DNA of 40,318 bases from Eggerthellaceae bacterium (GTDB lineage Bacteria > Actinomycetota > Coriobacteriia > Coriobacteriales > Eggerthellaceae), in the NCBI GenBank assembly GCA_017431165.1, contig JAFRLO010000004.1, positions 1-40,318 of the forward strand, written 5' to 3'. Both the position numbers and the translations under genes were made by a program. Shown here piece after piece: positions 1 to 40,318 of the stretch. The notes below the pieces were generated by a model. It had not been told where the DNA came from. It was given only the letters and a program-made list of their open reading frames with translations, and ran no database searches. Numbering within the stretch: the stretch's first letter is position 1; each line of letters opens with the position of its first letter.

Positions 1-255
1 CGACTGCGGATTTAAGTAGGGTTTGTAGATCGTGTTGCATTTCGACATTTTGCCGCCCTCCTTGCGGTTTTTCTCAAATTGAATCCTGTCCCGAGCTTTT
101 CAGGTCAAAAGCCCTCCAAAGTCAGAAAATGGGCATAAAACACATGAAGTTTGAAGAGGTAAATCCGCCCAACAATTCACCCCGAGTCCCTGTCACCCGA
201 GCGATGCATCCGCCCTAAAACCCCTGTCCCGCAAGGTTTTCCAGAAGAGCCATAA
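1..255. other. Left-edge segment without a recognisable gene
   Basis: No reading frame here looks like a protein family. The symporter frame that follows is closed by a TAA at 253-255, and the other two forward frames give no symporter-like sequence, so this DNA does not carry the missing 5' half of that gene. It is more AT-rich than the genes nearby. A 9-base inverted repeat (GCGGATTTA at 6-14, TAAATCCGC at 160-168) is present but may be chance. It may be a dispersed repeat that broke the symporter gene or stopped the assembly. That is inference. Confidence 0.4.
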
Positions 256-1221
256 CCTGGACTGCCTTTTTCGCACATCGAAGCGGAGGGAACGACACTA
301 AGCGGTGCATTCGTATCGTTCTTCGGACCAGCACCGCTCGACCTCCTCTCCGTCATCATCTTAACGTCGCTCGGCACTTGGGGCCTGCCGCAGATGGTGA
401 CCAAGTTCTCTGCAATCAAGCAGGGCCCGGCCATCAAGCAAGGCGCCATCATCTCGACGATCTTCGCCATCGTCGTCGCGGGAGGAAGCTACGTCCTCGG
501 CGGCTTCGGTCGCCTGTTCGGCGATAGCGTCGCCATGAATGCGAATGGCACGCCGGTATATGACTCCATCATCCCGACGATGCTCTCATCGCTTCCCGAC
601 ATCCTCGTCGGCATCGTGGTCGTGCTGGTGCTCTCCGCCTCCATGTCCACGCTCTCCTCGCTCGTTTTGACCTCGTCCTCTACGCTGACGCTCGACCTCG
701 TCGACAAGAACTTCGTTAAGGACGGCCTGAATGAGAAGTCCAAGGTCAAGTGGATGCGCGCGTTCGTCATCGTGTTCGTCGCCATCAGCGCGGCGCTGGC
801 GCTTTTGCAGTACAACTCCTCGATCAACTTCATCGCCCAGCTCATGGGCATCTCCTGGGGTGCTCTTGCCGGTGCGTTCCTCGGCCCGTTCTTCTGGGGT
901 CTGTTCAGCGGGCGCATCTCCAAGGCGGCCGTCTGGGCGAGCTTCATCTTCGCCGTGGGCCTGACCACTTCTAACATGGTCTTCGGCTTCATTGGCTCTC
1001 CGATCGTCGCCGGTGCTATCGCCATCGTCGCCTCGCTGATCATCGTGCCGATCGTCTCGCTCGTCACCCCTGCCGTGCCGTTCGACATCAAGCCGCCGCA
1101 ACAGCTCGGCGCCATCGACCGCGAGTACCTGCATGAGCTCGAGGAAGAGGAACTCGCCGAAGAGGCGGCAGAAAACGCTGCCACCCAAGCCCAGGCAGAT
1201 ATGTCTGCTACTATGAGCTAG
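256..1221 (+). CDS. 5'-truncated sodium:solute symporter (SSF) fragment
   Basis: This is the C-terminal part of a Na+/solute symporter of the SSF family (PutP/PanF type), an inner-membrane cotransporter; the substrate cannot be read from what is left. The frame is open from 256 after a TAA. It contains the SSF-like stretch FFGPAPLDLLSVI, then LGTWGLPQMVTKF, and about six later membrane segments, ending in an acidic, alanine-rich cytoplasmic tail. The first ATG is at 394, inside a conserved helix, so it is not the natural start. Intact members have roughly 500 residues; about the first 200 or more are missing. It is probably non-functional, or cut by an assembly junction. The aldo/keto reductase follows after 36 bases. 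Confidence 0.75.
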   Translation, partial: PGLPFSHIEAEGTTLSGAFVSFFGPAPLDLLSVIILTSLGTWGLPQMVTKFSAIKQGPAIKQGAIISTIFAIVVAGGSYVLGGFGRLFGDSVAMNANGTPVYDSIIPTMLSSLPDILVGIVVVLVLSASMSTLSSLVLTSSSTLTLDLVDKNFVKDGLNEKSKVKWMRAFVIVFVAISAALALLQYNSSINFIAQLMGISWGALAGAFLGPFFWGLFSGRISKAAVWASFIFAVGLTTSNMVFGFIGSPIVAGAIAIVASLIIVPIVSLVTPAVPFDIKPPQQLGAIDREYLHELEEEELAEEAAENAATQAQADMSATMS

Positions 1222-1257
1222 GCGGTTTTTTAACAACACGCAACTAAGGAGGAGCGT

Positions 1258-2463
1258 ATGCAGTACCGCGGCACCGAGAAGGTCACCGAGAAGATCTCGC
1301 TCTTAGGCTACGGCTGCATGCGCTTCTCGCGTAAGGCAGGATTCATCGATCAGGAAAAAGCCGAGCGCGAATTAAACCTCGCAATCGAACGAGGCGTCAC
1401 ATATTTCGATACCGCCTACACCTACGGGGGCTCGGAAGAAGCGCTGGGCAAGTACATCACGCACAGCGGCAATCGAGAGCGGATGCTCATCGCAACCAAA
1501 GTACCCCACTACACCTGCACATCGATCGATGATTTTGAGCGCATCTTCAATGAGCAGCTCGCACGCCTGAATACCGATTACGTCGATTTCTACCTTATGC
1601 ATATGCTCACGAGCCTCGAAAGCTGGGAGCGTTGCGTGAAGATCGGTGTGCCCGAATGGATTGCACAGAAGAAAGAATCCGGACAAATCCGGCATTTCGG
1701 CTTCTCGTACCATGGAGGACGCGAGGACTTCATCAAGATCATCGATGCATACGATTGGGACATCGCCCAGATACAGCTCAATTACCTCGATGCCGGATCG
1801 CAAGCCGGACTCGATGGATTGTTCTATGCCGCAGCACGCGGCATAGGCATCATCATCATGGAGCCGCTGCGCGGTGGCAAGTTGGCGAACAACCTGCCAC
1901 CGGGCGCGAAACATGTTTTCCAGCAAGCCAACAAAGCACGCGCTCAAGCTGGAAAGCAAGAGCTTTCGTTTGCACAATGGGGCTTGCAGTGGCTCTTCGA
2001 TCTCCCTGAAGTCACATGCGTGCTTTCGGGTATGAACAGCATCGAGCAGATTGAGGAGAATTGCTTCATCGCTGAGAGCACCCTCCCCCATTCGTTGAGC
2101 GCCACGGACGATGCAGCCTACGATGCCGCAATCACAGAGATCCGCGCAGTCGAAAAGATCCCGTGCACTGGCTGCGGGTACTGCATGCCGTGCGCGAAGG
2201 GCATCGATATCCCCACCTGCTTCCGCAATTACAACCTGCGTTATTCCGAAGGATGGATGTCTGGCTTCAAAACGCACATGATGACAGTTGCGCTGGCCGC
2301 CGAACCGAAAAGCGCTAGCAACTGCATCAAGTGCGGCAAGTGCGCCAAACGTTGCCCGCAGTATATCGACATCCCTACCGAGATGGAGAATGTGGCGAAG
2401 ATGTACGAGGGCATCATCTATCGCGGTGTGCAGCGCTTCAAAGGTTTGTACTGGAAATCATAA
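1258..2463 (+). CDS. Aldo/keto reductase with C-terminal ferredoxin domain
   Basis: Cytoplasmic oxidoreductase of the COG1453 type: an NAD(P)-dependent aldo/keto reductase barrel joined to an iron-sulfur domain. The barrel shows the expected catalytic features: Asp and Tyr in FDTAYTYGGSEE, Lys in ATKVPHY, and His in DFYLMHML. At about residues 302-321 and 359-371 are two cysteine clusters, CTGCGYCMPCAKG and CIKCGKCAKRCPQ, of the 4Fe-4S ferredoxin pattern. The 401-residue length fits the family. AAGGAGG lies at the usual distance before the ATG. The substrate is unknown. The flavin/Fe-S reductase converges on it from the other strand, so the two need not be co-regulated. Confidence 0.9.
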   Translation: MQYRGTEKVTEKISLLGYGCMRFSRKAGFIDQEKAERELNLAIERGVTYFDTAYTYGGSEEALGKYITHSGNRERMLIATKVPHYTCTSIDDFERIFNEQLARLNTDYVDFYLMHMLTSLESWERCVKIGVPEWIAQKKESGQIRHFGFSYHGGREDFIKIIDAYDWDIAQIQLNYLDAGSQAGLDGLFYAAARGIGIIIMEPLRGGKLANNLPPGAKHVFQQANKARAQAGKQELSFAQWGLQWLFDLPEVTCVLSGMNSIEQIEENCFIAESTLPHSLSATDDAAYDAAITEIRAVEKIPCTGCGYCMPCAKGIDIPTCFRNYNLRYSEGWMSGFKTHMMTVALAAEPKSASNCIKCGKCAKRCPQYIDIPTEMENVAKMYEGIIYRGVQRFKGLYWKS

Positions 2464-2500
2464 GCATCCTCGATTGCGCATATGCTTCATTAATAAACAA

Positions 2501-2526
2501 CATGGCCGCCTCGAAAGGCGGCCATG
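2501..2526. terminator. Bidirectional terminator hairpin between convergent genes
   Basis: A perfect 10-base stem (CATGGCCGCC / GGCGGCCATG) encloses a six-base loop. It lies between the stops of the aldo/keto reductase and the flavin reductase. Read on the minus strand it is followed by TTGTTTATTAATG, a fair U-rich tract, so it should act best for the flavin reductase. Confidence 0.8.
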
Positions 2527-2554
2527 CATTGATTGCAGCTAGCAGAGTAACGCT

Positions 2555-4537
2555 TTAGATGTTGCTGGCTAATTCGTAGGCGCTCCAGATAGCGTTTAGG
2601 ATATTCGCCACACCGGCAGCATCGCCGATCTGATACGGCTTCGCCTTGCCATCACGCAGCGCCTCGAACAAATCGCCATTCGGCGCGTAACCTACGCACT
2701 CGACCACGTTATCGGCCTTGATGCGCACTTCACCATCGGGCGTATCGGCAACCAGACAACCATCCTCGTAGCCCTTCGCCATCGCACTGCAGACCAGATC
2801 GATCTTGCGATCCTCGAGCAGCAGACGAAGCATCTGCATGTTCGCGAAGCACAGCGGTCCATTGAGCTTCAGGATATCGTCGAGCGCCTCAACGATCGTA
2901 ACCTTACGTCCCTCGTTCGCGAGCCAAAGCGCCAGCTCGCAACCGACCAGACCGCCACCGATGACGACGACTTCCTGACCAACCGAATCGATATCCATCA
3001 GTACTTCTTCAGCAACCTGGATCTTGGCTTCGCCGAGCGGGAATTTCTTCGGGCGTGAACCAGTCGCCACGATGACGTCATCATAGTCGCCTGCCTCAAC
3101 CATCTCAGCAGTGACTTCGGTGTTCAAGCGGACATCGACATCAAGACGGCGCAGCTGCTCCTCATACCATGCGATGAGCGCATGATCGTCTTCCTTGAAG
3201 TCGGGCATGCCACCGGGAATGAGGTTTCCACCTAATCTCTCGCCCTTCTCGCACAGAATCGGTTTATGGCCACGCAGTGCAAGTACGCGTGCAGCCTCCA
3301 TGCCACCGGGACCACCGCCGGCAATGAGGATCTTACGCTGCTTAAGCGCAGGGACAAGGCGCGTATAACGCTCGCGAGCGCACGTGGGATTCACGGCGCA
3401 GCTGATGTTCTTGTACTTCTGCATACGGCCAAGGCAACCCTCATGGCAGCTTAGGCACGGACGGATGCCCGCAACGTCGTCTTGACGCAGCTTATTGACA
3501 TAGTCGGGATCTGCCAGAAGCGGACGGGCCAGGCCGATGATGTCGCAGGTGCCATCCGCGATTGCCTCGGTAGCCATATCGGGATTGTCCATACGACCAG
3601 CGCAGATGACGGGAACGTCCACGACCTCCTTCACCATCTTGGCATACTCGCGATACAGGCCCTTCTCCTGATACATCGGCGGATGATTCCAGAACCACGC
3701 GTCATAGCAGCCAACGTCGACGTCCATGACGTCGTAACCGTAACTGACAAGGAGCTTCGCAGCCTCGATGCCTTCCTCGAGGTCTCGACCCATCTCTTCG
3801 AATTCCTCACCTGGCAGCGCACCCTCACGGAAGCCCTTCATGAAGTGCTTCGGGCTGTAACGCAGCGCCACAGGGAAATCATCGCCGCATGCCTTCTTGA
3901 TTTCTTCAACGACCTCACGAGCGAAGCGCAGGCGATTCTCGAGACTTCCACCATACTCGTCATCGCGCTCATTGAAGTACTCCGTCGCGAACTGATCGAG
4001 CAAGTATCCCTCGTGCACCGCATGCACCTGGATACCATCGAAGCCCGCCTGCTTGGCGATCTTCGCGGCCTCGCCCATCTGGCGGACGATGTCGTGGATC
4101 TCATCAACCGTCAACGGACGGCACATCACGTCGAACCAGCGGTTCATCCTGGCTGATGGCGCAATCGGCGTATCGTTTCCGAACTCAGCGAACACGCGAC
4201 CGAAACCTGCGGACAATTGCAGGAAGATGTAGGATCCATACGAATGGATACGCTCGGTCATCTCACGCGACGTACGGATGAACCATTCAGGATTGACGGT
4301 TGGCGAAGGAGCCGAGGGGCTACGGTGCTTCTCGATGTTGTTCGCCGCATGCGTTACGCCCGTGATGATAAGGCCCGTACCGCCCTTTGCGCGCTCGACG
4401 TAGTAATCGACACCGCGCTGGTTGAACCCGCCTGCGCAATCGCCAAGGCCGATTGGGCCCATGGCGCACATAGCGAAACGGTTCGGAAGCGTAAGGCGAC
4501 CGATCTTGACCGGCTCGAATAAGGTTTTGTATTTCAT
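2555..4537 (-). CDS. FAD/FMN/4Fe-4S NADH:flavin oxidoreductase (enoate-reductase/BaiCD-BaiH type)
   Basis: Multidomain reductase of the Old Yellow Enzyme / 2,4-dienoyl-CoA reductase family, about 660 residues. Residues 1 to about 340 form the FMN barrel, with QVHAVHEGYLLDQF and the family motif EYGGSLENR. A cysteine set follows (CLSCHEGCLG, then a Cys before AVNPTC) that would bind 4Fe-4S. Next is an NAD(P)/FAD module with two dinucleotide folds, AGGGPGGMEAARVL and IGGGLVGCELALWL. Such enzymes reduce C=C bonds of enoates, dienoyl-CoAs or bile-acid/steroid intermediates in anaerobes; the substrate here cannot be told. I start it at MKYKTLF because AAAGGA lies just upstream of that ATG; the longer frame reaches 4591. 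A divergent MFS gene begins 109 bases away, suggesting a transporter/enzyme pair. Confidence 0.9.
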   Translation of the reverse strand: MKYKTLFEPVKIGRLTLPNRFAMCAMGPIGLGDCAGGFNQRGVDYYVERAKGGTGLIITGVTHAANNIEKHRSPSAPSPTVNPEWFIRTSREMTERIHSYGSYIFLQLSAGFGRVFAEFGNDTPIAPSARMNRWFDVMCRPLTVDEIHDIVRQMGEAAKIAKQAGFDGIQVHAVHEGYLLDQFATEYFNERDDEYGGSLENRLRFAREVVEEIKKACGDDFPVALRYSPKHFMKGFREGALPGEEFEEMGRDLEEGIEAAKLLVSYGYDVMDVDVGCYDAWFWNHPPMYQEKGLYREYAKMVKEVVDVPVICAGRMDNPDMATEAIADGTCDIIGLARPLLADPDYVNKLRQDDVAGIRPCLSCHEGCLGRMQKYKNISCAVNPTCARERYTRLVPALKQRKILIAGGGPGGMEAARVLALRGHKPILCEKGERLGGNLIPGGMPDFKEDDHALIAWYEEQLRRLDVDVRLNTEVTAEMVEAGDYDDVIVATGSRPKKFPLGEAKIQVAEEVLMDIDSVGQEVVVIGGGLVGCELALWLANEGRKVTIVEALDDILKLNGPLCFANMQMLRLLLEDRKIDLVCSAMAKGYEDGCLVADTPDGEVRIKADNVVECVGYAPNGDLFEALRDGKAKPYQIGDAAGVANILNAIWSAYELASNI

Positions 4538-4646
4538 TGGCATCCTTTCTTCTTCTCTGGTATTTCGCATACCGTATCTATTGTAATGCAAACCTGTCAG
4601 ACGCTACAGCCACGAATACCGTTTTCTCACGCATTAGAATAAACAT

Positions 4647-5885
4647 ATGGCAAAGCGTTTCGACATCAGCGTATACGCGAAGATATTGAGCGTACGCAAG
4701 GCGTATCCTTTCGATTTCGCCTTGCTTGCCATGCGCTTTTTCACGTTCTCATATACCATTGGGAACATCGCAATGCTTACCCTGGCTGGTTTTCCATTCC
4801 TCCAAGCTGGCGCAGTCGCGTCCGTGCTTGCGATTTCGGTATTAGTGCTCGGACCGATCGTCTCGCACGAGATCGATCGCCATGGTCAATCGAAGATCTT
4901 GCCTATAGCGTGCAGCATCGTCGTCGCAGGATCAGTCATCATCATCGCGGACGTCCTTTTCGATGGGCCTTTGGCGCTGTTGTACGTCGGAGCCGTCCTG
5001 ATGGGATGCACCCCCACACCTGGTGCACTTGCCCGTACGCGCTGGACCTATCTGATTGAAACGGATGATGATGTGGCATCCACGGTGGACCTGCAAAGCG
5101 TTTACGCCTATGAAGGCATCCTGGATGACTTAGGATTCACGCTCGGACCGCCCATCTCCCTCGCCATCGCCGCCGTTTCCATTCCCGTTGCCGGCGCTGT
5201 CACATCGACTATTTGCTATGCACTGGGTGCGATCGTCCTTATTCGTTCGAAAGATTCGGAGCCCAGCATCGGCTGGGGCATCGAAGCGAAAGCCGAGCAG
5301 ACCGTACAAAAGAAAAGCGCCTTCACGCTCTCCGCGCTCGTGCGCATCGTTTTCTTCATGATGCTGTGCGTGGGTGCTTTCTTCGGCATTTTCGACAGCG
5401 CTACACTCGCACTCGCACAGCAGACCGACGAAAACGCGCTCGCCAGCTTGTACCTGACGCTTTCAGGCGTGGTCTCCATGGCGGGTGGATTCGTGTTCGG
5501 GATGATACGCAATACACCACCGAAAGCCAAGCTGCTCATCATCACTGCAATACTTCTCGGTGCGACCTATGCATGCATGGTGTTCGTCGATTCGATGCTC
5601 ACCCTGTTCATTTTCGGACTTATCGCCTCAATATTCTATGCGCCGTTCCTCATCTCCGAAAACGCCGCAATTGAGAGTGCCGTACCTTCAACGCATCTAA
5701 CCGAAGCGCTTACATGGATTACCACGGGAGCAAACTGCGGCTTGGCGTTCGGACCGACTTTGGCAGGATTCCTTGTCGATGAATTCGGCGTTACGGTCGC
5801 GTTTTCGTGCGGCGCGTTCTTCGCCATCTGCATTCCGATTATCGTGCTGTTATTCAGGCGGATCGTCTATCGCGACGTCCGCTAG
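4647..5885 (+). CDS. MFS transporter
   Basis: Integral membrane protein of 412 residues with about 12 hydrophobic segments and a charged loop in the middle (near residues 203-226, ...SKDSEPSIGWGIEAKAEQ). This is the usual two-bundle layout of the major facilitator superfamily. The first inter-helix loop reads SHEIDRHGQSK, a loose form of the MFS loop motif. The substrate is unknown. It is divergent from the flavin/Fe-S reductase and converges on a second MFS gene with only four bases between the stops. I see no Shine-Dalgarno before the ATG, and TAGAAT lies only about seven bases upstream, so a leaderless transcript is possible. Confidence 0.8.
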   Translation: MAKRFDISVYAKILSVRKAYPFDFALLAMRFFTFSYTIGNIAMLTLAGFPFLQAGAVASVLAISVLVLGPIVSHEIDRHGQSKILPIACSIVVAGSVIIIADVLFDGPLALLYVGAVLMGCTPTPGALARTRWTYLIETDDDVASTVDLQSVYAYEGILDDLGFTLGPPISLAIAAVSIPVAGAVTSTICYALGAIVLIRSKDSEPSIGWGIEAKAEQTVQKKSAFTLSALVRIVFFMMLCVGAFFGIFDSATLALAQQTDENALASLYLTLSGVVSMAGGFVFGMIRNTPPKAKLLIITAILLGATYACMVFVDSMLTLFIFGLIASIFYAPFLISENAAIESAVPSTHLTEALTWITTGANCGLAFGPTLAGFLVDEFGVTVAFSCGAFFAICIPIIVLLFRRIVYRDVR

Positions 5886-5889
5886 CCAG

Positions 5890-7128
5890 CTATTCCGCGC
5901 TTTCGCTGCCGCTTTGCGCTAGTTCTTTATCCTGCGCCTTCCTGACCAGGTAATACGCAATAAACATCACGAATACCGAAGCCGCCGAGATGAGAAATAC
6001 CCCGCTGTAACCCACAGACGGCACGAAGACTCCCATGATGGGAACGCCGATCGTGTTGCCGATATCGTTGATGATCAGATAGGTTGAGAGCGCCATCGGA
6101 AGACGATGGGGCGCCACGTTGCGGGTGATGATGACCTGCCCGCAGCTCGATAGGCAACCCTGTCCGAAGGCCATGAGCACTGCGGACAGGTACAGCATGA
6201 CGGCATTCGTGCTGTATGCGAGTACCACGAGCGCGACGATGAACAGGAAAAACGCAGGGTACACGATGACGTTGTCGCCATGGCGGTCCATGATCTTACC
6301 TGTAATCGGACGTATGACGACCAATACGACGGTATACACCGCAAAGTACCATGCCGCGAATTCGACCATGTTGAACTGCTCTGCGAAGGGAGTGAGGAAG
6401 CTCGGGACCGATATGTAGCACAGGCTCACGACCAAGCCCATGACCAACGCCATCGGAACGCTCTTCGGCTCGATGAACTGGTTGACATGGATGCCCTTCG
6501 TGAGTTCGGCGCGCTGCTTGTCAGTGAGTTCGACCTCGGGAATCTTTAAGAAGGTCACGATCACCAGCACTGAGATGACGATGGCAAGCGCCACGCCGAA
6601 AAGCTTGTAATACGGAGCGGTATCAATGAGCAGGATGTTCATGCCGATGAGCGGACCTAAGGCGGCAGCGATGGTGATGGAAAGGCTGAAGTAGTTCAGG
6701 CCTTCGCTGTAACGCGATTTCGGAATCATCGAGATTCCCACTGCCGAAATCGTATTGGCGAACACGCCCATGCACACGCCATGCAGAAAGCGCATGACCA
6801 TAAACAGCCAAATGCTCACGGGGAAGAAATATGAGACGACTACGACAAGCGCACCGACGCTTAAGATCATCATCATGCGCTTACGGCCTACGATGTCGAT
6901 ATAGCGAGTGACGAGAAGACGGCCTGCGAGCTTGCCGAATGCATAGATGCCGATGACCACACCGGCAAGCCATGGTTCAGCCTGGTACACATCGTAGACG
7001 ACGATGACAAGCGTGGTCGCCAACAGGTAGTAGGTCATAGTGTTTACCGTACGCGCAAAGAACAGGAATATGAATTCCTTCGTCCATAAACGCTGATCTT
7101 CGCCTTGTTGCACGGGCTTGGCTGCCAC
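5890..7128 (-). CDS. MFS transporter
   Basis: Membrane transporter of the major facilitator superfamily, about 412 residues with 12 hydrophobic segments. The loop after helix 2 reads RYIDIVGRKRMMM, matching the MFS signature (D, G, R, R/K), and its second-half counterpart reads ITGKIMDRHGDN. I chose the GTG at 7126-7128 because GGAAGG stands at normal distance before it; an upstream TTG at 7164 would place that ribosome site inside the coding region. The substrate is not known; drugs or organic acids are common for such proteins. An inverted repeat at 7159-7180 sits where an operator for this gene would lie. Confidence 0.85.
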   Translation of the reverse strand: MAAKPVQQGEDQRLWTKEFIFLFFARTVNTMTYYLLATTLVIVVYDVYQAEPWLAGVVIGIYAFGKLAGRLLVTRYIDIVGRKRMMMILSVGALVVVVSYFFPVSIWLFMVMRFLHGVCMGVFANTISAVGISMIPKSRYSEGLNYFSLSITIAAALGPLIGMNILLIDTAPYYKLFGVALAIVISVLVIVTFLKIPEVELTDKQRAELTKGIHVNQFIEPKSVPMALVMGLVVSLCYISVPSFLTPFAEQFNMVEFAAWYFAVYTVVLVVIRPITGKIMDRHGDNVIVYPAFFLFIVALVVLAYSTNAVMLYLSAVLMAFGQGCLSSCGQVIITRNVAPHRLPMALSTYLIINDIGNTIGVPIMGVFVPSVGYSGVFLISAASVFVMFIAYYLVRKAQDKELAQSGSESAE

Positions 7129-7158
7129 GACCCTTCCTTTCCTGCTACATCGGTTGGT

Positions 7159-7180
7159 GCACAATAACTACGCATTGTGC
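7159..7180 (-). promoter_or_regulatory. Inverted repeat, candidate operator upstream of MFS gene
   Basis: GCACAAT at 7159-7165 and ATTGTGC at 7174-7180 form a perfect 7-base inverted repeat with an 8-base spacer. It lies 31 bases upstream of the GTG start of the minus-strand MFS gene. Size and symmetry fit a dimeric repressor site. No intact regulator gene is nearby; only an HTH remnant lies beside it. Confidence 0.45.
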
Positions 7181-7211
7181 GTTGTGAAGCGACTAGGAAC
7201 GGTATAGCACA

Positions 7212-7340
7212 AAATGGCAGATGGAAAGCGCAGGTTTACGCCTCGGCCGCATTGAGGCTGGGAATTGCAGCATCTCGATCGACACGGTCGTTTGCATCGC
7301 AGAAACACTCGATGTGACATCCTCCAACCTGTTGAGGCAA
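7212..7340 (+). pseudogene. Remnant of an XRE-type helix-turn-helix regulator
   Basis: The plus-strand frame from 7212 to about 7340 translates to LRLGRIEAGNCSISIDTVV followed by CIAETLDVTSSNLLRQ. This matches the second half of an XRE/Cro helix-turn-helix domain, where SRIExGxxxPSLxTLxxIAxALxVxxxxLL is typical. The first half (helices 1-3) is absent and a stop lies in frame at 7194-7196. Beyond about 7340 the frame runs on with no further similarity. I read it as a decayed regulator gene. The frame and residues are seen directly; loss of function is inference. Confidence 0.5.
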
Positions 7341-7391
7341 CTACCTGAATCGTTTAGAGGCCGATACCCTGGCAATCGAATCCATGCATAC

Positions 7392-7415
7392 GCAAGCCCG
7401 CTTCCGCGGGCTTGC
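7392..7415 (-). terminator. Terminator-like hairpin after DUF2130 gene
   Basis: A perfect 10-base stem (GCAAGCCCGC / GCGGGCTTGC) with a four-base loop that reads GGAA on the minus strand. It follows the stop of the minus-strand DUF2130 gene by about 30 bases. There is no clear U-run, so efficiency is uncertain. Confidence 0.55.
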
Positions 7416-7447
7416 TTCATGGTATCGATTATTATTGTTTCTCGCCG

Positions 7448-8815
7448 TCACTCTTCGTCATCGGCGTGCAGCGCGTCGAACATCGCTTTCATCGTGGGGT
7501 TCTTACGTACGAGCCTCTTCACCGTAAGGTCTTCGGCTTTCTGGTTCGCCAGACGCAGGTTGTTTTCCGACCCCAGTAGGTCCGCCTTCGTTTTCTCCAA
7601 CATGCGGATGGTCTTATCGATTTCCTCGATGGCCTTAGCGAACTTCTCGCTTGCGAGGCGGTAGTTGCGCCCGAACTTCTCCTTGAAGTCCTCCAGCTCC
7701 TGCTCAAAATGCGTCACATCGATGTTCTGCTGACGCACGAGGACGAGCTCGGCCTTCGCTTCGGCGGCATTGCGCGCAGCGTTACGGAGAATGGTGATCA
7801 TGGGGATGAAGAACTGCGGTCGGATGACATACATTTTTTCGTACTCGTACGAGACGTCCGCAATGCCGGTATTGTAGAACTCGTTGTCTGGCTCAAGCAG
7901 CGACACGAGCACCGCATACTCGCATCCCTTATCGCGACGGTCCTTGTCCAGTTTCTTGAAGAAGTCTGCATTCTTCTTATGGTACGTGGCACCCTCCTCT
8001 TCGTTCTTCATATCGAACATGATGGAGATGAGCTCGACGCCATTCTCGTCTTTTTCGCGGTAGATGTAATCGCCCTTTGTACCGTCCGCAGGAACGGTGT
8101 CCTTCCTGAATTCGGCGTTCCGGAATGCCGTAGCTCGCAGCTGGTTGAACGAGACCTCGCAGTGCTGCTCCAGCGTTTCGCCCAGCAACTTCGTGTTCAG
8201 CTTGGCCTTCATGTCGCGCACGCGCTCCAGTTGCTCGCGCACTTCGGCCAGTTGGGCTTCCTTCGCCTTTACCCGCTCCTCGGCCAACTTCTGCTGTTCG
8301 AGCTCGACCCGCTTGGTCTCGGCCTTCTGAATGTCAATCTGTGCCTTCGCTTCATCGAGCTGGCGCTGCAGCTGAATCGCCTGTTCCCTCAGAACATCCT
8401 GTGCTTCCTTCACTGCCAGCTGCTTTTGAGCCTCGAACGAGGATGCCTGGCCTTCCAGACGCTCTTTCAACGATGCCACCTGCGTCTGGAGTTCGGCCTG
8501 CGCCTCCTTAGCCTTTGCGGCTGCCCGCTGGGTCTGCAACTCCAAATCCACAGCCGCCTGCTTCGCTTGACCGGCCAGTTCGGCCTCGAGCTGGGCGATG
8601 CGGGCGTCTTTTAAGGCAAGTTCCTGCTGCGACCGACCTTCCGCGTCGCTTATAGCGAGAGCCTTCTCCTTCTCGCTCAGTTCCTTCGCCAGCAGCTCGC
8701 GTTCGGTCAGTTCACGCATGAATTCCTTGTCGCGTACCTGTCGGACGATATCCGCATAATCGCTTTCGTCAATCGTGAAATGGGTTCCGCAATTCGGGCA
8801 CTTGATCTCATTCAT
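7448..8815 (-). CDS. DUF2130 domain-containing coiled-coil protein
   Basis: A 455-residue protein of the DUF2130 family (COG4487). It opens with an incomplete zinc-ribbon-like CPNCGTHFTID, continues with a long Glu/Gln/Ala/Lys-rich coiled coil (about residues 30-200), then the conserved globular DUF2130 domain from about 205 (TKLLGETLEQHCEVSFNQLR ... GDYIYRE ... ISIMFDMKNE), and ends in a second helical stretch. No enzyme activity is established for the family; a nuclease-like fold related to RmuC-type proteins has been considered elsewhere. Here the acidic pattern FDMKNE resembles a nuclease D-x-K motif, which is my inference. GAGGAG precedes the ATG. The gene stands alone, with groEL upstream on the same strand behind a terminator. 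Confidence 0.85.
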   Translation of the reverse strand: MNEIKCPNCGTHFTIDESDYADIVRQVRDKEFMRELTERELLAKELSEKEKALAISDAEGRSQQELALKDARIAQLEAELAGQAKQAAVDLELQTQRAAAKAKEAQAELQTQVASLKERLEGQASSFEAQKQLAVKEAQDVLREQAIQLQRQLDEAKAQIDIQKAETKRVELEQQKLAEERVKAKEAQLAEVREQLERVRDMKAKLNTKLLGETLEQHCEVSFNQLRATAFRNAEFRKDTVPADGTKGDYIYREKDENGVELISIMFDMKNEEEGATYHKKNADFFKKLDKDRRDKGCEYAVLVSLLEPDNEFYNTGIADVSYEYEKMYVIRPQFFIPMITILRNAARNAAEAKAELVLVRQQNIDVTHFEQELEDFKEKFGRNYRLASEKFAKAIEEIDKTIRMLEKTKADLLGSENNLRLANQKAEDLTVKRLVRKNPTMKAMFDALHADDEE

Positions 8816-8875
8816 GTACGCTCCTCTAACTCAACTGGCCTCCGCATATGGCGGCATACGCTGTATTGAACGAAA

Positions 8876-8889
8876 CCATGATATCATGG
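8876..8889. promoter_or_regulatory. 14-base perfect palindrome upstream of DUF2130 gene
   Basis: CCATGATATCATGG is its own reverse complement. It sits about 60 bases upstream of the DUF2130 start and between that gene and the groEL terminator, where a promoter is expected. It could be an operator. I found no second copy by eye near other starts. Confidence 0.35.
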
Positions 8890-8944
8890 GCGTTTCGCTC
8901 GACAGTCCCACAAACGGGACATGCCTCCAGACTTCTCCTCCAAG

Positions 8945-8972
8945 ATAATCGGGGCCGCTTCCGCGACCCCGA
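8945..8972 (-). terminator. Terminator of groESL
   Basis: Inverted repeat 8949-8958 / 8963-8972 with a GGAA loop on the minus strand. Read on that strand the single imperfect position becomes a G-U pair, while on the plus strand it is a C-A mismatch, so the hairpin favours minus-strand RNA. A short T-rich tract (TTATCTT) follows. It lies about 30 bases past the groEL stop. Confidence 0.65.
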
Positions 8973-9002
8973 CTTGAATGCATATGCAGCAGCTTCTTCG
9001 GC

Positions 9003-10661
<1,659 letters not shown>

Positions 10662-10949
10662 TTATGCGAAAACGGCATACAGATCGTCGGAGCGCAGAAT
10701 CATGACTTCCTCGCCATCGACGGTCACTTCGGTGCCGCCATACTTGCCATACAGGACCTTATCGCCCACTTTGACGGGCATCGGGTAGATGTTGCCGTCC
10801 TTGCTGCGCTTGCCCTCGCCAACAGCCAAGACGATGCCAGTCTGCGGCTTTTCCTTGGCATCGTGAGCCAAGATCAGACCGCCAGCCGTGGTCTCCTCGG
10901 CCTCATCCTGCTTGATGATCACGCGATCACCCAATGGTTTGAGATTCAT
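10662..10949 (-). CDS. groS: Co-chaperonin GroES (Hsp10)
   Basis: Ten-kilodalton lid of the GroEL cage. Its 95 residues begin MNLKPLGDRVIIKQDEAEE, contain the mobile-loop region TTAGGLILAHDAKEKPQ, and end with GEEVMILRSDDLYAVFA, all typical of the family in position and length. AAAGGAT precedes the start. It is the first gene of the groES-groEL operon, with promoter and CIRCE operator upstream at 11032-11097. An A-to-C change in the usual TASGI stretch gives TTAGGL, within normal variation. Confidence 0.97.
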   Translation of the reverse strand: MNLKPLGDRVIIKQDEAEETTAGGLILAHDAKEKPQTGIVLAVGEGKRSKDGNIYPMPVKVGDKVLYGKYGGTEVTVDGEEVMILRSDDLYAVFA

Positions 10950-11031
10950 ATCTCATCCTTTCACTCATCTTCCGTGCGCATGCGCAATCGGAATCAGTAC
11001 TACCGCGATAATCAACCAGATGGTTGAATGA

Positions 11032-11058
11032 CTAGCACTCGAAAAGGGCGAGTGCTAA
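11032..11058 (-). promoter_or_regulatory. CIRCE operator (HrcA binding site)
   Basis: The arms CTAGCACTC (11032-11040) and GAGTGCTAA (11050-11058) are separated by exactly nine bases. This matches the CIRCE consensus TTAGCACTC-N9-GAGTGCTAA at all but one arm position. It lies just downstream of the -10 box, in the groES leader, as is usual for the heat-shock repressor HrcA. hrcA itself is not in the window. Confidence 0.95.
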
Positions 11059-11069
11059 AAGCCTACGCC

Positions 11070-11097
11070 ATCATACCACCCGAGCCTGACAATGCAA
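11070..11097 (-). promoter_or_regulatory. Housekeeping-sigma promoter of groESL
   Basis: On the minus strand TTGCAT (11092-11097) and TATGAT (11070-11075) are spaced by 16 bases, close to the TTGACA/TATAAT consensus. Transcription would start next to the CIRCE element, so repressor binding would block initiation. Confidence 0.8.
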
Positions 11098-11149
11098 GGG
11101 GAAACGGGCGTTCGGCGATTGATTACACAAATGGTGCAAAATGCGATTC

Positions 11150-12052
11150 TTAGTAGCTCCACGCTGAGCCTTCAGCATCTTCGGCGTAGAACTCGTATCT
11201 TGATGTAGGCGCGTACAGGGCCTGCTTGAACGCACTCGCGGCAAGCTTTTTCAAGACGAGGTCGACGTCTTCTTGCGCAAAGCCCGCTTCGACAAGCGCC
11301 TGTGCGTCCTTCCCGCGCTCAAGATGCGCGACCAAGATGTTGTCAAGAACGGCATACTCGATACCGAGGGAGTCCTCATCCGTCTGATCGGGAGCGAGCT
11401 CGGCACTTGCAGGCTTATTGATGACATGACGCGGAATCGGCTGCTTTTTCAAAGGCTCCAAGCCAAGCATGGTCTGGTTATACAATGCCGCATGGGCCTG
11501 CCCAAGCGCATAAGCAGCTTGCTCGTTGCGCCATCGGCATAATAGATACACATCCGTCTTGTATAAGCCGCCAATCGGCGCATAAGCCCCTGCCATATCG
11601 CCATAGAGCGTGGCGTATCCCATCGCAGCCTCGCTCTTGTTGCCCGTATTGAGCAAAAGCCATCCGTGCGCATTCGAGAGCGCCATCAGGCAGATCATGC
11701 GGCAACGCGCCTGGATGTTCTGCGAAGTCGTGCCATCGAAAGCTTCACCGCATACATCTTTAAGTTCGGCCGCGAAGGCATCATACGCCCCCTTGATCGA
11801 AAGCGTCATCGTGTCGATGCCGAGATTGCCGGCAAGGGCCAAGGCATCTGCGCTCGCATGGTCGGTCGAGTAAGGGCCGGGGAGCAATACGCCATGCACA
11901 TGGGCGGGCCCGAATGCATCGACCGCCATAGTGGCGACGAGCGAACTGTCCACACCACCCGACAAACCGATGACCACATCGGTTGCCCCGGTAGCTTCAA
12001 CGAACTTCTTCAAGTCAGACACGCAGGCGATGTACTTGAGATGGCTATCCAT
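11150..12052 (-). CDS. nadE: NH3-dependent NAD+ synthetase
   Basis: Makes NAD+ from nicotinate adenine dinucleotide, ATP and ammonia, the last step of NAD synthesis, in the cytoplasm. The 300 residues show the adenylating P-loop GLSGGVDSSLV near residue 30, NIQARCRMICLMALSN, LLNTGNKSEAAMGYATLYGD, and GGLYKTDVYLL. There is no nitrilase (glutaminase) domain, so it should use free ammonia. AAGGAGG precedes the ATG. It is the last gene of the run from the amidohydrolase to here, 62 bases after hypB; a weak hairpin (CGCCC/GGGCG, 12072-12088) stands in that gap. A metabolic link between nadE and hydrogenase maturation is not obvious. Confidence 0.95.
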   Translation of the reverse strand: MDSHLKYIACVSDLKKFVEATGATDVVIGLSGGVDSSLVATMAVDAFGPAHVHGVLLPGPYSTDHASADALALAGNLGIDTMTLSIKGAYDAFAAELKDVCGEAFDGTTSQNIQARCRMICLMALSNAHGWLLLNTGNKSEAAMGYATLYGDMAGAYAPIGGLYKTDVYLLCRWRNEQAAYALGQAHAALYNQTMLGLEPLKKQPIPRHVINKPASAELAPDQTDEDSLGIEYAVLDNILVAHLERGKDAQALVEAGFAQEDVDLVLKKLAASAFKQALYAPTSRYEFYAEDAEGSAWSY

Positions 12053-12114
12053 GCTTTTTCCTCCTTATATGCGCCCTCATTTTGGGCGGTTCTTTCACCT
12101 GGGGCGTATTGTCA

Positions 12115-12765
12115 TTACGCTTGACGGATACGCTCCGCAAGCCATTCCGCCCATTCTTCAACGCCTTCTCCGCGCGTTGCAGCGACATGGAATATCGGTA
12201 CCTGCGGATTAAGGCGCTTAACCGATGAGGTAAAGGCCTCAACATCGAAATCGAATACGGGCAATGTATCGACCTTGTTGAGGATGATGGCTTGCGCAAC
12301 CTGAAACACGCCTGGGTACTTCAGCGGCTTGTCATCGCCCTCGGGCACCGACAAGATCATGACCTTGACGTTCTCGCCGAGATCGAAATCTGTCGGGCAC
12401 ACCAGATTGCCGACGTTCTCGATGATGATAAGGTCAAGCCGTTCTAAATCGAGGACATCGATTGCCCGTTTAACCATGTCGCTTTCGAGATGGCATGCAC
12501 CACCCGTATTGATCTGCACGGCTGCGATGCCCTGCGCTTTAATACGCTCGGCGTCGACGCTGCTTGCGATGTCACCCTCGATGATCGCGATGTTGAATTC
12601 GTCGCGCAAAGCATCGATCGTTGCAAGGATCGTGGACGTTTTCCCCGACCCCGGGCTCGCGAGCAAATCGACCACGTATACGTGGTTTTGAGCGAAGCGC
12701 TCACGAAGCTCGCTCGCTATGCGATCGTTCTTCTCAAGAATCGGTTGCTTCAAATCGATCTGCAT
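12115..12765 (-). CDS. hypB: Hydrogenase nickel incorporation GTPase HypB
   Basis: GTPase that helps HypA deliver Ni(II) to the large subunit of [NiFe] hydrogenase. The 216 residues carry the G1 loop LLASPGSGKTST, the Walker B-type IIEGDIA, the metal-site GGACHLESDM, DLIIIENVGNLVCPTDFDLG, and the base-recognition NKVD. The N-terminal Cys-rich motif and His-rich stretch of some HypB proteins are absent, so it should transfer rather than store nickel. GGGGGA precedes the start. It follows hypA after 58 bases on the same strand. No hydrogenase structural genes are in the window, so they must lie elsewhere. Urease delivery is a less likely alternative. Confidence 0.95.
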   Translation of the reverse strand: MQIDLKQPILEKNDRIASELRERFAQNHVYVVDLLASPGSGKTSTILATIDALRDEFNIAIIEGDIASSVDAERIKAQGIAAVQINTGGACHLESDMVKRAIDVLDLERLDLIIIENVGNLVCPTDFDLGENVKVMILSVPEGDDKPLKYPGVFQVAQAIILNKVDTLPVFDFDVEAFTSSVKRLNPQVPIFHVAATRGEGVEEWAEWLAERIRQA

Positions 12766-12823
12766 CGATCCCCCTTCGTTTCTACGAGGCGGCTTTATGC
12801 CGCATCGGCTCTATCACCGCCCG

Positions 12824-13183
12824 CTAGTCGGGCAGGTCGACTTCCATCGAGTCGATTTCAAGTTCACGGCCCGCAATCAGCTTCGTCGCGAAACTCCCGC
12901 ATTTCGGACACAGCATGTCGAAACGATCGTGCTCATAACAGTTACCGCATTCGAGACATTCGCTTTTAGGACGTACCATCTCGATGACAAGCTGCGCATC
13001 CTTGCATAAACCGTATTCGGGCAGATCGCGGAGAGCCTCGAACGCGAATACGAGCGCATCTTCGATTGCCTCGGTCATCTCTCCGATCTTCAAATTGACC
13101 GCGATGACGCGCGTTGCGCCCGCATCGGTCGCAGCACTCTCGACCGCATCGAGCACACTCGTCATGATGCCAAGCTCATGCAT
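12824..13183 (-). CDS. hypA: Hydrogenase nickel metallochaperone HypA
   Basis: Small nickel-binding protein (119 residues) that passes Ni to the [NiFe] hydrogenase precursor with HypB. The N terminus is MHEL, the family's Met-His-Glu nickel site. The zinc site is built from CLECGNC and CPKCGS near residues 76-97. The conserved LKIGEMT strand is present. GGAGG lies before the ATG and overlaps the end of tatC, five bases upstream, so it is translated as part of the tat operon. Pairing with tatC fits hydrogenases that are folded with metal and then exported by Tat; this link is inference. Confidence 0.95.
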   Translation of the reverse strand: MHELGIMTSVLDAVESAATDAGATRVIAVNLKIGEMTEAIEDALVFAFEALRDLPEYGLCKDAQLVIEMVRPKSECLECGNCYEHDRFDMLCPKCGSFATKLIAGRELEIDSMEVDLPD

Positions 13184-13188
13184 GTGCG

Positions 13189-13986
13189 CTATTCCTCCAA
13201 CCCGAGCTCTCTGAGATCTTCGAGTTCCTCTTCCTTCTCACGCGCGATACGACGACGAAGCGCGATGCGCGCTATGAGCAAACTGATTTCGTAAAGCGCG
13301 ACAAGCGCCGCGAACATGAGCAGCATCGTCACGGGAGACGCATCTGGCGTGACCATCGCGGAGATGACCAAGAGGACCACGTACACGGTGCGCCAGGCAC
13401 CACGGATCTTCTTGTACGGAACGACATCGAAGATGACGAGATAGAACACGATAAGCGGTAATTCGAATGCGAAGCCGAACCCGAGCTCGAATTTGATGAT
13501 CATGTCGATATAGGTGCTCATGCGTGCTTCGATCGTGCCAAGGCCCGCTGCCTGGTCGGTCAGGAATACGAATGCTGGGTGCAGGATGATAAGGTAGCAG
13601 AAGATGGTGCCCTGGATGAACAAAGCAACCGCAGCCGCGATTGTCGGAATGAACCATTTGCGCTCATTCGGTTTGAGCGCTGGCAGGAAAAACGCAAGTA
13701 TCTGCCAGAGTATGATGGGCGCACATGCGACGAACGATGTCCACAGCGCGATGATGAAGCGCGTCGAGAACGCTTCGAACGGGTCGAGCGCTACCAAATC
13801 GCCGAAGCCCTCGGCATCGGTTGGGATGCAGTCCGCAATAGGTAAAAGCAAGAATTGACCGATAGTCGGTGTTGCCAGATAGAAAACGCAGATCGAAACG
13901 AACAGCACGACGACGATGCGCACGAGACGCATACGCAATTCGCCCAAATGGTCCATCAGAGGCATGCGTGCTGGTCCGATAGGCAT
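13189..13986 (-). CDS. tatC: Sec-independent protein translocase TatC
   Basis: Membrane receptor for twin-arginine signal peptides. The 265 residues have six hydrophobic segments and the family's signature regions: MDHLGELRMRL at the cytoplasmic N terminus, FELGFGFAFELPLIVF, and SAMVTPDASPVTML before the last helices. The C terminus is charged and probably cytoplasmic (RRRIAREKEEELEDLRE). GGAGG precedes the start. It follows the tatB-like gene by three bases and precedes hypA by five, so the Tat and Hyp genes almost certainly share a transcript. A second tatA-type gene is at 30484-30918. Confidence 0.96.
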   Translation of the reverse strand: MPIGPARMPLMDHLGELRMRLVRIVVVLFVSICVFYLATPTIGQFLLLPIADCIPTDAEGFGDLVALDPFEAFSTRFIIALWTSFVACAPIILWQILAFFLPALKPNERKWFIPTIAAAVALFIQGTIFCYLIILHPAFVFLTDQAAGLGTIEARMSTYIDMIIKFELGFGFAFELPLIVFYLVIFDVVPYKKIRGAWRTVYVVLLVISAMVTPDASPVTMLLMFAALVALYEISLLIARIALRRRIAREKEEELEDLRELGLEE

Positions 13987-13989
13987 CGC

Positions 13990-14592
13990 TTAGGCCTCCT
14001 CGTCCACATCGGCAACGACCTCGACGAGGCTGGATGCCTCGATAGTCGCCTCTTCGGCTTCATCCGTTTCCGCAACGACTTCATCGCTTATCGGGCTAGC
14101 CTGATCAACGGGCTTCATGGAATAGAGCTCTTCGATGGAGACTCCGGCGACAGAAGACTCTGCGACCTTCTTGGAAGCATTGTCTTCGACTACGTCTACT
14201 CCAGCATCTGAGGAAGCCTCCTTCTCAGAGGCATCGACAAGCTCGGATGCGGCCTTCGCTTGTTCGGCTTTCTCCCGCTCGCGTTTCTCGCGTTCAGCTT
14301 TTTCCTGTTCGTATCGTGCTTTACGAGCAGCGAAGCTCTCGCCTGCAACGGTTTTCTTCGATGCAGACGTCGATTTGCCCGTAAGCGAGTCGAGCACATC
14401 GGCGGCAGTCTCCCCTGTCTCAGGGTCGATGACCTCCTGTTTGAGCACAGAAGATACCTCTTGTTCCGCCTCGCGGAACTTCACAAGAGCTTTTCTCAGT
14501 GTTTTCAGGAAAGCGGGTATCTTCTCAGGGCCGAACAGCATGAACGCGAACAGCACGATGAGAAAGAGCTCGAATCCTCCGATACCGAACAT
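13990..14592 (-). CDS. tatB: TatA/TatB family translocase subunit with long acidic tail
   Basis: A 200-residue protein with one N-terminal membrane helix (FELFLIVLFAFMLF), the Tat hinge FGPEKIP, and an amphipathic helix (AFLKTLRKALVKFREAEQEV). The Glu in the membrane segment and the place just before tatC favour TatB over TatA, but the split is not certain from sequence alone. After about residue 70 comes a low-complexity Glu/Ala/Lys/Ser tail, much longer than the conserved core. It would work with TatC as the substrate receptor at the cytoplasmic membrane. The short membrane protein gene ends 19 bases upstream. Confidence 0.85.
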   Translation of the reverse strand: MFGIGGFELFLIVLFAFMLFGPEKIPAFLKTLRKALVKFREAEQEVSSVLKQEVIDPETGETAADVLDSLTGKSTSASKKTVAGESFAARKARYEQEKAEREKREREKAEQAKAASELVDASEKEASSDAGVDVVEDNASKKVAESSVAGVSIEELYSMKPVDQASPISDEVVAETDEAEEATIEASSLVEVVADVDEEA

Positions 14593-14611
14593 CGCTTACG
14601 TCAAGCCTTCC

Positions 14612-14809
14612 TTACGAAGCGCCGAACACCGCGATAGCCATGGTGGGGATGCCAAGGGCAAGGACCAAGATCACGCAGACGACGATCGTGAAGATCTGCT
14701 TACGACGTGACTCCTTCTCCTTCTTGGCTTGGGCGCGCTCTTCGCGCTCTTTGGCGGCCTGAACGCGGGCCGCACGCTGCTTTGCAGTGAGTTTCTTGGT
14801 TTTCGACAT
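14612..14809 (-). CDS. Small basic single-pass membrane protein of unknown function
   Basis: A 65-residue protein that I do not recognise. Residues 1-37 are very rich in Lys, Arg, Glu and Ala (KQRAARVQAAKEREERAQ) and would form one charged amphipathic helix. Residues 38-61 form a single hydrophobic segment (IFTIVVCVILVLALGI). The topology is probably a cytoplasmic basic helix with the tail in the membrane. It starts five bases after the amidohydrolase stop, with GAGG upstream, and ends 19 bases before the tatB-like gene, so it belongs to the tat operon. A role with Tat is inferred from position only. Confidence 0.75.
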   Translation of the reverse strand: MSKTKKLTAKQRAARVQAAKEREERAQAKKEKESRRKQIFTIVVCVILVLALGIPTMAIAVFGAS

Positions 14810-14813
14810 TGCT

Positions 14814-16169
14814 TTACATCCTCAACTTATTACGTATTTCGATGACGCGCGCGATAATACGTGCGACCTCAACGTCAACTTCCCAGTGGTTCTTCTCGTA
14901 CAGCTTCTTCCCATCGACCATCGTCATCAGAATATCGGACCCATTGCAGGTATTCACGATACTCTGCGCAGGATTGAGATTAGACGATTGACCCGCACCC
15001 GAAAGATCGATGGCAATGATGTCGGCACGCTTGCCAACCTCAATGGAACCGATGATGGAATCCATGCGCAAAGCCTGCGCGGCCCCGATTGTTGCCTGAG
15101 CAAGCATATCCTCCGCCTCGACGAAGTCGCCGACGTTGATGGAACGCTGCAGAAGCGTTGCGAAGCGGACCTCACCGATCAAATCGGCAGACGACAGAGC
15201 CGTCGAGGCAGCGGAACCGAAACCGAAGCGGATGCCTGCGCGGCGAAGCTCGTCCATCGGCGTCACGCCCATACCAAGCTGCGCAGCACTGCGCGGGCAT
15301 ACCGCCACAGAGACATCGTATTCCTTGAGCTTCTTGATATCCTCCTCGTCCACATGGATGCAGTGGATCGCCATGACATTGGAGGGCTCGAATGCGTCCC
15401 AATTGAGCGCATAGCGTACTGGAGAACACCCAGCCGGCATCCACGGTGGCACTTCGACGAAGCCGATGCGATCCTCCATTTGATGCAGAGAGAGAGCATC
15501 GGAACCGTACCTCACGAAATTGTATTCCTCATGACTCCCCGCCAAATGCATGGCAACGGGCAGATTCTCAGCTAGCGCTAACTCGGAAACGCGCGCATAG
15601 ACGAGAGGATGGCAGATATATGTGGGAGCAGGAGCGATGCCGGCGGTAACGCGATCGGAGTCTGCGCACTCGCGCCAACGGATAATATCGTTTTCAGCAT
15701 TGCGCATGGCGTAATCGATGCGACGCTTGTCCTTCGCCGCAACGCGGCGATACACCACACCGCGCAAGCCCAATTTGTTGAGAGCCTTCCACGAAGCTCC
15801 CGCATAGGTGATATCGGCAAGGCAGGTGATACCTGCCGCGATTGCCTCAAGACCGCCAAAGAGTGCGGAATCGTTCCAGTCAGCCGCTTCAAGTTTGGAG
15901 CTGTTCTTCGTCATCTGCGATGACCACGACACGAAGGGAACATCACGTACGCTGCCACGCATGACTGCGCTCTCGAGATTCGCATTCAAATCGATTAGGC
16001 CTGGCATAAGTGCAGCGTTACCGTAATCGAGCACTTCCTCGTCGGGATAACGCAGTTTCAGCATTTCAGCACTGCCAAAGTCGCAGATGCGATTATCACG
16101 CACCAAGATTGCCCCACTCTCGAACGGAGAAGAGGTAATCGGAAGGATGTAGTGCGCGCATAAGAGCAT
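14814..16169 (-). CDS. Amidohydrolase-superfamily protein with degenerate metal site
   Basis: About 451 residues, related to the ATZ/TRZ-MTA/SAH-deaminase branch of amidohydrolases. The fold markers are there: the N-terminal beta domain, MPGLIDLNANLESAVMRG, VAMHLAGSHEE, AIHCIHVDEEDIKKLKEY, VCPRSAAQLGMGVTP, GKRADIIAIDL. The catalytic residues are not. The metal-binding HxH after PGLID is NxN, the Glu of HxAE is Gly, and the Asp of GTD is Ser (FGFGSAAST). It may be inactive as a hydrolase or work without metal. I start it at the ATG 16167-16169, which has GAGGGGGA upstream; the frame continues to 16256. It heads the run 65-residue protein-tatB-tatC-hypA-hypB-nadE. Confidence 0.8.
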   Translation of the reverse strand: MLLCAHYILPITSSPFESGAILVRDNRICDFGSAEMLKLRYPDEEVLDYGNAALMPGLIDLNANLESAVMRGSVRDVPFVSWSSQMTKNSSKLEAADWNDSALFGGLEAIAAGITCLADITYAGASWKALNKLGLRGVVYRRVAAKDKRRIDYAMRNAENDIIRWRECADSDRVTAGIAPAPTYICHPLVYARVSELALAENLPVAMHLAGSHEEYNFVRYGSDALSLHQMEDRIGFVEVPPWMPAGCSPVRYALNWDAFEPSNVMAIHCIHVDEEDIKKLKEYDVSVAVCPRSAAQLGMGVTPMDELRRAGIRFGFGSAASTALSSADLIGEVRFATLLQRSINVGDFVEAEDMLAQATIGAAQALRMDSIIGSIEVGKRADIIAIDLSGAGQSSNLNPAQSIVNTCNGSDILMTMVDGKKLYEKNHWEVDVEVARIIARVIEIRNKLRM

Positions 16170-16286
16170 GGCTGACTCCCCCTCGGCTTTCCAATACCAA
16201 TCGTAACGAGTTATTTTAGCATAGCGACATGCCTTATTCGACATGCGGGCAGGCATGAGGGCTAATACAGACTGTCGGCGCAGATG

Positions 16287-18767
16287 CTAGTACGGCTCGT
16301 CGAGGTTCGCGTGTGCGTACGCGTCAGTACTCAAATCGAAGAAACGCCCATCTCGATAACGATCGAGGGCAACCAACGCGATCATGCCGGCATTATCCCC
16401 GCATGAACGCAGAGGAGCCATGACGAGCTTCACGCCAAGATCGCGTGCAAGGCCCTCGTATGCCTCACGGAGCTTTGGATTCGCCGCAACGCCGCCGCCG
16501 AGGCAGAAGGTCTTCGCTCCCGTTTGCAAAAGCGCCGTCTTCGCCTTTGCGATCTGCACATCGATGACCGCCTGTTGGAAGCTCGCCGCAATGTCGGGGA
16601 TGTTAAGGGCCTCTCCCCGCACTTTGCGTTGGTTGATGTAGGTGACGACCGCGGTCTTTAGCCCCGAAAGCGAGAAACGCAAGTCTCCCGAATGGAGCAT
16701 GGCACGCGGAAACGCAATGGCGCAAGGATCACCTAGCTCAGCCTGCTTGCTGATAATCGGACCGCCGGGATAGCCTAAATCCAACGCCTTCGCGACCTTG
16801 TCGAATGCCTCTCCGACAGCATCGTCGATCGTCGTGCCGAGCGTAACGTAGTCGCCCCAGTCCCGCACATGCACGAGCATGGTGTTTCCTCCCGAAACGA
16901 GCGAGGCAACCGCTGGAGGCGCGAAATCCGTATCGGCAAGTTTGTTGGCATACAGATGGCCTTCGAGATGGTTGACTCCGATAAAAGGCTTATCGGCACC
17001 CCACGAAGCGCCTTTTGCGAATGCGACGCCGACCACGAGGGCCCCCACAAGGCCGGGAGCATATGTGACGGCAACCGCATCGACATCCGACCATGCCAGA
17101 GACTCAACGCCAAGCTCGCGCGCTGCTACATCGAAGCATTCATCGCACACCCCGCAGATCGCTTCGATGTGCTTGCGACTCGCAATCTCAGGAACCACGC
17201 CCCCGAAACGGGCATGGAAATCGATTTGTGAGGCAATCACGTCGGCAACGAGCGTGCCATCTGCGGTCACAAGCGCCGCCGCTGTTTCATCGCATGATGA
17301 TTCGATTGCGAGAATGAGAGGCCTAAGGTCGTCTAAAACCTTCTTGGAAGAGCCGCTGACGGGTGCCGTGGCACATTCGTCAACGCGCAGCCCCATCTGG
17401 GACAGACGCGCCTGGGATGCGGATGCGTCTTGATCGGGCATACTTGCACGCGGCCCGTGTATCAGTTCTTCGACCGTGCCCTCCATGATGAGGGCGTCCT
17501 CACCGTCCGAGTAGTATCTAGGCCGCGTTCCGAGCGAATGCATCCCGAGCGCACCATAGAGCGCTTGCGCCCCTACGTTGGAAGCGCGTACTTCCAATGT
17601 GCAACGATCCGCTCCGAGATTGCGTGCATCATCAGCCACGCGGGCAAGCAAAGTGCGGGCGATTCCTCGACGGCGCCACTCCGGTTGCACAGCAACCTTC
17701 AAGATTTGAAGCTCGCCATCAACGATGAGTCCTCCCGCATAACCTAAAAGTTCGCTTGCATTGTCCGAAGAAAGAGCCATCCACCAAACGCGATCGGATC
17801 GTTTAAGCTCATCGTACAATGATGCAGCGCTCCATGCGCCCGACCCCATCGAAACGTTCTCGAGCTCGGCAGCTGCATCGGCATGCGCGCTATCAAGGGG
17901 CTGGTAGACGATGCTTCTATTTGACAGGGCACCACCCTGCACTCCATGCATCAAATCCCTTTCGTCTTGCGTGGCAAGGCGCTTACGCTCGTTTTCCTCT
18001 GCGTCTGACAGACGCGTATAAACGGGAAGTACGAACGCCGGATTGTGACGACAAGAATCAAAAGGATCAGCTTCGCCGTTTCGCCACGCCGCCTGCACAG
18101 CAAGGAGCAAACCTAGGCCTGTCGGCGTCCACAAATCCACAGGGAGCAGCGTCCCAAACGGTTCGAATACATCAACGTATTTTGCAAGCGCATCGCCTGC
18201 GATGGCCAAGTCGCTTGGCGCAATCGCATACTCGGCGAATTTCTGCGGTGCCGATGCCACCGCAAGCACGCTATCGCTTTCAAGGCGGACCACCCCATCA
18301 TCAGAAAGCTCGAAAAGCACTGGATACACTTCCTTGCGCATCGCATCGGCCGCGATGGCAAGATGACCGCGAACGCCATCCGACCATGCGTTCCAAGCGA
18401 CCGCATCAAGCGAGCTTACGCCGACAAGGGCCACGCCGAGAGCGCTTGCAATGCCCTTGGCGGTTGCCATGGCAATGCGTACGCCCGTAAAGGAACCGGG
18501 ACCGCGCCCGCACGCGATGCATGCGATGCTCTCCCGCCCGATACCCGCCTCGCCAAGCAACGCATCGATGGTTGGGAGAAGCAGGGTGTTGGATGCGCGC
18601 CGCGCCTCGATCTCAGCATGTGCGACCATGGAGATACGGCGCTGTGAAGAATCTGCACTGTGTTCTAGAAGGCCTACGCCGACGGCGATGACCTCGTTGG
18701 CGGTATCGAATGCGAGCACATATCGCCCTGTTTCCAAAATGAGGTTCGTATCTGGCATGCGCGCCAT
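16287..18767 (-). CDS. tsaB-rimI-tsaD: TsaB-RimI-TsaD fusion: t6A tRNA modification and protein N-acetyltransferase
   Basis: One reading frame of about 826 residues joins three proteins. Residues 16-258 are TsaB (VLAFDTANEVIAVGVG, CGRGPGSFTGVRIA). Residues 285-430 are a GNAT acetyltransferase like RimI (VAVQPEWRRRGIARTLL is the acetyl-CoA loop). Residues 484-826 are TsaD (AIESSCDETAAAL, metal-site NHLEGHLYAN, CGDNAGMIAL). TsaB and TsaD form the complex that puts threonylcarbamoyl on A37 of ANN-reading tRNAs; RimI acetylates the N terminus of ribosomal protein S18. I start at 18767, where ATG overlaps the tsaE stop by one base (TGATG) with AAGGG upstream. No stop or shift occurs between the domains. 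Confidence 0.95.
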   Translation of the reverse strand: MARMPDTNLILETGRYVLAFDTANEVIAVGVGLLEHSADSSQRRISMVAHAEIEARRASNTLLLPTIDALLGEAGIGRESIACIACGRGPGSFTGVRIAMATAKGIASALGVALVGVSSLDAVAWNAWSDGVRGHLAIAADAMRKEVYPVLFELSDDGVVRLESDSVLAVASAPQKFAEYAIAPSDLAIAGDALAKYVDVFEPFGTLLPVDLWTPTGLGLLLAVQAAWRNGEADPFDSCRHNPAFVLPVYTRLSDAEENERKRLATQDERDLMHGVQGGALSNRSIVYQPLDSAHADAAAELENVSMGSGAWSAASLYDELKRSDRVWWMALSSDNASELLGYAGGLIVDGELQILKVAVQPEWRRRGIARTLLARVADDARNLGADRCTLEVRASNVGAQALYGALGMHSLGTRPRYYSDGEDALIMEGTVEELIHGPRASMPDQDASASQARLSQMGLRVDECATAPVSGSSKKVLDDLRPLILAIESSCDETAAALVTADGTLVADVIASQIDFHARFGGVVPEIASRKHIEAICGVCDECFDVAARELGVESLAWSDVDAVAVTYAPGLVGALVVGVAFAKGASWGADKPFIGVNHLEGHLYANKLADTDFAPPAVASLVSGGNTMLVHVRDWGDYVTLGTTIDDAVGEAFDKVAKALDLGYPGGPIISKQAELGDPCAIAFPRAMLHSGDLRFSLSGLKTAVVTYINQRKVRGEALNIPDIAASFQQAVIDVQIAKAKTALLQTGAKTFCLGGGVAANPKLREAYEGLARDLGVKLVMAPLRSCGDNAGMIALVALDRYRDGRFFDLSTDAYAHANLDEPY

Positions 18768-19294
18768 CACCTTAACCCTTGGAAACGCTCGGCTGCCTTC
18801 TCGAGCGCCTCTTCCCATAGGGCGCGAAGTTCACGTGACCTTTTCCCCGTTGCATCGATATCAATGGTTCGAGCAGCAACATCCTCGAGCGCGCTTTTCG
18901 AGCTCAGATACACGATCAGTCGGTCATCAGGCAGAGCTTCGGGGAATTTGTCACCCCACTCGATGCACACTACGCCCTCGTCCTCTAAGACATCGTAAAA
19001 CCCGATGTCCTCGAGTTCGAGCGCATCATCGAGCCGATAAAGATCGAAATGGAAGAGCGGGATCCTCCCGTCGATATACGAAAGCAGGATATTGAAAGTC
19101 GGGCTTATGACCTGAGCGGAAACGCCCAAACCGGCTGCAAGCCCTTGGACGAATTGCGTCTTCCCAGCACCGAGATCACCCGAAAGCTCCATGCAATCCC
19201 CCGCTTCGACGAGCGACGCAAGCGCCTTCGCCATTTCTTTGGTGCCTTCAACGCACGAAGTGCCCCAAGTATGATCCTGCATCTTGGAAATCAT
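18767..19294 (-). CDS. tsaE: tRNA threonylcarbamoyladenosine biosynthesis ATPase TsaE
   Basis: ATPase that drives the turnover of the TsaB-TsaD complex in t6A synthesis. The 175 residues carry the Walker A loop SGDLGAGKTQFVQGLA, SPTFNIL, HFDLYRLDD and the conserved CIEWGDKFPEALP. The 7-base gap to coaX and the one-base overlap with the TsaB-RimI-TsaD gene show tight translational coupling. It may begin at MISKMQDH or at the next Met (MQDHTW); AAGGA near the coaX stop favours the first. TsaC, which supplies threonylcarbamoyl-AMP, is not in the window. Confidence 0.95.
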   Translation of the reverse strand: MISKMQDHTWGTSCVEGTKEMAKALASLVEAGDCMELSGDLGAGKTQFVQGLAAGLGVSAQVISPTFNILLSYIDGRIPLFHFDLYRLDDALELEDIGFYDVLEDEGVVCIEWGDKFPEALPDDRLIVYLSSKSALEDVAARTIDIDATGKRSRELRALWEEALEKAAERFQGLR

Positions 19295-19301
19295 GGGTGC
19301 G

Positions 19302-20090
19302 TTAGTCCTTGTTAGCCTCGTTCACGAGCCAAACAAGACGCAAACCCTTCAGCGTCAGGTCGGCATCGATGTCCGTGATGTAGCGCGCATGCTTCGCGAC
19401 CGTTGGAGCCAAACCCCCCGTAGCGATTACGGGAGCGCTATAGCCGAGCTCCTCGAAGATGCGCTCGACCAAGCCATCAACACGGCAAGCTTCGCCGTAC
19501 ACGACGCCCGCTTGAATCGCCTGAGTGGTGGAGCGCCCTATAACCGAACCCGGATCGGTTAAATCGACCATGGCGAGCTTGGATGCATTGGAGAACAGCG
19601 CCTGCATAGAGGTTTCCACACCAGGGGCGATGACTCCGCCGACGAAACGACCATCCTCGTCTAGGATCTCGATATTCGTCGCCGTCCCAAAATCGACGAG
19701 CACCGAGGGAGCGCCGTAAATCGCACGCATCGCAACGGCATCGGCAACGCGGTCGGCACCGATCTCGTTCGGATTGGGATAGTCGGTTTCGAACAGAGGG
19801 CCTGCCGATTTGGCATTGCACAGCACGGCCTCGCAGGAAAACAGGCGCTTCGCTGCCTTGCACCACGATTCAGTGAGCCAGGGAACCACAGAAGCTAAGG
19901 ATACGCCGATGACTTCGGATGGTTCGATGTGCTCGCTAAGGAGCAGCATTGCCAACTGGGTGCGAACTTCATCAGCTGTACTTTGCTTGCATGTCGCGAT
20001 GCGCCATTTATGTTCCAGCGTCTCGCCCGCATACAAGCCGATTGCGGTTTGGGTGTTACCGACATCAACCGTCAAAAGGAACTTACCCAT
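19302..20090 (-). CDS. coaX: Type III pantothenate kinase
   Basis: Phosphorylates pantothenate, the first step of coenzyme A synthesis. The 262 residues fit the ASKHA kinase fold: TVDVGNTQTAIGLY at the N terminus (phosphate 1), GADRVADAVAM in the middle, VDFGTATNIEIL (phosphate 2), and GVVYGEACRVDGLVERI. I start at MGKFLL, where GAGGATAGG stands upstream; the frame is open to 20129. It lies between the Rae1-like nuclease gene and tsaE in the same run. Type III enzymes are not feedback-inhibited by CoA, which is known for the family. Confidence 0.93.
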   Translation of the reverse strand: MGKFLLTVDVGNTQTAIGLYAGETLEHKWRIATCKQSTADEVRTQLAMLLLSEHIEPSEVIGVSLASVVPWLTESWCKAAKRLFSCEAVLCNAKSAGPLFETDYPNPNEIGADRVADAVAMRAIYGAPSVLVDFGTATNIEILDEDGRFVGGVIAPGVETSMQALFSNASKLAMVDLTDPGSVIGRSTTQAIQAGVVYGEACRVDGLVERIFEELGYSAPVIATGGLAPTVAKHARYITDIDADLTLKGLRLVWLVNEANKD

Positions 20091-20134
20091 GTTCAACCTA
20101 TCCTCTCGAATCGCCGCTTGGCACTTCATTACGT

Positions 20135-20671
20135 CTAGTTCTTGTTATCCCGAAGCGCGATTAGCTTCGCAAGCGTCTGCCCATCGATACGCTCGGAAAT
20201 GGTGTTCTTCTTCGCCACCTTCGGCGTATCGTCGAGACGCGCCTCCTCATAGTATGCAGCAATCTCATGCGAGAAGCCATCGGCGCTCATGCGATTGACC
20301 CCTCCGCCGAAAACCGTGTCCTGAATAGTGGCATCGCTGGTCACCACGAGCGTCTCTATGCCGCGCTCTCGCGCATCGCGTGCAAGCTTCTCTATAACCT
20401 TGTCAGCGGAAGACCCAGCCGGAGAGAACATAATGGTAACCCCACCGACCTTCTGCGTCTCCCCTGTCGAGAAAGCGTTTCCTGCGCCATCGAACACGAT
20501 GATAGCCTCATATGCCTTCCCTGCAAATACGACTACGTCTTCGATGAGCGCTTCCCTTGCGCGATTGAACGAATCGTCCGTGTAATCGGGATCGGCGAAA
20601 CTGCGGTAACGGCTGCCTGATCGCAGCACGTTGTACCCATCGACTATCAGCAGTTTCTTTCTCGTCTTCAT
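20135..20671 (-). CDS. NYN-domain ribonuclease, YacP/Rae1-like
   Basis: A 178-residue NYN (PIN-like) domain protein. The metal-binding acidic residues appear in LLIVDGYNVLRSG, AIIVFDGAGNA and VTSDATIQDTVFG, in the order seen in YacP/Rae1. Rae1 of Bacillus cuts mRNA in the ribosomal A site. The gene follows rlmB, as yacP follows yacO (rlmB) in Firmicutes, which supports the call. I start at MKTRKKLL (20671) since the protein family begins there; the open frame upstream to 21010 overlaps rlmB out of frame and is not similar to anything. Functional equivalence with Rae1 is inference. Confidence 0.87.
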   Translation of the reverse strand: MKTRKKLLIVDGYNVLRSGSRYRSFADPDYTDDSFNRAREALIEDVVVFAGKAYEAIIVFDGAGNAFSTGETQKVGGVTIMFSPAGSSADKVIEKLARDARERGIETLVVTSDATIQDTVFGGGVNRMSADGFSHEIAAYYEEARLDDTPKVAKKNTISERIDGQTLAKLIALRDNKN

Positions 20672-20732
20672 CGTCTTTTCTTCCCTGTGCAATGCTTTGC
20701 TATGGTCTAATGCGCAGACAAGGTGAGATGCA

Positions 20733-21482
20733 TTACAGCCAATTCTGCCTGAGCCACTCGTACATGCAAGCTGTGGCAGCCTGCGCGACATTGAGCGATT
20801 CCACTTTGCCCACCTGAGGAAGTTTGACGAGAAAGTCGCAATGCTCGAGCACCAATCGCGAAATCCCCTCGTTTTCACTGCCCATGACAAGCGCGATCTT
20901 TCCCGACAAATTGGCATTCCAGATGATGTCACTGGCATGTTCGCTCGCACCTGCGATCCAAAAGCCCTCCTTCTTGAGCGCCTCCATCGCATTCGCAAGG
21001 TTCGACACACGGGAAACCGGCAGATGGGCGATAGCGCCCGCCGAGCTCTTGTACGTCGCCGCCGTCACTTGGCACGACCGTTTATTGGGAATGACGATGC
21101 CGCTGGCACCCACAGTATGGGCGCTGCGAACGATGGCGCCAAAATTCCCCGCATCCGTGATGTGGTCGAGAATGACGACCAGTGCTCGGCCGTTCGCGTC
21201 AGCTGCCTGCTGATTCGCGGCTTCCATGATCTGACGCATGCTTACATAGTCGAATTCGCGGGCAATCGCGATGATGCCCTGATGGCTTCCCCGACTGGAG
21301 ACGTCATCGAGCTTCTTGCGCGGTACGAGCTTGATTGGCACCTCCGCTCGACGTGCCTTGCGTTCGATATCCGCAAGCATGCCATCGCGCTTCAGATTGT
21401 CGGCAACCATAATCTGCGTTAAGGGAATGCCGACGCGCAGCGCCTCGATAACCGGATGTTTTCCTTCGATGTAGTCTGCCAT
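20733..21482 (-). CDS. rlmB: 23S rRNA (guanosine-2'-O)-methyltransferase RlmB (TrmH/SpoU family)
   Basis: Methylates the ribose of a conserved 23S guanosine (G2251 in E. coli) using S-adenosylmethionine. The 249 residues begin with the substrate-binding domain (YIEGKHPVIEALRVG, RGSHQGIIAIAREF), then the knotted SPOUT domain with LDHITDAGNFGAIVRSAHTV, SAGAIAHLPVSRV, VMGSENEGISRLV and LPQVGKVESLNVAQAATACM, the motif 1-3 set of the family. It starts three bases after the zinc-ribbon protein gene and precedes the NYN nuclease gene. A related 2'-O-methyltransferase target cannot be excluded, but length and order fit RlmB. Confidence 0.93.
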   Translation of the reverse strand: MADYIEGKHPVIEALRVGIPLTQIMVADNLKRDGMLADIERKARRAEVPIKLVPRKKLDDVSSRGSHQGIIAIAREFDYVSMRQIMEAANQQAADANGRALVVILDHITDAGNFGAIVRSAHTVGASGIVIPNKRSCQVTAATYKSSAGAIAHLPVSRVSNLANAMEALKKEGFWIAGASEHASDIIWNANLSGKIALVMGSENEGISRLVLEHCDFLVKLPQVGKVESLNVAQAATACMYEWLRQNWL

Positions 21483-21485
21483 CGT

Positions 21486-22592
21486 TTATTTCAAGAGATT
21501 CTTCAGGTTCAACAACGAATAACCGGGAGTGTCAGTGCCATAGAAGCATTCCCTTGTCTCAAGCGCGCCTAGGTAATCGTTGAACTTGCTCTTCGTGATC
21601 TTCTTACCGTCGAGCATGTAAACTCCACCCGCCGCACTGTCGGATGGCTCACTGCACGCAATGGTATGAAGCTTGCGGATGGCACCGTCCTTCAACGTGT
21701 ACATCGTGCCATTGCAGATGAACGTGTCGGCTTCATCCTTGGAAGTGCTAACAAGGCACACGATGGCAGAATTGCCGAGCACTCCCGAGTAGATACCCGC
21801 GAATTCCGTATCATCTACCACACCGAGTTCCTCGGTGACCGAAGTGATTTCGCCCGTACCATCTGCGCAATACACGCTGGCTGTAATGGTCTTCCCATCG
21901 ACCGAATAGATCAGCATGAGCTCTTCCTCGCCATCGTTGTCGACGTCGGCGAGCGTGCCATTGCTCTCACGAATTGCCGTAGCGGCGAAAGAGCCGGCGT
22001 CGGACTTGATCGTATCGATCAGATTGCTGACGATATCCTTATACGAAGAAGGCGTGGAGAGCTCTTTCGAAGTGCCGCTCCCATCTTTGCCGTAATCCTT
22101 GTTGAAATCCTTATCGCTGTCGTAGCTCTTGGAGTTGTCTTCAGCGTCCGGATAAGAGAAGCCGTTCCCGCGCTCGATGGTAGAAGACTTCTGCGTAGAT
22201 TCGTTCCAATTCGTCATCTGGTACAGTCGGTAGCTTTGCACAGCCAAGGCGATGCCGAGTCCGATGACCAACACGAGCGCGATGACGATCGTGACGATGA
22301 GCGGACCCTTGTAAGTCTTCTGGGGACGAAGCGCGAGTTGCATATCCTCGGGACGAGGTTCCGCCTGCTCATAGGCAGCTTTGTATGCTTCCTGCTGAGC
22401 AGCTTCTTGCTTTTTTGCGCGCTTCGCTTGAGCCGCCTGCGCCTTGAAGTGCTGCTCTGCAGTAACCTTCACGGGCGGCACATAGGCAGCATCGTATACA
22501 TGCGCTGCCGACTTCGGCAACGGCTTGCCGCATTTATCGCAGAATTTGGCGGTATCGTTGGATTGCCTTCCGCATTCTGGACAGACGATCAT
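21486..22592 (-). CDS. Zinc-ribbon, single-pass membrane protein of unknown function
   Basis: A 368-residue protein not assigned to a pathway. Residues 4-23 form a zinc ribbon (CPECGRQ...FCDKCGK). Residues about 44-80 are Ala/Lys/Gln/Glu-rich and probably helical. A single membrane helix lies at about 97-119 (VTIVIALVLVIGLGIALAV). A Ser/Asp/Lys-rich linker leads to a globular outer domain of about 190 residues with an EF-hand-like DVDNDGEEELML. The zinc ribbon would be cytoplasmic and the rest outside. It sits between leuS (28 bases) and rlmB (3 bases), so it is co-expressed with translation genes. Confidence 0.8.
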   Translation of the reverse strand: MIVCPECGRQSNDTAKFCDKCGKPLPKSAAHVYDAAYVPPVKVTAEQHFKAQAAQAKRAKKQEAAQQEAYKAAYEQAEPRPEDMQLALRPQKTYKGPLIVTIVIALVLVIGLGIALAVQSYRLYQMTNWNESTQKSSTIERGNGFSYPDAEDNSKSYDSDKDFNKDYGKDGSGTSKELSTPSSYKDIVSNLIDTIKSDAGSFAATAIRESNGTLADVDNDGEEELMLIYSVDGKTITASVYCADGTGEITSVTEELGVVDDTEFAGIYSGVLGNSAIVCLVSTSKDEADTFICNGTMYTLKDGAIRKLHTIACSEPSDSAAGGVYMLDGKKITKSKFNDYLGALETRECFYGTDTPGYSLLNLKNLLK

Positions 22593-22620
22593 ATGCGTTC
22601 CCTCCTACTCGCTGCGCTTA

Positions 22621-25197
22621 TTATTTCGCAACGACGTTGACCAAACGACCTGGGACGACGACGACCTTCTTGACGTCTTTGCCCTCGAGTTGGGCAGCAA
22701 TCGCATCGAGCGCAGTTTGCTTGACAGCATCCTCAGCCTCATCGGTGGCGACCATGATCTTGGCTTTCACCTTGCCGTTGAGCTGGACGGCGAGTTCAAC
22801 TTCATCCGCCTTCGCAAGCTCAGGATCGAAATCGGGCCAAGCCTGAGCATGGACGGACTCCTCGTTGCCCAAAACCCCGCACCACAGCTCTTCAGCCCAA
22901 TGGGGCGCAATGGGGGCCATCAGCTTCACGATGGTCTCAGCGACGTCGCGGCACAAAGGCCCACCTGTCTGGCAATTCACGCGATGCTCTGCCGGCTTTA
23001 CACGCAAGAACGCCGCCGTTGTGTTCGCAAGCTCCATGATGGCTGCGATAGCCGTGTTGAAGTTGTTGCGCTCGAAATCTGCCGTCACCTTGCCGACGAC
23101 GCGATGACGTTCGCGCTTCATATCCATGGCATTGGCATGCGCACCCTTGCCTGCAGCTGCCTTGGCAGCGGCTTCCGCGTCGAAAAGCGTCTGATCGCCG
23201 GCCTCGCCTACAAGGTCGCACACGATGCGCCAAAGACGGTTAAGGAACTTGAACATGCCTGCAAGGCCATCCTCGTTCCACATCTTCTCCTTGTCGGGAG
23301 GACCCATGAAAAGCATGTATGCGCGCACGGCGTCCGCACCGTATTCGGCGATCATCTTCTCGGGCGACACGACGTTGCCCTTCGATTTGCTCATGACATC
23401 GCCGTGCTCATCAAGAACCATACCCTGGCACAGCAGATTGGTGAACGGCTCGTCGAAATCGAGCATGCCCATGTCGCGCAGCACTTTCGTGAAGAAGCGG
23501 CTATAGAGCAGATGCAGGATAGCGTGTTCGATGCCACCGATGTATTGATCCACCGGCATCCATCCGTTCGCCATGCTAGGATCGAACGGCGATTCAGCAT
23601 TATGCGGGTCGGTGTAACGCAGGTAATACCAGCTCGAGCATGTGAATGTATCCATCGTGTCAGTCTCGCGGCGAGCTTCTCTGCCGCACTTCGGGCACAT
23701 GCATGCCGCAAATCCCTCGTGCGTAGCAAGCGTCTCGCCCGCAGCCAAATCGATATCCTCCGGCAGCAACACGGGAAGATCCTCTTCAGGAACGGGAACC
23801 ACGCCGCATTCGGGGCAATGGATAGCAGGAATCGGATTGCCCCAATAACGCTGGCGACTGATCAACCAATCGCGCAGGCGGAACTCAACCGTGCGATGAC
23901 CACGGCCGGACTGCTCGAGCGCACGCACCACGGCATCCTCGCCTTCGGAGTGCTTACCGCCGACAAGGCCGGTATAGGGACCGGATTGCACGAGGATACC
24001 TTCAGCCTCGAGCGCAGCATCCCAATCGACCGATGTGACCACGCGACCCTTTTCATCCTTGAGCTGTGGGTACAGAGGATCATCCTCGGTCAGGATGATG
24101 GGAATGATCGGCAGATCGTATTTGCGTGCGAATTCGAAGTCGCGCTGATCGCCGCACGGAACAGCCATGACCGCGCCCGTACCGTAATCGGCCACAACGT
24201 AATCGGCAACCCAGACGGGCACCTTCTCACCATTGACCGGGTTTATGACGTAACGGCCGGTGAACACGCCGTGTTTCTCGCGATTGCCTTGCGCACGCTC
24301 GACCGCACTGACCTTCTTCGCGGCTTCGGCGAAGTCAAGCACCTCCCGCTCTTGCGGCATACCCGCTACCATCGCAGGCAGATCCTTATATTCCGGTGCC
24401 AGTACGAAGAAGCTGCATCCGAACAGCGTATCAGCGCGCGTGGTGAACACGGTGATGTACTCACCTGTGCCTGCAGATGCATCTTTCGTCGCCAGTTCGA
24501 AATCAACCGATGCGCCTTCGGAGCGGCCGATCCAGTTCGCTTGCTGCTGCTTCACGCGCTCAGGCCAGCCCGTGAGCTGGTCAAGATCGTCGAGCAGTTC
24601 TTGGGCGTAATCGGTGATCTTGAAATACCATTGCGTGAGGTCGCGCTTCTCGACCTCGGAGTGACAACGCCAGCAACATCCCTCTATGACCTGCTCGTTC
24701 GCGAGGACGGTCTTGCAATCGGGGCACCAATTCACTGGTGAGTTACGACGCTCCACCAGCCCGCGCTCCCAGAACTTCAAGAAGATCCACTGACCCCAGC
24801 GATAGTACTCGGGGTCGCATGCGACGACCTTGCGGTCCCAATCGTAGGAAAAGCCCATCCGCTGGAAGCTCGCCTTTTGCGTATCGATATTCGCATAGGT
24901 CCATTTCGCCGGATGGCTCTTATGCTTGATGGCGGCATTCTCGGCAGGAAGGCCGAATGCGTCCCAACCCATGGGATGCAGCACATCGAAGCCCTTCATG
25001 CGGCTAAAGCGAGCAAGCACGTCGCCGTACGTATAGTTGCTCACATGGCCCATGTGGATATCGCCCGACGGATAGGGGAACATCTCGAGCACGTATCGTT
25101 TCGGCCGCGAGGAATCCTCGGCAACCTTATTCGCACCGGTGCGCTCCCAAATGTCTTGCCAACGGGGTTCGATTTCGTGTGGATTATATTGCTTCAT
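22621..25197 (-). CDS. leuS: Leucyl-tRNA synthetase
   Basis: Class I synthetase charging tRNA-Leu. The 858 residues show the HIGH signature as HMGH in [14 protein letters not shown] near residue 50, a CP1 editing domain (DTLFGCSFF and nearby), the zinc-like CMPKCG and CPECG pairs, and KMSKS in the form [15 protein letters not shown]. The C-terminal anticodon-binding and tRNA-binding domains are complete. The length is normal for the bacterial enzyme. It is the first gene of the run ending with tsaB-rimI-tsaD. It is transcribed away from engB from an 81-base intergenic region. Confidence 0.98.
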
Positions 25198-25248
25198 GGT
25201 GTTTTTGCTCTCTTGCCTGGTTATCGACTATCATTAACACAACCTCTT

Positions 25249-25254
25249 ATTATA
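25249..25254 (-). promoter_or_regulatory. Candidate -10 box for leuS operon
   Basis: The minus strand carries a perfect TATAAT here, about 50 bases before the leuS ATG. No good -35 hexamer stands at 16-18 bases. The same AT-rich stretch (TTATTATAA) could also serve engB on the plus strand. Confidence 0.4.
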
Positions 25255-25278
25255 AGCGAAAGCAATGGGGATAAGCGA

Positions 25279-25890
25279 ATGAACTACCATAACGCATCTT
25301 TTCTCGCATCCTATGGAACTGCTGGACAGCTCCCTGCTTCCACACGTCCCGAAGTGTCGTTCGCAGGACGATCGAATGTCGGCAAATCGTCCCTGCTCAA
25401 CAAGTTGATGTATCGGAAGGGACTCGCGAAGGTTTCCTCCACGCCCGGTAAGACCACCACCGTGAATTTCTTCGATGTTGATGGCGTGCATTTCATCGAC
25501 TTACCCGGATATGGCTTCGCAAAGGTATCCCAATCTGAGAAGGCCCGATGGTCCAAGCTCATCGACGGTTATTTCAATCAGGACCGGAAGTTCGCGCTCG
25601 TTGTATCTCTCATCGACATCCGGCACGATCCGAGCGCCCTCGATTGCGCTATGGTCGAATTCCTGCAAGAGAGCGGCTTGCCGTTCGCAATCGCGCTCAC
25701 TAAAGCCGACAAGCTCTCGAAGCAGCAGGCGAACAGGCAAAAAGCCGTCATCAAGAAGAAACTTGGGGTCGGTGCTGACGTCCCCATGGTCGCCACGTCA
25801 TCTGAAAAAGGCACGGGTATAGACGATTTGCGCCAAGTCATAAATGCGGCGCTGAGTGCTGGAGCGCGATACTCCCATTTCGGCAAATAA
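25279..25890 (+). CDS. engB: Ribosome-biogenesis GTPase EngB (YsxC/YihA)
   Basis: Small GTPase needed for assembly of the large ribosomal subunit. The 203 residues carry G1 FAGRSNVGKSSLLN, G2 TTTVNFF, G3 IDLPGYGFAKV, G4 ALTKADKLS and a G5-like VATSSEKGTG, in normal order. I start at MNYHNASF (ATG 25279-25281) because the family begins close before the PEVSFAGRSN strand and GGGGAT lies upstream; the frame itself runs back to 24877 over antisense leuS. It stands alone, divergent from leuS. EngB is often next to clpX or lon; neither is here. Confidence 0.95.
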   Translation: MNYHNASFLASYGTAGQLPASTRPEVSFAGRSNVGKSSLLNKLMYRKGLAKVSSTPGKTTTVNFFDVDGVHFIDLPGYGFAKVSQSEKARWSKLIDGYFNQDRKFALVVSLIDIRHDPSALDCAMVEFLQESGLPFAIALTKADKLSKQQANRQKAVIKKKLGVGADVPMVATSSEKGTGIDDLRQVINAALSAGARYSHFGK

Positions 25891-25893
25891 ATT

Positions 25894-25933
25894 AGCCCCC
25901 GAATTGCTTCCGCAATGGAAGCTTTCGGGGGCT
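25894..25933. terminator. Terminator hairpin between engB and the stress-protein gene
   Basis: AGCCCCCGAA (25894-25903) pairs with TTCGGGGGCT (25924-25933), and a smaller inner hairpin (ATTGC/GCAAT) is possible. The two genes converge on it. On the minus strand AATTTATTT follows the stem, so it should work best for the universal stress protein gene. Confidence 0.7.
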
Positions 25934-25977
25934 GATGATCTACCGCTGCAGTGAAAGCTGAAAGCTCGAAGTAGTTA

Positions 25978-26439
25978 TTACAGGTTCTTCTCCTCATCGA
26001 GCATTTCTGGACGAACGACTAACACGTCGCATTCCATGTGGCGTACCAGATAGGTTGAAACGCTGCCCAAGAATGCGTACTTGATACCAGAGAGCCCGCG
26101 CACGCCGCAAATGACGAGATCAGGATTGTAGTCCTTAGCTACTATGCTCAAAGCCTCGTTGACGATGCCACCTCTCACCAAGATGTTGACAGCTGGAATG
26201 CATTCGTCCTTCGCAGCCGTAGCAAGCTGCTCGGCAAGCTTCTCCTCGATAGCCTGCTTGCACGTTTCGGTGTAATGCACGATATCGATACGCGCTTGCT
26301 CAAGCTCGGTGGCATCAACGATGTGGACAAAGAGCACCTCTGCATGATCGTCGTGGGCAATCGACAAAGCACGGCGAGCAACTGCAAGCTGCGTATCGCC
26401 AGAATCGAGTGCGGCAAGAATCTTGTTATAGCGGGCCAT
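25978..26439 (-). CDS. Universal stress protein (UspA family)
   Basis: A 153-residue single-domain Usp protein of the cytoplasm. It begins NKILAALDSGDTQLAVARRA, where the Asp is the usual conserved first-strand residue, and ends with GVRGLSGIKYAFLGSVSTYL and CDVLVVR. This is the G-x2-G-x9-G(S/T) pattern that binds ATP in many members, though GVRG is looser than the usual G-x-R-G form. AAAGGAG stands before ATG 26437-26439; the seven residues upstream in frame are not needed. The role is stress tolerance in general; the exact task is unknown. TATACT (26475-26480, minus strand) may be its -10 box. Confidence 0.88.
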   Translation of the reverse strand: MARYNKILAALDSGDTQLAVARRALSIAHDDHAEVLFVHIVDATELEQARIDIVHYTETCKQAIEEKLAEQLATAAKDECIPAVNILVRGGIVNEALSIVAKDYNPDLVICGVRGLSGIKYAFLGSVSTYLVRHMECDVLVVRPEMLDEEKNL

Positions 26440-26577
26440 AGAAGCTCCTTTCGTTATCATCGTATGCTGAAAAAAGTATATCGCTAATTAGCAAAACGGT
26501 GCATGCGAATTGCGAACTTCAGTCTTACGCAACAAGGCTAAGAGATGTTCTAACCCCTCAGACCAGCGATGAATCCT

Positions 26578-27774
26578 CTACAGCCCTTTGATCTCGATAC
26601 GAGAGCGCAAAAGGACAACAAGGCCAAGGAGCGCGATACCGCAACACGCGAACACCGCGATGCCAATGCCGACTACGTAATCCGTCCACGGAGCCATCGC
26701 GAGCAGCATGCCGCCGGAGCCGAGCACCGTGATGATGAAGTTGATGAGCGCCGATGCGGAGCCGGTATCCTTCTCCTGCTGGTCGAGCAGCACGACGGTC
26801 GCAATCGGGCGCACGACACCGCCGCCGAGCGTATTGAGGCCGAACGTCGCCAAAAACACCCATGGGGAAATACGTCCCACAACAATGATGAGCACGCCGC
26901 TGATGACGGTAAGCGCGATGCACACCAAAAGCGCTTGGCGCTTCGACCAGATCTTCTGTATCGGTTCCACGAGGAAGGCGCCAACAGCGGACAGAGCCGC
27001 GTTCGCAGCGAAGAACAAACTGTATTGCACAGCCGAAAGGTTAAAGAAATCGATGTAGACGTACGACACCGCAGAGATGTAGGTCATGAACGGCGCACCA
27101 TGAAGCGCGACGATGAGCAAAAGCAAGATGAACGCCTTGTTCTTACCAACCACGATAAGGCGACCGAGCGAATGAACAACGCCCTCGGAAATGCGATCTT
27201 CAGGAACGAGCGGCTCAACCAATCGAAGAGCGAACGGCACGGCGAACACCGCGACAACCGCCATACCGATGAAGGTTCCGCGCCACGAAGCGAACGAGAG
27301 GATGAACGCACCGAGCACGGGAGCAAGCATCGGAGCAAGCACGCCGATAGCCATGACGACCACGAGCGCACGCTCACGCGTCTTGCCTTCGAAGCAGTCT
27401 TTGACAAGTGCCGTTCCAAGCGCGACCATGCCGCCACCCGCAAAGCCCTGCACAACACGCGATGCGATGAGCATGTAGATGTTGGGCGCCATGGCGCACA
27501 GGCAGGCGAACACGATGAACACCCCGAGCGAGATCATAATCAGAGGCTTACGACCGAACTTGTCGGACATCGGGCCGATAACGAGCATGCCGACCGCCAT
27601 GAAGAAAAAGAAACCGACGAGCGCGAAGTTGACGACCGATGCCGTGGTGCCAAAGAACTCCGGCATGGAGGGTACCGCAGGCAGAAACAGATCCGTTGCC
27701 AAAGGCGGCGCCATGGAAAGCAGCACTATAAGCGCGATGAGCGCGGGTTTGGATAGCTGCTTCGTCTGTTTCAC
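26578..27774 (-). CDS. MFS exporter of the Bcr/CflA drug-resistance family
   Basis: Membrane protein of 398 residues with 12 hydrophobic segments. The start (LIVLLSMAPPLATDLFLPAV) is typical of Bcr/CflA proteins, where helix 1 is followed by a conserved D-x-Y/F-LPA. The loop motif is GPMSDKFGRKPLIM. Helix 4 reads ASRVVQGFAGGGMV, and the helix 5 motif-C region is VMAIGVLAPMLAPVLGAF, which marks drug:H+ antiporters. Family members export bicyclomycin, chloramphenicol or sulfonamides; the substrate here is unknown. It is a single gene between the stress-protein gene and lysS. Confidence 0.88.
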   Translation of the reverse strand: MKQTKQLSKPALIALIVLLSMAPPLATDLFLPAVPSMPEFFGTTASVVNFALVGFFFFMAVGMLVIGPMSDKFGRKPLIMISLGVFIVFACLCAMAPNIYMLIASRVVQGFAGGGMVALGTALVKDCFEGKTRERALVVVMAIGVLAPMLAPVLGAFILSFASWRGTFIGMAVVAVFAVPFALRLVEPLVPEDRISEGVVHSLGRLIVVGKNKAFILLLLIVALHGAPFMTYISAVSYVYIDFFNLSAVQYSLFFAANAALSAVGAFLVEPIQKIWSKRQALLVCIALTVISGVLIIVVGRISPWVFLATFGLNTLGGGVVRPIATVVLLDQQEKDTGSASALINFIITVLGSGGMLLAMAPWTDYVVGIGIAVFACCGIALLGLVVLLRSRIEIKGL

Positions 27775-27822
27775 TCTGTCACTTCGTTCTAACTCAGGGG
27801 TGATGCAAAACCGGTCATGCGC

Positions 27823-29817
27823 CTAGTACAACTTTGCTCCAGCGGGGATATGCGGGTCGACCATCAGCAGATGGAGCCTCTCCTCTCCCTTTTCCTCGTG
27901 CACAGCGCTGATGAGCATGCCGCAGGAGTCGATACCCATCATTTTGCGCGGCGGAAGATTCGTGATCGCGATGCATGTCCTGCCCACGAGCTCTTCCGGC
28001 TCATAGTAGGCGCGAATGCCGCTTAGGATGGTACGCGGTGCGTCCGTACCGTCATCGAGCGTGAACTGCAGAAGCTTCTTCGATTTGGGCACGGCTTCGC
28101 ACGCAAGCACCTTCACAACGCGGAAATCGCTCTTGGAGAAGGTCTCGAAATCGACCGAGTCCTCGAACAGCGGCTCGATGACCACGTTGGAATAATCAAT
28201 CGGCTCATCTGAGATGAGGGGCGCACCCTCAATCGGCACGAAAACAGCCTGATCAGACGCAGCAACGGCATCCGCGGATGCAGGCGTACCAGCCGACTTC
28301 GCTGTAGGTGCCTCATCCTTCATAAGCGGGAACAGCAGCACATCACGGATGGAATCGCTATCGGTAAGCAGCATGACCAGACGGTCGATGCCGATGCCGA
28401 TGCCGCCAGCCGGAGGCATGCCGTACTCCAACGCGCGGATATAGTCGGCATCGTAGCCCATTGCTTCGTCGTCGTAATCCTTTGCGGCAACCTGCGCATG
28501 GAAGCGCTCGGCCTGATCGACCGGATCGTTGAGTTCGTTGAATGCGTTGGCATATTCGTGACCGCAAATGTAGAGCTCGAAGCGATCGGTCAGATTCGGA
28601 TCCTCAGGCTTCTTCTTGGCAAGCGGTGAGATCTCGAGCGGATGGTCGGTGATGAAAATGGGCTGGATGAGCTTGCTCTCACAGGTCTCCTCGAAGATCT
28701 CGGAGATGAGCTTGCCCTTGCCCCACGGTTCCTCGACTTCCACACCAACGCGCTTGGCGATGGCGCGCAAGTCATCGAGGCTACGGTCAAACGAAACGTC
28801 CTCGCCCGCACCCTCAGTTGCCATTTCGATCATGGTCTTGCGAGGCCAAGGGCCTTCGAGGTTGATCATGGTGCCCTGATACGGTACCTGCAGCGTCCCG
28901 CACGCCGCCATAGCAGCGGCCTGGATGACGCCCTCGGCAAGTTCCATCATGCCCTCGAGGTCGGAATAGGCGCAATATGCCTCCATCGTGGTGAACTCGG
29001 GATTGTGCGTCTGGTCCATGCCCTCATTACGGAAAATGCGACCAAGCTCGTACACACGCTCAAAACCTCCCACAAGCAAGCGCTTCAGCGGCAGCTCGGT
29101 AGCGATACGCAGGTAGTAATCGCGATCGAGCGCATTCAGATGCGTGACGAAGGGACGTGCATTGGCGCCACCCATGATGGATTGCAAAAACGGCGTTTCG
29201 ACTTCGAAATAACCCAGCTCATCTTCCATGTAACGACGGATTGCCGAGACTATTTTGAAGCGTTTCTCAAATGTGATCTTGACCTCGGGATTCGCAATCA
29301 GGTCAACGTAACGCTGACGATAACGAATCTCTTTGTCGGCAAGGCCATGGAACTTCTCGGGAAGAGGGCGCAGGGATTTTGAAAGAAGCTCGAAAGCCTC
29401 AACCGCTACGGAAAGCTGCCCGCGCTTGGTGCGCATCATTACGCCGCAGGCGCTAATCCAGTCCCCCACATCGAGGTCCTTGAGCTCGGCATAGGCTTCT
29501 TCACCAATCGTGTTGATGCGGCAGAACAGTTGGATAGTTGCCGTAGCGTCGCGCAACTCCAAAAACGACACTTTGCCCTGCACGCGCTTCGCCATCACGC
29601 GCCCCGCAATGCGCACCTCGTCTTCAGTGGTCGCACCATCTTCGAGTTCAGCATACAAGTCGATGAGCTCATCGATATGATGCGAATACGCAAACGCATG
29701 CCCATATGGGTTCTTGCCTGCATCGATGAGCGCTTGGCGCTTGTTACGACGAACTTCGATCGGATCGTCTTCGATTGCCTGCATAGCCAGTTGCTCTTGC
29801 TCAGGTGATGCTGCCAT
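27823..29817 (-). CDS. lysS: Lysyl-tRNA synthetase with C-terminal tRNA-binding domain
   Basis: Class II synthetase for Lys, 664 residues instead of about 500. The N-terminal OB fold includes RIAGRVMAKRVQGKVSFLEL; motif 2 is FRNEGMDQTHNPEFTTMEAY; motif 3 is GIGIGIDRLVMLL, ending near residue 502. A 51-residue Ala/Ser/Pro-rich linker leads to a second OB fold at 554-664 (DFRVVKVLACEAVPKSKKLL, LSGIRAYYEPEELVGR, LPPRKMMGIDSCGMLISA). This is the Trbp111/EMAPII-type tRNA_bind domain usually found at the end of bacterial MetRS. No stop separates the parts. AAGGAAAGG precedes the ATG. A terminator hairpin lies only about 20 bases upstream. Confidence 0.95.
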   Translation of the reverse strand: MAASPEQEQLAMQAIEDDPIEVRRNKRQALIDAGKNPYGHAFAYSHHIDELIDLYAELEDGATTEDEVRIAGRVMAKRVQGKVSFLELRDATATIQLFCRINTIGEEAYAELKDLDVGDWISACGVMMRTKRGQLSVAVEAFELLSKSLRPLPEKFHGLADKEIRYRQRYVDLIANPEVKITFEKRFKIVSAIRRYMEDELGYFEVETPFLQSIMGGANARPFVTHLNALDRDYYLRIATELPLKRLLVGGFERVYELGRIFRNEGMDQTHNPEFTTMEAYCAYSDLEGMMELAEGVIQAAAMAACGTLQVPYQGTMINLEGPWPRKTMIEMATEGAGEDVSFDRSLDDLRAIAKRVGVEVEEPWGKGKLISEIFEETCESKLIQPIFITDHPLEISPLAKKKPEDPNLTDRFELYICGHEYANAFNELNDPVDQAERFHAQVAAKDYDDEAMGYDADYIRALEYGMPPAGGIGIGIDRLVMLLTDSDSIRDVLLFPLMKDEAPTAKSAGTPASADAVAASDQAVFVPIEGAPLISDEPIDYSNVVIEPLFEDSVDFETFSKSDFRVVKVLACEAVPKSKKLLQFTLDDGTDAPRTILSGIRAYYEPEELVGRTCIAITNLPPRKMMGIDSCGMLISAVHEEKGEERLHLLMVDPHIPAGAKLY

Positions 29818-29836
29818 GTTGTAGCCTTTCCTTGCG

Positions 29837-29864
29837 AAAAAGGGGCCCGACTAGCGACCCCTTC
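29837..29864 (-). terminator. Intrinsic terminator between greA and lysS
   Basis: Read on the minus strand, AAGGGG-TC and G-GCCCCTT pair around a short loop and are followed by a run of five T. It ends about 20 bases before the lysS ATG, just ahead of the lysS ribosome site. It either ends greA mRNA or serves as an attenuator in the lysS leader. Confidence 0.7.
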
Positions 29865-29901
29865 TCGTGCTTTCTCGTCCCAGGTGCTTTTCGGGTGTGC
29901 C

Positions 29902-30372
29902 TTAGCGCTCGATCTTGAGAATCTCGATGACGCTCTTCTTGCCCGTCGGACCAACGGCCTCAACCGTTTCACCTTTTTTGTGACCCAGAAGCGCTGCGCC
30001 AACCGGCGACTCATTGGAAATCTTGCCGACTTGAACGTCGCTTTCGGCACCACCCACGATGGTGAAGACGCGCTCGACGCCGTTCATGTTCAGCGTAACA
30101 GTGCTGCCCACGGTGACCTTGGTGGAGCGCTTCGGCGTGCTCACGATGGTCGCCTCAGAGAGGATGTGCATGATTTCGGCAATGCGCGCCTCGAGCATGC
30201 CCTGCTCGTTCTTGGCATCATCGTATTCGGAGTTCTCGGTGATGTCGCCGAACTCACGCGCGATGCGAATGCGCTCGCCGACTTCGGCGCGCTTTTCGGT
30301 TTCGAGATAATGCAGCTCCTCCTCGAGCTTCTTCTTGCCTTCGGGGGTCAACACGTAATTGCTATCAGCCAT
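29902..30372 (-). CDS. greA: Transcription elongation factor GreA
   Basis: Rescues stalled RNA polymerase by stimulating cleavage of the 3' end of the RNA. The 156 residues show the N-terminal coiled coil with NYVLTPEGKKKLEEELHYL and the tip acidic pair in EFGDITENSEYDDAKNEQ. The C-terminal FKBP-like domain holds GSTVTLNM, ISNESPVGAALLGHKKGE and KSVIEILKIER. Length is normal. I start at MADSNYV since the family begins there; the open frame runs upstream to 30456 through a terminator hairpin. The Shine-Dalgarno (GGATGG) is poor. It stands between tatA and lysS. Confidence 0.95.
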   Translation of the reverse strand: MADSNYVLTPEGKKKLEEELHYLETEKRAEVGERIRIAREFGDITENSEYDDAKNEQGMLEARIAEIMHILSEATIVSTPKRSTKVTVGSTVTLNMNGVERVFTIVGGAESDVQVGKISNESPVGAALLGHKKGETVEAVGPTGKKSVIEILKIER

Positions 30373-30389
30373 GTCCATCCATTCGTCCG

Positions 30390-30415
30390 TGAAAAAACGT
30401 ATCCGACGATACGTT
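30390..30415 (-). terminator. Intrinsic terminator between tatA and greA
   Basis: AACGTATC (30396-30403) and GATACGTT (30408-30415) pair with a four-base loop. On the minus strand a T-run of six follows directly (30392-30397). It stops about 18 bases before the greA ATG, so greA transcripts must begin within that space or read through. Confidence 0.75.
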
Positions 30416-30456
30416 CTTTCGAGCCTATGCTTCTTGCGAGGATCGCCCTCGCGCAC

Positions 30457-30474
30457 TCCTGCATCACTGCAGGA
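30457..30474. other. Perfect hairpin just after tatA stop
   Basis: TCCTGCA (30457-30463) and TGCAGGA (30468-30474) form a 7-base stem with a four-base loop, about ten bases past the tatA stop. No U-run follows, so it may protect the mRNA 3' end rather than stop transcription. Confidence 0.4.
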
Positions 30475-30483
30475 AGTAACTTA

Positions 30484-30918
30484 CTAATTGATGCGCTTGA
30501 CCACGCGCTTCACCGTGCGCGTAACCTCTTGCGAATCTGCCTCTGCGTCTGCAAAGGCTTTCTCAGCCTTTGCCACGGTCGCCTGGGCACGCGCGATAGC
30601 GGAATCCTCGACCTCGCTGGCTTTCTCCTCAACCGTAGTCACAGCATCGGAGACCTCATCTGCCACATTTGCAACAATCGTTTGAGGAGCAGCCTCGGCT
30701 TCCGGTTCGTCGACTGGCGCCTCAAGCACTTCGGGCTCAGCCTCGACAGGATTCTCGGCCGCAGCCTTCTTCTTGGATGAACCAAGGCCTGCACGCAGGT
30801 TTTTCATCGTTTTGCCGATGGCAGCGCCAAGCTTGGGAAGATTCTTCGGACCGAAAATGAGCAAGATGACCACAAGGATGATGATCAGCTCAACCCAGCC
30901 CATGCCAAAAAACTTCAT
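30484..30918 (-). CDS. tatA: Twin-arginine translocase subunit TatA (with long tail)
   Basis: Pore-forming type Tat subunit. The 144 residues start MKFFGMGWVELIIILVVILL, a membrane helix followed by the hinge FGPKNLPKLGAAIGKTMKNL and an amphipathic helix, as in TatA. A low-complexity Ala/Glu/Val tail of about 95 residues follows (AEPEVLEAPVDEPEAEAAP). I start at MKFF because GGAGG is eight bases upstream; an earlier ATG at 30930 overlaps that site. It is separate from tatC (13189) and its tatB-like partner, so the Tat system is split in two loci. An inverted repeat, GTAACCT/AGGTTAC at 30970-30987, lies in the leader. Confidence 0.9.
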   Translation of the reverse strand: MKFFGMGWVELIIILVVILLIFGPKNLPKLGAAIGKTMKNLRAGLGSSKKKAAAENPVEAEPEVLEAPVDEPEAEAAPQTIVANVADEVSDAVTTVEEKASEVEDSAIARAQATVAKAEKAFADAEADSQEVTRTVKRVVKRIN

Positions 30919-31037
30919 AAACACCTCCACATCATACGTGGCGTTCCATCAAAACATACACCTAGCGGTGTAACCTCGTAAGGTTACCATATCAAAACGC
31001 CTTTCACGGCGAAGATAAATAATCGACATGATTCCTT

Positions 31038-31065
31038 TTGCCGATGGCAAAATATGTGCTATCAT
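31038..31065 (+). promoter_or_regulatory. Promoter of tRNA-Pro gene
   Basis: TTGCCG (31038-31043) and TATCAT (31060-31065) are spaced by 16 bases. The -35 region also lies within a perfect inverted repeat, TTTTGCC-GAT-GGCAAAA at 31036-31052. The start of transcription would be near 31072, 30 bases before the tRNA. Confidence 0.55.
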
Positions 31066-31101
31066 ATCTGCCGCTGTTTGGAAAAGCAGCTTTTTTGCAG
31101 T

Positions 31102-31178
31102 CGGGTTGTGGCTCAGTTTGGTAGAGCGCTGCGTTCGGGACGCAGAGGTCGCAAGTTCAAATCTTGTCAACCCGACCA
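31102..31178 (+). tRNA. tRNA-Pro (anticodon CGG)
   Basis: The 77 bases fold as a cloverleaf. The acceptor stem is CGGGTTG/CAACCCG with C1-G72 and discriminator A, typical of proline tRNAs. The D stem is GCTC/GAGC; the anticodon stem is CTGCG/CGCAG with loop TTCGGGA giving anticodon CGG; the T arm holds TTCAAAT. CCA is encoded. It reads codon CCG. A promoter lies upstream and a strong intrinsic terminator ten bases after. Confidence 0.97.
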
Positions 31179-31187
31179 TGATCTTTC

Positions 31188-31217
31188 GAAACCGCCGAAT
31201 GGCGGTTTCTTTTTTTG
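31188..31217 (+). terminator. Intrinsic terminator of tRNA-Pro
   Basis: GAAACCGCC (31188-31196) pairs with GGCGGTTTC (31201-31209), loop GAAT, followed by eight T. This is a classic rho-independent terminator. Confidence 0.95.
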
Positions 31218-31282
31218 AAAGATGTTGCCGGTTGAAGCCTGAGCACCCTTATGTCCTCCCGCGTATCACAAGAGCGAGCGCG

Positions 31283-31288
31283 TATAAT
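31283..31288 (+). promoter_or_regulatory. Candidate -10 box for glycosyltransferase gene
   Basis: A perfect TATAAT lies 30 bases before the ATG of the glycosyltransferase gene, after the tRNA terminator. The -35 region is poor, so other factors may help. Confidence 0.45.
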
Positions 31289-31318
31289 GGCATCAAGCAA
31301 AAACCGCAAGGAGGACTC

Positions 31319-32407
31319 ATGGATATCAGCATCATCGTCGCATTCGACAATAGCGCACCGCTCATGGAAAACTTCATTGACCAGATCATGCCCTTCTTAG
31401 AAGGTCGCGATGACCGTGAGCTCGTATTAGTAAGCGATGGCTGCCGCAACTTAGAGACGATAGGGTTCTCACGTGCATGCGCTGATAAATGGGACAACGT
31501 AATGCTCGTCGAACTGCCCAAAAAGGGCGGTTACTCCAAGGCGAATAATGCAGGCGTTGCTGCATCATCGGGCGACTATCTCTTGTTCGCAAACACAGAC
31601 ATATTCCCCGAACCGGATGCAGTGGATTTGCTACGTGCCAAGTTCGATGGCAACCCCAAACTCGGCGCCGCTCAAGGCTGCCTCGCATATCCGCAGAACG
31701 GCAAAGTCATGTGCTGTGGGCACACCTTCAACGATTACATGAACCATCACATCTACCAAGGTCGCCCCGTAAGCGATGCAGTAGTTCAGATTGCCGGTCC
31801 GCGTCAAGCGCTGAATTCCGCCTTCCTCATGATGCCGCGCTCGGTATACGAGGAGATGGGTGGCATGGATGAGTTCTTCTTCAACGCCTACGATGGCATG
31901 GACCTCACCATGCGCACAGGCTGGGCGGGCTACGATCTCATGTACTATCCGGATGTTTTAGCCTGGCATTCTACTGGCGGAAGCCGCGATTACATCCGGC
32001 ACAACAATGAATATCAGAGCAAGTACTACTATGCCCATAACGGGACGAAAATCCGCTCCGATGTTGTGGACTATCTCAGACCGCAAATCGAGGCAATCGA
32101 CCTCGCACCGGCCTATTTTGCCATTGATTGCACGTTTTGCATGACTTGGAAGGACATGGCCGCAGACCTCGGCATCCAGGTTGATGGCGTTTTCGAAATC
32201 GAGGAGCGGGATTCATCGCACGTGGACCTGTACCGCAACGTACCGCCTTCGATCAAGACATGTGAGAAGCCACTGTTGTTCGTAACGAACAACTATAACG
32301 ATGCGACAGGCAACAAACGTTGGTTCAAGCAACGCGGATGTCCAGATGATCTATTCATCGATTTCTTCGGCAATGCGTTCACGGCAGCGCAGCTGGGACT
32401 CGCATAG
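31319..32407 (+). CDS. Family 2 glycosyltransferase
   Basis: A 362-residue GT-A type glycosyltransferase, probably acting on a surface polysaccharide or glycolipid at the inner face of the membrane. Residues 1-240 carry the fold: MDISIIVAFDNSAPLMENFI, VLVSDGC, KKGGYSKANNAGVAASSGDY, the metal-binding TD of LFANTDIFPEP, NSAFLMMPRSVYEEMGGMDE and the acceptor-side YDGMDLTMRTGWAGYDLMY. The last about 110 residues (CTFCMTWKDMAADLG ... FFGNAFTAAQLGLA) match nothing I know. No membrane helix. AAGGAGG precedes ATG 31319-31321. It stands alone; no other glycan genes are near, so donor and acceptor are unknown. Confidence 0.85.
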   Translation: MDISIIVAFDNSAPLMENFIDQIMPFLEGRDDRELVLVSDGCRNLETIGFSRACADKWDNVMLVELPKKGGYSKANNAGVAASSGDYLLFANTDIFPEPDAVDLLRAKFDGNPKLGAAQGCLAYPQNGKVMCCGHTFNDYMNHHIYQGRPVSDAVVQIAGPRQALNSAFLMMPRSVYEEMGGMDEFFFNAYDGMDLTMRTGWAGYDLMYYPDVLAWHSTGGSRDYIRHNNEYQSKYYYAHNGTKIRSDVVDYLRPQIEAIDLAPAYFAIDCTFCMTWKDMAADLGIQVDGVFEIEERDSSHVDLYRNVPPSIKTCEKPLLFVTNNYNDATGNKRWFKQRGCPDDLFIDFFGNAFTAAQLGLA

Positions 32408-32482
32408 GAATTGCCGGAGCTTGCACGGAACGACTAGGCGTATACTGCGGCATACGTACTGCTTTCACGAATCAGGACATGC

Positions 32483-33376
32483 ATGATGACACTTGAGCAC
32501 CTGCCCGAAAACGCGCAAACGCCTTCCGCCGAAGGTTCCTCGACCTACACGACGACCGAGGTTCAAAACCATTATGCCCGCGTGGCACTCGATGTGTTAG
32601 AACAGCTTGACGATCAAGCGATATGCGGTTGCGAATCATGCGATGATACGCCTTCGCGAACAAGCGAAGCTAAGGAATTGTACACTCGTGAGATCATGGA
32701 CAATCTTCCCGAAGGTGCACTAGCGGCAAGTCGGGGATGCGGCGACCCGGTTGCGAAAGCTCAGCTTGCACCTGGAGAGGTGGTTGTCGATCTCGGCAGC
32801 GGCGGCGGCATCGACGCGCTCATCGCCGCCCGTTTCGTCGGGGAGGCAGGTTATGTGTACGGCATCGACATGACGTACGAGATGATCGAGCTTGCCGAGC
32901 GCAATGCAGTGGATGCCAAGGTCGCCAATGTTGAGTTCGTGCAAGGAACGATCGAAGAGATTCCCCTTCCTGATGCAAGCGTCGATGTCGTTCTTTCCAA
33001 TTGCGTTATCAACTTCTCAGACGACAAGCCACGCGTCATGCGCGAGGCATGCCGTATCTTAAAGCCTGGTGGACGCTTCGTCGTTAGCGATATCGTCAGC
33101 TACGCACCCATCGCTAAGGACGCATTCGAACCTCTATGCCGTATTGTCGGATGCACGAAGGGCATGCAATCCGCCGAAAGTTATCGCACGGCACTTGAAG
33201 ACGCCGGATTCGTCGATATCGTACTCGAACCGAAAACAACCTACACACTCGATATCCTCGAGCAGAAGGCACGGGCAAAGAATCGGATGCGATTCTTCGA
33301 AAGCATCGCAGACGAACCTGCCATAGAAGGCGCAAGCGGCAGCGTCATCATCTATGCATACAAGCCGCAAAACTAA
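32483..33376 (+). CDS. arsM: Arsenite S-adenosylmethionine methyltransferase (ArsM-like)
   Basis: Class I methyltransferase of 297 residues, close to bacterial ArsM. It methylates trivalent arsenic using SAM. SAM-binding motif I is VVDLGSGGGIDALIAAR; the ArsM region GCGDPVAKAQLAPGEVV comes just before. Cysteines that would bind arsenic are in RGCGDP, SNCVINFSDDKPRV and CRIVGCTKGM, plus an N-terminal CGCESC. These places match family arsenic ligands, but the last one is CTKG rather than the usual CIGG. No arsR, arsB or acr3 gene is adjacent. AGGA stands a little before the tandem ATG ATG start. Confidence 0.85.
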   Translation: MMTLEHLPENAQTPSAEGSSTYTTTEVQNHYARVALDVLEQLDDQAICGCESCDDTPSRTSEAKELYTREIMDNLPEGALAASRGCGDPVAKAQLAPGEVVVDLGSGGGIDALIAARFVGEAGYVYGIDMTYEMIELAERNAVDAKVANVEFVQGTIEEIPLPDASVDVVLSNCVINFSDDKPRVMREACRILKPGGRFVVSDIVSYAPIAKDAFEPLCRIVGCTKGMQSAESYRTALEDAGFVDIVLEPKTTYTLDILEQKARAKNRMRFFESIADEPAIEGASGSVIIYAYKPQN

Positions 33377-33405
33377 CACCCCGAAATCGTTATTTCCATA
33401 AAGCA

Positions 33406-33430
33406 ATGGGCGCCCCAACGGGGCGCCCAT
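33406..33430. terminator. Bidirectional terminator hairpin
   Basis: ATGGGCGCCCC (33406-33416) and GGGGCGCCCAT (33420-33430) form a perfect 11-base stem with a three-base loop. It lies between the convergent arsM and DUF4230 genes. Read on the minus strand it is followed by TGCTTTAT, so it should serve the DUF4230 gene at least. Confidence 0.75.
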
Positions 33431-33454
33431 CAAAACGTTGCTCGAGTATCTTTG

Positions 33455-34078
33455 CTATTCCCAACGCACATTCACCGTGCAGTTCTCCAATTCGGTGCCG
33501 GTCAAGAGCGCCTTCACATGAGCCTCGACTACCCGTGCAGCATGCTCGCGCGCACTGTTAAGCAAGCCATCAGCCTTCGCTTGCTCCACATGCGAATCGA
33601 CCTCCGCCTTTAAGAGCTCTGCCACATCAGCAGGTGTGATTTGGTTAAACGGATTGAAGGTCTCATCGAGCGTTTCATACGAATTCGGGTCAGTATACGC
33701 ATCGAGGATCTCAACGTCGGGCAAGGTTACCGTTAAAATACGCGTGACATCGTTAAGCTCCACCTTTGCTTGAGTGATATCGCGGATACCTGCTTTCACG
33801 ACGCCATCATATGAAATCACGAAATACTTACCCGTGAAAGGAATGCGGATATCACCGATGAGCTTCTTGTTCTCCTGCTCGTATTTACCCATGTCGGAGA
33901 ACTCGTATTGCTGTGTCGTCAACTCGGCGATATCGCCGAACGAATTCTTGATGACGGTCACATTGATCTTCGTATCACCGTTTTCGAAGATCTGGAGATT
34001 ATTGATCGAGTAGATACCGAATAGCGCAACGACCGCGCCCAAAAGAAATGGGACGAGGATCTTCAGGAACGTCTTCAT
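33455..34078 (-). CDS. DUF4230 domain-containing membrane-anchored protein
   Basis: A 207-residue protein with an N-terminal membrane anchor (KILVPFLLGAVVALFGIY, residues 6-23) and an outer domain of the DUF4230 type. In the family order it shows FGDIAELTTQQYEFSDM, FTGKYFVISYDGVVKAGI, VTRILTVTLPDVEILDAY and a helical C-terminal part (AELLKAEVDSHVEQAKADGL). The function of the family is not established. I start at MKTFLK, since AAAGGGGG stands upstream; the frame is open to 34141. It converges on arsM and lies downstream of the asparagine-synthetase-like gene on the same strand, with 211 bases between. Confidence 0.82.
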   Translation of the reverse strand: MKTFLKILVPFLLGAVVALFGIYSINNLQIFENGDTKINVTVIKNSFGDIAELTTQQYEFSDMGKYEQENKKLIGDIRIPFTGKYFVISYDGVVKAGIRDITQAKVELNDVTRILTVTLPDVEILDAYTDPNSYETLDETFNPFNQITPADVAELLKAEVDSHVEQAKADGLLNSAREHAARVVEAHVKALLTGTELENCTVNVRWE

Positions 34079-34289
34079 AAGAAGGCCCCCTTTCTCTTCC
34101 ATCCTATCTGAAAGGTCGCATGCGATCGCATGTGCGAGCAATCGCGCAAGCCGTTATTACCACATCTGGAAGCGAATTACCATATCTATCTTTTCTGGTG
34201 CACCATATCTTGTGGTTGCATAGGCAGAATCCGCGAAAAATACGCATTATGCGGGCATTGCCCAAGCTTTGTGGTTCAATTGGGAAAGC

Positions 34290-35876
34290 TTATCGTTCGC
34301 TATTGCCGAAGAACAGCTCATACCAACGGATGAACAGGTAGATAACCCACACGTGACGCCAGATGCGCGTCTTGCGGCGACCGAACCAAATCGGATGGCT
34401 CACGCGCGGTTTCTCGCCTAAGAACGCATCGAGCAAGGCGCCGATTTCATCGACATTGAAGAACTCGCGGGCGACATCGCTCTCGAATGCGCGACGGATC
34501 TCGGCTGCCACCTTCGGGTCGGCAAGCCATTTGCGCGCAGGCACCGGGAAACCGAGCTTCTTGCGATACGCTACTTCATGCGGAAGCACACGCGATGCTG
34601 CGGCACGTAAGGCGAGCTTGTTCCCGCCATTCTCCCCCACCTTGAACTTGCTCGGCATGCGGCGTGCGATATCGAAGATGCGAAGATCACAGTACGGCAT
34701 GCGGATATCGAGCCCTGTACCGCGTACGATCTTGGTTGAGTTGAACAGAATGCTCGCCTCGAAATAGCTGCGCAAATCGGTGTAGAGCATCCACGCAACC
34801 GTGTCGTATTTGCGCCCACCCGCACCACGCTCACGCATGAAATCGCCAGCTTTACGGTTCGCATACCACTTCTTCAAAAAGCGCTTCTGCTCGAAGTCCG
34901 CCATGATATAGGTCGCCCCGAAATACACCGAGGTATTCTTGTTGTAGCGCTTAGCATTGCGATAGATACTGTAGCCTCCGAAGAACTCGTCAGCCCCTTC
35001 GCCCGAGAGGCACAGCTTCGATTCTTGGGCTATCTTCTTGCACGCGCAGAACAATGCAAGGCCGGCAACGTCGGCGGAGGGTTGCTCATAAGCTAAAAGG
35101 AAGTCGTCGATTGAGGCAAAGAACTCCTCGGGTGTGACCTTAACGCCCTCGAAGGCGCGACCGAGCGTTTCTGCGGTCTTGCGCGCATCTTCCTCTTCGC
35201 TTGCCGAAGGGTCGTCATAAGAGACGCAGTAAGCCTTCTTAGCACCGCTCTTCGCTAAGATGTACGACGAATCAACACCGCCCGAGAGGAAGCTATCGAC
35301 CTCTTCCCCCTCATCGATGATCGTATCTATGCTCGCATCGAACGCACAATCGAGCTCATCGGCCCACTCTTCCAGGCTCTTCGACTCATCAGGCTCGAAA
35401 GAAAGCTCCCAATACCGCCCGAGCACCAGCCCGCCTGAACCGAATGTCAAATAACCGCCTGGCTCGAGTTTGTATACACCCTTGAACAGGGTCTCCTCGC
35501 CGGGAACGTAGTTGAAGCCCAAATAGAACTGAATGAGTTCGCGATTGAGCTCGCGTCGGAATCCAGGCTGATCGAACAGGTCCTTTATCTGTGTGGCAAC
35601 GAGCAGACGGCCGTCGATGGTCTTGTAATAAAACAAAAGCTCCGCGCCCAAAGGATCGCGTGTGCAGAAAGTCTCGTAGGTTTCAGGGTTGTATAGCACG
35701 ATGGCGAACTGCCCATTGAGGTGGTTGCCCAACGAAGTGCCCCATGCATCCCATGCAGCAACAACCAATCGCTCCTCACGCTCACGACGCGATAAGCCAT
35801 CAATCGATACGCCCAGCTCTTCGGCGAGTTCCTCATGATTATGGATCAGCCCTTCGTAGGCTCTCAGCTCTACCAT
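34290..35876 (-). CDS. Asparagine-synthetase-like amidotransferase lacking the glutaminase Cys
   Basis: A 528-residue protein of the AsnB fold. The C-terminal synthetase domain looks intact: the PP-loop SFLSGGVDSSYIL and LSGEGADEFFGGY. The N-terminal glutaminase domain is cut: the start MVELRAYEGLIHNHEEL aligns with the AsnB stretch NGEIYNHREL, normally about 50-75 residues in, so the N-terminal nucleophile Cys is missing, as are the Asn and Glu of NGE. It cannot use glutamine by the known route. It may use free ammonia or be a different ATP-dependent ligase (McjC-type cyclases are similarly altered). GAAGGG precedes the start. In-frame residues upstream to 35927 hold no Cys-Gly-Ile start. 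Confidence 0.85.
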   Translation of the reverse strand: MVELRAYEGLIHNHEELAEELGVSIDGLSRREREERLVVAAWDAWGTSLGNHLNGQFAIVLYNPETYETFCTRDPLGAELLFYYKTIDGRLLVATQIKDLFDQPGFRRELNRELIQFYLGFNYVPGEETLFKGVYKLEPGGYLTFGSGGLVLGRYWELSFEPDESKSLEEWADELDCAFDASIDTIIDEGEEVDSFLSGGVDSSYILAKSGAKKAYCVSYDDPSASEEEDARKTAETLGRAFEGVKVTPEEFFASIDDFLLAYEQPSADVAGLALFCACKKIAQESKLCLSGEGADEFFGGYSIYRNAKRYNKNTSVYFGATYIMADFEQKRFLKKWYANRKAGDFMRERGAGGRKYDTVAWMLYTDLRSYFEASILFNSTKIVRGTGLDIRMPYCDLRIFDIARRMPSKFKVGENGGNKLALRAAASRVLPHEVAYRKKLGFPVPARKWLADPKVAAEIRRAFESDVAREFFNVDEIGALLDAFLGEKPRVSHPIWFGRRKTRIWRHVWVIYLFIRWYELFFGNSER

Positions 35877-35998
35877 TCGCGCACCCTTCGTGTTACATGC
35901 ATTTTGCATGGAGGCGTCAGTTTCCAAGGGGTAAATATAGCACGGCGCAAGCGCGATGCGGAGAAGTTCACCAGACTTACCGAAACGCCCCTCCTATG

Positions 35999-36508
35999 CT
36001 AGAGGCTTTTCAGTTCGAATGCGCCATCCTGATAGACCGCATAGCCATGGATGCCATCCTTCGGCAGGCTCACGCTCCCCGGATTCACGAAGCGGTGCCC
36101 GTCTTTCACTTCGTTTACCTGCACATGCGTGTGCCCCGAAACAAAACAGGCACCCTCAGACATCGGAGGAAGATGGTCGGAATCGAAAAGGTGACCGTGC
36201 GTGCAAAACAGCTCCTGGTCTCCATCGAAGACCACTGCGTAATCGGCCATGCACGAAAAGTCGAGCATCACTTGATCGACTTCAGCCTCGCAGTTGCCAC
36301 GCACCGCGATGATGCGATCGGCATATTTGTTGAGCATGCGCGCGACCTCCCGTGGATCATGTCCTTCAGGAAGCGGATTTCGAGGGCCATGGTACAGAAG
36401 ATCGCCGAGCAGGATAACCTTGTCGGGAGCCTCGCTTACTATATGCTCCACCAATCGCGCGCACCAAAACGCCGAGCCATGGATGTCGGAGGCTACAAGG
36501 AACTTCAT
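35999..36508 (-). CDS. yfcE: YfcE-type metallophosphodiesterase
   Basis: A 169-residue calcineurin-like phosphoesterase. The metal ligands are all in place: SDIHGS, LLGDLLYHGPRNPLPEG, VRGNCEAEVDQ, THGHLFDSD and SGHTHV. The words GDLLYHGPRNPLPEG and RGNCEAEVDQ closely follow E. coli YfcE, a small cytosolic phosphodiesterase active on artificial phosphodiesters. The natural substrate is not known. It ends 122 bases from the asparagine-synthetase-like gene on the same strand and is divergent from the DUF169 gene (158 bases between). Confidence 0.9.
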   Translation of the reverse strand: MKFLVASDIHGSAFWCARLVEHIVSEAPDKVILLGDLLYHGPRNPLPEGHDPREVARMLNKYADRIIAVRGNCEAEVDQVMLDFSCMADYAVVFDGDQELFCTHGHLFDSDHLPPMSEGACFVSGHTHVQVNEVKDGHRFVNPGSVSLPKDGIHGYAVYQDGAFELKSL

Positions 36509-36666
36509 AGGTATCGATCTCCTCTCGCGCTATCTCCGGAACCGCGCGTCAGAACCTTTTCGTCGCACGCAATCGTACCACGTGAGCGCGACACTTGCTC
36601 TATACTGTCGGTATGCACATGAAAGAATCCGCGCGTATATGCGCATTGTCTCAAAAGGAGTTGAGC

Positions 36667-37428
36667 ATGCTCATCGACGAGAAAGCCCGCGAAACCTTCG
36701 CAAAACTGGAATTGGAATTCTCACCTGTCGCTTTGAAGTACTATTACGCTCCTCCGAAAGGAGTCGAGAGATTCGAGGGCACAGGAGCGTTCTGCGAGCT
36801 GGTGCACGCTGCTTCACGCGGAGATGGCGCGTTCTACATCGATAAGGACAACGAGACATGCTTCGGCAAGGTGGCACTTGGAATGGTGCCTGATAACGGT
36901 CTCGCTGCGAGTGGGCTGATCGGTCCCGATATCGACATGTACGCCACGCAGGCGCCGAATGCGCGTTTGCATGACCTTTTGCCCACGTTAACGCTCGGCG
37001 CGCACAACGTCGTCGTCATGGCGCCTATCAAAGCATGCGACTTCGACCCCGATATCCTCGTAGTCGTCGCCCCCACTGAGAAAGCCGAAATCATCCTGCG
37101 TGCAACAAGCTGGGTGTCGGGAGATCCATGGGAGTCGAAGTCGACGCCCGTCATGAGCTGCGGCTGGATGTATGCGCACCCTTACGTTACTGGCAAGGTG
37201 AATTTCTGCATCACCGGCATGCATCACGGGTTGAAACGCCGCAACCTGTACCCGGCAGGCATGCATCTTATCGCCATCCCGTTTGCAAAGCTCCCCGAAA
37301 CCATCTACTCGCTGGAAAATATGAATTGGACGCCGCTCTACTTCCGTCAGGATACAGAAGAAGGTCGCGAAGAATTGGCTGCCGCCCAAGCGCGATGGGC
37401 CGAAGCTGGCACGAGGATTGGCGGTTAG
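36667..37428 (+). CDS. DUF169 domain-containing protein
   Basis: A 253-residue protein of the DUF169 family, common in anaerobes and archaea; function unknown. It shows the family layout: an early FSPVALKYYY, then CELVHAASRGDGAFYIDKDN, CFGKVALGM, a middle ILVVVAPTEKAEIILRAT, and a C-terminal MSCGWMYAHPYVTGKVNFCI. Several conserved cysteines may bind metal or a thiol cofactor. I start at ATG 36667, with AAAAGGAG six bases upstream; the frame opens at 36595. A -10-like TATACT lies at about 36602. It has no partner on the same strand before the hydrolase gene 88 bases on. Confidence 0.85.
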   Translation: MLIDEKARETFAKLELEFSPVALKYYYAPPKGVERFEGTGAFCELVHAASRGDGAFYIDKDNETCFGKVALGMVPDNGLAASGLIGPDIDMYATQAPNARLHDLLPTLTLGAHNVVVMAPIKACDFDPDILVVVAPTEKAEIILRATSWVSGDPWESKSTPVMSCGWMYAHPYVTGKVNFCITGMHHGLKRRNLYPAGMHLIAIPFAKLPETIYSLENMNWTPLYFRQDTEEGREELAAAQARWAEAGTRIGG

Positions 37429-37516
37429 CACTCAACCGTTTTGCAAAAGCATTTCGTTTATACTGAATCGTGAGCATGGAACCGAAGCCGTATCAGTTTG
37501 AGCAAAGGAGCATACG

Positions 37517-38479
37517 ATGACCGATGTCGCAATCATCCCCATCAACTTCCCTTCCCATGACGCCAAGAGCACATGCAAAGGGCAGATTTGGCAAGCCGCG
37601 GACTTGGACGGAAAACCACGCGGTATCATCCAGTTCGTACATGGCATGGCAGAGCACATCACACGCTACGACGACCTCGCGCGTTTCTTCGTCGACCATG
37701 GGTTCATCGCTTGCGGTATCGATCATATCGGTCATGGCGACACGGCTGCAACGAAGACCGACTGGGGCGTCATGCCCATCGAGGGCGGTTCGCAGGTGCT
37801 TGTCGATGATGCCCATGAGCTGCGTCTCGCTATACAGCAAAGCTACGGCGAGGACGTTCCGTATTTCATGTATGGACATAGCATGGGAAGCTTCGTTACT
37901 CGCCTGTACATAAGCCAACATGGAGCGGGCTTAAGCGGAGCGATTCTTTCGGGTACAGGGCATAATCCCGTCGCCGTTTGCAAGGCCGGTCTTATCCTCG
38001 CCCGGCGCATCGCGAAGAGCAAGGGCATTCGTTACCAGAGCAAGACCTTGCACAACTTGGCTGATGGCGCCTATTCCGGCGCTATCAAGGACGCACGCAC
38101 CAAATTCGATTGGCTCAGCCATGACGATGCGGTTGTTGATGCCTATATTGCCGATGAGGCAAGCGGCTTCCCCTTTAAGGCAGGTGGGTATGCAACCTTA
38201 ATGGAGCTTTGCGAGAAAATCGCGCATCAAAGCTGCGCTGATAAAGTCCCGCGCGACCTTCCCGTCTTATTCATTGCAGGCAACGAAGACCCCGTCGGCA
38301 ACAACGGCAAGGGCGTCACCGCCGTCTACGACATGTTCCGTAAGGCGAATATCAATGATGTCACGCTCACGCTTTACGATGGCATGCGCCATGAAGTGCA
38401 CAACGAAGTCGACCACGAGAAGGTCTACAACGATGTCCTGCAATGGATTGAAGACCGCATGGAAAGCCCTGCCGAGTGA
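37517..38479 (+). CDS. Alpha/beta hydrolase, monoacylglycerol-lipase/lysophospholipase type
   Basis: A 320-residue serine hydrolase of the Hydrolase_4 / PldB-like family. The oxyanion HGMAEH is followed by DHIGHGDT; the nucleophile elbow is YGHSMGSFV with Ser near residue 123; the acid is Asp in AGNEDPVG; the base is His in GMRHEVHNE. No signal peptide, so it acts in the cytoplasm. Such enzymes release fatty acid from monoacylglycerol or lysophospholipid. Glycerol kinase starts 54 bases later on the same strand, which makes glycerol-ester hydrolysis more likely. AGCAAAGGAG lies before the ATG. Confidence 0.87.
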   Translation: MTDVAIIPINFPSHDAKSTCKGQIWQAADLDGKPRGIIQFVHGMAEHITRYDDLARFFVDHGFIACGIDHIGHGDTAATKTDWGVMPIEGGSQVLVDDAHELRLAIQQSYGEDVPYFMYGHSMGSFVTRLYISQHGAGLSGAILSGTGHNPVAVCKAGLILARRIAKSKGIRYQSKTLHNLADGAYSGAIKDARTKFDWLSHDDAVVDAYIADEASGFPFKAGGYATLMELCEKIAHQSCADKVPRDLPVLFIAGNEDPVGNNGKGVTAVYDMFRKANINDVTLTLYDGMRHEVHNEVDHEKVYNDVLQWIEDRMESPAE

Positions 38480-38533
38480 TTCCACGCGAATTCGGGAAAC
38501 GTATAGAGGACTTAAGTAGAAAGCGAGAACAGA

Positions 38534-40039
38534 GTGAATCCGACAGAAGCTGGTCTTAAGGAAACGTATCTCATCGCCATCGACCAGGGCACCACATCAT
38601 CACGCGCTCTGCTTGTCGACGAGAAGGGAAACACGGTCAGGTCGTTCCAAGAGGAATTCCCTCAGATTTATCCTAAGCCAGGCTGGGTCGAGCACGACCC
38701 AATGCAGATTTGGCAATCCGTGAAACATACGCTCGAACAGCTGGCATGCGCACGTGAGCTTTCCGCTGAAAACGTCGCTGCCATCGGCATCACTAACCAG
38801 CGCGAAACGACAATGATCTGGAATCGCGAAACCGGCGAGCCGATTGCCAATGCCATCGTATGGCAATGCCGGCGTACCGCAGAAATGGTAAACGAGATCT
38901 GCGGTGCCGAAGAGATCGCCTTGCAAATCAAAAAGAAGACGGGGCTTCTTCCCGATGCCTATTTCTCTGCCAGCAAAATCAAGTGGCTACTCGATAACAC
39001 GCCAGGTGCGTGGGAAGAAGCCTACGCAGGCAAGCTCGCGTTCGGCACGGTCGATACATGGATCTTATGGAACCTCACCGGTGGCGCTGTCCATGCAACG
39101 GACTACACCAACGCATCGCGCACGATGCTCTTCAACATCCATACGCTCGAATGGGATGAATGGCTGCTTGACCTGTTCGGCATTCCCGCCTCGATGCTGC
39201 CGAGCGCACATCCAAGCGCATTTAATTACGGATTCGTCGCTGCCGGTCCGCTTGAGGGAACGCCTATCGCAAGTCTCGTTGGTGATCAGCAGGCAGCGCT
39301 CTTCGGCCAGTGCTGTTTCGAAGCCGGGCAGGCGAAGGCGACCTACGGAACAGGTTGCTTCCTGCTCGTGAACACAGGCGAGTCCGCATGCGAGAGCACG
39401 CACGGCTTGCTCACAACCGTTGCAGCAAGTGCCCCTGGAGAAAAAGTCACCTATGCGCTCGAAGGCAGCGTTCTGAATTGCGGCACGCTCATCAAATGGC
39501 TTCGCGATAACCTCGGCATCATAACCGATGCCGCCGAAACCGAAGCGATGGCGAGAAGTGTGGATGATGCTGCGGGCGTATATATCGTCCCCGCTTTCAC
39601 GGGACTCGGAGCTCCGTATTGGAACCCCGATGCACGCGGTGCCATCCTCGGCATCACCCGCGGTGTGAACAGGGCGCATATCTGCCGTGCGGCGCTCGAA
39701 GCCATCGCCTACCAAAACTACGACCTCGTCAAAGCGATGGAAGCCGACTCCTGCCAGGCAATCCGCCTCATCAACGTCGACGGCGGCGTCAGCAACAACG
39801 GCTTCTGCATGCAGTTCCAAGCCGATATCCTCGAAACAACGCTGCTTCGCCCCGCAAGCGTCGAAACCACAGCTCTCGGCGCCGCATTCCTCGCAGGCCT
39901 AAAGACCAATTACTATGCGAGCACGGATTACCTTCTCGGATTGCGCGGGAATGACGAAGTGTTCGAACCTCAAATGGACGATGAAACGCGAGAAGCGGTG
40001 CTCGCTGGATGGCGCAAGGCCATCAAGCGCGTCATGTAG
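38534..40039 (+). CDS. glpK: Glycerol kinase
   Basis: Phosphorylates glycerol to sn-glycerol-3-phosphate. The 501 residues begin LIAIDQGTTSSRALLVDEKG and hold PGWVEHDPMQIW, GITNQRETTMIWN, WQCRRTAEM, TVDTWILWNLTGG, NASRTMLFNI, GDQQAALFGQ, KATYGTGCFLLVNTGE and FTGLGAPYW, all family signatures. It starts with GTG, with only a poor ribosome site, after the hydrolase gene. No glpF or glpD is adjacent. Length is normal. The kinase probably lets the cell use glycerol set free by the upstream hydrolase. Confidence 0.97.
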   Translation: MNPTEAGLKETYLIAIDQGTTSSRALLVDEKGNTVRSFQEEFPQIYPKPGWVEHDPMQIWQSVKHTLEQLACARELSAENVAAIGITNQRETTMIWNRETGEPIANAIVWQCRRTAEMVNEICGAEEIALQIKKKTGLLPDAYFSASKIKWLLDNTPGAWEEAYAGKLAFGTVDTWILWNLTGGAVHATDYTNASRTMLFNIHTLEWDEWLLDLFGIPASMLPSAHPSAFNYGFVAAGPLEGTPIASLVGDQQAALFGQCCFEAGQAKATYGTGCFLLVNTGESACESTHGLLTTVAASAPGEKVTYALEGSVLNCGTLIKWLRDNLGIITDAAETEAMARSVDDAAGVYIVPAFTGLGAPYWNPDARGAILGITRGVNRAHICRAALEAIAYQNYDLVKAMEADSCQAIRLINVDGGVSNNGFCMQFQADILETTLLRPASVETTALGAAFLAGLKTNYYASTDYLLGLRGNDEVFEPQMDDETREAVLAGWRKAIKRVM

Positions 40040-40072
40040 TTTTTGCATGATTGAGCACACAATGCGATGACA

Positions 40073-40103
40073 AGGGGGGCTCGCCGGATCGGTTAGCCCC
40101 CCT
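40073..40103 (+). terminator. Terminator-like hairpin after glpK
   Basis: AGGGGGGCT (40073-40081) and AGCCCCCCT (40095-40103) pair, loop of 13 bases, about 35 bases past the glpK stop. CTCTATT follows; the U-tract is weak. Between here and 40238 I see no gene. Confidence 0.65.
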
Positions 40104-40238
40104 CTCTATTGCCAAGCGCTTCCGTACCGTCTGGAAACAGGACCTCATTCGCTTTATTGGAATCCTCACGCTTGTTGTTTTTGACTTATGCTGCGTCGTT
40201 TGCTCTTTCTTACGCAGTACATACCTGCAAATCGGGTT

Positions 40239-40318
40239 TTATAAGGCGTGTCCTCCAGATACCTTTATGACCTGCCCTGTCAGCATTCCCGCCTTATCGC
40301 TTGCCAAAAACAGAATCG
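40239..40318 (-). CDS. Short-chain dehydrogenase/reductase, C-terminal end (partial)
   Basis: Only the last 25 residues are inside the window. They read ILFLASDKAGMLTGQVIKVS then GGHAL and a TAA stop. FLASDxAxxxTGQxIxVxGG is the well-known C-terminal signature of classical short-chain dehydrogenases (FabG-like). The gene runs off the right edge. It converges on glpK. Its substrate cannot be told from this piece. Confidence 0.75.
   Translation of the reverse strand, partial: ILFLASDKAGMLTGQVIKVSGGHAL

Follow-up and report, generated by a model that had tools for sequence, protein, structure and literature searches.

An amidohydrolase-fold protein without its catalytic glutamate beside the Tat genes of an Eggerthellaceae bacterium, and its proposed origin from a menaquinone-pathway deaminase

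The window analysed here, a stretch of 40 318 nucleotides from an Eggerthellaceae bacterium (contig JAFRLO010000004.1), carries a gene for an amidohydrolase-like protein, here called X, from which most of the usual active-site residues are missing. The question is what such a protein is kept for. The initial annotation proposed a pseudo-enzyme, a binding protein or a metal-free catalyst; the evidence below favours the first two over the third, without proving either.

Sequence, fold and genomic setting of X

The gene for X lies on the minus strand at 14814–16169 and encodes 451 amino acids. In the ORF list and in the sequence as read directly, the frame runs from an ATG at 16169 to a stop at 14814; the start codon is common to the orthologues and has, just upstream, a purine-rich stretch similar to a ribosome-binding site. 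Membership of the Amidohydro_1 superfamily is clear (Pfam PF01979, 135.6 bits over residues 54–421, cutoff 25), and no NCBIfam equivalog cutoff was reached, the best score being 178 bits with 540 required. An AlphaFold2 model (mean pLDDT 90.1, pTM 0.91) has the TIM barrel and the composite sandwich domain. Among PDB structures it matches adenosine/MTA deaminases best (4f0s: Z 51.0, rmsd 1.9, 420 residues), with aminofutalosine deaminases ranking lower (3v7p, Z 43.9; 7lkj, Z 42.5). By sequence and structure together, the nearest solved folds are the MTA/SAH/adenosine deaminases of the TRZ/ATZ branch (4f0r/4f0s, 4dyk/4gbd and TM0936, 1p1m). These enzymes hold Zn or Ni through HxH, two further His and an Asp, and also carry HxxE, whereas X lacks most of these residues.

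All the motif positions given here are on the minus strand. In place of HxH, X has Asn62-Ala63-Asn64 (15978–15986, codons AAT GCG AAT), aligned with the HGH or HTH of adenosine deaminase homologues. The HxxE motif is His208-Leu-Ala-Gly211 (15537–15548, codons CAT TTG GCG GGG); Gly211 takes the place of the catalytic Glu of active metal-dependent amidohydrolases and, in the alignment with 4f0r, falls opposite the first E of its HETADE. The alignment shows the fourth His ligand, His269 (15363–15365), to be kept, and GTD to be replaced by Gly318-Ser319-Ala320 (15210–15218). The initial annotation had thus read NxN and HLAG correctly and had rightly counted one or two remaining ligands, His208 and His269 being what is left of five (N62, N64 and A320 replace the others), but it was mistaken in giving the Asp of GTD as Ser: in the alignment with solved relatives the ligand Asp has become Ala320, and Ser319 stands at the Thr. 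Given the mechanism of the superfamily, X in the window lineage is not expected to hydrolyse substrates in the usual way, since both the acid/base and the normal metal site are gone. Some residual metal binding by His208, His269 and other side chains could occur. A model of a metal-intact orthologue (L021) is equal in quality to that of the window protein, and differences between the two lie chiefly around the lost ligands: the strand that ends at HxH is shorter in the window X, and the mean pLDDT of residues 321–330 is 66, against 83 in L021.

The same substitutions are found in three separate assemblies of the genus, namely the window, genome G186 (locus record L003) and a further record, L004, and there are no frameshifts. 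Between the window and L004, 43% of the synonymous but only 1.7% of the non-synonymous sites of X differ, which gives a dN/dS of 0.027; between the window and L003 dN/dS is 0.018. Because pairs of metal-intact orthologues give 0.018–0.109, selection on the window lineage is not relaxed. A draft genome that is 67% complete, in a group where most orthologues keep HxH and GTD, might raise the suspicion of local decay, sequencing error or a dying gene, but this is hardly credible against three assemblies with shared changes, an unbroken frame and dN/dS of 0.018–0.027, which rule out error and decay. X has an enzyme fold, has lost its catalytic residues and is under purifying selection, and so has the features of a pseudoenzyme. 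A scan of contigs with single-protein patterns of X returned near-identical copies and one distant match only.

X is the first gene of a one-strand run that continues, all on the minus strand, with a 65-aa single-TM protein (14612–14809, no NCBIfam match), a tatA/B-like gene adjoining tatC (13990–14592, NCBIfam TatA/E and TatB matches under cutoff), tatC (13189–13986, TIGR00945, 144.5 bits, over cutoff), hypA (12824–13183, TIGR00100, 82.1 bits, slightly below the cutoff of 88.1), hypB (12115–12765, TIGR00073, 270 bits) and, as its last member, a nadE-like gene placed by its position and named from the sequence (11150–12052). Gaps within the run are 3–62 bp and the gap to the gene upstream of X is 117 bp, so that an intact frame at the head of an operon, as first annotated, is a reasonable description. 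Also on the minus strand, at 16287–18818, is an 843-aa ORF resembling a TsaB-RimI-TsaD fusion, which adjoins a TsaE-like gene.

Residue conservation and ligand loss in the order

The orthologues of X are spread over Coriobacteriia and further Actinomycetota. Of the 299 genomes of the window's order, 129 have a strong orthologue (best E < 1e-70), as do 83 of the 90 in its family. Ninety-two orthologues of the order were aligned, three further records of the window genus among them. Position 211 is Gly in 86 rows, Ala, Ser or Cys in five and Glu in one; it is Gly in all 13 orthologues taken from outside the order and Glu in all 20 of a second set of relatives, the Glu-types described below. A pocket histidine, His181, is found in all 20 Glu-types, in 7 of the 13 outside-order Gly-types and in none of the 92 order rows, the window protein having Ala181.

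Of the 92 rows, 63 have all five metal ligands (metal-intact members occur in G059, G001 and G213), 6 have four and 23 have at most three; loss, seen in 29 rows, is close to all-or-none. Between ligand-intact and ligand-lost states, parsimony needed 12 changes on a 117-row tree and 10 on a smaller and more careful tree, of which supported branches force 7 and 6, respectively. The metal ligands were accordingly lost independently at least six to seven times, a count that leans on weakly supported branches. Glu occupies the HxxE position in two sequences that have nevertheless lost metal ligands, L045 4900–6252 (minus strand) and L151, the second of which is not in the smaller tree. Normal HxH and GTD in orthologues had been named in advance as the finding that would point to local decay or sequencing error. 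Most orthologues do keep both motifs, but the near absence of the Glu and the repeated, independent ligand losses indicate a trend of the whole family, not local decay or error.

Conserved non-ligand positions average 90% identity in the ligand-poor rows, a comparison of retention that was used for non-ligand columns only, as it is circular by construction for the ligand columns. Glu214 and Glu215 are invariant in the order (92 of 92), Glu215 being found in the Glu-types as well. The Glu-types lack H187, R141 and N256, each of which is conserved to 96% or more in the order, as is E214; P241 and A324 are also newly conserved there. This pattern of conservation suggests a new binding function rather than drift. 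Together with purifying selection, conserved synteny and a confident barrel model, the invariant non-ligand residues support the earlier view that X is retained for a role outside standard metal-dependent hydrolysis.

Since all five ligands are kept over deep divergence in most orthologues, metal probably matters in these, and the X family as a whole may not be one of pseudoenzymes. We considered that the metal-intact majority could be metal-dependent enzymes of altered mechanism, with Glu214 or another residue standing in for the HxxE Glu and a quinone-related substrate, so that only lineages like that of the window would be pseudoenzymes. Five ligands in 63 order rows and in all 13 outside-order Gly-types, the invariance of Glu214 and Glu215, and a ligand loss so nearly all-or-none, as would be expected of a metal site working as a unit, are in keeping with this. 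However, the ligand set has been lost many times with no relaxation of the remaining protein, Glu215 is shared with the Glu-types and is hence no new base, and the pocket His181 has gone as well. We regard this explanation as unlikely, if still worth serious attention.

Relatives outside the order and probable descent from MqnX

The relatives of X in other Actinomycetota are of two kinds. Gly-type orthologues outside the order are 36–43% identical to X and retain all five ligands (13 of the 13 used). Glu-type relatives (HLAES or similar, n = 20) retain the Glu, the ligands and His181. A single branch, supported at 100/98 in the smaller tree, divides the two kinds, and the replacement of Glu by Gly at position 211 thus has one origin. 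Glu-type genes adjoin mqnC in 9 of 22 loci and mqnA in 7 of 22, often with an MTAP-like gene, and a genome search placed several of them no more than about 6 kb from a PF02621 (MqnA/MqnD) match. On this operon context, the Glu-types are most likely aminodeoxyfutalosine deaminases. As the Glu-types, many of them in mqn operons, are the nearest outgroup of X, the two groups have a common descent.

Gene order provides a further connection. Outside the order, a polyprenyl diphosphate synthase (PPPS) gene is directly upstream of the Gly-type gene in 11 of 13 loci. It is often preceded by MenG and a TIGR04190 B12-radical-SAM gene, and the Gly-type gene is followed by RseC-like and TPR genes, tatA and tatC; tatA/tatC are downstream in 5–6 of the 13. 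One locus, L143, combines both arrangements, reading MenG, PPPS, mqnA, mqnC, Glu-type, TPR, tatC. Because it links the two addresses, X looks like a descendant of MqnX at the old locus, and the simplest reading of these gene orders would be that X remained where MqnX had been when mqnA and mqnC disappeared from the locus. The TIGR04190-type B12-binding radical SAM gene also recurs by MenG and X in other loci (upstream of X in L035, L041 and L080, and in L118–L124).

Compared with MqnX (PDB 7lkj and 3v7p), X has the same fold (Z 42.5–43.9), length and syntenic address, and the HxHLE context that is found also in the Glu-types of mqn operons, but Gly211 and Ala181 replace the catalytic Glu and the pocket His, three of five ligands are lost, and the genome has no detected MqnA or MqnD. 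No PF02621 match was obtained in G000 or in the 98%-complete G186, and nowhere in the order was there a convincing MqnA/MqnD, the weak PF02621 matches reaching at best 50 bits against 189–264 for true ones. With MqnA/MqnD undetected in the genomes that carry it, X as an active MqnX of the futalosine pathway was ruled out for the order. A survey of Actinomycetota describes repeated switches between the futalosine and classical menaquinone pathways and reports methylated menaquinones in Coriobacteriia (PMC13386864).

MenD, of the classical pathway, was over cutoff in 11 of 26 sampled genomes of the order, 10 of which bear X. A tie between ligand loss and MenD loss was not evident, no clear pattern emerging from 30 sampled genomes: among ligand-poor genomes, MenD is over cutoff in G037, G274, G103, G288 and G055 and not in G186, G189 and G119. 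In G000 and G186, both of the window genus, MenG is present while MenD (over cutoff) and MqnA/MqnD were not found, and a quinone precursor may be scavenged in this genus. Across the 299 genomes the co-occurrence of X and MenG is strong: they are found together in 109, are both missing in 150 and each occur alone in 20, counts that ignore phylogeny and include many incomplete genomes among those with only one of the two. A strict X–MenG link was not upheld, given the 20 exceptions each way. MenG is upstream of X in 28 of 44 long loci of the order, half of the time on the opposite strand. Genomes G119 (1.45 Mb, locus L089) and G134 (locus L093) keep X although they lack MenG, and the X of G119 is on a very long branch.

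Possible roles of X

The neighbours of X point, as far as gene content can, to quinone and respiratory functions. From these neighbours, the newly conserved residues, the lost catalytic site and the precedent described below, we propose that X is a binding or scaffold pseudoenzyme. With moderate confidence, we favour X as an exapted pseudoenzyme derived from MqnX that now serves as a ligand-binding or scaffold protein of a quinone/respiratory module. The Gly-for-Glu clade arose once, and in many Actinomycetota it sits at what is apparently the old MqnX address, between MenG/polyprenyl diphosphate synthase and tatA-tatC. In the window's order, where MqnA/MqnD are undetected, His181 is missing from all 92 orthologues and the ligands have been lost repeatedly, with other positions held by purifying selection; the window's genus has lost three of the five ligands, and hydrolysis has presumably been lost in the window lineage. 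X would bind a ligand or partner of the module through the old barrel with E214, H187, R141 and N256, candidate partners, guessed from the neighbours, being polyprenyl diphosphate synthase, MenG or a Tat-linked process. The full history is more tentative, at about even chances or slightly below: that Coriobacteriia dropped the futalosine pathway, and that the deaminase stayed at its locus, was taken over for a non-catalytic role in the quinone/respiratory module and lost its active site stepwise, the Glu once, next the pocket His and last the metal site, at least six to seven times independently, while the protein itself was kept.

A special version of the binding-protein reading is that X and its 65-aa TM neighbour help Tat substrates, for example hydrogenase or respiratory enzymes, to be exported or assembled. 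The order X, small TM protein, tatA, tatC, hypA, hypB is tight and co-directional across the order, the 65-aa protein adjoining X in 29 of 44 long loci and tatC no more than 6.5 kb away in 35 of 44, with X, the TM protein, tatA and tatC in one direction, and tatA/tatC also follow X in the 5–6 outside-order loci. However, TatC is near-universal in the order (290 of 299 genomes, about 165 of them without X), which rules out a strict X–Tat link and means that Tat does not need X, and the operon position may be a heritage of the ancestral MqnX locus, as in L143. We consider such a Tat-linked factor to be quite improbable.

It is very unlikely that X is a metal-free catalyst whose barrel uses H187, R141, E214 and N256 for another reaction: the high conservation of these residues (at least 96%, with H187, R141 and N256 not in the Glu-types) and the very low dN/dS would fit, but the new residues suit a binding site equally well and no particular metal-free chemistry is indicated.

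The favoured, non-catalytic role of X has parallels in the superfamily. CRMP and other dihydropyrimidinase-like proteins have the amidohydrolase fold with no metal site and serve as binding proteins, although their role is in the eukaryotic cytoskeleton and they are of another subfamily than X. The best precedent, which the proposed role of X would resemble, is the pseudo-dihydroorotase (pDHO) of Pseudomonas, which is inactive yet required for aspartate transcarbamoylase (ATCase) activity (PMC7053772). Like X, pDHO is an amidohydrolase-fold chain; it is itself inactive and needed by a partner enzyme of its own pathway. It differs in subfamily and pathway, and the repeated metal loss within one family is particular to X. 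The kind of protein is already known, and the X family itself appears undescribed in the open-access literature searched, where no paper on it was found.

Whilst pseudoenzymes are usually viewed as single end points, the X family displays the steps side by side in living genera and at a conserved genomic address: Glu-intact forms in operons, Glu-less but metal-competent forms, and several independent metal-poor lineages. An annotation as 'amidohydrolase' or 'deaminase' would mislead for many of these proteins. The gene for X is a specific case to be explained, next to MenG and Tat in common gut bacteria, and, if the proposed history is true, a switch of menaquinone pathway can leave a protein behind for a new role.
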